From assembly GCF_000703085.1 (NCBI RefSeq), contig NZ_JNLL01000001.1, positions 868,001 through 932,000 of the forward strand: DNA of 64,000 nucleotides. The letters run 5' to 3'. The translations under genes and the position numbers were made by a program. Position 1 is the first letter of the stretch. Each line of letters starts with the position of its first letter. This DNA is from Persephonella sp. KM09-Lau-8 (GTDB taxonomy: Bacteria; Aquificota; Aquificia; Aquificales; Hydrogenothermaceae). The notes under the pieces were generated by a model that saw nothing but the letters and a program-made list of their open reading frames with translations, ran no database searches and was not told where the DNA came from. Below are positions 1-64,000 of the stretch, piece after piece.

Positions 1-13
1 GATAGATGAAGAT

Positions 14-286
14 ATGAAAAAATTAAAAATACTTGTTAAAAGACTGGAATTCCTGTATCTAAATGGAATGGTAGAGTCAGCCCATCACACAGAAACAAGC
101 TTCTCGATAATATTCACAGAGGTAAATAAACTGGTTGAATCAACAAGAGAAGTTCTTGGGACACTACACACGCCACTATTTGAAGTTATAGACAAAAATA
201 AAGAAATGGGTAGAGAGTTTAAGGAAGTTGACCGTATAATTGAAAAGATGTATAGAGAGCTTGACTTGTTAACAGAAACCGTATAG
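14..286 (+). CDS. Small protein of unknown function, possibly cut by the window edge
   Basis: I do not recognise this 90-residue, mostly helical and charged protein. The frame is open to the left edge of the window and no ribosome site precedes the ATG at 14, so the true start may lie outside. It ends 10 bp before cutA on the same strand and is probably cotranscribed with cutA and the stomatin gene. No signal peptide, membrane segment or cysteine is visible. A small helical regulator or accessory subunit would fit, but nothing in the sequence decides this. Confidence 0.6.
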   Translation: MKKLKILVKRLEFLYLNGMVESAHHTETSFSIIFTEVNKLVESTREVLGTLHTPLFEVIDKNKEMGREFKEVDRIIEKMYRELDLLTETV

Positions 287-296
287 GAGAAAAAAA

Positions 297-614
297 ATGG
301 GATATATAGTTGTTTTTATAACAACACCTGATAAAGAGGTAAGCTCAAAGTTAGCCAGAGGGCTTGTGGAAAACAAATTAGCTGCATGTGTAAATATAGT
401 TGATGGTCTAAACTCAATTTATTTTTGGCAGGGGAACATAGAGAATGACTCGGAACAACTGCTCATCGTAAAAACTACAGATGACCTATTTGAAAAATTA
501 GAAAAATTTGTAAAGGAAAATCATCCCTATACTGTTCCTGAAATCATAGCAATGCCTATTGTTAAAGGTTCATCTGATTATCTAAACTGGATTACAGAAA
601 CGGTAAATAGATAA
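297..614 (+). CDS. cutA: CutA divalent-cation tolerance protein
   Basis: CutA1 proteins are small, very stable homotrimers of the ferredoxin-like fold, linked to divalent metal tolerance and resembling PII signalling proteins; their exact role is unsettled. The 105 residues show the family layout: an early ITTPDKE strand-turn, the LAACVNI segment with its conserved cysteine, a YFWQG motif, and the C-terminal HPYTVPEI segment followed by YLNWI. The length is normal. A GGAGAAAAAA stretch lies just before the ATG. It sits between the small upstream gene and the stomatin-like gene, 2 bp before the latter. Confidence 0.93.
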
Positions 615-616
615 TT

Positions 617-1477
617 ATGAAAAGAATAATAGACATTGTATTCTTCCTTATTTTTGGCTTTATTCTCCTGAACATACTGGGAGGGGAAAATATTATTGCC
701 TTTTTTGGAGGATTTGATATGGCACCTATTATTATTTTTGCAATATTGGTAATAATTTTTCTGGCATCTGCCATCAAGATTTTACCTGAATATGAAAGAG
801 CTGTTATTTTCCGTCTTGGTAGAGTTATAGGGGCTAAAGGACCTGGACTTATAATTCTTATTCCATTTATAGATAAAATGGTAAGGGTTTCCCTCAGAGT
901 AATAACAATGGATGTTCCAACTCAGGATGTTATCACAAGGGATAACGTTTCTGTAAAAGTTGATGCAGTAGTTTACTTTAGAGTTGTTGACCCTGTAAAA
1001 GCTATAGTAAATGTTGAAGATTTTGTTTATGCAACTTCCCAGATATCCCAGACAACCCTTAGAAGTATATGTGGACAGGCTGAATTGGATGAACTACTTT
1101 CCCAGAGGGAAAAAATAAATATGAAACTTCAGGAAATCATTGACAAAGAAACAGACGCCTGGGGGGTTAAAGTTGTTGCTGTAGAACTTAAAAGGATAGA
1201 CCTTCCTGAAGAGCTTGTAAAAGCAATGGCAAGACAGGCTGAAGCAGAAAGAGAAAGAAGAGCAAAAATCATCGCAGCAGAAGCAGAATATCAGGCGGCT
1301 CAAAAACTTGTAGAAGCAGCTCAGCTTCTATCCCAACAACCTATCGCAATGCAGCTTAGATACCTTGAAACACTCAACACAATCGGTCAGAAAAATGCAA
1401 AAACAATCGTATTCCCCTTCCCAATAGAAATAACAGATTTCTTAGGAAGTATTAAAAACCAAAATAGCAACGGATAA
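617..1477 (+). CDS. Stomatin/slipin-type SPFH membrane protein
   Basis: Bacterial slipins form oligomers in the cytoplasmic membrane and often work with an NfeD-type partner protease. This 286-residue protein has two hydrophobic segments near the N-terminus (about 4-25 and 33-55), then an SPFH domain starting at [12 protein letters not shown], with the typical [12 protein letters not shown] and [12 protein letters not shown] segments. A charged helical stretch rich in Ala, Glu and Arg follows (about 195-240). It is the last gene of the cutA run. No NfeD gene is visible in the window, although the left edge is close. A second, more divergent SPFH protein lies at 35468-36307. Confidence 0.9.
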
Positions 1478-1572
1478 ACAGACTTTACAAAGTAAGGCTT
1501 TTAACCAAGGTTCTCTCTTTATCTTCAACCAGTATCTTCATTCGTCAAAAAAGTCTTCCTTTCAAAGAAAAA

Positions 1573-1623
1573 CAACCCCAAATTTAAAAAAGGGTTGCAT
1601 CTTTCCTCAACAGGTTTTATATT
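1573..1623 (+). promoter_or_regulatory. Promoter of clpB with an inverted repeat over the -35 box
   Basis: TTGCAT at 1595-1600 and TATATT at 1618-1623 are 17 bp apart, a good sigma-70 type promoter. A 6-bp perfect inverted repeat, CAACCC (1573-1578) and GGGTTG (1592-1597), overlaps the -35 box with a 13-bp gap. It could be a heat-shock operator, but it is not the CIRCE element. The promoter match is direct; the regulatory role is inferred. Confidence 0.5.
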
Positions 1624-1682
1624 TATATACACATACTAAAAAAATTTTATAACAAATCACTAAGATTTAAATGGAGGGTAAG

Positions 1683-4600
1683 ATGTTTAGCGAAAATCTA
1701 CTTGATAAACGGTCTAAAGAATATTTAGAAACAGCAAAATCTATTGCTAATAGAAGGGGCGATAGATTAACAGATACAGACCATTTACTAATGGCCTTAA
1801 TTTCAAAGGAAGATTCCCCACTTAGAAAAGTTCTGGAAAAAAGGGGAATTGATGTAAAAGATTTAAGGCAAAAGATAGAGGAATACCTCAACGACCTATA
1901 CTCCCAGATTGATAAATCAACAAGGGAGTATATTAACTACATAAAAGACCTTCAAGGCCAGCTTACCAGAATTAGAAATGATGTTCTAAAAATTTTAGAT
2001 GAACTTAAAAAAGTAGCTGCCGCTAAAAAGCAGCTTGAAAATGAGCTCAGATATGAAGAAAGCTCTTTCTGGGGTGGTTTTGGTAGCTCTACAAGATTAG
2101 AGTATGAAAGACTAAACAGATATGAAAAGGAGCTTAAGTCCCAGCTATCCCAGATTAAAAACTCACTTCTTCAAGTAATGGATGAGGAAACAGCAGACAG
2201 ATTCCTATCTGGAGAGGCAGGATTATCTGCAATTCTGTATAAAATAATAGAAAACTCTGATTTTGTTAAGCAGCTAAAAGATTTAGGAATATCTCCAGAT
2301 AGGGTTGTTGTTAAAATAGCCGAAGAGGCATTAGGAACTAAAAGCGGAAAAATATATGCTTCTAATCTTATAAAAGTTTTAGAAGAAGCAGAAAAGAAAG
2401 CCCTTGAAAGCGGCGAAGCACAGGTTAAACCTTTATATATAGCAACAGCTTTAATTGATGCAAAAGATACAATTGCAGGAAAAATCTTAGAACAAATATT
2501 AACAGGAGGAAAGGAAAAGATGAACGGAGAAAACATACAGCAAGAAATGGCTGAAGAAGAAAAATCTCCATTAGAAAGATTTACTGTAGACCTTACACAA
2601 CTTGCAAGGGAAGGAAAACTTGACCCTGTAATTGGTAGGGAAAAAGAAATTCAACAGGTAATTGAAATTCTTCTCAGAAGAACCAAAAACAACCCTGTTC
2701 TTGTTGGTGAGGCAGGTGTTGGTAAAACAGCAATTGTTGAAGGTCTCGCACAAAAAATAGTAAACAAAGAAGTTCCAGAGGAACTTTTTGATAAAAGAAT
2801 TTTAGCACTTGATATGGGAGCTCTCCTTGCAGGAACAAAATATAGGGGAGAATTTGAAGAAAGACTAAAAGGCATTATTGATGAAGTCAAAAAATCAGAA
2901 GGAAATATTATCCTGTTCATTGATGAGCTCCACACAATTGTTGGTGCCGGAGCTGCTGAAGGTTCAACAGACGCAGGAAACCTGCTTAAACCTGCACTGG
3001 CAAGAGGAGAGCTTAGAGTAATCGGTGCAACAACCCTTGATGAGTATAGAAAATACATCGAAAAAGATCCAGCATTAGAAAGAAGATTCCAGCCTGTATT
3101 GGTTGAAGAGCCAGATGTTGAAACAACAATAGAAATACTCAAAGCACTTAGACCAAAACTTGAACAACACCACGGTGTAAAAATTGCAGACAGTGCCCTT
3201 GAAGCAGCTGCAAAACTTACACACAGATACATACAGGACAGAAGATTGCCTGACAAAGCTATTGATGCATTAGATCAGGCTTGTGCAAGAAAGAAACTCA
3301 AGCTTGTATATGCTCCACCTGAAGTAATAGAACTGGAAAGAAAAATAAAACTCCTTGATGAGCAAATTGTTCAGGCTTCATTAGATGGAGATTACGAAAA
3401 AGAAGCACAGCTCAAAATAGAAAAAGCCAAACTTGAAAAAGAACTTAAAGAACTGATGGCTAAATCTGACAATGAACATCTTAGACTTGAACAGCTCAGA
3501 AAACAGCTTGAAGAACTTGAAGAGCAAATTGTAAAAGCTGCAGAAGCAGGAGACTATGAAAAAGAAACAGAGCTTAAAATAGAAAAAGCCAAACTTGAAA
3601 AAGAGATAAAAGAGCTTGAACACAAGATTGCAGAAAGAACAGTGGTTACAGAAGACGATGTTGCAGAAGTAGTTTCTGACTGGACAGGAATACCTCTGTC
3701 TAAACTGAAAGAAGAAGAAATGGAAAGACTTCTTCACCTTGAAGAAGAAATGCACAAAAGAGTTGTTGATCAGGAACATGTTATCAAAACAATTGCTGAA
3801 GCTATCAGAAGAGCAAGAGCAGGTCTTTCTGACCCAAGAAAACCACTCGCATCATTTATGTTCCTTGGTCCAACAGGTGTAGGTAAAACAGAAACAGCAA
3901 AAGCATTAGCAGAACTTCTGTTTGGAGACGAAGATGCACTCATAAGACTGGATATGTCTGAGTTTAAAGAAGAACACTCTGTTGCTAAGCTTATTGGTGC
4001 ACCTCCAGGATATGTAGGATATGAAGAGGGTGGTAAACTTACAGAAGCAGTAAGAAGAAGACCATACTCAGTAGTTCTCCTTGATGAGATAGAAAAAGCT
4101 CACCCAAGAGTATTTGACCTGTTCCTGCAAGTGCTGGATGATGGAAGACTTACAGACTCACAGGGTAGAACAGTCAACTTTAGAAATACAATTATCATAA
4201 TGACATCTAACATAGGTAGCCAGTATCTTACACTGATACCATTTGATGCAGATGAGCAAACTATAGAAAAAGAGTTTGAAATTGCCAAAGAAAAAGTTTT
4301 AGAGGAAGTTAAGAATTACTTTAGACCGGAATTCCTGAACAGATTAGATGAAATACTGGTATTCAAACCACTGTTCAAGAAAGAACTGCTACAAATTGTT
4401 GACCTTATGCTTAGAAATCTTAACAAAAGACTTATTGAAAGAAATATACAGATTGAGGCTACAGATAAAGCTAAAGAGCTTATTGCAAAACTTGGATATG
4501 ACCCTGTTTATGGAGCAAGACCTCTCAGAAGAGCTATACAGAAATATGTTGAAACTCCACTTTCTGAAAAAATACTTAAAGGAGAGGTCAAACCTGGAGA

Positions 4601-4688
4601 CACCGTCATTATTGATGAAGAAAATGGCGAACTGGTCTTCAAGGTTAAAGAGGAAAAACAGGAAGAGAAACAAGAAGAAAACAAATAA
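1683..4688 (+). CDS. clpB: ClpB disaggregase (Hsp104 family) with enlarged N-domain
   Basis: ClpB is a hexameric AAA+ machine that pulls apart protein aggregates with DnaK. The start is set at 1683 because GGAGG (1673-1677) lies between an upstream in-frame ATG (1671) and this one. The protein has about 1001 residues. Clp-N repeat 1 is at about 5-70, a long charged helical insertion at 75-225, and Clp-N repeat 2 at about 230-285. D1 carries Walker A GEAGVGKT (342-349) and Walker B LFIDE (411-415). The middle coiled coil spans about 550-655, and D2 has Walker A GPTGVGKT (729-736) and [11 protein letters not shown]. From memory, Aquifex ClpB has a similar length. Within the coiled coil, a [17 protein letters not shown] block occurs twice, 54 residues apart. 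Both ATPase sites look intact. Confidence 0.95.
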
Positions 4689-4702
4689 AGAATTAGTTTC
4701 CC

Positions 4703-4728
4703 AAAGCCCCCAATTGGGGCTTTTTTTT
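4703..4728 (+). terminator. Intrinsic terminator after clpB
   Basis: GCCCC (4706-4710) pairs with GGGGC (4716-4720) around a 5-nt loop, is flanked by an A-run, and is followed by eight T. It starts 15 bp after the clpB stop and insulates clpB from the repeat region downstream. Confidence 0.9.
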
Positions 4729-4835
4729 GTTGCAAACAGGCTTATAATGGTGTATAAGTTATAACAAAGGATTTGGTTACATGTCAGAAGAATATGATTT
4801 ATGTCATATAAAAATCTCTACAAAATCGGGGTGTG

Positions 4836-5028
4836 AATTTTAGCAAGATAGACTAAAATTTTGGCTAATTATTGAAAATAAAGGTTTAGCAGGTTGCATA
4901 AATTTTATGCACGTGAAAGTTTGTAGAAATTTCACAATTTGGAGCAAAACATTGAAAATAAAGGCCGATAAGCAAATTTTAGGGAAAATTCTAGACACAT
5001 TTAAAAACATAAAACTACCTGCTAAACC
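4836..5028 (+). other. Nested inverted-repeat block, possible structured RNA
   Basis: A perfect 12-bp inverted repeat, GGTTTAGCAGGT (4883-4894) and ACCTGCTAAACC (5017-5028), encloses three smaller hairpins. They are TGCATAA/TTATGCA (4895-4901/4905-4911), GTGAAA/TTTCAC (4913-4918/4930-4935) and AATTTT/AAAATT (4975-4980/4985-4990). Just outside is AATTTTAG/CTAAAATT (4836-4843/4853-4860). The loop of the second inner hairpin (TTTGTAGA, 4920-4927) is complementary to TCTACAAA at 4817-4824, which would allow a pseudoknot. Short AT-rich stems arise by chance; the 12-bp closing stem is the least expected. Confidence 0.4.
4871..4964 (+). repeat. 14-bp direct repeat in the leader of array A
   Basis: ATTGAAAATAAAGG occurs at 4871-4884 and again at 4951-4964, 80 bp apart. 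The first copy runs into the left arm of the 12-bp inverted repeat. It could be a protein-binding or spacer-integration motif in the leader, or the trace of a local duplication. Confidence 0.6.
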
Positions 5029-5043
5029 GCAAAAATCTAAGCT

Positions 5044-5365
5044 CTGGAACTGACCCGCTGTTTTGAGGGTATTGCGACTTGGCTCGGTGGGCCTTTACCC
5101 TCCGGGGACGGGACCGGACTGGAACTGACCCGCTGTTTTGAGGGTATTGCGACATTCAAAAGTTGTTACCCATGGCCTCTACCCCTCGGGGGTCTGGAAC
5201 TGACCCGCTGTTTTGAGGGTATTGCGACCCATCCGGTCGCCGGACCCCGGCCGCAGTCCCACTGGAACTGACCCGCTGTTTTGAGGGTATTGCGACCTGG
5301 TCCGACACATAAAACTTAGTCGGACCGTAAACCACTGGAACTGACCCGCTGTTTTGAGGGTATTG
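5044..5365 (+). CRISPR. CRISPR-like array A: five 35-nt repeats, four GC-rich spacers
   Basis: Four identical 35-nt repeats start at 5044, 5119, 5194 and 5262; a fifth (5335-5365) matches for 31 nt and then diverges. The repeat begins CTGGAACTGACCC and ends GGGTATTGCGAC. Spacers are 40, 40, 33 and 38 nt (5079-5118, 5154-5193, 5229-5261, 5297-5334). ACCC and GGGT inside the repeat can pair, leaving ATTGCGAC as an 8-nt tail, as in Cas6-type repeats ending ATTGAAAC. The decayed right-hand repeat puts the leader on the left and gives + orientation. By hand count the spacers are about 70, 53, 79 and 47 % GC, far above the surroundings. No cas gene is in the window. A non-CRISPR structured-RNA array remains possible because each spacer holds a short inverted repeat. 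Confidence 0.75.
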
Positions 5366-5547
5366 TAGCTATAAATCTGGATTTAGGAATTTTTGGAGTT
5401 TATCCCCAAAAGCTCTTATTTTGTCCTTTTTGAAAGATAACTGAAATCAATTAAATAAACCAGTGAAAAGTATAATATTCCCAATTTTTCCTAATATACC
5501 TTCCTTTCTGGTATAATTTTTTTTAATATCTTTCTACGGGGAAACAT
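5366..5547 (+). promoter_or_regulatory. AT-rich gap with likely -10 box for the 5548 gene
   Basis: TATAAT at 5512-5517 lies 31 bp before the TTG start at 5548. The -35 region is poor (TCCTAA at the best spacing). I see no other feature between array A and the next gene. Confidence 0.4.
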
Positions 5548-5811
5548 TTGGAAAGCAGCATTTTAGACAGCAATATAGAAGTTGAACTGGAATTCTTGAT
5601 AACTTCTGAGGATTTAAATCTGGACACTCTAAAAAATCTGCAAGAGAATGATGAAATAGAAATAACAAATCCACAATACATCATAGCAATTAACAAACTT
5701 CCCTTCTATATACCAAAAATAAAAGAAGAAAATGGACTTATCATAGGCAAGATATTAAAAATATTAGAGCCTTCAGATGCTTTAAAATATAAAGAAAAAT
5801 ATCTGATATAG
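5548..5811 (+). CDS. Small protein, faintly like a SpoA/FliN C-terminal domain
   Basis: This 87-residue protein starts at a TTG; ACGGGGAAA just upstream is a fair ribosome site, and no in-frame ATG is available nearby. It is acidic and probably all beta: strands such as VELEFLI, DEIEIT, YIIAI and GLIIGKIL follow the rhythm of the SpoA fold found in FliN and type III secretion proteins. That likeness is weak and no flagellar gene is nearby. It ends 8 bp before folD, so the two are probably cotranscribed. Confidence 0.6.
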   Translation: MESSILDSNIEVELEFLITSEDLNLDTLKNLQENDEIEITNPQYIIAINKLPFYIPKIKEENGLIIGKILKILEPSDALKYKEKYLI

Positions 5812-5819
5812 GAGAAAAA

Positions 5820-6707
5820 ATGGCAGCTGTTATTTTAGATGGTAAATCCCTTGCAAAACAAATAAGAGAAGAACTCAAAAAAGAAATAGATGGTTACATT
5901 CAAAAAGGATTAAGGAATCCTAATCTGGTGGTAATACTTGTTGGGGATGATCCTGCAAGTCAGGTGTATGTAGAAAACAAAAGAAAAGCCTGCAAAGAAG
6001 TCGGTATTAACTCAATGGTTTTTAAACTCCCTGAAAATACTACCCAGACAGAACTCCTTGAGCTGATAGGAAAATTCAACGGAGATGAGGATATAGATGG
6101 CATTCTGGTTCAGCTCCCTCTCCCATCACACATAAACACTCAGGAGATAATTGAGGCAATCAACCCACACAAAGATGTGGACGGATTTCATCCGGAAAAT
6201 ATGGGTAAACTGGCTACCGGCAAAGATGATGGAATAATTCCTTGCACACCTCTTGGTATCTGGATAATGCTTAAACATTACAAAATCCCTACATTCAAAA
6301 GAGATGTTGTAATAGTAGGGGCAAGCAATATTGTAGGGAAACCAATGGGACTTTTATTCCTGAAAAATGAAGAAGCTCCTGTTTCCATCTGCCATATAAA
6401 CACAAGAGATTTAAAATCCTATACAAGAAGGGCAGAGATACTTATTGTTGCCGTTGGAAAGCCCGGATTAATCACAGCAGATATGGTCAAAGAAGGTGCT
6501 GTTGTGATAGATGTTGGTATAAATAGACTGGAAGATGGTTCTCTGGTTGGAGATACCGATTTTGAGGCATTAAAAGATAAAGTATATGCTATTACACCAG
6601 TTCCCGGTGGTGTTGGACCTATGACAGTGGCTTCTCTACTGCTAAATACGGTTAATATTTACAGAAAAAAACTTGGGTTTGCTCCTCATCCGCTTACTCA
6701 GATTTGA
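5820..6707 (+). CDS. folD: FolD methylenetetrahydrofolate dehydrogenase/cyclohydrolase
   Basis: FolD interconverts 5,10-methylene-, 5,10-methenyl- and 10-formyl-tetrahydrofolate with NADP(H), feeding purine synthesis and formyl-Met-tRNA. The 295 residues are of normal length. The catalytic-domain signature YVENKRKAC (Tyr and Lys of the active site), the substrate-binding QLPLP and DVDGFHPEN segments, and the dinucleotide-binding GASNIVGKPMGLLF are all present. PVPGGVGPMT closes the domain. A GGAGAAAAA stretch precedes the ATG. The 3' end overlaps the convergent DUF502 gene by 14 bp. Confidence 0.97.
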   Translation: MAAVILDGKSLAKQIREELKKEIDGYIQKGLRNPNLVVILVGDDPASQVYVENKRKACKEVGINSMVFKLPENTTQTELLELIGKFNGDEDIDGILVQLPLPSHINTQEIIEAINPHKDVDGFHPENMGKLATGKDDGIIPCTPLGIWIMLKHYKIPTFKRDVVIVGASNIVGKPMGLLFLKNEEAPVSICHINTRDLKSYTRRAEILIVAVGKPGLITADMVKEGAVVIDVGINRLEDGSLVGDTDFEALKDKVYAITPVPGGVGPMTVASLLLNTVNIYRKKLGFAPHPLTQI

Positions 6708-7329
6708 TATTATCCCGGGAAACGATACCACCGGAAAGGATTATTTTAGTAGCATCTTCGACGGACATATCCGTGTGAATTACATCATCTTCTTTAACGA
6801 AAACTGTATAACCTGAAGTTGGATTTGGAGCTGTAGGCACATAAACCAGATAATAAATCTCTCCATCAACTTCTGTTTTGTTGGCTATAAAGCCTATTGA
6901 ATACATACCTTTTCTGGGGAATTCCACCAGAACAGTTTCTTTAAATTTACCTTTACCCTTCTGGTTAAAAAGATTTTCCATTAATTGTTTTACAGCCAGA
7001 TAGATTGAGCGAACTATAGGAATTCGGTTTATGATACTATCCCAGAGAGATATTACTTTCTTGCCGAAATAATTCTGAGCAATTAGTCCAATAACAAAAA
7101 TAAGAACAAGTGTAATAAGGAGACCAATACCCGGAATATTGGGTATTGGCATTATATATCTAAGGATGGGTAAGACCAGATTATTCACAAAAGCAAGTAG
7201 CCAGACAACAATCCATATTGTTATGGCTATTGGAATAAAAACAAATAAACCGGTTAAAAAAATATCCCTTAGCCTGACAATTAAAACTTTTTTCCTATAA
7301 TTATTCACTTTTGTTTCCTGTTGGTGCAC
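6694..7329 (-). CDS. DUF502 family membrane protein
   Basis: The function of DUF502 proteins is unknown. This 211-residue member begins with a short basic stretch, then two membrane segments (about 22-46 and 64-84) separated by a Pro/Ile-rich loop containing PNIPGIG. The family motif NRIPIVRSIY follows, then a soluble C-terminal domain with VPTAPNPTSGY and a closing GG segment. It overlaps the upstream protease gene by 29 bp, which suggests translational coupling and possibly a joint membrane role. The start lies inside the preceding gene and is less certain than the rest. Confidence 0.85.
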   Translation of the reverse strand: MHQQETKVNNYRKKVLIVRLRDIFLTGLFVFIPIAITIWIVVWLLAFVNNLVLPILRYIMPIPNIPGIGLLITLVLIFVIGLIAQNYFGKKVISLWDSIINRIPIVRSIYLAVKQLMENLFNQKGKGKFKETVLVEFPRKGMYSIGFIANKTEVDGEIYYLVYVPTAPNPTSGYTVFVKEDDVIHTDMSVEDATKIILSGGIVSRDNIKSE

Positions 7330-8167
7330 CGTTATTACCCGGTCTTTGATATGGAACCGGTATGTATTGAACTGAAGGAGTTCCTGCAGGCTGTGGATAT
7401 AAATCCATCAGTGCATAAACTTCTTCCGGAACATCTGTAGAAACCTTTAGACCTAAAGCCTGCAAATGTTCCACAGTAACAGGATAGTCATGGGTGTACT
7501 TTCCTGTTGATAACTCTTCTGCCACTTTTTCGGCTATTTCTTCACTATATCCTTTTTTAAGCAATAAGCTTTTTACATTTTCAAACATCTGTTTAAGGGC
7601 TTTTTCACTGACATCTATTTTCACCCATGTGGCATCATCAATCTCATCAGGTTTTTTTAATTCTTTAATTTTCACAATAGATGCTGCCGGCTCCTGTCCA
7701 AGCTGAGGGTCAACAGGCCCTAAAACAGCATGTTTGTCCATAATAATCTCATCAGCAGCGAGAGCTATAAGTGTTCCTCCTGACATGGCATAGTGGGGAA
7801 CTATTACCCTTACCGGTGCTTCGTGGTCTGCAAGTGCCTGTGCAATCTGTGTTGCAGCAAGGGCAAGACCACCTGGGGTATGAATAATAAAATCAATAGG
7901 TAAATCCTTTGGAGTCATTCTGATAGCTCTTAGAACCTGCTCTGAATCCTCAATGGTAATAAATCTCATCATAAAAAATCCAAGAAACGAACGGGTTTCT
8001 TGCCTGTGAATCATAGTAATAACACGGGATTTTCTTTTTTCCTCTATTGCTCTGATAAGTCTTTCTCTACTCCACTCTAAAGTCTGTGCTTTTAGCATAG
8101 GGAATATCAAAAGCAGTATAAATATCAGCCAGAATAACTGGTTCAGCCACATTGCTGTAGGGTCCAT
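7301..8167 (-). CDS. Membrane-anchored SDH-type serine protease (ClpP/crotonase fold)
   Basis: The 288-residue protein matches the serine dehydrogenase proteinase family (SDH_sah), relatives of SppA and ClpP. A single N-terminal membrane segment (about 7-25) anchors it. The ClpP-like core has HTPGG (96-100) for the oxyanion hole and the likely nucleophile Ser129 in AMSGGT, followed by LGPVDPQLGQ. The C-terminus is Pro/Gly/Asn-rich and probably disordered. AGGAGG precedes the ATG. It sits between dut and the DUF502 gene. Family members are thought to cut membrane or secreted proteins, but the substrate cannot be read from the sequence. Confidence 0.88.
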   Translation of the reverse strand: MDPTAMWLNQLFWLIFILLLIFPMLKAQTLEWSRERLIRAIEEKRKSRVITMIHRQETRSFLGFFMMRFITIEDSEQVLRAIRMTPKDLPIDFIIHTPGGLALAATQIAQALADHEAPVRVIVPHYAMSGGTLIALAADEIIMDKHAVLGPVDPQLGQEPAASIVKIKELKKPDEIDDATWVKIDVSEKALKQMFENVKSLLLKKGYSEEIAEKVAEELSTGKYTHDYPVTVEHLQALGLKVSTDVPEEVYALMDLYPQPAGTPSVQYIPVPYQRPGNNGAPTGNKSE

Positions 8168-8178
8168 TTTAATTCCTC

Positions 8179-8859
8179 CTAACCATGAATTTTTTCAAAT
8201 GCTTCTCTTATCTTCTGTTCCAGTTCATCTCTGGTTTTTATTGATTTAATTATCTCAAATAGGTACTGGTTATCTTCCATTCCATTAATTGTTTTTTTGT
8301 ATTCTCCTGTATTATAGCCTTTTTCCTGTCTAATATGATTAAGTATGTTTTTGCCTATATATAAAAGATATAACTTTTCAAAGGAAATTGTATTTTTTAC
8401 CAGAATCCCAAAGAAGAATATTCCAAATTCTAAATCCTGTCTTAGAAACCCTTCAGCAACCCTTTCTGCAAGAAAAATAATTTTTTTATATTTATCCGTT
8501 TCTCCAAGATAATGATTTATTAAGCTTCCATCGATATCTATGTTGGTAAAATCCTCATTAATACCTTTTAAGAATATCTCAACAGCTTTGCTTTCAACAG
8601 CCTCTTCAGGTTTCTCATAATCCATCAGTATATAAGACATAATAAAATGCCAGATATCAACAACTTCTATCTGGACATTCTCCATATCAGGTGTTTGCTT
8701 TTTCCACCATTTCCATGGCAGGCTATCTACAAGCTCAGCACATTCTATCCATGTGGCACGGGCAAAATCTTCTTTTGTCCTTATTTGTCTCCAGTTTTCA
8801 TTTATTTTTTTATTTAGTTTGTCCTGTAATTGAAACATATCAACTAATTTCTCTTTCAT
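8179..8859 (-). CDS. dut: Dimeric (all-alpha) dUTP diphosphatase
   Basis: This enzyme hydrolyses dUTP to dUMP and pyrophosphate, keeping uracil out of DNA and supplying dTMP synthesis. The 226-residue sequence belongs to the dimeric MazG-like superfamily rather than the usual trimeric beta form. The metal-binding acidic residues are visible as ATWIECAELVDSLPWKWW (Glu39, Glu42, Asp45) and EVVDIW (Glu65, Asp68). GGAGGG precedes the ATG. It is the first gene of a run with the SDH protease and DUF502. A dCTPase-like activity is not excluded. Confidence 0.85.
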   Translation of the reverse strand: MKEKLVDMFQLQDKLNKKINENWRQIRTKEDFARATWIECAELVDSLPWKWWKKQTPDMENVQIEVVDIWHFIMSYILMDYEKPEEAVESKAVEIFLKGINEDFTNIDIDGSLINHYLGETDKYKKIIFLAERVAEGFLRQDLEFGIFFFGILVKNTISFEKLYLLYIGKNILNHIRQEKGYNTGEYKKTINGMEDNQYLFEIIKSIKTRDELEQKIREAFEKIHG

Positions 8860-8883
8860 AAGCCCTCCTTATTATGTATTATC

Positions 8884-8907
8884 AAAAAGCCCCCATAGGG
8901 GGCTTTT
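8884..8907 (-). terminator. Intrinsic terminator after the carbonic anhydrase gene
   Basis: AAAAGCCCCC (8885-8894) and GGGGGCTTTT (8898-8907) form a 10-bp stem with a 3-nt loop. On the minus strand it follows the stop at 8914 and ends in five T, separating the carbonic anhydrase operon from dut. Confidence 0.9.
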
Positions 8908-8913
8908 ATATCT

Positions 8914-9657
8914 TTAATCCTGTTTCATTACCATCCTTGCATTCAGAGGTTGAACTGGTCTGTTGGTATCTCCACCCATAAGTTTCCTGAATTTTTCTAT
9001 CTGTTCTTTTGATAACTCCATCTCTTCAACCATAACAAACCATCGCACCCCTTCAGAACATGGCGGAGTAGTAAGTGATCCAGAATATCTGTAATATCTC
9101 TTTTTCTTGGGCAATAGGTCATAAGCGTTTATTTTATCCGTAATTTTTACCTTTTCTCCAACTTTTGAGGAAATATTTTTCCATAACTTCTCAATAACAG
9201 GATTTTTCCTTCCTTCCTTAAAAAGAACTCCTATAACAGCAATATTACCATTCTTATCCATATGAACAAAATGTGCTTCAAATGGATAAAGTTTTCCTTT
9301 TATTTTATGCTCGCTTGGAGCATGAAAATGAAACTGTTTAAGCTCAAACTTTGTTCCATCAACCTCTAAGTAACTTCCTTTTCCATAAGATACTTTAATT
9401 GTGTGTCCGTTGTTAACTAAATATGAAGCTCCTGGTCTGTAACTGATTTTTAATTCTTTCAACTCTGCTTCAACAATTCTGTTGATGTCTACTGGGGACT
9501 GATTTTTCCCAATTTTACACATAATAAATTCAGGTTTAAGATCTCCCCAGTGCTCTGGACCTGTCTTACCATGGTAACTCCAGTGTTCTCCACTATAGGC
9601 TCCATAGCCCATAATCAAGAATGAAAGGCCTGCGACAAAGGTTGTTTTTCTCATCAT
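8914..9657 (-). CDS. Secreted alpha-class carbonic anhydrase
   Basis: Carbonic anhydrase interconverts CO2 and bicarbonate in the periplasm, useful for an autotroph. A signal peptide covers about residues 1-21. The family pattern is complete: zinc ligands His110 and His112 in QFHFHAPSEH and His129 in EAHFVH, the proton-relay region NNGHTIKV, and SLTTPPCSEGV. Cys47 and the Cys of TPPC are placed for the disulfide typical of bacterial members. From family knowledge, thermostable relatives are known from Sulfurihydrogenibium and Persephonella. The ATG overlaps the galT stop by 4 nt, and a terminator follows. Confidence 0.96.
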   Translation of the reverse strand: MMRKTTFVAGLSFLIMGYGAYSGEHWSYHGKTGPEHWGDLKPEFIMCKIGKNQSPVDINRIVEAELKELKISYRPGASYLVNNGHTIKVSYGKGSYLEVDGTKFELKQFHFHAPSEHKIKGKLYPFEAHFVHMDKNGNIAVIGVLFKEGRKNPVIEKLWKNISSKVGEKVKITDKINAYDLLPKKKRYYRYSGSLTTPPCSEGVRWFVMVEEMELSKEQIEKFRKLMGGDTNRPVQPLNARMVMKQD

Positions 9658-10700
9658 CCATCTCCTCCTAAGATTTTTTCCCTCAAGTGTTTGGCTGCCT
9701 TTTCAGGAGGAGTTGGATTTATAAAATATTCTGTCCCCAGTTCAAACCCTGCATGTATTGCTATTCTTGGCAGGATTTCTATATACCAGTGGAAAAATTT
9801 ATCAATATCATAGAAATAATCAGGTCTACCGGGTATATCCCTTACCGGTGGGGCTGTATGCAAAATAAGATTAAAAGGCGGATTGTTAAATACCTTTGTC
9901 AGCTTTTTAACAGCTATCTGTAATGTTTTTGCAAGGTCTTCTAAATCCTCATCGGTAATATTTGAAAAATCATGGGAATGAAATTTAGGGAGTATTCTCA
10001 TCTCAAACGGAAAAGCAGATGCATAAGGGGCATAAATTAAAAATCTATTATTTTCTTCTATAATTCTTTCTGCATGTTTTCTTTCATATTTAATCTCATC
10101 ACACAAAAAGCATCTTTCTTTTTCAATAAAATATTTTCTTGTCTGGTTTATCTGTATATCTATTTTTCTGGGAATTCTGGGTAATGCTATAAGCTGTGAG
10201 TGAGAATGATAAAGACTTTTCCCTGCTTCTTTCCCGTGATTTTTGAAAATCTGGACATAATAGATATTTTTGTCTTTATAAAGCTGCTTCATTCTTTCTC
10301 TGTAAGCAAGGAACATAAGAAAAATCTCGCCTATCGAAAAGTCCTGTAATTGTTTATAGTGGTCGGGAGTATCTATGATAACTTCATGATATCCAAATCC
10401 GCCCATACGGTCGTATATATCTTCTGAATCTCTGAAAAAATCCTCTTCAGGTCGGACTGCAGGAAATTTATTTGGAATTACACGGACTTTCCACCCAGGT
10501 GCATTTGGAGAAGTTCCAGGCTCTCTAATTGCATAGACTTCAGGTGGGGTTAAATGTTCCTTACCCGGTTCAAAAGGACATTTATTTATATCCCCTACTT
10601 CTTTTCCCCAACCTATTGGATAATCATGAGGTCTTTTGGCTCTTTCTTTGGATATAATAACCCACGTATTATTCAGTCTGTTATAACGAAGTTCTGGCAT
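9654..10700 (-). CDS. galT: Galactose-1-phosphate uridylyltransferase
   Basis: GalT exchanges UMP between UDP-glucose and galactose-1-phosphate via a histidine intermediate. The start is placed at the ATG at 10700, which has GGGAG six bases upstream; a TTG at 10713-10715 would add five residues and swallow that site. The active-site string YHSHSQ (His165, His167, Gln169) matches the HxHxQ nucleotidyl-transfer motif. CFLCD, with other Cys/His residues, may bind zinc. A related nucleotidyltransferase of the same superfamily, such as an ADP-glucose phosphorylase, is possible, since no other galactose gene is nearby. Confidence 0.85.
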   Translation of the reverse strand: MPELRYNRLNNTWVIISKERAKRPHDYPIGWGKEVGDINKCPFEPGKEHLTPPEVYAIREPGTSPNAPGWKVRVIPNKFPAVRPEEDFFRDSEDIYDRMGGFGYHEVIIDTPDHYKQLQDFSIGEIFLMFLAYRERMKQLYKDKNIYYVQIFKNHGKEAGKSLYHSHSQLIALPRIPRKIDIQINQTRKYFIEKERCFLCDEIKYERKHAERIIEENNRFLIYAPYASAFPFEMRILPKFHSHDFSNITDEDLEDLAKTLQIAVKKLTKVFNNPPFNLILHTAPPVRDIPGRPDYFYDIDKFFHWYIEILPRIAIHAGFELGTEYFINPTPPEKAAKHLREKILGGDG

Positions 10701-10724
10701 AAGAAGCTCCCACAACGGGGAAAA

Positions 10725-11273
10725 TTATAAGAGCCCTCTTCTTTTGAGAGCATCTTCATATATTCTGTTGTAAAGGATTCTCCACTCTGGAGTCCCTTCA
10801 ATAATTTTCTTTGAATAAGATTTAATTCTCTGCCTTACTTCTCTGTCTATCTCTTTTTCTTCTTTTACAAGCTGTTTGAGCATCTCAAAAACTTTTCTTC
10901 TTATTTTGTTAGGATGCTCAAAAATCTCTATGCTGTCGTCTGTCTCAATATATTTCTTTATTCTATGGGCTATCTGGTTCATCCTTTCTTCAGGGTCAAG
11001 ATGTATGTTTCTTTCTTCTGCAAGCTTTTCTTTTACTTTTAGAACTGCTGTTCTGTATCTGATGTCTTCCTCTTCTATAAGGTGCATATGCTGTTCTACA
11101 AGCCTTTCTGCTTCTTCCTCTATCTCTTTTTCTTCCTGAATTGCATTATTTATTATTTCAAATAATTTATTTCTAAATTCTTCTTCATTTTCCGCTTCAA
11201 TATAGTGCTTTTCTATCAGTTCTTTTTCTATATTGTTTACGATTCTCTCTACCAGCCTTGCTGGTATTTTCAT
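10725..11273 (-). CDS. DUF507 family helical protein
   Basis: A highly charged, all-helical protein of 182 residues with no known function. The start is set at 11273 because GAGGAGG lies just upstream; an in-frame TTG at 11288 would include that site. The two halves look alike: EEEFRNKLFEIINNAIQEEK in the first half resembles NKIRRKVFEMLKQLVKEEK in the second, so the protein is a tandem of two DUF507 units. It heads the run DUF507-galT-carbonic anhydrase, 24 bp before galT, and has its own promoter. Confidence 0.85.
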   Translation of the reverse strand: MKIPARLVERIVNNIEKELIEKHYIEAENEEEFRNKLFEIINNAIQEEKEIEEEAERLVEQHMHLIEEEDIRYRTAVLKVKEKLAEERNIHLDPEERMNQIAHRIKKYIETDDSIEIFEHPNKIRRKVFEMLKQLVKEEKEIDREVRQRIKSYSKKIIEGTPEWRILYNRIYEDALKRRGLL

Positions 11274-11305
11274 TAAAATCCTCCTCAAATAATATTCAGA
11301 GTGTT

Positions 11306-11333
11306 ATTATATTACACTTTAAATCTTTTTCAA
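11306..11333 (-). promoter_or_regulatory. Promoter of the DUF507-galT-carbonic anhydrase operon
   Basis: On the minus strand TTGAAA (11333-11328) and TATAAT (11311-11306) are 16 bp apart, a near-consensus sigma-70 promoter 33 bp upstream of the DUF507 start. Confidence 0.75.
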
Positions 11334-11346
11334 AATCAGGGTAAAA

Positions 11347-12243
11347 ATGGCAAAAATAATTAATTTTGACTGGAATATAAAGGAAAAACCTTCAGATTTT
11401 TTAGTAAAAGAGGTGTCTGAACTTGAAAAAGACGAAAACGGGCAGTTTTACCTTTATTTGCTAATTAAAAAAAATATGAACACAAAAGATGTAACAGACA
11501 GATTTAAACTAAGTTATGCTGGTCTAAAGGATAAAAATGCAATAACTTTCCAGTATGTTACTTCACAAGAGTTTCTTGGGGAGGCAATCTTTGAAAAAAA
11601 TCAAGATAGCTTTTTTGCACTTATATATCAGGGAAAGGTAAGAAAAAAACTGAAAATAGGACAGCTTAAAGGAAATAAATTTTCTATAGGACTAAAAGGA
11701 CACAGATTAAAACTGAAAGACTGGTTTATTAATTATTATGACCTTCAGAGAATAATAAGAAACAGAGAAAGAGGAAAAAAACTATTAAAAGAATTGAAAA
11801 CTGGAATCAAATGGAAACATCTTAAATGGAGGGAAAATTTTTATATAGATGCTTATCTTTCCCATCTATGGAATAAAGCTGTTATGTATGTACTAAAGCA
11901 AAAGTATGATGGATTTATAGTTGTGGAAAAAGGAGTTAAATATTTTATCCCCTATACAGATTATAATGAGCTAATGTCTGATTTTTATAAGTTTTTCCCA
12001 ATTCTGGGATATAAAGTAAAACTATCCCCTGAAGAAGAAAACATTTACAGGGAAATTACCCAAAAAGAAATTCCATTTGACGAACTTATGGAAAAATTAT
12101 CCCAGCTCAGAATAAAAGGTGATTATAGAAAAACATTTCTAAAAGCTGAAGATGTTTATATAACGGGAGATAGAATTAATTTTTTCCTGCCTAAAGGGGC
12201 TTATGCAACAATGTTCCTGAAAAATCAGGAAATTATTCGTTAA
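11347..12243 (+). CDS. truD: TruD-family tRNA pseudouridine synthase
   Basis: TruD makes pseudouridine at position 13 of tRNAs. The 298-residue protein shows EKPSDFLVKEV at the N-terminus and the catalytic loop YAGLKDKNAIT with the expected Asp62. It continues with GNKFSIGLKG and a short NYYDLQR segment where most members have NYFGEQRFG. It is shorter than the E. coli enzyme (about 350 residues), mainly in the inserted TRUD domain. GGGTAAAA precedes the ATG. The last 11 bp overlap the convergent DUF523 gene. The divergent NYF motif lowers certainty about the target base a little. Confidence 0.87.
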   Translation: MAKIINFDWNIKEKPSDFLVKEVSELEKDENGQFYLYLLIKKNMNTKDVTDRFKLSYAGLKDKNAITFQYVTSQEFLGEAIFEKNQDSFFALIYQGKVRKKLKIGQLKGNKFSIGLKGHRLKLKDWFINYYDLQRIIRNRERGKKLLKELKTGIKWKHLKWRENFYIDAYLSHLWNKAVMYVLKQKYDGFIVVEKGVKYFIPYTDYNELMSDFYKFFPILGYKVKLSPEEENIYREITQKEIPFDELMEKLSQLRIKGDYRKTFLKAEDVYITGDRINFFLPKGAYATMFLKNQEIIR

Positions 12244-12982
12244 TAAGCTCTTCAGGAAAGATAATATATTTTTTGTATTCTGGACTGGTTAATATTTTTT
12301 CCCTGAAATCTGGAATTTTGTTATTCAGCCATTTTTCACCAATATTTCTGGAAAATATCCTTAAAAAATTCTGGTATATTGGATTTCTCTTGAATTTTTC
12401 TGTCCCTTTTTTGCTAAAGAGAGTCAAAATATCCTCAAATTTTTTTACAAACTGCGAATTTTCCATTGTTCTGTAATTAAAAAACAGATAAAGCTTTGTC
12501 AAAAATATATATTTTTTATAAAAATCCTTTAACATAAGCTCATCTGCAGCAGGATGATAAGGAAATTTTTCTTTAACTGTCATTGCAAAGAGTCCCTTTC
12601 TTCGCCCTATATATCCTTTTCCTTCCGGCGTTTTATATGTTTTAGTCCCTGAAAAACCACAGCTTGGGGATTTGCTTTTAAGTAAAAATCCGTCTATCTG
12701 AGGAAGGCTGCTTAAAAATCTATAGGAAAAATCCTTTAAAGGCTGGGTTAAATCTCTATTGGTTTCAGGCTGATAAACCCTGTAGCCATTTTCTTTCACA
12801 ACTATTATTTTTGGTCTGGGGACAGGAAGACCTATCTCAACTTCTGGACATACAGGAATAATGTCAACATATTTCAAAAGCTTTTCAACAAAAGGGTCAT
12901 AGGCATTACTTCCATCATATCTGACATTTTCACCGGCAAGGCATCTGCTGAGAACTATTAATGGTTTATTGGAACTGCTCAT
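12233..12982 (-). CDS. DUF523 (TudS-like) protein with DUF1722-like C-terminal part
   Basis: The first 150 residues form a DUF523 domain with three cysteines in family positions: SRCLAG (Cys14), PVCPE (Cys45) and SPSCGF (Cys108). In studied relatives (TudS, 2-thiouracil desulfurase) these hold a [4Fe-4S] cluster that removes sulfur from thiouracil. The C-terminal part, with LTKLYLFFNYRTM and many Lys/Phe residues, resembles a shortened DUF1722 domain. It follows the secreted coiled-coil gene with a 17-bp overlap. The desulfurase role is inferred from the family; nucleotide or tRNA thio-base recycling would be a reasonable substrate class. Confidence 0.82.
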   Translation of the reverse strand: MSSSNKPLIVLSRCLAGENVRYDGSNAYDPFVEKLLKYVDIIPVCPEVEIGLPVPRPKIIVVKENGYRVYQPETNRDLTQPLKDFSYRFLSSLPQIDGFLLKSKSPSCGFSGTKTYKTPEGKGYIGRRKGLFAMTVKEKFPYHPAADELMLKDFYKKYIFLTKLYLFFNYRTMENSQFVKKFEDILTLFSKKGTEKFKRNPIYQNFLRIFSRNIGEKWLNNKIPDFREKILTSPEYKKYIIFPEELINE

Positions 12983-13643
12983 TTATCTCTTTTATCAGAT
13001 TTTTATGCTGGGATGTAAACTCTTTTAGCTTTTTTATAGCTTGATTTAAAGTCTCATTTGTCTCTTCTTCATAAGCCTTAAATTTTTCAAGATTATTTTT
13101 ATCAAAAAAGTATAGCTTATTATCCTTGACTATATAACCTTTTGTTTTGTTTAAAGACTCAAGGAACAGAAATGCTTTTTGCTTTTTCTCTGCATAATCG
13201 GCAACCAGATCAAATGCTTCCTCAAGTATACGCTGGTTATCTATCATATATTTGTAAAAATAATCCCTTAGCTCATCTGATATTGGTGCTCTTTCAAGAA
13301 CTTTAAATGTTTTCATTCTAAACGTAATATAAGCATCACTTAATTTTTGTTTCAAATCTTGTACCTTTTGTTTCAAAACAGAATATTGATTTATCAATTT
13401 TTGAATACTTTTTAAGTCTTTAAAATTATTTACTGATTTTTCTATCTGATTGAGCTTTGTAATTTCCTCATTTATTTCCCTTATAGCCTGATTATAAATA
13501 GATACGAAATTACTGAGAGATTGTTGGGATTGTTTTATATTAATCTGCTTTTCTTTGATATATGAGTTTTGGGCAAAAACTGAAGTAATAGAGGATAAAA
13601 AGAATAACAGACCTGTAATTCTAATTATCACTCCTTTCAACAT
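12966..13643 (-). CDS. Secreted coiled-coil protein of unknown function
   Basis: I do not recognise this 225-residue protein. It begins with a signal peptide (about 1-24, cleavage after SVFA) and continues as a lysine- and glutamine-rich helical protein with heptad-like stretches, for example around 75-100 and 195-220. Export to the periplasm is the only firm prediction. It overlaps the 3' end of hemH by 23 bp and the start of the DUF523 gene by 17 bp, so it is part of the rpoD-hemH transcript. Confidence 0.7.
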   Translation of the reverse strand: MLKGVIIRITGLLFFLSSITSVFAQNSYIKEKQINIKQSQQSLSNFVSIYNQAIREINEEITKLNQIEKSVNNFKDLKSIQKLINQYSVLKQKVQDLKQKLSDAYITFRMKTFKVLERAPISDELRDYFYKYMIDNQRILEEAFDLVADYAEKKQKAFLFLESLNKTKGYIVKDNKLYFFDKNNLEKFKAYEEETNETLNQAIKKLKEFTSQHKNLIKEINEQFQ

Positions 13644-14573
13644 TTTCCCCCACTAAGCCTTTTAATAATCTTATATATGTTGGACTATCCTTTAAAGTTT
13701 CTATTCTTTTATAATGAGTTATTCCTTTATCATTTGCAAGTTTTTTGTATGCAATATCAAGTTCATACAGGGTTTCTGAATGCTCTGAAACAAAGGATAT
13801 AGGGATGACTGCAAGTTTTTTAATCCCTTTTTCAGCCAGTTCAACAATTTTCTCATCTGTAAAAGGCTGTAGCCATTTTACAGGACTGACTTTTGATTGG
13901 TATGCAAGTGCATATTGATTTTCTGGAAAATGCTCCATAATCAGCCTTACACTTTCTTCTATTTGTGATTTATATGGGTCTCCCTCTTTTATTATTTTCT
14001 CAGGCAAGGAATGGGCTGAAAACAGTAGAAAGTAATCTCTATATTCCTCACCAAGCTGATTTTTTATTTTTTCCACCCATGCCTGAATAAAAAGAGGGTG
14101 ATTATGGTAGGACTTTATCTCTTTAACAGGAATTTTCAAACCTTTTTTGTTATAGACCCTGTAAAACTCTTTAAATGAAGAACCGGTTGTGGTTTTGCTG
14201 TAATAGGGATAAAGGGGAAGGAGAATAATTTGCTGGACATTATTTTTTATGAGTGTTTCTACAGCCTCTTCTGTAAAAGGATGCCAGTATCTCATGGCAA
14301 CAGTTACGAGATAATCATCTCCAAGGACTTTTTGTAATTCTTCTGCCTGCTTTAATGTTTGCTCCTTCTGGGGAGATTTTCCTCCCATGTGGATGTAATA
14401 CTCTTTTGTTTTTTCTGCTCTGATTTTTGAGATTAGATATGCAACAGGTTTCTGAATAGGCCGTGGAATTTTGATTATATCATGGTCGGAAAAGAGATTA
14501 TATAAAAAAGGCTGGATGGCCTCCAGACTATCGGGCCACCCATGTTCATTAAAACAACGCCTGTTTTAGCCAT
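13621..14573 (-). pseudogene. hemH: Ferrochelatase hemH with a one-base frameshift near the N-terminus
   Basis: Ferrochelatase inserts Fe2+ into protoporphyrin IX as the last step of haem synthesis. The expected N-terminus starts at an ATG at 14573 with GGTGAT upstream and reads MAKTGVVLMNMGG. It then leaves frame at GGCCC (about 14537-14533); the next frame continues PDSLEAIQPFLYNLFSDHDI, as ferrochelatases do. One base is missing between 14532 and 14533. The rest (residues from about 15 on) is intact, with TTTGSSF, the catalytic-His segment FSAHSLPE and FVSEHSETLYELD. The uninterrupted open frame begins only at 14388 and would lack about 62 residues. It could be a sequencing error in a C-run, programmed frameshifting or a real loss. 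It lies 11 bp after rpoD. Confidence 0.9.
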
Positions 14574-14584
14574 CTATCACCTGA

Positions 14585-16318
14585 TTAATCTTCACAGAAA
14601 GGTCTGAGATATTTTGCCCTGTGTGGATGTCTGAGTTTTCTGAGGGCTTTTGCTTCTATCTGTCTAATTCTTTCTCTTGTTACACCGAATTTTTTACCAA
14701 CCTGCTCTAATGTGTATTCTGTATCATCTTCAAGACCAAATCTGTATCTAAGAACCTGCTCTTCTCTTTCTGAAAGTGTTGAAAGAACCTCTTCAAGCTG
14801 TTGTCTGAGAGCCTGTCTGAGAACATGTTGTTCTGGGGAAAGAACAGTTTTGTCTTCAATAAAGTCTCCCAGATGTGATTCATCATCATCACCAATTGGA
14901 GTTTCAAGTGAGATAGGCTCCTGAGATGTTCTGAGGATTTTTCTCACTTTTTCAGCAGGCATTCCCACTTTTTTGGCTATCTCTTCTGGAGTAGGCTCCC
15001 TGCCAAGCTCCTGAACCATAGAACGGGAAACCCTCACCAGCTTGTTAATTGTTTCTATCATATGAACAGGTATTCTAATTGTTCTTGCCTGGTCTGCAAT
15101 TGCCCTTGTTATAGCCTGTCTAATCCACCATGTTGCATAAGTAGAGAATTTATACCCTTTTTTGTAATCAAATTTATCAACAGCTTTCATAAGCCCAATA
15201 TTTCCTTCCTGAATTAAATCAAGGAACTGGAGACCTCTGTTCGTGTATTTTTTAGCAATAGAAACAACAAGTCTCAGGTTGGACTGAACAATCTTTTGTT
15301 TTGTTTCATTAACCTCTTTTCTTCCTTCCTGAATGATATTTATAACATGTTCAAACTCTGTTGGAACGGTTCCTATTTTTTCTCTAAGCTCTTCTATTTC
15401 TTCCTGAAGTCTGAGGGTTTCTGTTCTGAGAATCTCAAATCTACCAAATGAAAGTCCATTTTCTTCTATCTTTTTCAGTATCTCAGGATCGTTATAATCA
15501 CCTTTTAGGAGTTTCTCAACATCAGGGTCTATCTTCTGGAGTTTTCTAATTCTTTTGTTAAGGTCTTTTTCTTTTCTTTTGAGTTTCATATACAGGTCTT
15601 TAAGCTCATCGGCTATCTTGTCTAATTTTGTGAATTTGATATTCAGGCTTTTGATGAATCTGTTTACCTTTGCATGTTTTTTGATAAATTCTTTTTTCAG
15701 TTCTTCATTATCAGGGTCTTCTATGATTGCTTTCTCAAGGTCTCTAAGTTCCCTATACATCTCAGCAAGTTTTAGACCTTTTGCAATAAACTCCTGTGTG
15801 ATTGCATCCATCACTTCAGCTTCTTCTGTATCCTCTTCCATATCATTATTTGTTTCTATATTTATCAGGTCTTTTACTTTCATTTTTCCTTCAGCTATTT
15901 TTGCCCATTCATCAAGAAGTCTTTCTGCAAGGAATGATGTTCTGAGTAGTCCTCTGAAAACCTTTTTTCTACCTCTTTCAATCTCTTTAGCGAGCATAAT
16001 TTCTTCCTGTCTTGTCAGGAGGGGAATCTTACCCATTTCTTTAAGATAAAGTTTTACAGGGTCATCTGTTTTTGACCATGCGTCATCAGAAAGATTAATG
16101 CCAAGGTGGTCAGACTCTCCAGAAAATTCTTCAGGTTTTCCTTCTTCTACAACATCAATATTAAGCTCATTAAGATACTCAATAAGCTGCTCCAGTTCAT
16201 CTTCTGACATCAGGAGGTCTTCATCAATTGTTTCAGAGAGTTCCTGATAGGTGATGTAGCCTTTTTCTTTTGCAAGGATGATGAGTTTTTGGACATCATC
16301 TCTTTCATGCATCATCAT
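14585..16318 (-). CDS. rpoD: Primary sigma factor RpoD (sigma-70)
   Basis: The housekeeping sigma factor directs RNA polymerase to -35/-10 promoters. The 577 residues have a short region 1.1, region 1.2 at [21 protein letters not shown], and an acidic, helical non-conserved region at about 120-300. Regions 2.3/2.4 are [13 protein letters not shown] and RTIRIPVHM; the region 4.2 helix-turn-helix is [20 protein letters not shown]. Three ATGs run together at the start; the first lies 12 nt after GGAGG and overlaps the dnaG stop by 4 nt. The order dnaG-rpoD is the classic macromolecular-synthesis arrangement, here without rpsU in front. Sigma-70 type promoters found in this window agree with it. 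Confidence 0.98.
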
Positions 16319-17955
16319 TTTTGCTTTCTTCCTCCTGTATATAAGGATTTTTTTGTCTCTAATATTTTTTGAAGAACTGCATCATCAAGATTTGAAAGAA
16401 ATGTGGCATCAATTTCTGCCTGTTGTTTAAGCCAGTTTTTGTGGAGAAGATTTAAAGCCTCTATGGTATCTTTTGGTGAAACAGGTATATCAAAATTTTT
16501 AATTTCTTCCAACTCTTCTAATTCTCCACCATTTATAAATTCATTAATAAGATACATAAAGTATGCAGAACCATTTATTTTATCAAACTGATTAAACTCT
16601 CTCAATATATCATCCCTGAATAGTAATAAGCCTTTTAGTATCAACTTTTCATTTAAAGGTAAATCCTGAAAGCTATTAATTTCTTCCTCTTTAATATTAA
16701 GTTCTCTTTCTTTAACTTCAAGTAATTCCACAGGAATACCTGCTACCGCAGAAAGCTCCTTCAGATATATTCCCTGAATATGCTTATCTGGCATATAAGA
16801 TAAAATATCCAGATATAAATCTATGATTTCTTTCCTTTTTTTCAAATCCTTTTGTGCCTGAAGCCTATCAAGCAAGAACAATAGAAAATCCTGAGATTTT
16901 CGGAGTTGATTTATTACCGCCTGACTTCCTTCTTTTGCCAGTTCATCAGGGTCTTTTCCTTTTTCTATAGGGCAGTAATAAACCTCTATTCTGTATGGAA
17001 GTAATACCTTTGCAGCTCTTATAGCAGCTTTTTTTCCTGCGGAATCAGAATCAAACATTAGTATCGCCCTGTTTACAAACTTAGACAACAGCTTCCCATG
17101 TTCAGGTGTCATTGCTGTTCCAAGGGTAGCAACAACATTTTTTACCCCAACCTGATACAGCGAAATCAGGTCTAAATAACCCTCAACAATAATTGCCTCT
17201 TTTTTCTCCCTTAGAGCATCTTTTGCCTGATAAAGACCATATAAGACTTTGCTTTTTGAATAGATTTCTGTTTCAGGGGAGTTTATGTATTTGGGGGATT
17301 TATTATCTGATATTGCCCTGCCACCAAAAGCTACAGTTCTTCCTCTATGGTCTTTTATCGGAAAAATTATCCTTCCTGCAAATTTATCACTAAAATCCCC
17401 ATTTTCTTTTATAGTAATTAGCCCTATTCTCTGAAGTTCATCAATAGATATATTTTCCTTTTGTATAAACTGCTTTAATGCATTGCTTTCAAACGGAGAA
17501 AAACCTATCTCAAAGGTTTCTATTGTGGAAGGTAAAAGGCCTCTTTTTTTCAGATAGTTTTTAGCTTCTGAGCTTTTTTTAAGCTGTTCTTGATAAAACT
17601 CTACTATTTTCTGTGTTATCTGAAAAAGTTTATTTTTTTCCTGAAATGATTTGTCCTCTTTTGTAAACTTAACAGGAATATTATACTTTTCTGCCAGTTT
17701 TATAACTGCTTCACCGAAGGATATTCCCTCATACTCCATTAAAAATGTTATTGCTGAGCCGCTTTTTCCACAACCAAAACATTTAAATATATTTTTCTGG
17801 GGCGAAACCATAAAGGATGGTGTTTTTTCTGTATGGAAAGGACATAATGCTTTATAAGATGAACCAGCTTTCTCAAGTGGTATATATTCTGATATCACAT
17901 CATATACATTGGCTACTCTAAGAACTTCTTCAACAGTTTCCTGGCTTATTGCCAT
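16315..17955 (-). CDS. dnaG: DNA primase
   Basis: DnaG lays down RNA primers at the replication fork together with the DnaB helicase. The 546 residues show the N-terminal zinc-binding domain ([11 protein letters not shown] and [10 protein letters not shown], a CHC2 finger) and the RNA-polymerase core with the TOPRIM motifs [10 protein letters not shown] and [13 protein letters not shown] helical, helicase-binding C-terminal domain follows. AGAGGG lies just before the ATG. It is divergent from dnaA across a 346-bp gap and overlaps rpoD by 4 nt. Confidence 0.97.
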
Positions 17956-18301
17956 CTATCCCTCTAAATTGTAGGAAATTAATCCTCAGATAAATTTAAA
18001 TAAAAATTTCTTAAAAGCAATTTTATATGCGGGAATAAAAATATTTTTATGATTTAAATTACAGTTTAAGGAGTTGATAATTCATGACGAAAAGATACTA
18101 AATGAGAAATGTAAGGGGTTGAAATTAGTAGAAAAATTTTTTCTTAGTAGTTATAAGAGCAGCTTAATATAGGCTTCAGAGACACCTTAAATATACAGGA
18201 TTTTATCACAAATTTTAAATTTTTCAAAAAAATTTTTTATTTATATTTTCACCAAAAATCTTTCTATAATAGATACCCACAAAGATTAGAGGGGGTATCT
18301 A
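17956..18301. other. AT-rich divergent gap between dnaG and dnaA
   Basis: This 346-bp stretch holds the promoters of dnaG-rpoD and dnaA. It is very AT-rich, with runs such as AAAAATATTTTT and AAAAAATTTTTT that would melt easily. I looked for TTATNCACA DnaA boxes and found only imperfect ones (TTATCACAA near 18203, ATACCCACA at 18273-18281). It could contain part of the replication origin, but the sequence does not prove it, and no RNA gene or open frame stands out. Confidence 0.5.
18265..18300 (+). promoter_or_regulatory. dnaA promoter -10 box followed by an 8-bp inverted repeat over the ribosome site
   Basis: TATAAT at 18265-18270 is directly followed by AGATACCC (18271-18278), whose exact reverse complement GGGTATCT is at 18293-18300. 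The right arm contains part of the GGGGG ribosome site and ends one base before the TTG start. The left arm overlaps ATACCCACA, 7 of 9 bases like a DnaA box. It could be an operator at the transcription start or, if transcription begins early enough, an RNA hairpin hiding the ribosome site. The -35 box is poor. Confidence 0.5.
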
Positions 18302-19621
18302 TTGGACGTCTGGGGTAGCATCCTTTCTTCTATGTCTAAGCAGGTTGACCGTTCAACCCTCAGTCTGCTTAAAGGTGTAGAGAAAGCGGAATATAAAAAC
18401 GGCCATTTATATATCTCAACCCCAGACATTGTTTATAAAGAATGGCTTGAGAGCAATTTCCTAACCCAGATTAAAGAGTATGCAATAGACCTTCTGGGAG
18501 AAAATCTGGAAGTTCATGTTATATCAGAAGATGAAGAAGAGATAGAAAAAGAAGTTGAAATAGTAAAACAGGAAAGGAAAACTCCCTACCGACTGACAAA
18601 TCTCAATCCTAAATTCACATTCTCAAATCTAATTATAGGAAACTGCAATAAAATTGCATATCAGGCCTGCATTGCTGTGGCAGAAAATCTTGGAAATCTT
18701 TATAATCCTTTGTTTATATACGGCGGTGTGGGACTCGGTAAAACTCATCTTTTACATGCTACAGCCCATCAGGTTTTATCAAAAAATCCAAAAGCAAATA
18801 TCATTTATACAACAGCAGACACATTTATGTCAGAGCTTATCTATTACCTTAGAAACGGTTCAATCCTTGAGTTCAGAAAAAGATACAGAGATGTTGACCT
18901 TTTGCTGATTGATGATGTTCAGTTTTTACAGGGAAAAGAAAGGACACAGATAGAGTTATACCATATATTTAATGCCCTTCATCTTATAGGAAAACAGGTT
19001 ATTTTATCTTCTGATACTCCACCTAAAAATCTAAAAGGTCTGCAAGAAAGATTAAGAAGCAGGTTTGCCAGCGGTCTGGTTGTTGAGGTAAAAGCCCCTG
19101 ACCTGCAAACAAAGCTATCTATCCTGAGAAAAAAATCCAAAGAAATGGGAATTTATCTACCTTCGGATGTATCTCTACTGATAGCAAAAACAATAAATTC
19201 AAATGTTAGAGAGCTGGAAGGTTCACTGAACAAACTGAAAGCCTATAGCGACCTAATGGGAAGGACAATAACACTGGATATGACAAGGGAAGTTCTAAAG
19301 GACTTATTTGAGATAAAAGAGATGGAAGTTTCCCTTTCAATTCAGAAAATACAGCAGGAAGTTGCCAACTACTTTGGGGTTAATATAAACGAGATTTTAG
19401 GCAATTCCCGTAAAAAAAAGGTTGCGATGGCACGCCAAATAGCAATGTATCTGTCAAGGTATCTAACAGATAAGTCGCTAAACGAAATTTCCAAAGCATT
19501 TAAGAAAAAAGACCATACCACAGTAATAAACGCGATTGATAAAGTTGAGAAAACAATGGAAAAAGACAGAAAATTTAAATTAACAGTTGAGTTTTTAAGG
19601 GATAAAATTCTTACGTCATAA
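18302..19621 (+). CDS. dnaA: Chromosomal replication initiator DnaA
   Basis: DnaA binds origin boxes as an ATP-bound filament and opens the origin. The start is a TTG with GGGGG seven bases upstream. The 439-residue protein has the DnaB/DnaA-binding domain I (1-75), a short acidic linker, and the AAA+ domain with Walker A GGVGLGKT (141-148) and Walker B LLLIDDVQFL. The arginine-finger region is RLRSRFASGL. The C-terminal DNA-binding domain carries the signature KKKDHTTVINAIDKV. Domain II is almost absent, as in many thermophiles. It stands alone; no dnaN follows, and the next gene is convergent. Confidence 0.98.
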   Translation: MDVWGSILSSMSKQVDRSTLSLLKGVEKAEYKNGHLYISTPDIVYKEWLESNFLTQIKEYAIDLLGENLEVHVISEDEEEIEKEVEIVKQERKTPYRLTNLNPKFTFSNLIIGNCNKIAYQACIAVAENLGNLYNPLFIYGGVGLGKTHLLHATAHQVLSKNPKANIIYTTADTFMSELIYYLRNGSILEFRKRYRDVDLLLIDDVQFLQGKERTQIELYHIFNALHLIGKQVILSSDTPPKNLKGLQERLRSRFASGLVVEVKAPDLQTKLSILRKKSKEMGIYLPSDVSLLIAKTINSNVRELEGSLNKLKAYSDLMGRTITLDMTREVLKDLFEIKEMEVSLSIQKIQQEVANYFGVNINEILGNSRKKKVAMARQIAMYLSRYLTDKSLNEISKAFKKKDHTTVINAIDKVEKTMEKDRKFKLTVEFLRDKILTS

Positions 19622-19626
19622 AAATT

Positions 19627-20013
19627 TTACCATACTTCTTTACCAATAGGCTCTCCCCAATTTAATTCTTTGTGTTTATTTTCAGGGGTGATTTTAGAAA
19701 CCAAATTTTCAAGTTCTATATTATCCTTTAACTTTTCCTGAATATTTGAAGTAAGATAGGCTTCTTCTATTGTTTCTTTTAGTATATGTTTCTCTCTTTC
19801 AGGAATATCTGTGTCTTCTATAGCTTCTATCATTATAGTTTTAAGTATTTTTTTAGCTCGAGGTAATTTATCGAATATTTCTAAAATTCTTGCTTCTAAT
19901 AAATCCTCATCTTTATTTTTTTCATATAAGTTATAAAGTTTATATATAACCTTTTTCATTTTTTCGATTAAACTATATACTTCTGAAGATAACTCATTAG
20001 TTAAAATACTCAT
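19627..20013 (-). CDS. Small helical protein of unknown function
   Basis: I do not recognise this 128-residue protein. It is almost entirely helical, rich in Glu, Lys, Ile and Leu, and ends in a Pro/Asn-rich tail with three tryptophans close together (ELNWGEP and EVW at the end). There is no signal peptide or cysteine. A perfect AAGGAGG lies six bases before the ATG, so translation is likely strong. It is convergent with dnaA, 5 bp apart, and stands alone upstream as well. Confidence 0.65.
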   Translation of the reverse strand: MSILTNELSSEVYSLIEKMKKVIYKLYNLYEKNKDEDLLEARILEIFDKLPRAKKILKTIMIEAIEDTDIPEREKHILKETIEEAYLTSNIQEKLKDNIELENLVSKITPENKHKELNWGEPIGKEVW

Positions 20014-20064
20014 GAAAACCTCCTTAGGTAAAAACTATAGGATTTTATATTTTTTGTCAATAAC

Positions 20065-21285
20065 TTATTTAAATTTCTTCAATACTTCTCCTACAAGGTA
20101 AAGAGAGCCTGTGATAAGGATTATAGAGTTCTTGTCTGCAGTATTTCTAACTTTTTCTATGGCTTTGTCTATTTCAGGATAAAACCGAACTCCTTCTATG
20201 TCCTTGATTTCTTCTTGGGTTATACTCCGTGATACTGGAATTTTGGTAACAATAGTTTCAGCAGATTTATATCTGATTAAATTCAGGATTTTTTTCCATT
20301 CTTTATCTTTCATTCCGCTGTAAATAGTAATAATTTTTTTATCTGGGAACAACTGAGAAACTTCCCTAAATGTTTCCACAATAGCTTCTTCATTATGGGC
20401 ACCATCAAGAATTATTACTGGATTTTCTGATATAATCTGCATTCTGCCAGGTAGATATGTATTTTCTGCAGCTTTCTTGATTAAATCAATATCTATTTTT
20501 ATACTATTTCTTCTGGCAAAAAGTATAAATGCAGTTATTGCAGCAGAAAGATTAAAAAATTGCCTTTTTCCAAGAAGTGAAGGCTTAACATCCTTAATGA
20601 CAATATCCTGAAACATATAATCAATGCTATTTCCTTTGTCCTTAAATGTATATCCCATAGGATAATGATAGATTTCTCTAATTCCCTTCATAATAGCCTG
20701 AGTAATTAAATCCAGTTGCTCAGTGCCTATTACAAGGGGTCTATCTTTACGGGCAATTCCAAGCTTTTCTGAAGCTATTTTTGATATGGTATCCCCAAGT
20801 AGATGTGTATGGTCTAAAGATACATTTGTTATAACAGAAACTTCCGGATATACCACATTAGTTGCGTCCCATCTGCCACCAAGACCAACTTCCAGAACAG
20901 CAATATCAATTTTTTCATCTGAAAAATATTTGAAGGCCAGTAATGTGGACGCCTCAAAATATGTAAGATTATGTTTTTCAATAACAGGCTTTAGCTGTTT
21001 TATATACTCCTCAAGCCTATCATCAGGTATATTCTGCCGATTTGTCTGCCATCTTTCATTTTCTTCAACAAGATGTGGAGAGGTAAACATTCCTGTTTTT
21101 AAGCTGTAATGTCTTAATATACTTTCCAAAAATGCGGCAGTTGAACCTTTCCCGTTTGTTCCGGAAATTAAGATAGACGGATAGTTTTGATGAGGATTTC
21201 CAATTTCCTCAAGGGCTGCCTTTATTCTTTCCAGCCCCGGTTCTATATTAAAAACTTTTTTATTGAATAATTTATACAGCTTCAT
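20065..21285 (-). CDS. folC: FolC dihydrofolate/folylpolyglutamate synthase
   Basis: FolC adds glutamate to dihydropteroate and lengthens the polyglutamate tail of folates, a Mur-ligase-like ATP reaction. The 406 residues have the P-loop GTNGKGST near the N-terminus, FTSPHLV, VLEVGLGGRWDATN for metal and substrate, and NVSLDHTHLLG. The C-terminal domain contains ILDGAHNEEA. The length is usual. The start overlaps lgt by 14 bp. No strong ribosome site is visible, so translational coupling to lgt is likely. Confidence 0.95.
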   Translation of the reverse strand: MKLYKLFNKKVFNIEPGLERIKAALEEIGNPHQNYPSILISGTNGKGSTAAFLESILRHYSLKTGMFTSPHLVEENERWQTNRQNIPDDRLEEYIKQLKPVIEKHNLTYFEASTLLAFKYFSDEKIDIAVLEVGLGGRWDATNVVYPEVSVITNVSLDHTHLLGDTISKIASEKLGIARKDRPLVIGTEQLDLITQAIMKGIREIYHYPMGYTFKDKGNSIDYMFQDIVIKDVKPSLLGKRQFFNLSAAITAFILFARRNSIKIDIDLIKKAAENTYLPGRMQIISENPVIILDGAHNEEAIVETFREVSQLFPDKKIITIYSGMKDKEWKKILNLIRYKSAETIVTKIPVSRSITQEEIKDIEGVRFYPEIDKAIEKVRNTADKNSIILITGSLYLVGEVLKKFK

Positions 21286-22054
21286 TTTTTCTTTTTAAAA
21301 AACCATATCCAAGAATTACAATTCCTACAACCACCATTCCCAGAGTGACAATCTGATTCCATGTTAAACCAATGGGCAGTGGTGGAGTAACTCCCCGCCA
21401 GAATTCCAGTAAAAATCTTTCAAATCCATATAAGATTAGATAAAGTCCGAATATCTCTCCGTCAAATATTTTTTTCCTGTAAGCAAGAAATAACAATCCA
21501 AAAATAATAAAATTCCCGATAGCCTCAGCCGGTTGGGTAGGATAAAGAGGTATTCCTGCAGGAGCAGAGCTGTCTGGATGATGTGGAAATGTAATGGCAA
21601 TATCCTTAAATGGTGAGTCTTCCGGAACTGGCTTTCCATAACAGCATCCTGCACAGGTGCAACCTATTCTGCCAAAGGCATGACCGATTATTATAGATAT
21701 TCCAGCAACATCAGCTATTTTTAGGATAGGAATACTGTATTTTTTTAATAAAAATAAAAGAACAATTGCACCACCTATAAAACCACCAAACCAATCTATC
21801 CCACCTTTCCAGACAGCGATGTAATCCATAAAAGAGTGAAACTGGTCGTGGTGCTCAATAATATATGCAATTCTGGCACCGACTATTCCGCCTAATACAG
21901 TGTATATAAAGAGGTTCTCTATTTTTTTTGATTCAATTCCTTCTTTTTTGCCAAAATAAATGGCTGTGAAATAAGAAACTATAAGACCTATGGCAACCAT
22001 TACACCATAGGTATGAATTGTGAAATCGCCTATTTTTATTAAATCAGGAAACAT
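21272..22054 (-). CDS. lgt: Prolipoprotein diacylglyceryl transferase
   Basis: Lgt moves diacylglycerol from phosphatidylglycerol to the lipobox cysteine of prelipoproteins in the inner membrane. The 260-residue protein has seven likely membrane segments, the early HTYGVMVAIG motif, GGIVGARIAYI, WKGGIDWFGGFIGG and the Lgt signature GHAFGRIGCTCAGCCYGKP. The C-terminal GFERFLLEFWRG is present. In most members the middle motif reads GGLSFHGG; here it is GGIDWFGG. AAGGAGAGG lies before the ATG. It precedes folC with a 14-bp overlap. Confidence 0.95.
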   Translation of the reverse strand: MFPDLIKIGDFTIHTYGVMVAIGLIVSYFTAIYFGKKEGIESKKIENLFIYTVLGGIVGARIAYIIEHHDQFHSFMDYIAVWKGGIDWFGGFIGGAIVLLFLLKKYSIPILKIADVAGISIIIGHAFGRIGCTCAGCCYGKPVPEDSPFKDIAITFPHHPDSSAPAGIPLYPTQPAEAIGNFIIFGLLFLAYRKKIFDGEIFGLYLILYGFERFLLEFWRGVTPPLPIGLTWNQIVTLGMVVVGIVILGYGFLKRKNEAV

Positions 22055-22084
22055 TTCCTCTCCTTTCTAAGACAGCCTGTTGTC

Positions 22085-22615
22085 TTACTTTGATTTGGCA
22101 AGTTCTTTTTTCTTTTTCATATATTTTTCAAGTGTTAATTTCCTTTTTACAGGCGAAAGATACTTTATAAAAGGAATTCCATTTATATGGTCAATCTCAT
22201 GTTGTAAAACTACGGCAAGAAAATCCTCTGCATCTATCTGAATATCTTTTCCTTCTATATCTTTTGCTTCAACAACTACTTTTTGTGCTCTTGGAATAGT
22301 GATTTGAACTCCAGGAAAGCTAAGGCACCCTTCTGTTGATTCAATTTCACCTTCTTTATGGACTATTTTGGGATTTATAAGGGCAAGCTTTATTCCTTCC
22401 TTGTTTTCTTCATTTTCTTCTCTTGGTGTAGTATCCAGAACTATAATCTGGTATGGAATACCAATCTGGTTTGCTGCAAGACCAACACCTTCATGTTCAT
22501 ACATTTTTTGGAACATTACATCAATATACTCTTTCAGCTTCTCTGAACCGAAAAAATCAACCTCTTTCATCTTTTGTTTAAGTATCTTGTCTGGCCATGT
22601 TCTTATCTCATACAT
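22085..22615 (-). CDS. def: Peptide deformylase
   Basis: Def removes the formyl group from new proteins using a metal, usually Fe2+. The three family motifs are present: GVGLAANQIG, EGCLSFPG and QHEIDHINGIPF (the Cys of motif 2 and the two His of motif 3 bind the metal). The start is taken as the ATG at 22615, seven bases after GAGG; a TTG at 22621 would add two residues. About 176 residues, normal length. It directly follows rpe and precedes lgt and folC on the same strand. Confidence 0.96.
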   Translation of the reverse strand: MYEIRTWPDKILKQKMKEVDFFGSEKLKEYIDVMFQKMYEHEGVGLAANQIGIPYQIIVLDTTPREENEENKEGIKLALINPKIVHKEGEIESTEGCLSFPGVQITIPRAQKVVVEAKDIEGKDIQIDAEDFLAVVLQHEIDHINGIPFIKYLSPVKRKLTLEKYMKKKKELAKSK

Positions 22616-22617
22616 TT

Positions 22618-23295
22618 TCAAACCTCAACAGAAATTGCTTTTTGTTTCAGGTTTCTGACAGCCTGTGCAGGGTCTTCGGCTTTAAATATAGAACTGCCTG
22701 CAACAAAAATATTAGCACCTTCTGCAGAAACCTGTGAAATATTACTCTCTTTAATTCCGCCATCTATCTCAATTAATATATCCGTTCTTCCTGTTTCTTC
22801 CATCAATCTTCTCAGTTTCCTAATTTTGTGGAGTGTTTCTGGAATAAATTTTTGTCCACCAAATCCGGGATTGACAGACATAACTAAGACATAATCTACA
22901 AAATGGATAATCTCTTCCAGCGTATTTACAGGGGTTGCAGGGTTAAGAACAACGCCTGCCTTAACTCCCTGCGATTTTATGTAATCAACAAGCCTATGGG
23001 AATGTATGCAGGCATCCATATGGAAAGAAATCATATTACAGCCGGCTTTTATAAAGTCCGGAACATATTTTTCCGGTTCAACAATCATAAGATGGGCATC
23101 AAAAGGAAGGTCGGTTAAAGGTCTTAAACTTTCAACTACCGGAATACCGATTGTTATATTAGGAACGTATCTACCATCCATTATATCCAGATGAATAATA
23201 TCTGCCCCTGCCTGCTCAACGGTTTTGATTTCTTCTCCAAGCCTTGCAAAATCTGCAGACAAAATAGAAGGAGCAATCAGTTTTATATCTTCCAA
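22618..23295 (-). CDS. rpe: Ribulose-phosphate 3-epimerase
   Basis: Rpe interconverts ribulose-5-phosphate and xylulose-5-phosphate in the pentose phosphate pathway. The 225-residue TIM-barrel protein shows APSILSADFARLGEE, HLDIMDGRYVPNIT with metal-binding His/Asp, FDAHLMI, MSVNPGFGGQKF, IEIDGGI and the phosphate-binding VAGSSIF. The start is a TTG behind AGGAGGACA. It heads the run rpe-def-lgt-folC. Confidence 0.97.
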   Translation of the reverse strand: MEDIKLIAPSILSADFARLGEEIKTVEQAGADIIHLDIMDGRYVPNITIGIPVVESLRPLTDLPFDAHLMIVEPEKYVPDFIKAGCNMISFHMDACIHSHRLVDYIKSQGVKAGVVLNPATPVNTLEEIIHFVDYVLVMSVNPGFGGQKFIPETLHKIRKLRRLMEETGRTDILIEIDGGIKESNISQVSAEGANIFVAGSSIFKAEDPAQAVRNLKQKAISVEV

Positions 23296-23354
23296 ATCTG
23301 TCCTCCTTAAAAAAATTCCATAAAAATATTAGCATATATATTCAGGGGAAAAAT

Positions 23355-23954
23355 ATGAGGAATTTAAGACTGGAAATAAGCAGAAAAATCTTTCATATCG
23401 TATCAATACTGCTTTTGCTTGTTCCCCTTTATCTATGGGGGAGGTTCTCTATTGCTATTTTAATGACTTTTATGCTGGTCGTGATTTTTCCTATTTCTTA
23501 TTTCAAAATAAAAAACAGATTTACCCTCTGGTTCTGGCAAATAATCAAATGGGTTGAAAGGGATAAAAATCTACAAATGCCTGCCAGACAGGCTTTTTCT
23601 CTGGCAATTGGTATGCTGATATCTTCACTGATTTTTGATGAAAAAATACTCCAGATAAGTATTACCTCTACTGCTGTTTATGATGGTTTTGCCACAATTT
23701 TTGGGCTGCTTTTTGGAAAACATAAATTCCCGTGGGGTAAAAGTCTGGAAGGAACTATTGGAGGAATACTGTTCAATACTGCTGCACTGATTTGGGTCCT
23801 CCCAATAAACTATGCAGTTTTAATCTCTATTTTTGTAGCTTTTGTGGAAAATTTTTCAAGCTCTGACAAATGGTTTCTGGATGATAATCTTCTAATTCCT
23901 ATATTTACCGGTATTTTCGTTAAGTTCTTTATTCATCAAATTTGCTTATTCTAA
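23355..23954 (+). CDS. CTP-dependent lipid-kinase-like membrane protein (SEC59/VTE5 type)
   Basis: The 199-residue protein has about six membrane segments. Its pattern fits the family of dolichol, phytol and diacylglycerol kinases that use CTP, relatives of phosphatidate cytidylyltransferase. EISRKIFHI lies at the start, AVYDGFATIFGLLFGKHKFPW with GKSLEGTIGG in the middle, and a VENFSS...DNLLIP segment at the end. These are the residues that bind nucleotide and metal in the family. The lipid substrate cannot be told from the sequence; an isoprenoid alcohol is plausible. AGGGGAAAA precedes the ATG. It is divergent from rpe. Confidence 0.8.
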   Translation: MRNLRLEISRKIFHIVSILLLLVPLYLWGRFSIAILMTFMLVVIFPISYFKIKNRFTLWFWQIIKWVERDKNLQMPARQAFSLAIGMLISSLIFDEKILQISITSTAVYDGFATIFGLLFGKHKFPWGKSLEGTIGGILFNTAALIWVLPINYAVLISIFVAFVENFSSSDKWFLDDNLLIPIFTGIFVKFFIHQICLF

Positions 23955-24005
23955 AATTTGATTTAATATTCATAATCATAAAAATTAAATAAATGAGGTA
24001 TAGCA

Positions 24006-24230
24006 ATGAAATTGATAATGGATATTCCCGACGAATTAAAATTAGATGAAAAAGAGTTCAAGACTGCTGCAATAGTTAAATTATACGAACTTGGAAAAAT
24101 ATCTTCTGGCAAAGCAGCAAAACTTTTAGGAATATCACGTATAGAGTTTTTAGACTTACTTTCAGAATACAAAGTTCAGATACAACCTGATACAGAAGAG
24201 GAAATTTTAAAGGATATAAATAATGCCTAA
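24006..24230 (+). CDS. UPF0175 family antitoxin-like protein
   Basis: The 74-residue protein fits UPF0175, small DNA-binding proteins usually paired with a DUF3368 PIN-like partner. A short N-terminal strand is followed by a helix-turn-helix: LYELGKISSGKAAKLLGIS. GAGGT lies eight bases before the ATG. Its last 8 bp overlap the next gene, the usual coupled arrangement of an antitoxin and its toxin. It probably binds its own promoter. The antitoxin role is inferred from the family. Confidence 0.85.
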   Translation: MKLIMDIPDELKLDEKEFKTAAIVKLYELGKISSGKAAKLLGISRIEFLDLLSEYKVQIQPDTEEEILKDINNA

Positions 24231-24705
24231 AGTTGTATCAAATACAACTCCTATCTTATCTTTCATAAAGTTAAACAGATTAGATATTTTAAGAAACATA
24301 TACAAGGAAATTACAATTCCTGAAGCTGTTTATAGAGAATTGGAAGAAGGTAAACACAAATATTACTTAAATATCTCTAAAGAAGATTGGATAAAAATTT
24401 CAAAGGTAAGTAATAAAAGACTCGTTAAGCAATTTGAAAAAATATTAGATACAGGAGAGGCTGAAGCTATAACATTAGCTTTAGAACTAAAAGCAGATTT
24501 ACTTTTAATGGACGAAAAAATAGGAAGGAAAATAGCAGAAGAACAAGGATTGAAAATCAGTGGAACTATTGGAATATTACTGAAAGCTAAAGAAGAAGGT
24601 ATTATTTCAGAAGTTAAACCTTTTATTTATGAGTTAATTAAAAAAGGAAATTATTACAAAAAATCATTTCTGGAAACTGTATTAAAATTTGCTAAAGAAA
24701 TATAA
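24223..24705 (+). CDS. DUF3368 PIN-like toxin
   Basis: The 160-residue protein belongs to DUF3368, PIN-domain-like predicted RNases. The N-terminal SNTTPILSF replaces the usual first-aspartate motif of PIN domains, DTGEAEAITLALE carries conserved acidic residues, and LLLMDEKIGRKIAEEQGL carries the last Asp and Glu. It is the second gene of a pair with UPF0175 and overlaps it by 8 bp. It ends 1 bp before the convergent DUF59 gene. No mobile-element remnants flank the pair. Toxicity is expected from the family but not shown here. Confidence 0.83.
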   Translation: MPKVVSNTTPILSFIKLNRLDILRNIYKEITIPEAVYRELEEGKHKYYLNISKEDWIKISKVSNKRLVKQFEKILDTGEAEAITLALELKADLLLMDEKIGRKIAEEQGLKISGTIGILLKAKEEGIISEVKPFIYELIKKGNYYKKSFLETVLKFAKEI

Positions 24706-24706
24706 T

Positions 24707-25021
24707 CTAAACATTCCAGCCTAATTCTCTTAGGCGTTGTAAGCCTTCTGGAGATATGTCTTTCGTAGTCCAGGGTTGTGAGAAATCCAGCTGTATAGAG
24801 ATATCCTCAAACTGGGGAAAGTTTGTCTTAAGATGCCTTATTATTGTGTTTTTTATATATTTTTCCAGAGGACACTTAGGCGTCGTAAGGGTCATAACAA
24901 CCTCAAGGTTATTATCATTAATATGAATTCCCTTAACAAGCCCCAAATCCACTATGTTTAAAGGTATTTCCGGGTCATAAACTTCCTTTAATGAGTTTAA
25001 AACATCAATTTCCAGCGTCAT
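24707..25021 (-). CDS. DUF59 / MIP18 family iron-sulfur assembly protein
   Basis: DUF59 proteins (SufT and PaaD relatives) help in the maturation of iron-sulfur proteins. The 104 residues contain the family motifs VYDPEIPLNIVDLGLV and LTTPKCPL with its reactive cysteine, and end in a helix-rich RLRELGW. Length and motifs are typical. It follows pyrC by 2 bp on the same strand, so it is at the end of that operon. No suf genes are nearby. Confidence 0.92.
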   Translation of the reverse strand: MTLEIDVLNSLKEVYDPEIPLNIVDLGLVKGIHINDNNLEVVMTLTTPKCPLEKYIKNTIIRHLKTNFPQFEDISIQLDFSQPWTTKDISPEGLQRLRELGWNV

Positions 25022-25023
25022 AA

Positions 25024-26295
25024 CTAATCCCTATAGACGATTTTTCCTTTATAAAATGTGTATTTTACTTTACCAATTAATTTTCTTCCCATTAATGGAG
25101 TGTTTTTACTCTTGGAATAAATAACTTCTTCATTTACTTCCCAGCTTTCTGTTGGGTCAAATATTGTAAGCTCAGCAATTTCTCCTTCTTTTATAGAAGG
25201 TGGTTTTAAACCTATTTTCTTGGCTGGATTTATGGACATAACCTCAACCAGCCTTGTTAAATCAAAATAGTCTTTCCTTACCAGTTCCAGAACTATAGGC
25301 AGTGCAAACTGCAGACCTATCATTCCCGGCGGGCAGGCATGATGTTCCTGCATTTTTTCTTGATGTGCATGGGGTGCGTGGTCTGTAGCGACTATATCAA
25401 TAATACCAGAAGCAAGAGCCCATCTGACAGCTTCTAAATCTTCATGTTCTCTAAGAGGGGGAGATACTTTTGCTTTACAATCAAAATCAAGCCATTCCTC
25501 ATCTGTTAAATAAAGATGATGAGGTGTTACTTCTGCGGTTACTTTGGCACCCATTGCTTTTGCCCAAGTAACTATCTCAACTCCAACCTTTGTTGATAAA
25601 TGGCATATATGAACAGGCATTCCTGTATGGATAGACAAGACACAATCTCTGGCAATCATGGTGTCTTCTGCTTCTGGTGGTAGTGGCGGCAGTCCTAAAG
25701 CTGCCGCTATTTCTCCTTCGTGGGCAACTCCATCTTTTGAGAGGGATAAATCTTCGCAGTGGTCAGCAACAAAACTACCTATTGAACCGGCAAATTCCAT
25801 TGCTTTTCTCATTACATGGGCATCCCATACAGGTGCACCATCATCGGTAAAGTAGACAGCTCCTGCATCTTTTAACAGGGACATTTCTGTAAGCTGTTTT
25901 CCTTCTCTTCCTTTTGTAACTGCAGCTGCAGGTAAAACTCTACACAGACCTATTTCTTCTCCCTTTTCTATCACATATCTGACAATTGAAGGTTCATCTA
26001 TTGCTGGAAATGTATTAGGCATACAGACAACAGTTGTATATCCTCCTGCAACAGCTGCAAGACTTCCTGTGTATATATCTTCCTTATAGGTTTGCCCCGG
26101 GTCTCTAAAATGAACATGAATATCGGTAAATGCCGGACAGACAACCTTATCAGTTGCGTCTATAACCTGACATTCTGGAGGTGGTTGCAGATTTTCCTCT
26201 ATTTTTACGATTTTTCCTTTATCTATTAATATATCTTTCTGATCTTTAAGATTATTCTGCGGGTCTATTATTGTTCCACCTTTTATCAGTATCAA
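25024..26295 (-). CDS. pyrC: Dihydroorotase, type I
   Basis: Dihydroorotase closes carbamoyl-aspartate to dihydroorotate in pyrimidine synthesis. The 423-residue amidohydrolase has the metal-binding DIHVHFRDPG, HICHLST, and ATDHAPHAHQEK segments. Where many dihydroorotases carry a carboxylated lysine, this one reads YFTDDGAP. From memory, the Aquifex aeolicus enzyme likewise has Asp there, needs aspartate transcarbamoylase for full activity and forms a dodecamer with it. The start is a TTG nine bases after GGAGG. DUF59 follows at 2 bp; lepB lies upstream. Confidence 0.95.
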   Translation of the reverse strand: MILIKGGTIIDPQNNLKDQKDILIDKGKIVKIEENLQPPPECQVIDATDKVVCPAFTDIHVHFRDPGQTYKEDIYTGSLAAVAGGYTTVVCMPNTFPAIDEPSIVRYVIEKGEEIGLCRVLPAAAVTKGREGKQLTEMSLLKDAGAVYFTDDGAPVWDAHVMRKAMEFAGSIGSFVADHCEDLSLSKDGVAHEGEIAAALGLPPLPPEAEDTMIARDCVLSIHTGMPVHICHLSTKVGVEIVTWAKAMGAKVTAEVTPHHLYLTDEEWLDFDCKAKVSPPLREHEDLEAVRWALASGIIDIVATDHAPHAHQEKMQEHHACPPGMIGLQFALPIVLELVRKDYFDLTRLVEVMSINPAKKIGLKPPSIKEGEIAELTIFDPTESWEVNEEVIYSKSKNTPLMGRKLIGKVKYTFYKGKIVYRD

Positions 26296-26308
26296 GCTGT
26301 TAACCTCC

Positions 26309-27016
26309 TTACTGGATAACTTTTCCTATTCTATTAAATCTAATTGCTGGAGATTTCAAGTCTATAGAAAAATAAATCACAAAAGCCTGACCTATCAGGT
26401 AATCATCTGGAACAAATCCCCAGAATCTACTATCACGGCTATTATCCCTGTTATCTCCCATAACAAAGTAGTGTCCTTCTGGGACTTTCACAGGTCCAAA
26501 ATCCTTTCCTTCTCCATCATAAAGTTCCATTACGGTATAGCAGTATTCTTTTCCAGTATATTTTCTTGTAGTGCATTCAATATACTTTTTCACTTTTTCG
26601 TTTGGGGCGGTATAATAACCGTCAGGTTTTCTTAAAAGGGCTTTTCCATTTACATAAACAATATCATTTTTTACCTCTACTGTATCTCCAGGAAGGGCAA
26701 TTATTCTCTTTATAAAATCAATTTTAGGATTTTCCGGATATTTGAAAACTATTATGTCTCCTCGGTCTGGTTTTGCCAGCCTATTTTTGTATCTATAAAA
26801 ATCTATTCCTGTAAATGGTATGCCTATACTCCAGTCTCCATAAACAAGTTTATTAACAAGGATAAAATCTCCTATCAGCAGAGTTGGTTTCATAGAACCA
26901 GAAGGAATATTAAAAGCCTGTGCAAAAAATACTCTTATAAAAGAAACTACCAGAACTATAAAAATTATTGTTTTGACTGCATCTTTTATGGTTTTTGTAT
27001 CTTTAAGCTCGTCCAT
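26309..27016 (-). CDS. lepB: Signal peptidase I
   Basis: LepB cleaves signal peptides of exported proteins outside the inner membrane. The 235-residue protein has one N-terminal membrane segment (about 14-34), the catalytic-Ser motif NIPSGSMKPTLLIGD, the catalytic-Lys motif FIKRIIALPGD, and box E VMGDNRDNSRDSRFWG. GGAGG lies just before the ATG. It sits between the secreted nuclease and pyrC genes on one strand. Confidence 0.97.
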   Translation of the reverse strand: MDELKDTKTIKDAVKTIIFIVLVVSFIRVFFAQAFNIPSGSMKPTLLIGDFILVNKLVYGDWSIGIPFTGIDFYRYKNRLAKPDRGDIIVFKYPENPKIDFIKRIIALPGDTVEVKNDIVYVNGKALLRKPDGYYTAPNEKVKKYIECTTRKYTGKEYCYTVMELYDGEGKDFGPVKVPEGHYFVMGDNRDNSRDSRFWGFVPDDYLIGQAFVIYFSIDLKSPAIRFNRIGKVIQ

Positions 27017-27026
27017 TTTGCCTCCT

Positions 27027-27620
27027 TTACGGTCTTTGCCATAAACCCAGATGGTTTTCCACTGCCTTTTTATAACACTCTAAAAATTCTCTACTGTATT
27101 TTGTATTTGGTTTTATAGTAAGAGGAAGTGCATATCCGTTGCAGATAAGCTCTCTATTAAGCATTTTTCCATCAGGAAGCCATACATAAGCAAGAAGTCT
27201 TCCATATCTGTCCTGTGGCTGTTTATCAAATTCCAGATACACTTTTTTATAGATTTTTCTTTTTCCCTTTTTTCCAAGTAGTAATTGCTTTTCTGTGAAC
27301 TCTTTTGCTTTTTTACCTAAAAAAACAATAACCCTTACTGTTGTATTTAATTCTTTAGCCTGTAGTCTTGCCCTTCTATTTTCTTTACTCTCTGGGGTAT
27401 CTACTCCCAGAAGGCGAACTGTAAATCTTAAGTTCTTAAGGGTTGCCTGATTTTTATTAAAAGTGGTCTCAGGTATTTTCACTATTATTGTATCCCCATC
27501 AATAACTTTTACTACCTGTGCTTCTACTTTTGAGCTTAAAGCCCCTCCCTCTTTACAGCCAACAAATATAAAAAAGAAAAAAACAAAAAATATCTTAGAT
27601 AAGTTTCTGGACTTCTTCAT
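27027..27620 (-). CDS. Thermonuclease-like lipoprotein (SNase domain)
   Basis: A 197-residue staphylococcal-nuclease-like protein carrying a lipoprotein signal (hydrophobic run ending IFVGC, Cys22), so it should be anchored in the envelope. The SNase fold shows VVKVIDGDTIIVKI, VRLLGVDTPE and RYGRLLAYVWLPDG. The catalytic Arg and Asp residues of micrococcal nuclease appear to be kept. It overlaps the end of purE by 26 bp. It may degrade environmental DNA or RNA for nutrients, which is an inference. Confidence 0.9.
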   Translation of the reverse strand: MKKSRNLSKIFFVFFFFIFVGCKEGGALSSKVEAQVVKVIDGDTIIVKIPETTFNKNQATLKNLRFTVRLLGVDTPESKENRRARLQAKELNTTVRVIVFLGKKAKEFTEKQLLLGKKGKRKIYKKVYLEFDKQPQDRYGRLLAYVWLPDGKMLNRELICNGYALPLTIKPNTKYSREFLECYKKAVENHLGLWQRP

Positions 27621-28086
27621 TTGCTTTTAAGACTTTTTCTCTCATTTCTTGTTTGTATTCTTTTACCTTCTGCTGTATTTCAGGATAAGCCACTCCCAGA
27701 ATTTGAGCTGCAAGAACAGCTGCATTGGTTGCACCGGCTTTTCCTACTGTAACTGTTGCTACCGGAACCCCCGGTGGCATCATAACTGTAGATAGCAGAG
27801 AATCGAAACCTTTAAATGAAGAGTTGTCAACAGGTATTCCTATAACTGGTATTGCAACTTTTCCTGCTATTGTCCCTGCAAGGTGCGCAGCGTATCCAGC
27901 AGCAGCTATAATAACTCCGTATTTTTCCTCTGCATTTTTTACAGCTTCAGCAACCTCTTCAGGTGTTCTATGGGCTGATAAAACAAAAACATCATACTCA
28001 ATCCCAAATTTGCCCAGCATATCAAAGCAACCTTGCATTAATTCCAGGTCAGATTTACTTCCCATAAAAACGGCTACTTTCTTCAT
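27595..28086 (-). CDS. purE: PurE N5-carboxyaminoimidazole ribonucleotide mutase
   Basis: PurE (class I) converts N5-CAIR to CAIR in purine synthesis, working after PurK. The 163 residues have the diagnostic GSKSDLELM, the SAHRTPE motif with the catalytic His, AAGYAAHLAG, and GIPVDNSSFKGFDSLLS. Normal length. GGAGG precedes the ATG. It lies 9 bp after gltB, and its 3' end overlaps the nuclease gene. purK is not in the window. Confidence 0.97.
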   Translation of the reverse strand: MKKVAVFMGSKSDLELMQGCFDMLGKFGIEYDVFVLSAHRTPEEVAEAVKNAEEKYGVIIAAAGYAAHLAGTIAGKVAIPVIGIPVDNSSFKGFDSLLSTVMMPPGVPVATVTVGKAGATNAAVLAAQILGVAYPEIQQKVKEYKQEMREKVLKANEEVQKLI

Positions 28087-28094
28087 GACTCCTC

Positions 28095-31000
28095 CTATTT
28101 TTCAGGTTTTGCTTCATCTGTTTCTGGAGCAGGTTTTTTAACTTCTACAGGAGAAATTTTTACAAAATTATTTATTTCCTCATCAAAGTTTTCAAGTATT
28201 TTTCCCGCTATTTCGCTGTCTGTGTATCCTTTATGTTTTGTTACAAGTCTTTTGATTGTTTCTACATCTTCATCATCCATTTCATCAATAAATACGTAAG
28301 ATGGATTTATATTTCTTTCCATCTCTCCTTCAGGGTCATAAACATAGGCAACCCCACCTGTCATACCGGCACCAAAGTTAACTCCTGTTTTTCCAAGAAC
28401 AACAACTGTTCCATTTGTCATATATTCACAGCAGTGGTCTCCTGCCCCTTCTACAACAGCAACAGCACCAGAGTTTCTAACAGCAAACCTTTCACCTGCA
28501 ATTCCTGCTGCAAATAGGTGTCCTCCTGTTGCACCGTAAAGGCATGTATTCCCCATTATTACGTTTTCATGTGGTTTTCCTTTGAACTCTTTAGGTGGTT
28601 TTATAACAATTAATCCACCTGTCATTCCTTTTCCTACATAGTCGTTGGCATCCCCTGTAAGTATGAGGTTCAGTCCTGGAACACAGAAAGCTCCAAATGA
28701 CTGTCCAGCTGTTCCTCTGAGATTAAGCTCTATTTTAGAAAGTCTTAATCCTTTATCTCCGTATCTTTTAACTATCTCATGGGCTACCCTTGCCCCAACA
28801 GAACGATATGTATTTCTAATCACATAAAATCCTGCAAAGTTTTCCTGTTTTTCTATATATGGGAGAATATCTTTGAGGATTTCTTCATCAAAAGGTTTCT
28901 TAGGTGGGTCGTTTCTATCCTGCATACATCTAATAGGTTTGGACATATCAGGTTTCTTGATTATGTATCCAATATCAACAAATTTTGCTTTGTAGTGGTC
29001 TGTAGGAATTTTTGGTTTTATAAAGTCAACTCTACCTATAATATCATCAAGATGTTTATATCCCATATCTGCAAGCCATCTTCTAACGTCCTGGGCAAGG
29101 AACATAAGATATCTTATTACATGCTCAGGCTGTCCCGGGAATTTTTCCCTTAGTCTTTCATCCTGAGTGGCAACTCCAACAGGACATGTATTAAGGTGAC
29201 ACTGTCTTGCCATTACACAACCTTCAGCTACCATCAGAGAAGTTCCCAATCCAAACTCCTCAGCTCCAAGAAGTGCCCCTACAATGACATCCCTACCTGT
29301 CTTAATCTGTCCGTCAACCCTGAGTTTTACCCTTCCTCTAAGGTCATTATCTATTAAAACCCTCTGAACCTCTGATAACCCAAGCTCCCAGACAGTTCCT
29401 GCATGTTTTATAGATGTTAAAGGAGATGCTCCTGTTCCACCATCATGTCCAGATATATGGATTATATCTGCAAATGCTTTTGCCACTCCTGAAGCAATTG
29501 TTCCTATTCCTGTTTCAGAAACCAGTTTTACTATAACTTTTGCCTTTGGATTTATCATTTTCAGGTCGTATATAAGCTGTGCAAGGTCTTCAATTGAGTA
29601 AATATCGTGGTGTGGTGGTGGAGATATAAGGGTTGTTCCAGGCTTTGCCCTTCTTAAGAATGCAATATAAGCGTTAACCTTTTTACCTGGAAGCTGACCA
29701 CCTTCTCCTGGTTTTGCTCCCTGTGCAATTTTTATTTCTATTTCTTCTGCAGAGTTTAGATATTCAGGAGTTACACCAAATCTACCTGATGCAACCTGTT
29801 TTATCTTTGAATTTTTGATTGTTCCGTATCTTGCAGGGTCTTCACCACCTTCCCCTGAGTTTGATTTCGCTCCAACTCTATTCATAGCTTCTGCTATTGT
29901 TTCATGAGCCTCTCTGGAAAGGGCTCCAATGGACATAGCAGCTCCAACAAATCTTTTGACAATCTCCTCTGCAGGCTCAACCTCTTCTATAGGGATAGGT
30001 GGTCTATCAGACTGTATCTCAAATAAATCTCTCACTGTAACAGGTTTTTCTCTCCATGCGTCTTCTGTGAACTTAAGGTATTCTTCCCAGCTTTCTCCTC
30101 TAACAGCTTTGTGCAGGTCTCTAACTGCCAGCGGGTTCCATGAGTGGAACTCACCATCTTTTCTGTGTCTGAACTCTCCACCTGTTGGAACAGAAACCTT
30201 TTCTGAAGCAAATGCTTCATTAAATCTGATTAATGTTTCCTGTGCTATCTGTTTAACACCTATTCCACCAAGCTGTGAAGGTGTTCCTGGGAAGTATTTA
30301 TCTATTACCTCTTTTCCTATTCCAATAGCTTCAAACAGCCCTGAACCTCTATAACTTTTGATTGTGGCAATTCCCATTTTGGACATTATTTTGAGAAGAC
30401 CTTCATTTACAGCTTTGCGGTAGTTCTCTACAGCTTCTTCAAATGAAAGCCCAAATTTTTTGTCCTCTTCAACAAGATTTCTTATGATCTGAACAGCCAT
30501 ATATGGATTTACAAGGGTTGCTCCGTATCCAATAAGAAATGCAAATGAGTGGGTATCCCTTACCTCTGCTGTATCAGCTATTATAGAAAACTTACTTCTT
30601 TTTCCTTTTCTTCCCATATAGCTGTTTACAGCAGCAACAAGCAGCCCCATAGGGATAGGTGCACCTTCTATTGAGATATCCCTGTCTGTAAGAACGATTA
30701 GCTCCTTTCCGTTATCAACGGCATCTTCTACTCTTCTGCATATATCATCAATGGCAGGCTCTAAGGCATCATCGTAAGGGTCAAATATTGCGGGTATTAT
30801 TTCAACTTTACCATCATACAGCTTTATAAGCTCTTCCATCTCATTATCAAAAATCACAGGAGAGCTAAGAAGAAGTTGTTTTGCATGCTCAGGTGTCTCT
30901 GTAAGAAAGTTTTCCTTTTTACCTACATAAGTATTAAGGGACATTACTTTCTTTTCTCTGATTGGGTCAATTGGTGGATTTGTTACCTGTGCAAACCTCT

Positions 31001-32495
31001 GTTTGAAATATGTATATATAAGCTGAGGTTTCTTTGATAAAACAGATAAAGGAGTGTCATTACCCATTGAATAGACAGGGTCAGCTCCCTTTTCTGCCAT
31101 AGGTTTTATCAGCATATTTATCTGGTCTTTTGAGTATCCAAAAGCAACAAGCTCCCTTGTGATATCTTTGTATTCAACTTCAGGATATTCTTTTACTGGA
31201 ACAAACTCTTTCAGGTTTTCTTCAACCCATTCTTTGTAAGGTTTTCCTGTAGCAACTTTGTCTATTACTTCTTTTGAGAAGTAAACTTTTCCTTCCCTTG
31301 TATCTATTGCGATTTTATCTCCGGGACCCAGTCTTCCTTTTTTCAGTATTTTTTCTTCAGGAATTTCAACTGTTCCAACTTCTGAAGCCATTATTACTGT
31401 GTCTTCTGTGATTATATATCTTGCAGGTCTAAGACCGTTTCTATCCAGTTTCCCAATAACAACATTTCCATCTGTAAATGCTATAGCAGCAGGACCGTCC
31501 CATGCCTCAAAAATACATGAGAAATACTCATAAAATGCCTTTTCTGTGTCGGTAAGCCTGTCATCATTTTCCCATGCTCTTGGAACAAGGGCATTTATGG
31601 CAACCATAGGGTCTTTTCCAGACATAACAAGGAATTCAAGGGCATTATCCAGCGAAGCTGAGTCTGAGTCATCATATCTAACTATTGGGAGAATATCCTC
31701 TGCCAGCTCTCCCCAAATTTCCCTAACGTCTTCTGCTTTTGCGTTTATCCAGTTTCTATTTGCAGAAATAGTATTTATCTCACCATTATGGGCAAGCATT
31801 CTAAATGGCTGTGCCAATTTCCACTGAGGGAAAGTGTTTGTTGAAAATCTTTGATGGAATATTGCCAGTCCACTTTCATAATCTTCATCCTGAAGGTCAG
31901 GATAAAAGTATTTCAGCCTTGGGGCTGTAACCATTCCTTTATAAACAATTGTCCTGTTTGACAGAGATGGTATATAAAAATCTTTGTATTCTTCTTTTTC
32001 AGCAAGTTTTTCTAATTTTTTCCTGAGGATAAAAAGTTCCTTTTCGTAATTTTCTACTTCTTTTCCTTCTTTTGAGATAAACCCTTGCCAGATAGACGGC
32101 ATATTGGATTTTGCTATTACTCCAAGTTCCTCCTCAACTATAGGAACTTTTCTCCAACCAAGGAAGGTAAATTTTTCATTTATGATTTTTTCTATCTGCT
32201 GTTTTAACTCATCTTCTTTTCCTACAGGTAAAAAGAATACACCTACAGCAAAATCCTCAGGTGCAGGAATATTTATATTAAGTTTTGAAAGTTCTTTTTC
32301 AAAAAATTTATATGGAATATGGGTTAAAATACCTGCTCCGTCTCCTGTTTTTCCATCGGCACTGACAGCACCCCTGTGGTCAAGGTTTGCAAGGGAAGTT
32401 AATGCATCTGAGACAAGTTTGTGGGATTTAATTCCTTTGATATTTACTATAAAACCAACCCCGCAGGCATCTCTGTCAAAATTGTTGTTTATCAT
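28095..32495 (-). CDS. gltB: Glutamate synthase large subunit
   Basis: GltB makes two glutamates from glutamine and 2-oxoglutarate. The 1466-residue protein starts with a ten-residue leader before Cys11 in DACGVGF, the nucleophile of the class II amidotransferase domain; removal of the leader is expected. The central region is followed by the FMN barrel with NSGEGGEDPARYG. The 3Fe-4S cysteines are in CVMARQCHLNTCPVG, and the C-terminal beta-helix GXGXG domain ends the protein. No gltD lies next to it, so whether it uses NADPH through a distant GltD or ferredoxin is open. GAGGAG lies before the ATG. Confidence 0.97.
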   Translation of the reverse strand: MINNNFDRDACGVGFIVNIKGIKSHKLVSDALTSLANLDHRGAVSADGKTGDGAGILTHIPYKFFEKELSKLNINIPAPEDFAVGVFFLPVGKEDELKQQIEKIINEKFTFLGWRKVPIVEEELGVIAKSNMPSIWQGFISKEGKEVENYEKELFILRKKLEKLAEKEEYKDFYIPSLSNRTIVYKGMVTAPRLKYFYPDLQDEDYESGLAIFHQRFSTNTFPQWKLAQPFRMLAHNGEINTISANRNWINAKAEDVREIWGELAEDILPIVRYDDSDSASLDNALEFLVMSGKDPMVAINALVPRAWENDDRLTDTEKAFYEYFSCIFEAWDGPAAIAFTDGNVVIGKLDRNGLRPARYIITEDTVIMASEVGTVEIPEEKILKKGRLGPGDKIAIDTREGKVYFSKEVIDKVATGKPYKEWVEENLKEFVPVKEYPEVEYKDITRELVAFGYSKDQINMLIKPMAEKGADPVYSMGNDTPLSVLSKKPQLIYTYFKQRFAQVTNPPIDPIREKKVMSLNTYVGKKENFLTETPEHAKQLLLSSPVIFDNEMEELIKLYDGKVEIIPAIFDPYDDALEPAIDDICRRVEDAVDNGKELIVLTDRDISIEGAPIPMGLLVAAVNSYMGRKGKRSKFSIIADTAEVRDTHSFAFLIGYGATLVNPYMAVQIIRNLVEEDKKFGLSFEEAVENYRKAVNEGLLKIMSKMGIATIKSYRGSGLFEAIGIGKEVIDKYFPGTPSQLGGIGVKQIAQETLIRFNEAFASEKVSVPTGGEFRHRKDGEFHSWNPLAVRDLHKAVRGESWEEYLKFTEDAWREKPVTVRDLFEIQSDRPPIPIEEVEPAEEIVKRFVGAAMSIGALSREAHETIAEAMNRVGAKSNSGEGGEDPARYGTIKNSKIKQVASGRFGVTPEYLNSAEEIEIKIAQGAKPGEGGQLPGKKVNAYIAFLRRAKPGTTLISPPPHHDIYSIEDLAQLIYDLKMINPKAKVIVKLVSETGIGTIASGVAKAFADIIHISGHDGGTGASPLTSIKHAGTVWELGLSEVQRVLIDNDLRGRVKLRVDGQIKTGRDVIVGALLGAEEFGLGTSLMVAEGCVMARQCHLNTCPVGVATQDERLREKFPGQPEHVIRYLMFLAQDVRRWLADMGYKHLDDIIGRVDFIKPKIPTDHYKAKFVDIGYIIKKPDMSKPIRCMQDRNDPPKKPFDEEILKDILPYIEKQENFAGFYVIRNTYRSVGARVAHEIVKRYGDKGLRLSKIELNLRGTAGQSFGAFCVPGLNLILTGDANDYVGKGMTGGLIVIKPPKEFKGKPHENVIMGNTCLYGATGGHLFAAGIAGERFAVRNSGAVAVVEGAGDHCCEYMTNGTVVVLGKTGVNFGAGMTGGVAYVYDPEGEMERNINPSYVFIDEMDDEDVETIKRLVTKHKGYTDSEIAGKILENFDEEINNFVKISPVEVKKPAPETDEAKPEK

Positions 32496-32535
32496 ACTGA
32501 AACTCCTCAGCTTTTTATTAAACAGGTAAATACTT

Positions 32536-32565
32536 ATTATATATCTGTAGATATAATAATTACAA
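32536..32565 (-). promoter_or_regulatory. Promoter of the gltB operon
   Basis: On the minus strand TTGTAA (32565-32560) and TATAAT (32541-32536) are 18 bp apart and about 40 bp upstream of the gltB start. Confidence 0.65.
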
Positions 32566-32608
32566 ACTGCCTGCGGAGTTTTTGCAAATAATTCTTAGTT
32601 AAATACTA

Positions 32609-33634
32609 TTATTTCCATACCCCTGCAATTTCAGTTCCACATTTTGGACATTTTCCATCTTCCAGATGATTAATAACATACTGGCCTATATGTCCTCTTC
32701 TGTCTATCACTCTAAATCCACAGGATGGACAGTAGGTTGACTCCCTATCCTCATCATCGAAGTTTCCAACATATACATAGTTCAGACCTGATTCTTTACC
32801 TATTTCATAAGCCTTTTTGAGTGTTTCAATCGGGGTGGGTGGAACATCTTTCATTTTATAGGCAGGGAAAAATCTGGAAATATGCCATGGGATATTTTTA
32901 TCCAGTGATGCAATCCATTTTGCAGCTTCTTTCAGTTCTTTTTCATCATCATTGTATCCGGGAATAAGCAGCGTTGTTAGTTCTATCCAGATACCAAGCT
33001 CTTTTGCATGTTCAATGGCTTTTAAAACTGGTTTTAGTCTTGCTCCTACAATTTCTCTGTAGAACTTATCATTAAAAGCCTTAAGGTCTATGTTCATCGC
33101 ATCAAGGTAGGGTGCAAGGGTATCTAAAGCCTCTTTTGTTTCGTATCCACTGGAAACAAATACATTTTTTAGACCTTTTTCTTTAGCCAGTTTCATTGTG
33201 TCATATGCATACTCAAAGAAAACAACAGGTTCGTTGTATGTGTATGCAATAGAAGGGATATTATTTGTTTTACAGATATTCACAATTGTTTCAGGCATAA
33301 GTTGAACACCAAATACTTCGCCATTATGGGTTTGTGGATGCTGGGATATTTCCCAGTTTTGACAGAATTTACAGCTCATATTACAACCAACAGTTCCTAT
33401 TGAAAAAATAGGGGTTCCTGGCAAGAAATGGAATAAAGGTTTCTTTTCAACAGGGTCAACATTGTAAGCTGCAGCAAGACCGTAAGTTGTTAAATATAGA
33501 TTTCCATCTTCTCCCACCTTTCTAACACCACATTTTCCAAGCTCTCCTTTATCTAAAACACATCGTTGACTGCAAGCTGTGCATAAAACCTTCCCGTCCT
33601 CTCTTTTTTTAGACATCCATGCAAGGACTTCCAT
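32609..33634 (-). CDS. AmmeMemoRadiSam-system radical SAM enzyme
   Basis: The 341-residue protein resembles pyruvate-formate-lyase-activating-type radical SAM enzymes found with AMMECR1 and Memo proteins. An N-terminal cysteine cluster (CTACSQRCVL, KCGVRKV) precedes the radical SAM triad CNMSCKFCQN (CX3CX2C). The barrel contains YTYNEPVVFFEY, and a C-terminal zinc-ribbon-like end has CPSCGFRVIDR and CPKCGTE. The substrate of this system is unknown. AMMECR1 and Memo genes are not next to it here. GGAGG precedes the ATG, and a promoter lies upstream. Confidence 0.9.
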   Translation of the reverse strand: MEVLAWMSKKREDGKVLCTACSQRCVLDKGELGKCGVRKVGEDGNLYLTTYGLAAAYNVDPVEKKPLFHFLPGTPIFSIGTVGCNMSCKFCQNWEISQHPQTHNGEVFGVQLMPETIVNICKTNNIPSIAYTYNEPVVFFEYAYDTMKLAKEKGLKNVFVSSGYETKEALDTLAPYLDAMNIDLKAFNDKFYREIVGARLKPVLKAIEHAKELGIWIELTTLLIPGYNDDEKELKEAAKWIASLDKNIPWHISRFFPAYKMKDVPPTPIETLKKAYEIGKESGLNYVYVGNFDDEDRESTYCPSCGFRVIDRRGHIGQYVINHLEDGKCPKCGTEIAGVWK

Positions 33635-33668
33635 TTTAAAATCCTCCTTAAATCTCTTTTTGCCGTTT

Positions 33669-33696
33669 AATATAGGGGATAAATTTGATAATGCAA
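33669..33696 (-). promoter_or_regulatory. Promoter of the radical SAM gene
   Basis: On the minus strand TTGCAT (33696-33691) and TATATT (33674-33669) are 16 bp apart, 35 bp upstream of the start at 33634. The divergent carB promoter must lie in the same 128-bp gap (a possible -10 TAAAAT is at 33725-33730), but its -35 box is not clear. Confidence 0.6.
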
Positions 33697-33762
33697 GACT
33701 AAAGTTTAACAGCCGTATTTGGTGTAAAATATTTAAAATTCCAGATTAGTGGGGTTAACTTC

Positions 33763-35463
33763 ATGCCAAAAAGAACAGATATCAACAGAATTCTCCTTAT
33801 CGGTTCAGGACCCATTGTTATTGGTCAGGCAGCAGAATTTGATTACTCAGGAACACAGGGTGCAAAAGCTCTAAAAGAAGAAGGATACGAAGTAATACTT
33901 GTCAACTCTAACCCTGCAACAATAATGACAGACCCGGAAGTTGCAGACAAAACTTATATAGAACCGCTTATAACACCGGTTATTGAGAAAATAATAGAAA
34001 AGGAAAGACCTGACGCATTGCTTCCAACACTGGGAGGTCAGACAGCCTTAAACCTTGCTGTTGACCTTTATGAAAAAGGAATTCTGGACAAATACAACGT
34101 CCAAATGATAGGTGCCAACTATGAAGCAATCAAAAAGGCAGAGGATAGAGATTTATTTAAAGCTGCAATGGAAAAGATTGGCCTCCAGATGCCAAAAAGT
34201 GCCGTTGTCAAATCTATAGCAGAAGCAATGGAAGTAATAGAATGGATAGGATTTCCTGTTATAATCAGACCTTCATTTACCCTTGGAGGAACTGGAGGTT
34301 CTATTGCCTACAATATAGATGAATTTTATCCAAAAGTAAAAGCCGGACTTGAAGCTTCTCCTGTCCATGAAGTTCTCCTTGAAGAGTCTGTAATTGGATG
34401 GAAAGAGTTTGAGATGGAAGTAATGCGGGACAAAAATGACAACTGCGTTATTATCTGTTCAATAGAAAATCTTGACCCTATGGGTGTCCATACAGGGGAT
34501 AGTATTACCATAGCTCCAGCTATGACCCTTACAGACAAAGAATATCAGATGCTTAGAGATTATTCTATTGCAGTAATAAGAGAAATTGGGGTTGAAACAG
34601 GAGGTTCTAACGTTCAATTTTCTCAAAATCCAGAAACAGGACAGTTTTATGTAATAGAAATGAACCCGAGGGTTTCCCGTTCATCTGCCCTTGCTTCAAA
34701 AGCAACAGGTTTCCCAATAGCAAAAATAGCTGCTAAACTGGCTGTAGGATACACCCTTGATGAGCTTCCTAACGATATCACAAAAGAAACCCCTGCATCT
34801 TTTGAACCAACAATAGACTATGTTGTAACCAAAATCCCAAGATTTGATTTTGCAAAATTCCCTGAAACAGACCCAACCCTTACCACAATGATGAAATCAG
34901 TTGGCGAAGTAATGGCAATAGGAAGAACATTTAAAGAAAGTATCCATAAAGCTCTGCGAAGCCTTGAACTTGGCAGATACGGGTTTTATATGGGCTTAGA
35001 AAAAGAAAGTGATGAGAAAATAAAAGAAAACATAGTCAGACCAAATGCAGATAGACTTTGGTATATAGCAGAAGCTTTCCGCAGGGGAATGGATGTAGAT
35101 GAAGTTTACCAGCTTTCCCACATAGATAAATGGTTTTTAACCCAGATAAAAGAAATAATAGATTTTGAACAACAGCTTGCTGAAAAAACACTTGCTTCTA
35201 TAACAGATGAAGAACTTGAGCAGGCAAAACAATGGGGTTTTTCTGATAGAGAACTTGCAAGACTATTAAAAACCACAGAAGAAAAAATAAGAGAAAGGAG
35301 GTTAAAAGTTTCCTATAAAGTTGTTGATACCTGTGCTGCAGAGTTTAAAGCATACACCCCATATTTTTACTCCTCCTATGAAAAACCATTTGGTAGAGTC
35401 ACAGAAGAAGGGGAGGTTATTGAACTTTTTGATAGTGAGAATTTAGAAGAAAGAGGAGACTAA
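33763..35463 (+). CDS. carB: Carbamoyl-phosphate synthase large subunit, N-terminal half
   Basis: CarB makes carbamoyl phosphate for pyrimidines and arginine. This gene encodes 566 residues covering only the first (carboxyphosphate) ATP-grasp half: [19 protein letters not shown] at the start, [24 protein letters not shown], and the oligomerisation region with [20 protein letters not shown] near 400-550. The second synthetase half is missing, and the next gene is a different one, so carB is split. From memory, Aquifex aeolicus carB is split likewise (two chains of about 540-560 residues). The second half must be elsewhere in the genome. Confidence 0.95.
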
Positions 35464-35467
35464 AATT

Positions 35468-36307
35468 ATGAATCCAAATCAGATAAAAGTTCCAGCAGTG
35501 GCAAAAGTATTACCGTTCATTTTTATTATAATTGTTGTTTTTGCTCTTATAGCACCACCTTTCGTGATTATCCCAAGTGGATATGTTGGTGTCAAACTAC
35601 ATCTTGGAAAAGCTGATATGGAAGAATTACCTCCGGGACTTAATTTTGTAATTCCGTTTATTGAAAGAATAATAAAAATGTCTGTCAGAACCCACTCCTA
35701 TGACCTACGGGGAGCAAACTCTATAAACTCCCTCTCAAAAGACGGTCTAACAATAAACACAGAACTAACAGTTCTATACAAAATAAAACCGGACAAAGCA
35801 GCAGAAATATATGTTGAGTATGGTCTGGATTATGAAGACAAAATTATAAAACCTGTTATCAGGTCAGCTGTAAGAGATGTTATTGCCACCCTCGACAGCT
35901 CACAGGTATATCAGGAAAGGGATTTAATTCAGAAAAAACTTATGGAACAGGTTTCCAAAGAACTGGAAAAAAGATATATACTCTTAGATGAGATACTGAT
36001 TAGAGATATAAAACTACCAAAAAGAGTTGTTGAAGCTATAGAACAGAAAAGAAGAGCCTACGAAGAGATGCAAAAAATGAAATTTGTTGTTGAAAAGGAG
36101 AAACTTGAAGCAGAAAGAAAAAGAGTAGAAGCTAAAGGTATAGCAGATGCTAATAAAATAATAGCCGGCTCTCTAACAAAAGAATATCTGCAATGGAAAT
36201 TTATAGAGAATATAAAGTCTTATGCTGAAGGAGATAATAACACAGTAATTCTTATTCCTTATGACCAACAGATGACCCCTATAATAAACATTCCTAATCC
36301 AAAATAG
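35468..36307 (+). CDS. Prohibitin-like SPFH protein
   Basis: A 279-residue membrane-anchored SPFH protein, closer to prohibitins than the stomatin at 617-1477. One hydrophobic segment (about 14-38) is followed by the SPFH domain (SGYVGVKLHLGKADMEELPPG) and VRDVIATLDSSQVYQERDLI. A charged coiled coil (about 195-245) carries the AKGIADANKIIAGSLT motif shared by prohibitins. It follows carB by 4 bp. Prohibitins form large rings that guard membrane proteases such as FtsH; that role is inferred. Confidence 0.9.
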   Translation: MNPNQIKVPAVAKVLPFIFIIIVVFALIAPPFVIIPSGYVGVKLHLGKADMEELPPGLNFVIPFIERIIKMSVRTHSYDLRGANSINSLSKDGLTINTELTVLYKIKPDKAAEIYVEYGLDYEDKIIKPVIRSAVRDVIATLDSSQVYQERDLIQKKLMEQVSKELEKRYILLDEILIRDIKLPKRVVEAIEQKRRAYEEMQKMKFVVEKEKLEAERKRVEAKGIADANKIIAGSLTKEYLQWKFIENIKSYAEGDNNTVILIPYDQQMTPIINIPNPK

Positions 36308-36323
36308 TAAGGAGGTTTGAAGA

Positions 36324-36701
36324 TTGGAAAAAGTAGCAATAGTAAATCTGGATGAAAATGGACATTTTCACGGAGAAGTGAATGGGAAAGGTTTTGATAT
36401 CACAGCAACAGGGCTTAGAGCTGTTGATTTAATGCTAATCTCGGTGGGTTATTGCTTTGGTCTTACAGTTGAGGCATACACAAATCACAAAGGCTATAAG
36501 ATAGAAAACCTCAAAATAGAAGTTGTAGGAAAAAAACATGAGAAAGAAAACAGATACGACGAAATTACAATAAAGGTATCTTTTGATTCTGACCTTGATG
36601 AAAAACAGATAGCCAGAGTGATGGAAATAGGCAAAAGGGGATGCACCGTAAGTAACACAATGTTAAAACCACCTGTAATAAAAACAGAGTTTATTAAATA
36701 A
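36324..36701 (+). CDS. OsmC-like protein
   Basis: OsmC/Ohr-family proteins are dimeric peroxidases that reduce organic hydroperoxides with two cysteines. The 125 residues contain the two expected Cys positions, VGYCFGL and KRGCTVSN, and the ATGLRAVDLMLIS helix. It is shorter than E. coli OsmC (143 residues), as in the YhfA-like subgroup, whose function is less certain. The start is a TTG eight bases after GGAGG. It is within the carB operon. Confidence 0.85.
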   Translation: MEKVAIVNLDENGHFHGEVNGKGFDITATGLRAVDLMLISVGYCFGLTVEAYTNHKGYKIENLKIEVVGKKHEKENRYDEITIKVSFDSDLDEKQIARVMEIGKRGCTVSNTMLKPPVIKTEFIK

Positions 36702-36714
36702 GGAGGGCAAAGTC

Positions 36715-36954
36715 ATGGAAGCAAACACATTTTTTCTGGGAATCATTGCATTGTGTATGGTAATTATCACCATTGGACTGTTCATTATGTCTATTGTTGT
36801 TGCAATGTTACTTAAACAGGTTGTTACCCTTTTAATCAGAATTAACACAGACTACAAAGCATTATCACCAAAAGTTTATCGGATTATAGAAAATGTAGAG
36901 TATACTTCATCTTTAATGAGTATCTTCTCATTAATCAGAAGAAGGAAAAAATAG
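36715..36954 (+). CDS. Small single-span membrane protein
   Basis: I do not recognise this 79-residue protein. A long hydrophobic stretch (about 5-40) is followed by a short charged tail ending in RRRKK. GGAGGG lies nine bases before the ATG. It lies between the OsmC-like gene and two small related genes, all on one strand with short gaps; the cluster up to the YihY-type gene looks like a set of envelope proteins. Confidence 0.7.
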   Translation: MEANTFFLGIIALCMVIITIGLFIMSIVVAMLLKQVVTLLIRINTDYKALSPKVYRIIENVEYTSSLMSIFSLIRRRKK

Positions 36955-36963
36955 GGGAATCTG

Positions 36964-37242
36964 ATGAGAAAGGAGCTTTATTTTTTTGCTGGAGGCTTCA
37001 TAGCAGGAATTTTACTTTCTGTTTATCTATATAGAAAGCAAAAAAAACTGTTAAAAAAGCTTTCTGCTATTGAAGAAAAAGCCAGAGAAATCTCAAAAAG
37101 AAAGGTTCAAGATAGTATTGATGAGATAGTTAAGCTCCTGAAAAAAGCAACCTCTAACCCAAAAGGAGTTCCTATTGAGGAAAAAGAGCATATATTAAAA
37201 AAAGTAGAGGAAAAAATAAAAAGATTAGAAAAAATCATATAA
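36964..37242 (+). CDS. Small membrane-anchored helical protein (YtxH-like), copy 1
   Basis: A 92-residue protein with an N-terminal membrane helix (YFFAGGFIAGILLSVYLY) and a basic and acidic helical tail ending KKVEEKIKRLEKII. It resembles YtxH-type proteins in layout only. Its tail aligns with the next gene (EKIKKLEEVV), so the two probably arose by duplication. AGGGGAAT lies before the ATG. Function unknown. Confidence 0.7.
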   Translation: MRKELYFFAGGFIAGILLSVYLYRKQKKLLKKLSAIEEKAREISKRKVQDSIDEIVKLLKKATSNPKGVPIEEKEHILKKVEEKIKRLEKII

Positions 37243-37252
37243 GGAGGAAGCC

Positions 37253-37540
37253 ATGAGAAGAGGATTGATAATGTTACTTCTGGGGGCTGCTGTTGGAGCT
37301 GCAGGAGCTTATGCTGCAACCCAAAGAAGAGAGGAACTTTTAGAAAAGTTAAACGATATACAAAATTCCCTTAAAGATGCAGAGCTAAAAGGCAGAGCAA
37401 AAGCAATAGTTTCAGATGTTTCTGAAAAGATTAAAACGCTTCTTAAAAAAGGAGAAGAGCTAACTCCTGAAGAAAGGGAAGAGGTTCTTGAAGAAGTAGA
37501 AGAAAAAATTAAAAAACTTGAGGAAGTAGTAAAAGGTTAA
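37253..37540 (+). CDS. Small membrane-anchored helical protein (YtxH-like), copy 2
   Basis: A 95-residue protein with an Ala/Gly-rich membrane helix (MLLLGAAVGAAGAYAAT) and a charged helical tail of about 65 residues. The tail ends VLEEVEEKIKKLEEVVKG, close to the preceding protein. GGAGG precedes the ATG. Nothing identifies a partner or function; a structural envelope protein or a scaffold for the membrane proteins beside it is possible. Confidence 0.7.
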   Translation: MRRGLIMLLLGAAVGAAGAYAATQRREELLEKLNDIQNSLKDAELKGRAKAIVSDVSEKIKTLLKKGEELTPEEREEVLEEVEEKIKKLEEVVKG

Positions 37541-37547
37541 AGGATTT

Positions 37548-38453
37548 TTGATAGAAAAAATAAATCCTTACAAGTATTTAGAACTGAATAAAAATAAATC
37601 TGCAATTTACAACTATCTGGCAGCCTTTTACCGGGCTGCCCTTGATTATTTCTTTGAAGGTTTTTCATACCACGCAGCAGCAATATCTTTTTATACTCTT
37701 ATGTCCTTTTTCCCACTGCTGATTTTTATAACTGTTGTTGTTTCTTACTTTGCCACAATAAATACACAGGCCATTGTAGAAACATTGCAAAAATTATTTC
37801 CCCAGATAACTCAGGAATTTTTGAATCTTCTGATTACCCTGACAGAAAAAAGGACATTTTTTGGGATTGGTAGTTTAATAATCTCTTTCTATTTTGCATC
37901 CAGCATTTTTACATCTCTGCATTCAGCATTTATGCATGTCTTCAACAGAGAAGAAAGTATAAAGAAAAAGGCTCTGGTTTATCTCCTTGGTGTCCCAATT
38001 TTTACACTTATACTTATGGGAATTTACTTTATTGGACTATTAATATCATTTCTGATGAATTTAATCAAAGAATTTGCCGTATGGCATGTGCTCTATAAAA
38101 TCCTGTCACATGTTCATCTGGAATTTTTATTAGATATTCTTGGAAATGTGGGACTGATTGTTCAGTTGATATCTTTTATTTTTATAATGTTTGTCCTTTA
38201 TAAATACCTTGCACCCCATATGATTTATAACTGGAGAACCGTTTTTAATGTAGGGGTTTTGATTGCTGTCTTACTTTTTCTAATATCTATTGTTTTCAAC
38301 AAATACATAATTATTGCTTCAAAAGCCAATCCGATTTATGGTGCTTTAAGTGGAATTTTTGCCTTTCTGGCATGGCTGTATCTCAGTTTTGGCATTATTC
38401 TGGTAGGTGCGCGTATGCTTTATTATCTTGAACAGGTTCAGACTGAATCTTGA
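37548..38453 (+). CDS. YihY/BrkB family membrane protein
   Basis: The 301-residue protein has six likely membrane segments and the YihY signature: YHAAAISFYTLMSFFPLLIF near residue 40, LYKYLAPH and the long loop NWRTVFNVGVLIAVLLF. GALSGIFAFLAWLYLSFGIILVGA is at the end. Family members were once called RNase BN, which is wrong; the function is unknown. The start is a TTG five bases after AAAGG. The 3' end overlaps the convergent dehydrogenase gene by 16 bp. Confidence 0.88.
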   Translation: MIEKINPYKYLELNKNKSAIYNYLAAFYRAALDYFFEGFSYHAAAISFYTLMSFFPLLIFITVVVSYFATINTQAIVETLQKLFPQITQEFLNLLITLTEKRTFFGIGSLIISFYFASSIFTSLHSAFMHVFNREESIKKKALVYLLGVPIFTLILMGIYFIGLLISFLMNLIKEFAVWHVLYKILSHVHLEFLLDILGNVGLIVQLISFIFIMFVLYKYLAPHMIYNWRTVFNVGVLIAVLLFLISIVFNKYIIIASKANPIYGALSGIFAFLAWLYLSFGIILVGARMLYYLEQVQTES

Positions 38454-39184
38454 CCTTCCCACTTTTCGAATGCTTTACGGTCGTATATTGATGGGAATTT
38501 ATTTGCAAGCCATACAAATGGTTTATACCACCATGGATATGTAATCTCCCTCTTTCTCTGGACAAAAGCCTTATAAACAGCTTTTGCAAAATCTTCAGGT
38601 GTTGTATTGCCGGCAGGGGTTTCAGGAGGTTTCCGAGAACCTAAAGCTCTGCTGGAAAATCCCGTGTTTATCCTACCTACAATTAGATTTAAAACATGAA
38701 CATTATCTTTTTGAAGTTCTGCCCTCAAGCTATCAGAAAAGGCATTCAAAGCATATTTGGTAGCACAGTAAGCTCCCATATACGGAACGTATATTTTTCC
38801 AGCTACAGAGGAAACATTTATTATTGTGCCTTTAGACTTTTTTAATAGGGGCAGTAATTTTTGCGTAAGGAAAACCACTGCAAAAAAATTAAGCTCAAAA
38901 ACTTTTCTCAGTTCTTCCTCAGAAATATTTTCCCATTTTTCATAAATGCCAATACCTGCATTATTAATCAGAACATCTATTTTGTCTGTAATTTTTGTTA
39001 TTTCTGTGAAAACCCTGTCTATATCTTCTTTTTTTGTTAAATCTGCCGGAATAAAATAATCTGTGTTTACTTCACCTTTATTTCTGGAAATTCCAATTAT
39101 TTTGTATCCATGTTTTTGAAATTCTTCTGAAAGGGCTTTCCCAAGTCCTTTTGAAACTCCTGTAATGACTGCAAACTTTTCCAT
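38438..39184 (-). CDS. Short-chain dehydrogenase/reductase
   Basis: A classical SDR of 248 residues: dinucleotide-binding GVSKGLGKAL near the N-terminus, LINNAGIGIYE, INVSSVAG (catalytic Ser) and YCATKYALNAF (Tyr and Lys). The tail carries extra aromatic and basic residues (WWYKPFVWLANKFP) that may bind membrane, so a lipid substrate is possible. AAAGG lies before the ATG. The first 88 bp overlap the end of the kinase gene upstream. Confidence 0.88.
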   Translation of the reverse strand: MEKFAVITGVSKGLGKALSEEFQKHGYKIIGISRNKGEVNTDYFIPADLTKKEDIDRVFTEITKITDKIDVLINNAGIGIYEKWENISEEELRKVFELNFFAVVFLTQKLLPLLKKSKGTIINVSSVAGKIYVPYMGAYCATKYALNAFSDSLRAELQKDNVHVLNLIVGRINTGFSSRALGSRKPPETPAGNTTPEDFAKAVYKAFVQRKREITYPWWYKPFVWLANKFPSIYDRKAFEKWEGQDSV

Positions 39185-39702
39185 TGAAAACCTTTTCTTA
39201 TAATAATATCAAATTCTTCAAAATCTGGTGGTTCAATCATTTCAAACTGCTGGAGTATAACCTTTGTAGAAACTATTTTATCCCTGTTTTCCTTAAATTG
39301 TCTTTTTATACATTCCTTTAAATCAGGTTTAAAAAATACTGCAATTTTCAGGTAATCCTGTGCTACGCATAAAAATTTATTTCTGGACTTTTTCTTAAGG
39401 TTTGTATTGTCTATATAGACAATCTTTTTATCTGTATTTAGTAATTTCCTTTTTGCCAGAGGCAGCAACTTTATTTTATTTTCATTTATATATCTATAAA
39501 CCTGATGGTAATTGTCTGGATTTTTGCCGGTTTCTTTTTTGAAAATCTCCATTCTCAAAGTATCAAAGGATATATGTTCAATATCAAACTTTTTAGACAA
39601 CTGCTTACAAAGTGTGGTCTTTCCACTGCCGGAAATACCTATAGGCATTATAATTATTCTCTTATCTTTATTGTTTGCTAAAATATTTTCCAGCAACTTC
39701 AT
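39097..39702 (-). CDS. P-loop kinase of the polynucleotide-kinase/zeta-like type
   Basis: A 201-residue ATPase with Walker A GISGSGKTTL, a following FDTLRMEIF segment, and the VYIDNTNLKKKSR motif seen in polynucleotide-kinase-like and zeta-like P-loop proteins; a lid Arg region follows at KRQFKENRDK. The substrate cannot be named. The final 30 residues are read out of frame over the start of the dehydrogenase gene and look poorly conserved, so the natural stop may have been lost or the overlap may be real. Confidence 0.75.
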   Translation of the reverse strand: MKLLENILANNKDKRIIIMPIGISGSGKTTLCKQLSKKFDIEHISFDTLRMEIFKKETGKNPDNYHQVYRYINENKIKLLPLAKRKLLNTDKKIVYIDNTNLKKKSRNKFLCVAQDYLKIAVFFKPDLKECIKRQFKENRDKIVSTKVILQQFEMIEPPDFEEFDIIIRKGFQWKSLQSLQEFQKDLGKPFQKNFKNMDTK

Positions 39703-39746
39703 ACCCCATAACTTAGAAAAATTTTAAAAAAATTCAAGGAGAGGAA

Positions 39747-40931
39747 ATGAATAATATAATTAAAAATCTCAGACCTTATCCTATGGAGGAATTAAACAGA
39801 ATAAAAGCCGAACTAAAGAAAAAAGGGGTTAAGATTTACGATTTTGGGACAGGAGACCCAAAAGAGCCTACAGACCCTAAAATAAGACAGGCTCTTATTG
39901 ATGCTGTTCCAGAGGTCAGTCAGTATCCTTCTGTTGCAGGTAGAAAAGACCTGCGGGAAGCCATATCAAAATGGTTTAAAAATAGATTTGGAGTTTATCT
40001 AAATCCTGATACACAAATAATTCCCTCTAACGGCTCAAAAGAAGCAATATTCCATTTTCCACTGGTTTTTATAAATACTGATATTCCAGAAAAAAGAAAG
40101 GTGATTTTCGGAACCCCAGCATATCCGGTGTATGAAAGGGGAACCCTTTATGCCGGTGGTGAGCCTGTAGCTGTTCCATTAAAGGAAGAGGATAAATTTT
40201 TGCTTAGATTGGATAAAATCGATAAATCTATACTGGAAGAAACCCAGATAGTCTGGCTTAATTATCCACATAATCCTACCGGTGCCACAGCTTCACTTTC
40301 TTATTTTGAGGACATGTATGGAATTTGCAGGGAACACGATATTATCCTGTGTTCAGATGAATGTTATACAGAGCTCTATTTTGATGAAAAACCTCCTTCT
40401 GCGTTGCAGGCAGGAGTTGAAGGGATTGTTGTTTTCCATTCTCTTTCTAAAAGAAGCGGATTAACCGGATACAGAACAGGTTTTGTGGCTGGTGATGAAA
40501 AGATAATCTCAGAATATAAAAAAGGTAGAGCTTCCTTTGGAGTAGCTACTCCAGATTTTATACAGGCTGCGGCAAAGGTTGCATGGTTAGATGAAAAACA
40601 TGTTGAAGAAAGAAGGAAAATTTTCAAGGAAAAAAGGGATATATTTATAGAATTTTTTGATAAAATCGGGCTGGAATATCTGTATCCTGAAGCAACTTTT
40701 TACTTCTGGATAAAAGCACCTAAAGACATGTCTGGGGAAGAATATGCAAAACATCTGCTAAACTATGGAATTGTTGTATCTCCGGGGGTTAATTTCTGTG
40801 CTGGAATTGAGATTATGAATAATACCTGTCAGTCTAAATATTTCAGAATAGCTCTCGTTCCAACAGTTGAGGAATGTAAGGAAGCTGTTAGGATATGGGA
40901 AAAAGCTCATAAGGATTTAATTGGGAATTAA
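39747..40931 (+). CDS. Class I/II aminotransferase, DapC-like
   Basis: A 394-residue PLP enzyme with YDFGTGDPKEPT at the N-terminus, SNGSKEAIFHFP, WLNYPHNPTGA, SDECYTELYF and the PLP-lysine motif SLSKRSGLTGYRTGF. It resembles succinyldiaminopimelate or LL-diaminopimelate aminotransferases of the lysine and peptidoglycan pathway; other acceptors are possible. GGAGAGG precedes the ATG. It is followed 1 bp later by the tRNA on the other strand, with no clear terminator. Confidence 0.88.
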   Translation: MNNIIKNLRPYPMEELNRIKAELKKKGVKIYDFGTGDPKEPTDPKIRQALIDAVPEVSQYPSVAGRKDLREAISKWFKNRFGVYLNPDTQIIPSNGSKEAIFHFPLVFINTDIPEKRKVIFGTPAYPVYERGTLYAGGEPVAVPLKEEDKFLLRLDKIDKSILEETQIVWLNYPHNPTGATASLSYFEDMYGICREHDIILCSDECYTELYFDEKPPSALQAGVEGIVVFHSLSKRSGLTGYRTGFVAGDEKIISEYKKGRASFGVATPDFIQAAAKVAWLDEKHVEERRKIFKEKRDIFIEFFDKIGLEYLYPEATFYFWIKAPKDMSGEEYAKHLLNYGIVVSPGVNFCAGIEIMNNTCQSKYFRIALVPTVEECKEAVRIWEKAHKDLIGN

Positions 40932-41008
40932 TGGTGGGCCCGGGAGGACTCGAACCTCCGACCGGACGGTTATGAGCCGTCTGCTCTAACCAACTGAGCT
41001 ACGGGCCC
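40932..41008 (-). tRNA. tRNA with CAU anticodon, probably Ile2 (lysidine type)
   Basis: On the minus strand all arms fold: acceptor GGGCCCG/CGGGCCC, D arm GCTC/GAGC, anticodon arm GACGG/CCGTC with loop CTCATAA, and T arm GGAGG/CCTCC with TTCGAGT. Discriminator A and an encoded CCA end the 77-nt gene. CAU could be Met or Ile2. C4-G69, C5-G68 and C6-G67 are the TilS identity pairs known from E. coli tRNA-Ile2, so I lean to Ile2. Confidence 0.96.
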
Positions 41009-41021
41009 AAAGGGAGATAAT

Positions 41022-41050
41022 AATATATAACGAACTACTAATATTGTCAA
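41022..41050 (-). promoter_or_regulatory. Promoter of the tRNA gene
   Basis: On the minus strand a perfect TTGACA (41050-41045) and TATATT (41027-41022) are 17 bp apart, ending 13 bp before the tRNA 5' end. Confidence 0.85.
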
Positions 41051-41170
41051 TAATTTTTTGGATATAAAAATTTGAGTCTGTCGATCGTAGATTTTTGACC
41101 CTTAATTGAGACAAAATCTCACAGGAAAAACAGACAAAATTCAAACTTCAGCTTTGTATATCAATAATTT

Positions 41171-41208
41171 GTCGATCTCCAGGGATTTTTGCAGGATTGG
41201 AGGTCGAC
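41171..41208 (+). repeat. 10-bp inverted repeat in the array B leader
   Basis: GTCGATCTCC (41171-41180) and GGAGGTCGAC (41199-41208) pair over ten positions, with one T-G wobble, around an 18-nt loop. The same GTCGATC starts another leader segment at 41080. It could be a leader-binding site for an adaptation protein. Confidence 0.6.
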
Positions 41209-41224
41209 TAAAAATTAATTTAAT

Positions 41225-41253
41225 TTGACAGCAGTTCCTTTTTTTCGTATATT
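41225..41253 (+). promoter_or_regulatory. Promoter of CRISPR array B
   Basis: TTGACA (41225-41230) and TATATT (41248-41253) are exactly 17 bp apart and point into the array, whose first repeat begins 60 bp downstream of the -10 box. This fixes the array transcript on the + strand. Confidence 0.85.
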
Positions 41254-41312
41254 TATTTCCAACAAGATATATTAATGGCTATTTGACAACTGAATATGAA
41301 ATCAATTTCAGG

Positions 41313-41889
41313 GTTTTTAGAGTGCCTATAAGGAATTGAAACAAGACTTCCCCCAATTATCAGGTTCAGCCCACAGTTCTTTCAGTTTTTAGAGTGCCTA
41401 TAAGGAATTGAAACTCATCATCTCCAAATATAATCACAATTTCATGGACTCGTTTTTAGAGTGCCTATAAGGAATTGAAACTAATCAAGTGTTTTTAATC
41501 CTTGCATGATTTTACCTCCTGGTTTTTAGAGTGCCTATAAGGAATTGAAACTTTCCAGCAACAACATTATTAACAATCATTTGTTTAGGGTTTTTAGAGT
41601 GCCTATAAGGAATTGAAACTTTCCAGCAACAACATTATTAACAATCATTTGTTTAGGGTTTTTAGAGTGCCTATAAGGAATTGAAACTGTAGTATGTCCT
41701 CTCTGTGGTATTTCAAGAAAACTTGAGTTTTTAGAGTGCCTATAAGGAATTGAAACTTGGTTTTTCTGGCAAAATGTAAGCATCATTAAAATCGTTTTTA
41801 GAGTGCCTATAAGGAATTGAAACTAAAGCTCCCTGTTTGCTATATAATCAAATACCGCAGTTTTTAGAGTGCCTATAAGGAATTGAAAC
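41313..41889 (+). CRISPR. CRISPR array B: nine 30-nt repeats, eight spacers
   Basis: Nine identical repeats begin at 41313, 41385, 41452, 41522, 41590, 41658, 41727, 41794 and 41860. Each begins GTTTTTAGAG, contains CCTATAAGG, and ends AATTGAAAC. Spacers are 36-42 nt. Spacers 4 and 5 (41552-41589 and 41620-41657) are identical, a recent duplication of one unit. The repeat resembles those of subtype I-B systems such as in Clostridium thermocellum; type III systems can share such repeats. No cas gene is in the window. Confidence 0.98.
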
Positions 41890-42103
41890 TATAAAAACCC
41901 TCTTATCATCAAAATTTTATCGTTTACTCTCATTTTCACTATTTCCATTTAAAATCCCAACAACAACATTCCTCTAAACAAACCATTTTATATCCTCCTC
42001 TTATGACTTTTCTCTTTGAAAAATCCCCATCTATCCTTTAAAAAATTTGGCATATAAATCAGACGGATTTTCCTGTAAAATTAAAGAATAAAGAGGATTT
42101 AAG

Positions 42104-42829
42104 ATGGAAATAAAAAATAAAAATATTTTGATAACAGGCAGTGCAAAAAGGATAGGAAGAGAAATAGCCCTTCATCTTGGAAAAGTAGGGGCAAATATAA
42201 TTGTTCATTATAGAAGTTCCCAAAAAGAAGCACAGGAAGTAGTTAATACCCTTAAAAGTTTTGGTGTTAAAGCTGTTGCTCTTCAGGCAGACCTTGAAAA
42301 AACTCAGGACACCCTCAAACTTGCACAGGAAGCCATTAAACATTTTGGACATATAGATGTCCTTGTTAACAATGCCTCAATATACTATCCGGTGGAACTG
42401 GATAAAACCACAGAGGAAGATTTAGACAGGTTTTACAATGTCCACGTCAAATCTGTGTTTTTTCTCTCCAGAGAATTTGGAAAAATAATGTATGAAAGAA
42501 AAGAAGGGAGAATAATCAATATCTCCGATTATAGCGCCCTTAGACCTTATAAAGATTACACTGCTTACACAATATCAAAAGGTGCTATGCTAACCCTTAC
42601 AAGAGCTTTTGCAAAAGAATTTGCTCCTTATGTTCTGGTAAATGCAATACTACCAGGGCCAATAGTCCCTGCTCCAGAATATGAAGACATGGAAACTCCA
42701 CTGAAAAAAACAGTTCTCAAAAAATGGGCGGGCGAACAAGAAATAGCAAAAGCCGTTGAATTTTTAATAAAATCAGACTTTGTAACAGGCTCTTTCATAC
42801 CAGTTGAAGGAGGAAGGTTAATTTGCTGA
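42104..42829 (+). CDS. Short-chain dehydrogenase, FabG/pteridine-reductase-like
   Basis: A 241-residue SDR with ITGSAKRIGREIA at the nucleotide site (the Lys-Arg pair favours NADPH), VNNASIYYPVE, INISDYSALRP and YTISKGAML (catalytic Tyr and Lys). The C-terminal VTGSFIPVEGGRLI is also present. GSAKRIG and NNASIY resemble pteridine reductases (FolM type) more than FabG; dihydropteridine reduction is a fair guess. GAGGAT lies before the ATG. It overlaps the next gene by 7 bp. Confidence 0.87.
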   Translation: MEIKNKNILITGSAKRIGREIALHLGKVGANIIVHYRSSQKEAQEVVNTLKSFGVKAVALQADLEKTQDTLKLAQEAIKHFGHIDVLVNNASIYYPVELDKTTEEDLDRFYNVHVKSVFFLSREFGKIMYERKEGRIINISDYSALRPYKDYTAYTISKGAMLTLTRAFAKEFAPYVLVNAILPGPIVPAPEYEDMETPLKKTVLKKWAGEQEIAKAVEFLIKSDFVTGSFIPVEGGRLIC

Positions 42830-43590
42830 AAAATACAATAACATTTTTAGGTACCGGTGGTGGCAGGGTTGTCGTTTTTAGACAGATAAGGCATTCAGGA
42901 GGAATGTGGCTTAATCTGGAAGGGGTTAATATTCTGATTGACCCGGGCCCTGGGAGCCTTGTAAGAATTTTTGAACATGGATTTGATACAAGAGACATAG
43001 ACATAATAGTTGTATCCCATAGACATCTTGACCATTCTGCAGACCTTAACTCTGTTTTAGAATCTGCGTCGGAAAGCAAGAAAAACCCCAAAGACGTTCT
43101 TGTTGCTCCCATTGATGTTGTAGAAGGAGAAGACCCAATACTCCTGAAATATCTAAAAGATTCATTCTCCCAGTATGTTCAGCTTAACGATCAGACAGAT
43201 TTTGAATATAAAACCATAAAAATAAAAGGCAGAATAAAACATATACATCCCGGTGCTGAAACCTACGGTATAGAGTTTCATTCTGGCAACAAAAAGGTTG
43301 TATATGTCCCATGTGGAAAATTTCATGAAGGAATGCTTGAAGGATATTCTGAAAATGCTGACCTGATGATTTTCAACACAACTTTTCCCCATAGAACAGA
43401 AAAGTATTATCATCTATCTGCTGATGACGTTGAACTAATGCTTGAAAGATATAAACCTAAAAAAGCCGTAATTACTCACTTTAGCCTTGCCATGCTAAAG
43501 GAAGAACCTGACAAAATTGCAGCAAAACTGCAGAGAAAAACAAATATTCCTGTTATAGCAGCCTACGATGGAATGAAGATACAAATTTAG
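42823..43590 (+). CDS. Metallo-beta-lactamase-fold hydrolase
   Basis: A 255-residue protein with the TFLGTGGGR start, NILIDPGPGSL, the metal motif SHRHLDHSAD, HPGAETYGIEF and the later VITHFSLAML. This layout is shared with RNase Z-like and Lactamase_B_2 hydrolases; the substrate is unknown. The start is a TTG inside the SDR gene with GGAGGA upstream. It probably forms one transcript with the SDR, thiO and the aminotransferase. Confidence 0.88.
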   Translation: MLKNTITFLGTGGGRVVVFRQIRHSGGMWLNLEGVNILIDPGPGSLVRIFEHGFDTRDIDIIVVSHRHLDHSADLNSVLESASESKKNPKDVLVAPIDVVEGEDPILLKYLKDSFSQYVQLNDQTDFEYKTIKIKGRIKHIHPGAETYGIEFHSGNKKVVYVPCGKFHEGMLEGYSENADLMIFNTTFPHRTEKYYHLSADDVELMLERYKPKKAVITHFSLAMLKEEPDKIAAKLQRKTNIPVIAAYDGMKIQI

Positions 43591-43601
43591 GGGTGTAATA
43601 A

Positions 43602-44690
43602 ATGAAAGGAATTATTATCGGTGGAGGAATTATCGGACTATCAATAGCCAGAGAACTTCATAAAAATGGATATGAAGTTGCGATTGTTGAAAATCTAAAA
43701 ATAGGAAGAGGTGCTTCCTGGACAGCTGGAGGAATGCTGGCACCTCAGGCAGAAGGCCTTGAGCCTGGAGATTTCCTTGATTTTTGCCTTGATAGCAGAG
43801 ATATGTATAGCAGCTTTGTAAGGGATATAGAAAGGGATGTTCATCAGGAAGTTGGATACTGGAAATGCGGAATACTATGCCCGGCATTTTCTGAAGAAGA
43901 AGAAAATGAGCTTAAAGAAAGAATTGAAAAATATAAGCAACTTGAATTAACAGGACAATGGCTGGATAGAAAAGAGTTGGAAGATATCTATCCCTCACTG
44001 GGAAAAGAAATCAGAGGAGCAGCCTTATTTCCTGATGATGCACAGGTAGATAATAGACTATTAATGATTGCTCTTGAAAAATATGCCCGCTCAAGGGGAA
44101 TAGAACTTTATGAATTTACAAAAGCAGAGGAAATAGTTCATTTAAACGGTAAATTTGTAGGAGTAAAAACAAACAAAAATCTTGTTGAAGGGGATTTTTG
44201 CGTTATAGCGGCAGGTGCATGGACAGACACACTTTATAAAAGCCATGTATTTCCAATAAAAGGAGAGATGGCAGCCATTGATATTACCTCGAAAGACATT
44301 GATAGAGTTATTTTCGGTTCAAGAGCTTATTTAATACCAAGAAAGGACTACAAAAGGCTGGTAATAGGTGCAACTGAAGAGATGGTAGGATTTAAGGATG
44401 GTAATACAGTAAAAGGCCTTATGCAGCTATTTAATGGATTAAAAGATACACTGCCACATCTAATAAATAAAAATATTCAGGAAACATGGTTTGGATATAG
44501 ACCGGCGACTCCTGACTTTTTACCGGTAATTGGGAAAACCGATATAAAAAATCTTTATGTGGCAACAGGACATTACAGAAATGGAATTCTCCTTGCTCCT
44601 GCAACTGCAAAAATAATGTTTGACCTTATAGATAAAAATATTGAAAGTTTTTATCTTGAAAAATTTTCTGTTAAGAGGTTTGAAAAATAA
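43602..44690 (+). CDS. thiO: ThiO-like glycine oxidase
   Basis: ThiO oxidises glycine to iminoglycine for the thiazole ring of thiamine. The 362-residue FAD protein starts with the dinucleotide motif IIGGGIIGLSIARELH. It continues with GASWTAGGMLAPQAE (typical of ThiO), VIAAGAWTD, FPIKGEMAAI and the C-terminal YVATGHYRNGILLAPATAK. ThiG and ThiS are not in the window. A related D-amino acid oxidase is possible but less likely. Confidence 0.88.
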   Translation: MKGIIIGGGIIGLSIARELHKNGYEVAIVENLKIGRGASWTAGGMLAPQAEGLEPGDFLDFCLDSRDMYSSFVRDIERDVHQEVGYWKCGILCPAFSEEEENELKERIEKYKQLELTGQWLDRKELEDIYPSLGKEIRGAALFPDDAQVDNRLLMIALEKYARSRGIELYEFTKAEEIVHLNGKFVGVKTNKNLVEGDFCVIAAGAWTDTLYKSHVFPIKGEMAAIDITSKDIDRVIFGSRAYLIPRKDYKRLVIGATEEMVGFKDGNTVKGLMQLFNGLKDTLPHLINKNIQETWFGYRPATPDFLPVIGKTDIKNLYVATGHYRNGILLAPATAKIMFDLIDKNIESFYLEKFSVKRFEK

Positions 44691-44691
44691 T

Positions 44692-45807
44692 ATGGGTAGG
44701 CTTGATAAAGTAAAACCTTTTATTGTTATGGATATAGTTCGAGAAGCTGCAAAATTTGAGGATACTATACATTTTGAAATAGGAGAGCCTGACCTTCAGC
44801 CTTCTGCAGCTGTGTGGGAGATGGCTGAAAAAGCCGTTAAAGACAGACTAAATCATTACACAGAAAGCTTAGGTCTAATTCAGCTAAGGGAAAAAATATC
44901 AGAATTTTACCTGCATAAATATGGTATTGAAGTATCACCTTCCAGAATAGCCCTTACAGTTGGGACTTCAGGTGCATTTCTTGTTGCTTATTCAATACTT
45001 CTTGACGACGGAGATAAAATAGCTTTACCTGACCCATCTTATCCATGCTACAAGAACTTTGCACATATCCTTGATATAAACCCTGTTTTAATTCCTGCCG
45101 GGAAAGAAACAGATTATCAGTTAACCGTTGACGCATTATCAGAATACAAAAATATAAAAGCAGTCCACATCTCTTCTCCTGCAAATCCAATTGGAAACTT
45201 ATACTCAGAAAAAAATCTGAAAGAGCTTGCAGAATATTGTGAGCAAAATGGTATCTATTTTATCTCAGATGAAATATATCACGGACTTGTTTATGAAGGA
45301 AAAGAACATACAGCCCTTGAATTTTCAGACAGGGCAATTGTGATTAATGGATTTTCAAAATATTTCTGTATGCCTGGATTTAGGCTTGGATGGATAATAC
45401 TCCCTGAAGAGCTTATTAGAAAAGCTGAAATAGTTATGCAAAATATTTTTATATCTCCACCGACTATAAGTCAGTATGCAGCTTTAGGGGCTTTTGATTA
45501 TCAGCATTTGGAAGAAAACAGAAAAATTTTTCTTGAAAGAAGAAATTTCCTGTATTCACAGCTAAAAGAGATATTTGAGATAGACGCCCTTCCTCAGGGT
45601 GCATTTTATATCTGGGCAAATATAGAAAAATATTCTTCTAACTCTTTTAAATTTGCCAGAGAATTACTGGAAAAAATCCATGTGGCAGTCACTCCCGGGA
45701 TAGACTTTGGTAATTACAAAACAGATAAATACATAAGATTTGCATACACCAGAGATATAAATCACATGAAAGAAGGAATTGAAAGACTAAAAGAGTATTT
45801 ACTTTAA
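44692..45807 (+). CDS. Class I/II aminotransferase
   Basis: A PLP aminotransferase of about 371 residues: FEIGEPDLQPSA, LTVGTSGAFLVAY, HISSPANPIGN, SDEIYHGLVY and the PLP-lysine motif FSKYFCMPGFRLGW. The start is set at the ATG at 44692, 1 bp after the thiO stop, behind AAGAGG; an earlier ATG at 44641 lies inside thiO and would add residues unlike the family. It groups with aspartate/aromatic-type transaminases; the exact substrate is not clear. A bidirectional terminator follows. Confidence 0.88.
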   Translation: MGRLDKVKPFIVMDIVREAAKFEDTIHFEIGEPDLQPSAAVWEMAEKAVKDRLNHYTESLGLIQLREKISEFYLHKYGIEVSPSRIALTVGTSGAFLVAYSILLDDGDKIALPDPSYPCYKNFAHILDINPVLIPAGKETDYQLTVDALSEYKNIKAVHISSPANPIGNLYSEKNLKELAEYCEQNGIYFISDEIYHGLVYEGKEHTALEFSDRAIVINGFSKYFCMPGFRLGWIILPEELIRKAEIVMQNIFISPPTISQYAALGAFDYQHLEENRKIFLERRNFLYSQLKEIFEIDALPQGAFYIWANIEKYSSNSFKFARELLEKIHVAVTPGIDFGNYKTDKYIRFAYTRDINHMKEGIERLKEYLL

Positions 45808-45812
45808 AAGAG

Positions 45813-45842
45813 CCAGTCCAACAGGACTGGAACGGTTTTTTT
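45813..45842. terminator. Bidirectional terminator between the aminotransferase and pgi
   Basis: CCAGTCC (45813-45819) and GGACTGG (45824-45830) form a 7-bp stem with a 4-nt loop, followed by a T-run from 45836 on the plus strand and by CTCTTTT on the minus strand. It serves both convergent genes. Confidence 0.82.
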
Positions 45843-47187
45843 ATTGTATCTCTATTTTATATTTTTCTTTATATAGTTCCTTGAATTCTTCTAATTTTTC
45901 TTCGTAGCCTTTTCTTCCCATAAGGGCATAGGTAAAGTTCTTACCTTCTTCAACAGCAGGTTGGTCAAATGGATTAATTTTATAAAGATATCCTGAAAAT
46001 CCTGTTGCCAGCTCATACATATAAATCATCATTCCTATGTTGTAAGCAGAAATCTTGTCCATGGATATGGTAATATTTGGCACTTTACTTTTTATTAAAG
46101 CAGCTTTTGTTCCAAGTAGCTCTTTATTTAGAATCTCATGAAGGGAATGTCCGGATAAATAGGATATATCCTCCGGTAAATCCTGTGGAATTTTAAAGTC
46201 GTGCTCTGTCTCTTCTATCTGTATAAACGTAATGATTTTATCTCTGATACCTTCCCTGTAAAGCTGTATCTGGGAATGCTGGTCTATGGTTCCTATTGCT
46301 TTAACAGGTGTCTGCCCAAGGCCATCCTTACCTAAACTTTCTGCCCATAGCTGTCTATACCAGTCCACAAAAGATGATAATTTTTCTGCATAAGGCATCA
46401 TCACAGAAATAGTTTTCCCTCTTCTCATATTGGCTATATAGTGGGTAAGGGCTATCAGATAGGCCGGATTATGTTCAACATGTTCCTCAATGGAGCATAT
46501 CAAGTCCATTTTTTTGGCACCTGATAGCAGCTCATCTATATCTATTCCCACAACTGCAGCAGGAAGAAGACCAACAGGAGATAAAACAGAAAATCTACCT
46601 CCTACTTTAGGTGGAATATCAAACATTTTTATACCTTCTTGATTTCCCAGTTTATGGAGAAAACCTTTTTCCGGATCTGTGGTAAAAACAAGATGGTCTT
46701 TATATTTATCCCCAAGCTCTTTTTTCAGCATAGATAGTATTATTGAGAAATTAGCAATGGTTTCTACAGTTGAACCTGATTTTGTTACCACATTAAAACA
46801 GGTTTTTTTAATATCTATCTGCTCTAAAACTGAAGCAAAAACAGCTGGGTCAACATTTTCCAGGGCAAAAAATTTGGGACTGTTTTTAAGGTTATAATTC
46901 AGGTCTGTTAAGCTTTCAAAAAGCATTTTAGCTCCAAGTGATGAACCACCTATCCCTATAAGAACAAAATACTCAAAATTTTCCCTTATATGCTGTGCAT
47001 AATCTTTTATTTCCTGTGTATCCTGATAAGGAAGCTTACAAAAATAAAATTTTCTGTCTTTTTCCCTCTGGATTATTGAATGGGTTTCAACAACAAAATG
47101 TCTAAATGATAAGAGTTCTTCTCTGAGAATACCATCTCTTTCTCCGATAACCTCGGCCATCACATTGGTGTAGTCAATTCTTATCAA
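45841..47187 (-). CDS. pgi: Glucose-6-phosphate isomerase
   Basis: Pgi interconverts glucose-6- and fructose-6-phosphate. The 448-residue protein is of the shorter bacterial kind. It has two SIS folds with IGIGGSSLGAKML, NVVTKSGSTVET, VGGRFSVLSPVGLLPAAVVG, LWAESLGKDG (Glu and Gly of the active site) and the C-terminal NPFDQPAVEEGK. The start is a TTG with GGGGAGG upstream. It lies 11 bp after serS. Confidence 0.96.
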   Translation of the reverse strand: MIRIDYTNVMAEVIGERDGILREELLSFRHFVVETHSIIQREKDRKFYFCKLPYQDTQEIKDYAQHIRENFEYFVLIGIGGSSLGAKMLFESLTDLNYNLKNSPKFFALENVDPAVFASVLEQIDIKKTCFNVVTKSGSTVETIANFSIILSMLKKELGDKYKDHLVFTTDPEKGFLHKLGNQEGIKMFDIPPKVGGRFSVLSPVGLLPAAVVGIDIDELLSGAKKMDLICSIEEHVEHNPAYLIALTHYIANMRRGKTISVMMPYAEKLSSFVDWYRQLWAESLGKDGLGQTPVKAIGTIDQHSQIQLYREGIRDKIITFIQIEETEHDFKIPQDLPEDISYLSGHSLHEILNKELLGTKAALIKSKVPNITISMDKISAYNIGMMIYMYELATGFSGYLYKINPFDQPAVEEGKNFTYALMGRKGYEEKLEEFKELYKEKYKIEIQ

Positions 47188-47198
47188 TTTGGCCTCCC

Positions 47199-49477
<2,279 letters not shown>

Positions 49478-49549
49478 ATCTCATCCCTCCATTTAAATAA
49501 AGGAAAACTGATATAATTTTACTACTATCCTTCATAAAAGATAAATATA

Positions 49550-52500
49550 ATGAAAAAAGATATAATCACCATACTTGCTGTTTTTGCAATAACCATCTCA
49601 ATTTTTTTATTAATAGGTCTGACAATCTCCTTTTTCTGGCAAAAAAGAGCTATTATTGCAAAACATTATGGTATTCAGCTTGAGGATGACTGTAGTCTTT
49701 ACTTTGGGGAGCTTCACTGTGGATTTATAAATGCAAAGTCAGAAAATAAATTTGATCTTTCAATAAAAAATTTAGATGCATATTTTAGTCTATTAAATTT
49801 AATACGACGAAAACCATTTGTTGAACTCTATATAAAAAATGCAGATATCTCAGCTATAATCCAAAAGGAAGGTAGAAAAACTCAAAAAATCCAAAAAAAT
49901 CCATTTAAATATATATTTTTTACACTGTATTTTATAAAATCAGATATAGATAATCTAAATCTAAAAATCCTGTTTTCAAATAAAAAAAGCCTAAAGATCA
50001 AAGATTTTTCACTGGAAAATAGTTTTAATGAATTTTCAACAAAAAAACCATTTTTTGTAATATTCGATGGTCTGACTGCAAAATTTGAGGAGATTTCAGG
50101 GTCAATTGAGCCGGAAAGTATTTCAATAGATAATGGGGTTGCTTATATAGACAAAGGAAAATTTATCTTCAATGGAAATTTTAACTATAAAGGAGACTAT
50201 AGTTTTACAGGGAATTACAAAGGTAAAAAGCTTGTTTTACAAAATTTAAGCCTGAAAGGCTGCAATATATCCTTTAGTGTAAGCCAGCAGGGAACAAAAA
50301 AAGCTGGTAATCTTAATTTTTCCTTTGACCAGATTACCTACCAAAAAAACAATATAGATAACATAACTGGAAAATTAAATTATTCTGGTGAAGAAAAGCT
50401 AAAAGGTAGATTTACCTTAAATATATCACGTCTCATAAGTGGGAATCTCAAAATATCTGATATTTCTCTATCTCAGAATTTTGATTATTTATTGAAAAAT
50501 CATGTCTTTGTCTCTTCAGGGAATGGATATATAAAAAGTGTAAAGGTAAAAAATTTTTTAATTCCTGAAATAAAATCTGTAATTAAACTATCTCTGAAAA
50601 ACAAAAAAATCCATATAACTGGAAATGCTTCTTCCAAAAACCTGAAGCTATCCTTTGACTACAAAAACAGTCGTATCAAAATTTCCCTGAACAAAACAAA
50701 ACTTTCTGATTTTTATGCTTTTTTAGGGAAACAGATACCTGTAGAATCACTCATTACCGGAAATATCCAGATAAATCTAAAAAATAACCTGACCACAGCC
50801 AACTTTAACCTTGATTCTCCTAATATCTATGGAATTCAGTATGACAAAGGCAGCATATACTCTGAAATAAAAAACAAATCCCTTGCAGGCATATACACCC
50901 TAAAACTTGAAAAGCAGGATGGTTTTGCTTTTCTCAATGGTAGTTTTAATAAAAACTATCTGGAAGGAAATTTCTCATTTGAAAATCTAAATTTATATCA
51001 GCTAACTTTCGGTGAAAAATTCAAATTCGGTGGAATTCTTGATGGAAATGGACATTATTCAGGGGTTTTGCCGGATATAAACATAAATCTTTCTGGAATA
51101 GCACAGGAATTTTATTACGATAAAATTAAACTTAATCAGGTTTCCTATTTGATAAACTACTTACCGCAGGAAAAGAAGCTTGATATTTCTTTTGCTAAAG
51201 ACAACCAGCTTGATGGAAAACTGAATATTGCATTTTTACCATTCCAGTTAGAGCTTGAAATAAAAGCCAACAATGCAGACTTAAGACCTATAAATCCATT
51301 TTTAACAGAAAAACTGCCTGCTGTATTTTCAAACATAAAGCCTGAACGGATATCCGGTAATCTACTTTTCTCAATTATAGAGAAAAAATGGAAGTTAGAA
51401 TATAACTTTTTGGAGGGTTTGGTTTTTATCCCTGCAACTGAAAGCAAACTCCATTTCAGTTCAAAAGGACAGCTATCTCCATCTGATATAAAAATTCAGG
51501 CATTAATCCACGGAAAAAATGTAAAACTCAAAGAATACACTGTCCAATCTATAAAAGGTCTGTTCCATATAAAAAACAAAAATGGATTTTTAAACCTTCA
51601 GGCTAAAGGACTATCAAATTTTGATAAAAGCATTTTAGATGCAAATACCAGATTCAACCTCAAATCACAAACAATAGACGGCAAAGCCTCTCTTATTTTG
51701 GAAAAAAATGGATTTCAAAATAACCTTAAAGTTACTTTCGCAGGAAATCTAAAAGAAATAAAAGGAAAACTGACTGAAGAAGGTAAACAGGGTAAAAATG
51801 TATCTATCAAAACAACTGTTAATTTCAAACTAAAAACAGACAAGCAGTTTGTAAATCTCAATATCTCCTCTGATAAATTTGCTGTAATGCTGCCAGAAGA
51901 CCTTAACATACACCTGATGAATCTGAAAGGAAGTTTAATAGTTCCTGTTAAAAATCCAAAGCAGTTTGAAGGCAGCCTGAATCTCCAGAAATTTGCTATA
52001 TCTCAGAAATATCTTTATTTCTTTGACTCCTCTGCAGTTAATATGTCAATAAAAAATGGAGTAATCACAGCACAGCCGATAAGCTTTGCAGGAATCATAA
52101 AAGGAAAAATAAACAGATTTATTTTCAAGCCCCTTGACAGCTATATGGAAATAAACTCAGAAGGCACAATAAATAGAGATTTTCTATCTGTTTTCCTGAA
52201 ATATGTAAATACATCAGGGGATTTGCAATATAGCTTTGATTTTTCAGGAAAGCTCCAGAATTTTGTGAAAAACGCAAAAATCAAAATATATTCAAAGGAT
52301 TTAGGAGTTAAAACAGCATATACAATAGGAATTCTCAGGGTAAAAGATGCATTAATATCAATGGATAATGGAAAGATAAAAATCTCCATCTCAGGTAAAA
52401 GCCCAAATGTCTCACTTGGGGAAAGCTTTTTCAATATAAATGGAAACGGGTATCTTCCTAAAAATATATTCAGGGTAAATATAGATTCACAATTTTTACC

Positions 52501-53419
52501 TGTGAAATATATGAACATTCTTTCTGGAAATATCAACACAGCATTAAAGATTAAATCCTTTGAAAAAAATAGGGATACCTACTACAAAATTACCGGAAAA
52601 ATCACAGCCACAGGAAGACTAAAACTGGAAAAAGAGATGCAAAATCAGTTTAAAAAAGAAGAAACACCAGAAAGTCAGCAAAAAAACTTCCTGAAAAAAA
52701 TTCTCCTTGATGTCGGTCTAGAAAGTTATATACCGGTTTATATATATGGAAGCTGGGGAAAAGCATACGGCGAATTTAAGCTTAAACTGACAGGAACAGC
52801 AGCAAAACCGGTAATAAATGGTAACCTCAGTATAATCTATGGCGAAATTTTCTTTATGAGAAACAAATACAATATAGATTTTGCCAATATCAAATTTATA
52901 AATAGCGAACCCTATATTTCAGCAAGAATCTCAACATCAATAGCAGAAACATTTATATTTATAGACGTTACAGGCTCCCTGTATCAGCCTAAGATTAATT
53001 TCTCATCGAGTCCTCCAAAATCTAAAGATGAGATATTATCTATATTGCTACTGAGGGATACTCCATCTGCACTTGAAAATATGCCTATATTCCAGACAAT
53101 TGGAAAAATTATATATGCTTTGCTGCCATTTAAATCTAAGAATCAGCGGGGATTGTTTAATACTGGATTTGAGATAAATATTCTTCCCCAGTATTCTCCT
53201 TCTACCGGTATATCAGCCTCAATATTTGCAAAAAGAAGTATAACCAGAAGAATATTTGTTGCTCTCTCTAAGCCTCTTGGAGAGATAGAAGAGGAAAAAA
53301 TGGTCGGGTGGTATAGTTTTGGATTTAAAATAAAGGAGAGGTCTTCATTCCAGTATAAATGGTTTGAAACCGGTAATCAGGAGTTTGATATAGTTTTTAA
53401 TTTCCCTTTTGATTTTTGA
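49550..53419 (+). CDS. TamB/DUF490-like translocation and assembly module protein
   Basis: TamB-type proteins span the periplasm as a long beta-sheet groove anchored in the inner membrane and work in outer-membrane assembly or lipid transport. The 1289-residue protein has one N-terminal membrane helix (about 7-30), a very long repetitive beta-rich region, and a C-terminal DUF490 domain. That domain has GEIFFMRNKYNIDF, ARISTSI, VTGSLYQPKINFSSSPP and [11 protein letters not shown]. No good ribosome site precedes the ATG, but TATAAT is at 49512-49517. A TamA/BamA partner is not adjacent. The last 43 bp overlap pabA. Confidence 0.87.
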   Translation: MKKDIITILAVFAITISIFLLIGLTISFFWQKRAIIAKHYGIQLEDDCSLYFGELHCGFINAKSENKFDLSIKNLDAYFSLLNLIRRKPFVELYIKNADISAIIQKEGRKTQKIQKNPFKYIFFTLYFIKSDIDNLNLKILFSNKKSLKIKDFSLENSFNEFSTKKPFFVIFDGLTAKFEEISGSIEPESISIDNGVAYIDKGKFIFNGNFNYKGDYSFTGNYKGKKLVLQNLSLKGCNISFSVSQQGTKKAGNLNFSFDQITYQKNNIDNITGKLNYSGEEKLKGRFTLNISRLISGNLKISDISLSQNFDYLLKNHVFVSSGNGYIKSVKVKNFLIPEIKSVIKLSLKNKKIHITGNASSKNLKLSFDYKNSRIKISLNKTKLSDFYAFLGKQIPVESLITGNIQINLKNNLTTANFNLDSPNIYGIQYDKGSIYSEIKNKSLAGIYTLKLEKQDGFAFLNGSFNKNYLEGNFSFENLNLYQLTFGEKFKFGGILDGNGHYSGVLPDININLSGIAQEFYYDKIKLNQVSYLINYLPQEKKLDISFAKDNQLDGKLNIAFLPFQLELEIKANNADLRPINPFLTEKLPAVFSNIKPERISGNLLFSIIEKKWKLEYNFLEGLVFIPATESKLHFSSKGQLSPSDIKIQALIHGKNVKLKEYTVQSIKGLFHIKNKNGFLNLQAKGLSNFDKSILDANTRFNLKSQTIDGKASLILEKNGFQNNLKVTFAGNLKEIKGKLTEEGKQGKNVSIKTTVNFKLKTDKQFVNLNISSDKFAVMLPEDLNIHLMNLKGSLIVPVKNPKQFEGSLNLQKFAISQKYLYFFDSSAVNMSIKNGVITAQPISFAGIIKGKINRFIFKPLDSYMEINSEGTINRDFLSVFLKYVNTSGDLQYSFDFSGKLQNFVKNAKIKIYSKDLGVKTAYTIGILRVKDALISMDNGKIKISISGKSPNVSLGESFFNINGNGYLPKNIFRVNIDSQFLPVKYMNILSGNINTALKIKSFEKNRDTYYKITGKITATGRLKLEKEMQNQFKKEETPESQQKNFLKKILLDVGLESYIPVYIYGSWGKAYGEFKLKLTGTAAKPVINGNLSIIYGEIFFMRNKYNIDFANIKFINSEPYISARISTSIAETFIFIDVTGSLYQPKINFSSSPPKSKDEILSILLLRDTPSALENMPIFQTIGKIIYALLPFKSKNQRGLFNTGFEINILPQYSPSTGISASIFAKRSITRRIFVALSKPLGEIEEEKMVGWYSFGFKIKERSSFQYKWFETGNQEFDIVFNFPFDF

Positions 53420-53991
53420 GCGAGCTCCATAAAGTTTTTTAGCAACTTTTTACCGTATTCTGTAAGAATAGACTCTGGATGAAACTGAACTCCCCAGATT
53501 GGATATTTTGTGTGCTCTATAGCCATTATTTCATCATCTTCTTTAGTCCATGCTGTTATTTTAATATCCTCAGGTAAAGTTTCTTTATCTATAACAAGGG
53601 AATGATATCTGACCGCTTTGAAAGGAGATGGTATTCCTTTAAACAAGCCTTCTCCTATGTGGTAAATATCGGAAGTTTTCCCGTGCATAAGACATTTTGC
53701 CTTTACTATTTTTGCCCCAAAAGCAGTTCCAATAGATTGATGACCAAGACAAACACCTAAAATCGGATAGATGCCTTTAAACTCTTTTATAGTCTGAACA
53801 GAAATACCGGCTTCATTAGGGGTGCAGGGTCCCGGTGATATAACAATAGCATCTATATCATCAAGGGATTTTATATAATCAATATCTATCTCATCATTTC
53901 TTTTGACTAAAACATCTGCCCCAAGTTCATAAAAATACTGAACTATGTTATATGTAAATGAGTCATAATTATCTATCATAAATATCTTCAT
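53377..53991 (-). CDS. pabA: Glutamine amidotransferase subunit (PabA/TrpG)
   Basis: This class I amidotransferase supplies ammonia to aminodeoxychorismate or anthranilate synthase. The start is set at the second ATG (53991), eight bases after GGGG; the first ATG (53997) is too close to it. The protein has FMIDNYDSFTYNIVQY, ISPGPCTPNEAG, the nucleophile Cys81 in PILGVCLGHQ, and the FHPES His-Glu pair. It could serve both folate and tryptophan pathways, as one PabA/TrpG does in many bacteria; no partner gene is nearby. It overlaps the TamB-like gene by 43 bp. Confidence 0.92.
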   Translation of the reverse strand: MKIFMIDNYDSFTYNIVQYFYELGADVLVKRNDEIDIDYIKSLDDIDAIVISPGPCTPNEAGISVQTIKEFKGIYPILGVCLGHQSIGTAFGAKIVKAKCLMHGKTSDIYHIGEGLFKGIPSPFKAVRYHSLVIDKETLPEDIKITAWTKEDDEIMAIEHTKYPIWGVQFHPESILTEYGKKLLKNFMELAQKSKGKLKTISNS

Positions 53992-54044
53992 GTGCATTAC
54001 CCCAGAACAGATTTTCCAAAATATATTTTATTCCGGCTTTTTTT

Positions 54045-55943
54045 TCAAGAAAAATATTTCTTGATTATTTCATCTACCGGCAGAGGTCTTGAGAAATAAT
54101 ATCCCTGCCCATACTCAATTCCCAGTTCAAACAGTGCATTTAAGATTCCTTCATTCTCAACAAACTCTGCTATAGGAATTTTTCCCATATCTTTACAGAA
54201 AGAGACAAGATGTTTGGTAAGTTTGTAATACTTCTCACTATCCGGTAATTGTCTGATAATTGAACCATCCAACTTAAGATATTCAGCCTCTATATCAGTT
54301 ATATAATAAAAGTCCACATATCCTGCTCCAAAATCATCCAGCACAATTTGATATCCTGCTTCAATCAGTTTATTTAAATTATTTTTCAAGGATTCGTAGT
54401 TATGTATCTCTTCTGTTTCAAGAACTTCCAATTTTAACCTATTGATTATATCTTTATTTGCTGAAAGTAATAAATCAACTGTAGTTTCATTAATAAAATC
54501 AGAAGGAGACATGTTTATACTCACTATCAATTCTGGATAATTTTTAAGTATTTCCAGATTATATTCTATTATTGCCTTGGTAAATTTTGCATACATAAAT
54601 GTTCCTTTAATAAGATCAACAAATTTTGGTGGTGGAAGGAATTTCCCCTGATGATATATTCTTGCAAGGGCTTCAAAATACAAAGGTTCTCCTGTCTTGA
54701 TATTAATAACTGGCTGATACCAGCATAAAACTTTTTTGTTCTCTATTATTTCTTTTAGTTCTGCCAGAGTGATATTTCCCTTTTCTTCCTGGCTGGAATA
54801 TATTTCGACTCTATCCCTGCCGCTATTCTTTGCTTTGTAAAGGGCTATATCAGCCTTTTTAATCGCATCTGTTAGATCTCTGGATTCTGAAGTTTCAAGA
54901 TTAATTCCTATTGAGGCTGTTATATTGATATCTTTATATTTGTGATTTCTTATCTTATCCAGAAGTTTTTCTGCCACATGAACCGCCCACTTACCCTCTT
55001 TATCATCTATACTTTTTTTGAGCAATATCAGAAATTCTTCTCCCCCATATCTGATTATATAATCCTCTCCCCGAAGATTTTCCTTGAGTATCTTTGCTAC
55101 ATTCTTCAGAATTTCATCTCCAACCTGATGTCCATAGGTATCATTAACATTTTTAAAATAATCAACATCCAGTAGCAAAATTACATAACTGTTTAAATCC
55201 AGTGAGCTGTATAAATTATCAAGATAAGTTCTGTTATAAACCCCTGTAAGAGAATCAACAAATATTCTTTCTTTAAGAAGCACATTTCTATAAAATGAAT
55301 ATCCTGAAAATCCTATTAGCCCTATTATCACCCCACCTGCAATCAACAGGATTTTTTTGATATTACCTATAAGCTCTTTTATTTCCTCAAGAGTTTCAAA
55401 AGAAAAGTCGGCAATTAGCACAGATTTAATCTGTCCATTCTGTATCACAGGTAAATAATAGGTTATACCTACTGTATTTATATCCTTATGGATTACAACC
55501 TGCTCTTTTTTAGTATCAAATACTTTTTTAATAATTTTTTCTTCATCAGAAAGAGGCACAAATAAAAATCCTGGAAAGATTCGGTCATTTTTCTTACTTA
55601 CATCAAGTAGATATCTATACTTACCTTTTTCCTTAAAAATCAAAAATATGTATTCTAATCTGTCTGATAAAAAAACAGATAACTCTCTGGACAAGTTTTC
55701 TCTGTAATCTTCATCTTCAAACACTTTCTTAATCAAATCTTCTTCAGGAAGATTTATATTTATTGTATTTTTTATGGCATTAATAACGTCTATTGTGGAA
55801 GTATGAACAATTCTCTCCTCAAGATCTTTCTCAACAGAAGGAAGAATTCTGTTATAAATATATAAAACAAACGAAAGTGCCGCTAAAAGTCCCGTTATTG
55901 TATAGAAGAATTTTACTTTTCTATTTTTAAAATTAAGATTCAT
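54045..55943 (-). CDS. Membrane-bound GGDEF-EAL c-di-GMP enzyme
   Basis: A 632-residue protein that may both make and break c-di-GMP. Two membrane helices (about 13-30 and 197-216) enclose a periplasmic sensor of about 165 residues. GGDEF: DVDYFKNVNDTYGHQ, active-site GGEEF (300-304) and the inhibitory RxxD site at Arg291-Asp294, spaced correctly. EAL: EALAR (424-428), INMSP, LDDFGAGY (535-542) and LKLDGS. The key residues of both domains look kept, so both activities are possible. The start overlaps the YfiR-like gene by 4 nt. In the YfiBNR system a periplasmic YfiR controls a related cyclase; the same is inferred here. Confidence 0.92.
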   Translation of the reverse strand: MNLNFKNRKVKFFYTITGLLAALSFVLYIYNRILPSVEKDLEERIVHTSTIDVINAIKNTININLPEEDLIKKVFEDEDYRENLSRELSVFLSDRLEYIFLIFKEKGKYRYLLDVSKKNDRIFPGFLFVPLSDEEKIIKKVFDTKKEQVVIHKDINTVGITYYLPVIQNGQIKSVLIADFSFETLEEIKELIGNIKKILLIAGGVIIGLIGFSGYSFYRNVLLKERIFVDSLTGVYNRTYLDNLYSSLDLNSYVILLLDVDYFKNVNDTYGHQVGDEILKNVAKILKENLRGEDYIIRYGGEEFLILLKKSIDDKEGKWAVHVAEKLLDKIRNHKYKDINITASIGINLETSESRDLTDAIKKADIALYKAKNSGRDRVEIYSSQEEKGNITLAELKEIIENKKVLCWYQPVINIKTGEPLYFEALARIYHQGKFLPPPKFVDLIKGTFMYAKFTKAIIEYNLEILKNYPELIVSINMSPSDFINETTVDLLLSANKDIINRLKLEVLETEEIHNYESLKNNLNKLIEAGYQIVLDDFGAGYVDFYYITDIEAEYLKLDGSIIRQLPDSEKYYKLTKHLVSFCKDMGKIPIAEFVENEGILNALFELGIEYGQGYYFSRPLPVDEIIKKYFS

Positions 55944-56398
55944 TTTTTACCAACATTAAAATTTTTACTTTCTATGAAATATTTATAATCATCAGGCAAA
56001 GATATATGAAACTTAAGTAAGTTTTCTTCTATTAAAAGTAATATTGGCCGTCCATTTCTCCATGTAAAAAGCCCAATACAATTTTCACATTTTTCAAAAG
56101 AAGAATAATCCAGAGCCATCGTTGGTTTTGTGGCATCAAATTTTTTCTTTATATTTTGAATAAAAACAAAATCTGCCTTATCTTCTGTTTTTGTCTCTTT
56201 CAATGAAGAATAGGAAGTAAGTAAATGAATCTTTTTTTTGGGAACGCCTATAAAATAAACAAGTGGTTTTTTCTTTCGGGTAACATCCAAAACTAATTTT
56301 TCTAAAATTTTAATTTCCAACTTTGCAGCTGAATCAATATCTGCTGCAAAAGCAATCAACACATATACTAAGACCAAAAAAATTATGCTCTTCTTCAA
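55940..56398 (-). CDS. Periplasmic YfiR-like (DUF4154-like) protein
   Basis: A 152-residue exported protein with a signal peptide (about 1-19). The remainder has AKLEIKILEKL at the start, a central YFIGVPKKK strand, KADFVFIQ and a C-terminal ILLLIEENLLKFHISLPD, the layout of YfiR/DUF4154 proteins. These sit in the periplasm and inhibit a membrane cyclase. A Cys pair (KCENC) could form a disulfide, as YfiR has. The start is a TTG overlapping the stop of the TonB-receptor gene by 4 nt. The YfiR match is by pattern and context and is not certain. Confidence 0.68.
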   Translation of the reverse strand: MKKSIIFLVLVYVLIAFAADIDSAAKLEIKILEKLVLDVTRKKKPLVYFIGVPKKKIHLLTSYSSLKETKTEDKADFVFIQNIKKKFDATKPTMALDYSSFEKCENCIGLFTWRNGRPILLLIEENLLKFHISLPDDYKYFIESKNFNVGKK

Positions 56399-58311
56399 AA
56401 TAGTTTCTCTACAGTTAGTATTATTTGTCTATCATAAACCGATATAACACCTTTGTTTCTGAAAATATCCATATATGCTTTTTTCTCTCCTCTGTTAAGC
56501 AGATTATCCCCTGTTATTGTAAGATTCCAGTCGTCAGGCAGGTTGTAAGAAAGGGATAATCTAAGATCATAACTTTCTTTAACATGAATACCATAAGGTT
56601 TATAATCTCCCTTGTAAATAAGATCTGTATATAATTTGAGCCTGTCAAAATCTCCTCCTAACCTGAAATATCCTCCCCTATCTGGAGAGAAAAATCCTTT
56701 TCCAACATCTGTAAACCAGTAATTGATTTCAGAATACAGATTGTTGTTGAAATTCCTTTTAAATGTGATTCCGTATTCATGGAAATTCTCAGATTCACCA
56801 CTGTTTTTCATTACAAATTGACGACGATCCAGTTTAACAATATTATCTATTCTGTAATATCCTGCAAACCCTTTTATCTCATTAGAACCAAATTTATAAC
56901 TAACTTCTCCTGTATATGCATTAATCATCATAGGTTCAAGCCGTGTTTTTTCAGAAAGTTCAATCATAAGCATAGATGGAATCACATAATATCTTGATGC
57001 GAAACCTTTGAACATTAATTTCGAGTTTACAAAGGATATAAAACCGGCTCTCAGGTTCAGTCTGTTCTTACTCTTTTGACCATAGAATTTGAATTTATCC
57101 AGATTGGCTCCTAAAATTATCAGATTTTTATCATTTATGTTGTAGCTGTTTTCCAGATATACAGACCCAATATAATAGTTCTTTACCCTTGGAGCATCAG
57201 TCAGATCATATTTTATATTAAGGACATTTTTATAATAATTGGTTATTCTATCCTCGTTATAATATCTCCAGAAAGTTCCTAACAGAAGGAGATTATTCTC
57301 TGTTTTGATTTTTTTGTTCAATACAGCTGCAAATTTATGAAAATTCACCTTTTCATAATACTCAATAATCGGAGGTCGATGTAGATTGAATAGCTTCGGT
57401 ATTATAATCCCTCCATCTGTAGCTTTATTAAGTTCTTTATACTTTCTTTTTTGGAAATCGTAAGAAAGCACAAGTTTTGTGTTTTTATCAAACTTCTGGG
57501 AAACAACCAGATAACTATCAAATGAACATGTATGGGCAAAATCTGGAGCTTTATCTCCAGACAGGCCAAAGAATCCTCCTCTTTTGACATCAGACAGAGA
57601 AAGCTCAACTTGAGTCTCATAGTAGTTTAGTTTAAAAAATAGATCCTTACGAAACTGATTTCTGTTAACAGTCTGATTGTTTATTCTGGGTCTTGGAAAT
57701 CTAAAATATGACTTGCTGAAGTTAACCAGATAAGAAAGATTCTCGTTTCTCTGGTAAGCTGCAAAAATATTAAATGCATAGGATTTTTTTGAACTTACAG
57801 AGATCCTAAACTTGGTAGCATTTTCCCTTTTAGGCTCTTTTGTATAAAGTTTTATTATTATTTTTGATGGCTCTGTTGTTACACTGATAGCTCCTGAAGA
57901 ATAATAAATCTCAACATGATCTATATGATCAAGGGGATATCTATCATAGGTAAGAAATGGGCTATAAGTATTAATAGAACTTACTTCATGGTCATCTATA
58001 TATAGTCTATAGATTATGGGAATATTACATCCTCCCCCTGGAAATACAAGTGTTTCAACTCCATAATTATTAGGTATTCTATTATTTAACGGTATTATCT
58101 TAAGAAGATCTGATAATGTATATATATGCATTGTTTCCAGATCTTTTCTTGTGAAAACTAAAAGATGACCCAAGCTTTCTTCCCGTGTCCTTTTAGATAA
58201 ATCTGATGCTTCTTCATACTTTTTCATCAATGAAAGTATACTTTCTGATGAGGCAAAAACATTTCCTGATAATAAAACCCCGCAAAACGCTAAAATTACT
58301 TTCTTCTTCAT
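56395..58311 (-). CDS. TonB-dependent receptor-like outer-membrane protein
   Basis: A 638-residue protein with a signal peptide (about 1-20), a plug domain (about 50-160: FTRKDLETMHIYTLSDLLKI, YRLYIDDHEV, VEIYYSSGAI) and a beta barrel of alternating hydrophobic strands ending in Phe, as outer-membrane barrels do. I see no clear TonB box. The plug is short and the barrel small (about 470 residues), so it may be a sensor-like receptor rather than a transporter. It heads the three-gene operon with the YfiR-like and GGDEF-EAL genes, with its own promoter. Confidence 0.83.
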   Translation of the reverse strand: MKKKVILAFCGVLLSGNVFASSESILSLMKKYEEASDLSKRTREESLGHLLVFTRKDLETMHIYTLSDLLKIIPLNNRIPNNYGVETLVFPGGGCNIPIIYRLYIDDHEVSSINTYSPFLTYDRYPLDHIDHVEIYYSSGAISVTTEPSKIIIKLYTKEPKRENATKFRISVSSKKSYAFNIFAAYQRNENLSYLVNFSKSYFRFPRPRINNQTVNRNQFRKDLFFKLNYYETQVELSLSDVKRGGFFGLSGDKAPDFAHTCSFDSYLVVSQKFDKNTKLVLSYDFQKRKYKELNKATDGGIIIPKLFNLHRPPIIEYYEKVNFHKFAAVLNKKIKTENNLLLLGTFWRYYNEDRITNYYKNVLNIKYDLTDAPRVKNYYIGSVYLENSYNINDKNLIILGANLDKFKFYGQKSKNRLNLRAGFISFVNSKLMFKGFASRYYVIPSMLMIELSEKTRLEPMMINAYTGEVSYKFGSNEIKGFAGYYRIDNIVKLDRRQFVMKNSGESENFHEYGITFKRNFNNNLYSEINYWFTDVGKGFFSPDRGGYFRLGGDFDRLKLYTDLIYKGDYKPYGIHVKESYDLRLSLSYNLPDDWNLTITGDNLLNRGEKKAYMDIFRNKGVISVYDRQIILTVEKLF

Positions 58312-58330
58312 CTGTCCTTCCTGAAATTAA

Positions 58331-58359
58331 TTTATACCTATATTATCGGACAGTGTTAA
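58331..58359 (-). promoter_or_regulatory. Promoter of the TonB receptor / YfiR-like / GGDEF-EAL operon
   Basis: On the minus strand TTAACA (58359-58354) and TATAAA (58336-58331) are 17 bp apart, 20 bp upstream of the receptor start and just after the addA stop, so the operon is separately controlled. Confidence 0.6.
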
Positions 58360-58367
58360 TAAACTTT

Positions 58368-61300
58368 TTATATTATTAATATAACTTTATCTGTCCATAA
58401 AAGGCCTAATTTAAAATTAATATTTTTATTAGGGAAAAGTCTGTCAATAGCCTTCAGATAATATTCTTTCTGTTTCCGATACTGACTAATAATTTTTTTC
58501 TCTTCCCCTAATGTTTCATATCTATTAGTTTTAAAATCCATTATGCAAATCTCTCCATCCTTTTCATAGACTATATCTATTCTGCCTTCCACAAATAAGG
58601 AGTTATCCTTTAATGTAAAAGGTAATTCTCTGAAAAGTATCCGGCTATTTTTTAATTCAATATGAATATTGGAATTTTCAAATTTTGCCATCAAAGTTTT
58701 GACCTGATGAACAACTTTTTCTTGAAGATGCTGGGGCACAATATTTTTTTTCTGCTGGATAAGCCTTTCCACCTGCTCAACAGAAAAGCTCTCAAAATCT
58801 AAATCTTCCAGAACCTCATGGGTTAAAATTCCAATATAAATTCCCAGATTTTCTTCTGATTTTTTCTCAAAACTAATTTCTTCTTTATCCTCCTCCATCA
58901 GTTTTGTTACCGAGGTAAATCTTTCTTTATCAAAACTTATGTTTTTTATTTTTTTCTCTTTTTGTTCGATATCTCTTAACTGCTGTAAATCAATAGGCTC
59001 TGTTTGTTGAGCTTTGCTTTCAGGTATTATATCTTCATATCTGAATTCCTCTTGATATATACCTGTTTTATCAGGTAAAAACTCATTTATCAGGGATAAG
59101 ATAGAATTCTTACCTCCCTTGTTATTTGCTGAAATAAATATTAGCTGTTCCTTTGCCCTTGTAGTTGCAACATAAAACAATCTAATTTTTTCTTGCAGTA
59201 TCCTGTCTTTAAGGAATTTTTCTATATTTTCATCATTTAATAGCCTGCTTTTTGCTTTTGACAGATAAATAAGAGGCTTGTCTTCATATATATGAATATT
59301 TCCAAAAAGTTTCAGATTAAAATTTTTCCATATCAACGGAATAATAATAACTTCGTTTTGCAATCCCTTTGATTTGTGCATTGTCATAAGTTGAACAGCA
59401 TTATCTTCAGAGTTGATAGGAGTTGATTCGTAATCCTCTAAAAATCTGATAAATTCCTGCAAGGAAATATTATCAAATGTTTTTTTCTTTGCCAGTGCTT
59501 TGACCATCTTGAGATTTTTTACTTTCTGCAGACCCTCCTCCATAACAGAAAACACCTCAAGAAATGGGGACTCCTGAAAAATCCTGTCTATAATTTGCTC
59601 CACGGATAATTTATATTTCTGGTCTGATAGTTCTTTTAACAATCTGAAAAATCTGTGTTCAGATTTTAGACCGTTTCCATAAATCTCCTCATCTGAAGCC
59701 GTAACAACAGGAGATTTTAGAATACAGGTTGCCATAAGGCTATCTTCTGGATTTTCAATAAATCTTAAACAATCTATTAATAGCCTGATTTCAGGTAATT
59801 GTGAATATCTGATATTTGTTAGAGAAACTGCAGGGATACCAAGTTGATTGAATATATTTAAAAATTCATTAATATCATCATTCCTGTCAAATAAAATGGA
59901 TATATCCTTGTAATCATATCTACCATTTGAAACAAGTTGATTTATAACTTTTGCTGTTGCAAATGCTTCTGCTATAATTTCCCGTTTTTCAGGGGTATCT
60001 TTTATGCTAATCAGTCTTACTGCTGGGTCTTCTATACTGTTATTTTTTGAAGGTTTAACAGGCTTTCTGAACTCTTCCTTGATATGTGCCAGAATTTCTG
60101 TATCAGAAAATAATCTATTAAAAAACTCAACAAGCTGAGGTGTGCTTCTATAGTTTGTATCAAGTATCTTATCCTGAAAATTATTTTTCTCTAAGAAATC
60201 AAAATAAATATCAAGGTCAGCATTTCTCCAAGTGTATATACACTGTTTAGGGTCTCCAAAAACATATATATTATGGTCTGAAATCCTTTTTAAGATTTCC
60301 GTCTGAATTCTGTCTGTATCCTGAAACTCATCAACAAATATATATTTAAACTGGTCTTTTAGATGTTCAGTAGCCTGATTATCCTCAAGTAGTTCCAGAG
60401 TTTTCTGGAGAATATCATCAAAATCAATTATTTTTTTCTCAGTTTTCTCTTTTTCAACAAAATCAAGGAATTGATAAAATTTGGATAAAATAAGATTTGC
60501 TCTATAATCAGCAAACTCCTGCTGGTATTCTTTGATTAAGCCTATAAGTTTGTTTTGTAGATGCAGAAATTCAGGGGATTTGGTTATCAGTTTAAGCTCT
60601 TTCTTCAGGTCTGCTGGAACGCTGTTAGATATGCTTTTTTTTATAAAAAATTCCTCCAGTCTAAGACTTAAAATGGCATCATTTTCAATTGCATTCAAAA
60701 TCTCAGATGGCTTTAATTTAAAAGCCTGAGGATACTCTTTTTCTGCATTTTTCAAAATTTCATAAATAGGATTTTCAATAAACTCCTCTTTTACTTCAAA
60801 AATCTGTTTTTTTATTTTCTGTATTTCCTGTTTTTGATTTTCAAGGTTAATTTCTGAAAAACTTAGTTTTAAACGGTTACGGTATAAGGCTTTCAGAAAT
60901 TTTTTAACCAGATTTATTTTCCCCTCAAATAAACCTAAAATCTCTTCCCATCTGTCCTTATCATTTTCAAAATCAGCTTCTATCCATTTGTCAAACAATA
61001 GCTCAAGCCACTGGTCTATTTGACCTTCAGGCAGTATTGAAAAACTATTATCTATTTTTGATTTTTCAGGAAATCTCTTTAAAAATCTCAAAAATACACT
61101 GTGAAATGTCCCTATATAACTGTTATCAAGGAATATCAGCTGTCTGTGGAGACGGACTTTTTCTTCTTTGTTTAGTGAGTTCTCAGACAGCAGTTCTTTT
61201 ATTCTTTTGGCTATTCTTTCTTTTATCTCTGTGGCTGCCTTTTCTGAAAATGTGAGAATAAGCATATCTTTTAAGGGTATATCCTCATTTAAAACCTTGT

Positions 61301-61370
61301 CTATTACAAGCTCAACAAGTTTGTGTGTCTTTCCGGTTCCTGCTGATGCTATGTAGTTTATATTAGGCAT
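58368..61370 (-). CDS. addA: AddA/RecB-like helicase-nuclease
   Basis: AddA is the helicase-nuclease subunit that processes double-strand breaks for recombination. The 1000 residues have UvrD-type motifs: Walker A ASAGTGKT (8-15), FVDEFQDTD (II), GDPKQCIYTWRNAD (III), MTMHKSKGLQNEV (V) and FYVATTRAKEQL (VI). A C-terminal PD-(D/E)XK nuclease with EGRIDIVY and IMDFKTNRY follows. It overlaps addB by 8 bp. It is nearer to AddA than RecB because its partner also has a nuclease. Confidence 0.92.
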   Translation of the reverse strand: MPNINYIASAGTGKTHKLVELVIDKVLNEDIPLKDMLILTFSEKAATEIKERIAKRIKELLSENSLNKEEKVRLHRQLIFLDNSYIGTFHSVFLRFLKRFPEKSKIDNSFSILPEGQIDQWLELLFDKWIEADFENDKDRWEEILGLFEGKINLVKKFLKALYRNRLKLSFSEINLENQKQEIQKIKKQIFEVKEEFIENPIYEILKNAEKEYPQAFKLKPSEILNAIENDAILSLRLEEFFIKKSISNSVPADLKKELKLITKSPEFLHLQNKLIGLIKEYQQEFADYRANLILSKFYQFLDFVEKEKTEKKIIDFDDILQKTLELLEDNQATEHLKDQFKYIFVDEFQDTDRIQTEILKRISDHNIYVFGDPKQCIYTWRNADLDIYFDFLEKNNFQDKILDTNYRSTPQLVEFFNRLFSDTEILAHIKEEFRKPVKPSKNNSIEDPAVRLISIKDTPEKREIIAEAFATAKVINQLVSNGRYDYKDISILFDRNDDINEFLNIFNQLGIPAVSLTNIRYSQLPEIRLLIDCLRFIENPEDSLMATCILKSPVVTASDEEIYGNGLKSEHRFFRLLKELSDQKYKLSVEQIIDRIFQESPFLEVFSVMEEGLQKVKNLKMVKALAKKKTFDNISLQEFIRFLEDYESTPINSEDNAVQLMTMHKSKGLQNEVIIIPLIWKNFNLKLFGNIHIYEDKPLIYLSKAKSRLLNDENIEKFLKDRILQEKIRLFYVATTRAKEQLIFISANNKGGKNSILSLINEFLPDKTGIYQEEFRYEDIIPESKAQQTEPIDLQQLRDIEQKEKKIKNISFDKERFTSVTKLMEEDKEEISFEKKSEENLGIYIGILTHEVLEDLDFESFSVEQVERLIQQKKNIVPQHLQEKVVHQVKTLMAKFENSNIHIELKNSRILFRELPFTLKDNSLFVEGRIDIVYEKDGEICIMDFKTNRYETLGEEKKIISQYRKQKEYYLKAIDRLFPNKNINFKLGLLWTDKVILII

Positions 61371-63984
61371 CTTCCTGCTCCTGTATGTCGTCTTTCAAAC
61401 AAAATGTGTGGTAAGGGCAATACCTACATTCATCATTTTGTTCAGGATGGAATTTTTTGCTGAAAAGCTGATTTACCATCTCATCCAGATACTCTTCAAG
61501 GGCAGTAAAATCAAGATTTTCCCCAAAATAAAAATATTTTTTTGTATGGTCATTTATGGCAAATATTGCCACATTTTTAATCTGTTTGCCTTCCTGTTCA
61601 AGAAGTTTTTTGTATATAAGCAGCTGAATGTATTTTTTCTTTAGTTCTTTTTCAAATGTTTTATGTAATTCTTTTACATTACCGGTTTTATAATCTGCTA
61701 TATAATAAAAGCCTTCAGGGTCTTTTTCTGCTCTGTCTATTCTGCCTTTGAATATTCCATTTGATAACTCTTTTTCAAGGAGCTCTAAATCTATTTTTAT
61801 TCCATTTTCTTTCATTCTGAGTTCATCTTTTTTAATAAAATCTATGGTCTTTTCTTTTAAAAGCTTTATTCTTGTATATTCCACAGGGATATAGGCAGGA
61901 ATTAGAAATCTTTTTTGTTTTTCAAAAAATTCCTCAAACTCTTTTTCAATCTGTTGGGTGGTAATTTGTCCCTTATAATACCTGTATAAAATATCATGTA
62001 TGAACTTCCCTGTCTCATAGGCAGGAATTTGTCTTCTGTCAATTTCTTCCTGAGCTACTCCAATAATCACATCCCAGAAGTATTTATATGGGCAGTTTAC
62101 ATAAACAGCAAAGCCTGTCGGGGAAATAGGCTTTTTTATATTTACAAAGTCATAAATAAAATTTTCCTTTGTAAGTTCATAACTTACAGGACTTGCCAGC
62201 TTATCTCCGTTGTGTAAAACAAAATCAGTATATAAAATAGGCTGAACTTGGATTTTTTCAGGTTCTTTTTCTGTTATTCTAATCACTTCATTTACAAAAA
62301 CAGATGGGTATAGGCTTCTTTTTTCTGTATCTGTAGCAGTGTAAAACAGCTTAATCTGTTTGCCTTTGTCCAGTATTGCTGCAAAATTTGCAAGCTCCTG
62401 CATAAGCACATGAAAGGGATAATCCATTCCCAGCTCTGAAGCAGTAGCAAGGATTTCTTCCCGTAGTGGTGAAGGATAAACTCCAGAATTCAGGTTCAAG
62501 AAATATATATATTTAAAGTTATTTCCCTCGGCAGCTGAAGGAGTAAGAACAGAAACAAAATCCCCTTTTTTGCGGTTTTCTTTATTTTCCTGATTGAAAA
62601 AAGTTTCTACTATAGAAACAAATTCCTTATAGGATATTTCTGAGAAAAATTCAGAGTAAATTCTGTTTTCCAGTAAGAACTCAAAAATATTTTCAAGGAA
62701 TTCTTTGCATTTTTCACAGGTTATATATCTGTCCTTTATCTCTTCAAAGTATCTTACAAACTCTTTTATATTTGCCTGTTCTGGTAGCAAGTCTAAAATT
62801 TTGAGGAGTTCTTTTAAAGGGGAATTATTTCCTTCAAAAACAAAACTTTCCCAGTCTTGATAACTATTTAAATTATTTTCCTGAAGAATTTTTAGATATA
62901 AACTGTCTAAATCCGGCAAGCCCAGAAGCTCAGGAGATAAAACCTTTAATACACTTTCCTTTGAGAACTCCTGAAGTTTAATCTGGAAAATTCCAAAAAG
63001 ACGACTGTAAATCGGGTCATCAATAAATCTATTTTCCTCAAACAGATAATATGGAATGTTATATTTTCGGAAAGTCTCCTTTAGCTGAGGTATATATTTC
63101 TGGATATCTGGAATTATAACTCCTATTTGATGGGGCTGCACTCTATCAAGTAATTTACCAACAATATCTATCGCAACATATTCAACCTCTTCTTCTATGC
63201 CTGTTGCCTGATATACCTGTAAATCAGGATTTTTCACAGGTAAATCCTCATAGAAAAATCTATATACATATTTGCCTGTTTTTACATTTGGGTTATCTGT
63301 TTTTTCTATCTCAGGTGGAGTTTCTGATAATTCTTCATAAAAGGCTCTCAGGGTTTTGAAATGGTCGTGGTTTTCATAATATCCGCTATCAAAGAAAAAT
63401 GGCAAAAATACAAATATTTCTTTAGAAAGTTTCTTAAGCTTTTTGAATAATTTCTGATGAATAGGGGCAACTGATTTAATACCAATTATAAACAGATAAT
63501 CAGTCTGAAAATTGGTGTCTTTTGATGTTGCAATCTTATGTGTGTCTTCCCTGTCTATAATCTCTTTTCCTGTTAGATTTATATAATCCTGAACTATTTT
63601 TCTGACTACAGGATTATTTATTTTTCCTGTGGATATTTCATACTCTTTAATCTGCTGGGTTAACAGACCGTACTCCTCAACAAGTCCTTCCAGCTCAAAA
63701 CCATTATCAAACATAATTTTTTTTAATATCAACTGCTTTTCAAAATTCTGAATAGGCTCTACTTCTGCAATTTCTTTTGCTATATCAATAGGGGTGTAAA
63801 ATTTTGCATTGACCAGTATGCCTGCTTTATCTGTTAGATACTCCTTGAAAGCCTGTTTCATCTGGTTTGAGTGGACTATAAATGTAAGTTTGCTTCCAGG
63901 CTGGTTTTTGTTTATCTGAATGATAATTTCCGAGAGTTTTTCTTTCAGATAAGAATAGCTTCCACAAAAAAATCTTTCTTTCAT
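61363..63984 (-). CDS. addB: AddB-like nuclease with probable iron-sulfur cluster
   Basis: The 873-residue partner of AddA. The C-terminal nuclease has GRIDRAEK and the catalytic ADYKTG, framed by Cys631 (CPYKYFW) and the cluster C853, C856, C862 (CRYCPYHTFC), the four-Cys pattern of AddB-type [4Fe-4S] nucleases. The N-terminal helicase-like half lacks a Walker A lysine motif (CGSYSYLKEKL stands at the place), so it probably recognises DNA rather than pulling it. AGG precedes the ATG. The gene ends 16 bp before the window edge. Confidence 0.88.
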   Translation of the reverse strand: MKERFFCGSYSYLKEKLSEIIIQINKNQPGSKLTFIVHSNQMKQAFKEYLTDKAGILVNAKFYTPIDIAKEIAEVEPIQNFEKQLILKKIMFDNGFELEGLVEEYGLLTQQIKEYEISTGKINNPVVRKIVQDYINLTGKEIIDREDTHKIATSKDTNFQTDYLFIIGIKSVAPIHQKLFKKLKKLSKEIFVFLPFFFDSGYYENHDHFKTLRAFYEELSETPPEIEKTDNPNVKTGKYVYRFFYEDLPVKNPDLQVYQATGIEEEVEYVAIDIVGKLLDRVQPHQIGVIIPDIQKYIPQLKETFRKYNIPYYLFEENRFIDDPIYSRLFGIFQIKLQEFSKESVLKVLSPELLGLPDLDSLYLKILQENNLNSYQDWESFVFEGNNSPLKELLKILDLLPEQANIKEFVRYFEEIKDRYITCEKCKEFLENIFEFLLENRIYSEFFSEISYKEFVSIVETFFNQENKENRKKGDFVSVLTPSAAEGNNFKYIYFLNLNSGVYPSPLREEILATASELGMDYPFHVLMQELANFAAILDKGKQIKLFYTATDTEKRSLYPSVFVNEVIRITEKEPEKIQVQPILYTDFVLHNGDKLASPVSYELTKENFIYDFVNIKKPISPTGFAVYVNCPYKYFWDVIIGVAQEEIDRRQIPAYETGKFIHDILYRYYKGQITTQQIEKEFEEFFEKQKRFLIPAYIPVEYTRIKLLKEKTIDFIKKDELRMKENGIKIDLELLEKELSNGIFKGRIDRAEKDPEGFYYIADYKTGNVKELHKTFEKELKKKYIQLLIYKKLLEQEGKQIKNVAIFAINDHTKKYFYFGENLDFTALEEYLDEMVNQLFSKKFHPEQNDECRYCPYHTFCLKDDIQEQEDA

Positions 63985-64000
63985 AATACCTGAATATCCC

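Follow-up and report, generated by a model that had tools for sequence, protein, structure and literature searches.

Well-studied CRISPR integrases are twofold symmetric (PMC12259127), yet they act on an asymmetric leader-repeat target and orient the spacer that they insert. In E. coli, one Cas1 per dimer catalyses integration and Cas2 serves as the structural bridge (PMC10011333), and the Cas1-2/3 integrase of P. aeruginosa is a C2 symmetric heterohexamer, which has to orient itself correctly on the leader (PMC12259127). Variants of the adaptation module linked to type III systems have been described as well, namely the RT-Cas1 modules (excerpted text of PMC11014452), and on the effector side a type III system built around CalpL, CalpT, and CalpS is known from Sulfurihydrogenibium sp. 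YO3AOP1 (excerpted text of PMC11417357).

Here, we analyze a CRISPR array in a 64,000-nt stretch of Persephonella DNA (the window, whose positions are given without prefix), together with the cas genes and sibling arrays found in the same genome (G000; 2.07 Mb in two contigs). Spacers are labeled W, C, D, or E after their array, so that the contig G000:C1 is distinct from spacer C1. The system resembles the Cas1-Cas2 integrases of E. coli and P. aeruginosa in having a Cas1 with its Glu, His, and Asp, Cas2 proteins of normal length, and an array beside the genes; whereas the known complex is symmetric and holds one kind of each protein, two kinds of each are encoded per cassette here, one of the two Cas1 proteins being a degenerate homolog (dCas1) without the Glu and His. 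Like the RT-Cas1 modules, as far as the excerpted text of PMC11014452 presents them, it is a variant of a type III-linked adaptation module, but the locus inspected here showed no reverse transcriptase. The likeness to the Sulfurihydrogenibium system, within the excerpted text of PMC11417357, lies in a single type III operon that combines a SAVED-Lon protease with a CalpT-like protein and a candidate sigma gene, although the candidate sigma gene beside SAVED-Lon here found no family match in family-model searches; that excerpted text makes no mention of satellite arrays or of a dual-Cas2 and dCas1 cassette. The literature on duplicated, paired, or inactive Cas1 and Cas2 (open-access articles, with few subscription journals) held no matching description, and within the open-access literature the dual-Cas2 and dCas1 cassette looks new.

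The window array and its leader

The array spans 5044-5369 and comprises five 35-nt repeats with the consensus CTGGAACTGACCCGCTGTTTTGAGGGTATTGCGAC and four spacers of 33-40 nt (Table 1). It has the features of a CRISPR array, namely near-identical direct repeats (repeats 1-4 are identical) with unique spacers of similar length between them, as well as the expected polarity, with an AT-rich leader at one end and a degenerate repeat at the opposite end. The repeat core has 17 matches genome-wide at up to three mismatches and its reversed-pattern control has none, a difference far beyond chance. The CRISPR-like array proposed by an initial annotation, made from the window sequence alone, is thus real. 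Its extent had been given as 5044-5365, of which the start stands but the end does not, since the degenerate fifth repeat reaches 5369, and the description had omitted the 315-nt leader altogether. The same annotation was right about composition, as the 322-nt stretch has a GC fraction of 0.575 vs 0.345 for the window and is practically the window's GC maximum, one of 6,368 sampled placements of equal length reaching that value. Taken alone, the window array is a genuine small CRISPR array and an ordinary satellite of a type III-D system.

Table 1. Positions of the window array, its flanking genes, and the sibling arrays in G000
Feature	Coordinates	Strand	Basis or remarks
ClpB-type AAA+ ATPase gene, upstream neighbor	1671-4688	+	Ortholog precedes the equivalent site in G001
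Leader	4729-5043	+	315 nt, AT-rich (30% GC); leader alignments
Repeat 1	5044-5078	+	Repeat alignment
Spacer W1	5079-5118	+	40 nt, 70% GC; 29-nt core common to spacer C1 of the cas-linked array
Repeat 2	5119-5153	+	Repeat alignment
Spacer W2	5154-5193	+	40 nt, 53% GC
Repeat 3	5194-5228	+	Repeat alignment
Spacer W3	5229-5261	+	33 nt, 79% GC
Repeat 4	5262-5296	+	Repeat alignment
Spacer W4	5297-5334	+	38 nt, 47% GC; hairpin GGTCCGAC...GTCGGACC, folding z-score -5.5
Terminal degenerate repeat	5335-5369	+	...TATTGTAGC; near-identical copy is the sole repeat at the G001 site
folD-type gene (THF dehydrogenase/cyclohydrolase), downstream neighbor	5820-6707	+	Ortholog follows the equivalent site in G001
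Array C	G000:C1:632766-633330		8 repeats; beside cas locus
Array D	G000:C1:531953 to about 532,280		5 repeats; cas6 upstream of leader
Array E	about G000:C1:489034-489356		5 variant repeats; diverged leader

The window repeat recurs in arrays C and D of the same genome, whereas array E has a variant repeat. Leader identity among the window array, C, and D is 85-89% across some 315 nt, the window leader being 85-86% identical to those of C and D and 82-87% identical to those of sister genomes; the leader of E has diverged. The earlier term "orphan" accordingly fits the neighborhood, in which no cas gene is evident among the window ORFs, but not the genome, where the same repeat and leader stand at C and D. 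Within the leader, the near-palindrome TGCATAAATTTTATGCA (4895-4911) is kept in most of the leaders compared and may be where the integrase or a host factor binds. The window contains one further array, B (41313-41889, minus strand, nine repeats, near the tRNA-Met gene at 40932-41008), the repeat of which belongs to Rfam CRISPR-DR2 and differs from that of the window array, as the initial annotation had stated.

The remote type III-D locus and the spacers

A type III-D cas locus lies with array C at about 618-633 kb of G000:C1, some 240 kb from the window array, and next to array C it encodes two Cas2 and two Cas1-like proteins together with the effector operon. The operon encodes Csx19 (TIGR03984, 7.6e-29, over its cut-off), a Csx7-like RAMP, a Csx10-like RAMP (the Csx10-type Cas5: PADLOC Cas5_IIId at 2e-114, and NCBIfam Csx10 at 2.9e-20, which is under the curated cut-off), Cas10d (PADLOC 1e-126, with the GGDD cyclase motif present in the translation), a SAVED-Lon protease, a CalpT-like neighbor, and the candidate sigma gene, and it is followed by a further RAMP protein. 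The Calp-like genes match CRISPR-Lon at 8e-98, CRISPR-T at 1e-4, and Unk_02 at 1.7e-31. At L011:5763-9600, a single type III-D operon holds a CalpL-like SAVED-Lon, a CalpT-like protein, a member of PADLOC family C3a162, and a candidate sigma gene. The leader of array D is immediately preceded by the end of a cas6 gene (Pfam 1.6e-8). Since the repeat and leader are held in common, the cas genes adjoin array C, and cas6 adjoins array D, we conclude with high confidence that 4729-5369 is a leader-equipped satellite array of the type III-D system that the same chromosome encodes some 240 kb away, which is the kind of remote system that the initial annotation had supposed the array to need.

The content of the array sites varies among relatives. 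Between the ClpB-type gene and folD, the sister genome G001 has a leader and a single repeat, almost identical to window 5335-5369, with zero spacers, and the contig break at this site falls within the leader, outside the array. The site of array D holds two repeats in G006, with one spacer unlike any of the four in G000, so that orthologous sites carry 0 vs 4 spacers (site W) and 1 vs 4 (site D), and the arrays of relatives hold many distinct spacers. Because spacer content varies at a fixed site, the window array reads as an adapting satellite array rather than a fixed element or a recent import. The initial annotation had suggested looking for the repeat outside arrays and for conserved spacers in relatives: within the own genome the repeat was seen in arrays alone, and the same site in G001 has different content, with no spacer, so its array reading survives on both counts. 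The leader-plus-single-repeat sites of sister genomes are natural test sites for the acquisition of a first spacer.

Three other readings of the array have to be weighed. That the array and its GC-rich spacers were transferred horizontally from a GC-rich organism, an arrival from elsewhere that the initial annotation had also entertained, would explain why repeat and spacers are so much richer in GC than the chromosome; it is largely refuted by the AT-rich leader and the same terminal repeat at the orthologous site of G001, and among 136 Aquificota genomes the GGGTATTGCGAC repeat family (CCCGN(5-10)AGGGTATTGCGAC) is carried by 18, every one of which belongs to the family of the window. We hold such a transfer to be highly improbable, and the comparisons with sister genomes make a recent import in general unlikely. 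Hardly any weight can be given to a fixed repetitive element with another function, for although spacers recur with variation across arrays (the W1/C1 core; C5, which resembles D3) and array C contains duplicated spacers, orthologous sites differ in both the number and the sequence of their spacers, a leader and a cas locus are present, and the relatives' spacers are many and distinct. That the array is a relic, its system having ceased to add spacers, is an unlikely, if conceivable, reading: the array has only four spacers, and the 100% complete genome G006, where searches detected neither dCas1 nor the partner Cas1, has no more than two repeats in its array at site D, but in the own genome the reading frames of Cas1, dCas1, both Cas2 proteins, Cas10, and Cas6 are still open, and the identity of repeats 1-4 likewise speaks against decay. 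The adapting satellite array remains our preferred reading.

More than half of the distinct spacers of the window array, C, and D (8 of 13) exceed 50% GC, as against none of the four of array E. The 29-nt core common to W1 and C1, the presence of C1 twice in array C, and the similarity of C5 to D3, which scores above all 200 shuffles, together suggest that a single family of GC-rich targets was sampled more than once. GC-rich invaders are a possible source, as the initial annotation had thought, and the search of viral and plasmid sequences that it recommended was run and yielded no protospacer: nothing convincing came from the phages and plasmids, and five exact spacer cores were absent from IMG/VR. 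The 136 Aquificota genomes likewise gave no convincing protospacer, with two marginal matches at E 0.02-0.04. The high GC content of the spacers recalls structured RNA, which raised the question of self-targeting, with host rRNA, tRNA, or some further GC-rich RNA as the source; no spacer matches the own genome outside arrays, and this reading was dropped. Derivation of spacers from RNA by an RT-Cas1 was set aside because inspection of the locus revealed no reverse transcriptase. The GC-rich cores that recur might instead have been coding sequence, but related spacers are offset by 2 nt (judged by eye), which leaves no consistent reading frame.

In the working model, the remote adaptation proteins would insert spacers next to the leader of the window array, Cas6 would cut the array transcript into crRNAs with the 5' tag AUUGCGAC, Cas10d complexes would use these crRNAs against invader RNA, and a cyclic oligoadenylate signal would set off a CalpL/T/S-like cascade.

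Two observations on array sites in other genomes may be recorded here. At G006:C5:304543, 400291, and 508110 (L101-L103), the clpB-type gene, a leader with an array, and folD each lie about 100 kb apart, and the homology break falls at the leader start; leaders or arrays may have served as recombination sites. In two genomes, an ATPase gene of about 400 aa stands between CRISPR arrays (L080:5677-6879, AAA_14/DUF4143; L073:5777-6982).

Paired Cas2 and Cas1 paralogs in the adaptation cassette

The clade of Cas1 proteins that partner dCas1 has two Cas2 domains near Cas1 in 28 of the 30 Aquificota loci examined, flanking Cas1, in tandem, or fused in one protein (L140 and L141, and L071 as well), the exceptions being L122, where none was seen, and L120, which lies at a contig edge. 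A distance of about 0.8 kb separates the two Cas2 of L123. As a control, the same profile found one Cas2 at each of nine more distant Aquificota Cas1 loci (9/9), which are probably type I and one of which, L054, ends directly after its Cas2. Both paralogs match Cas2 family models, and the two-Cas2 cassette is present in several Aquificota families. In the Cas2 tree, which is built on a short protein and was read without support values, the paralogs separate within families; an ancient duplication is not claimed from it. At L071, the 211-aa Cas2-Cas2 fusion (11061-11696) adjoins Cas1, and some 4 kb from it stands a further cassette, Cas1-Cas2-Cas2.

The second Cas1-like protein of G000 matches Pfam Cas1 at E 0.0026, under the gathering score. 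When relatives were searched with it, one homolog was found, in G029 beside the same genes; inspection of the canonical-Cas1 loci of the genus revealed another dCas1-type protein adjoining two Cas2 genes, and a profile search recovered 10 loci in 9 genomes. With the own-genome type included, the family is present in 10 of 136 Aquificota genomes. A search of named genomes recovered it from Persephonella and Hydrogenothermaceae records (e.g., JALSNI010000068.1), and a search of IMG/VR gave no relatives of dCas1. Wherever flanks are present in Hydrogenothermaceae, a dCas1-Cas2a-Cas1-Cas2b cassette with overlapping genes recurs; G000 and G029:C179 depart from this gene order. A frameshift interrupts the dCas1 of G029:C179 (L037:10166-11081) and may be an assembly error, decay, or a programmed shift.

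By hhalign, dCas1 is a full-length homolog of Cas1 (97.9-98.3% probability over 238-243 columns). Neither the catalytic Glu nor the catalytic His is present in any dCas1 sequence: the LGIEG motif is lost, and every complete member of the main group has LN for LH, while the catalytic Asp is kept in the main group and lost in the own-genome protein. The partner Cas1 retains Glu, His, and Asp, with Glu replaced by Asp in both Cas1 proteins of G116. The second Cas1 is apparently catalytically dead. Its dN/dS is 0.15-0.21 over four pairs (0.12-0.18 for the partner Cas1), a low value that argues for maintenance under purifying selection. A structural model built from dCas1 rows alone is weak (pLDDT 56; Z 10.3, rmsd 3.9 over 157 residues), and nearly all of the PDB matches listed for it are Cas1 or casposase; with Cas1 paralog rows added, which bias the model toward Cas1, pLDDT rises to 71 and the match to T. 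maritima Cas1 has Z 16.8 and rmsd 3.9 over 253 residues. Five loci of the partner clade gave no dCas1 match (G018:C2, G025:C17, G011:C75, which is at a contig edge, G034:C44, the one locus of the five that was inspected, and G034:C146), as did G031 (99% complete), which has 20 window-type repeats; given those five loci, dCas1 may be optional in the Cas1 clade.

We consider it somewhat probable that the adaptation complex is a heteromeric Cas1/dCas1-Cas2a/Cas2b integrase, on the grounds of homology, gene order, fusion, and conservation under selection. Each catalytic Cas1 would have dCas1 for a non-catalytic partner, and a Cas2a-Cas2b heterodimer would form the bridge; dCas1 would suit the non-catalytic Cas1 position, and the Cas2 heterodimer would render the ends of the complex unlike. 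A competing explanation, which we rate as less probable though a serious contender, makes dCas1 an accessory in prespacer selection, trimming, or regulation of Cas1-Cas2, with the two Cas2 proteins as separate homodimers. The missing Glu and His of every dCas1 and its detection in only part of the Cas1 clade would suit such a role; the Cas2-Cas2 fusions, which imply a joint Cas2 unit, the retention of whole-Cas1 length and of the predicted fold, and the gene overlap, which suggests translational coupling, favor a subunit of the integrase. If the heteromeric integrase is real, the role of each half can be tested by omitting one subunit. More tentatively, and at slightly less than even confidence, we suggest that type III systems of Aquificota may use an obligately asymmetric integrase with Cas2a-Cas2b, sometimes fused, and, in Hydrogenothermaceae, Cas1 with a dead Cas1, the differing ends of which could, through the identity of their subunits, read the leader side vs the spacer side or set the orientation of the spacer.

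A 211-aa gene that matches no Pfam family follows the second Cas2 and adjoins cas6 at L072:2037-2672 and L074:8032-8667, and is possibly a further degenerate Cas1.
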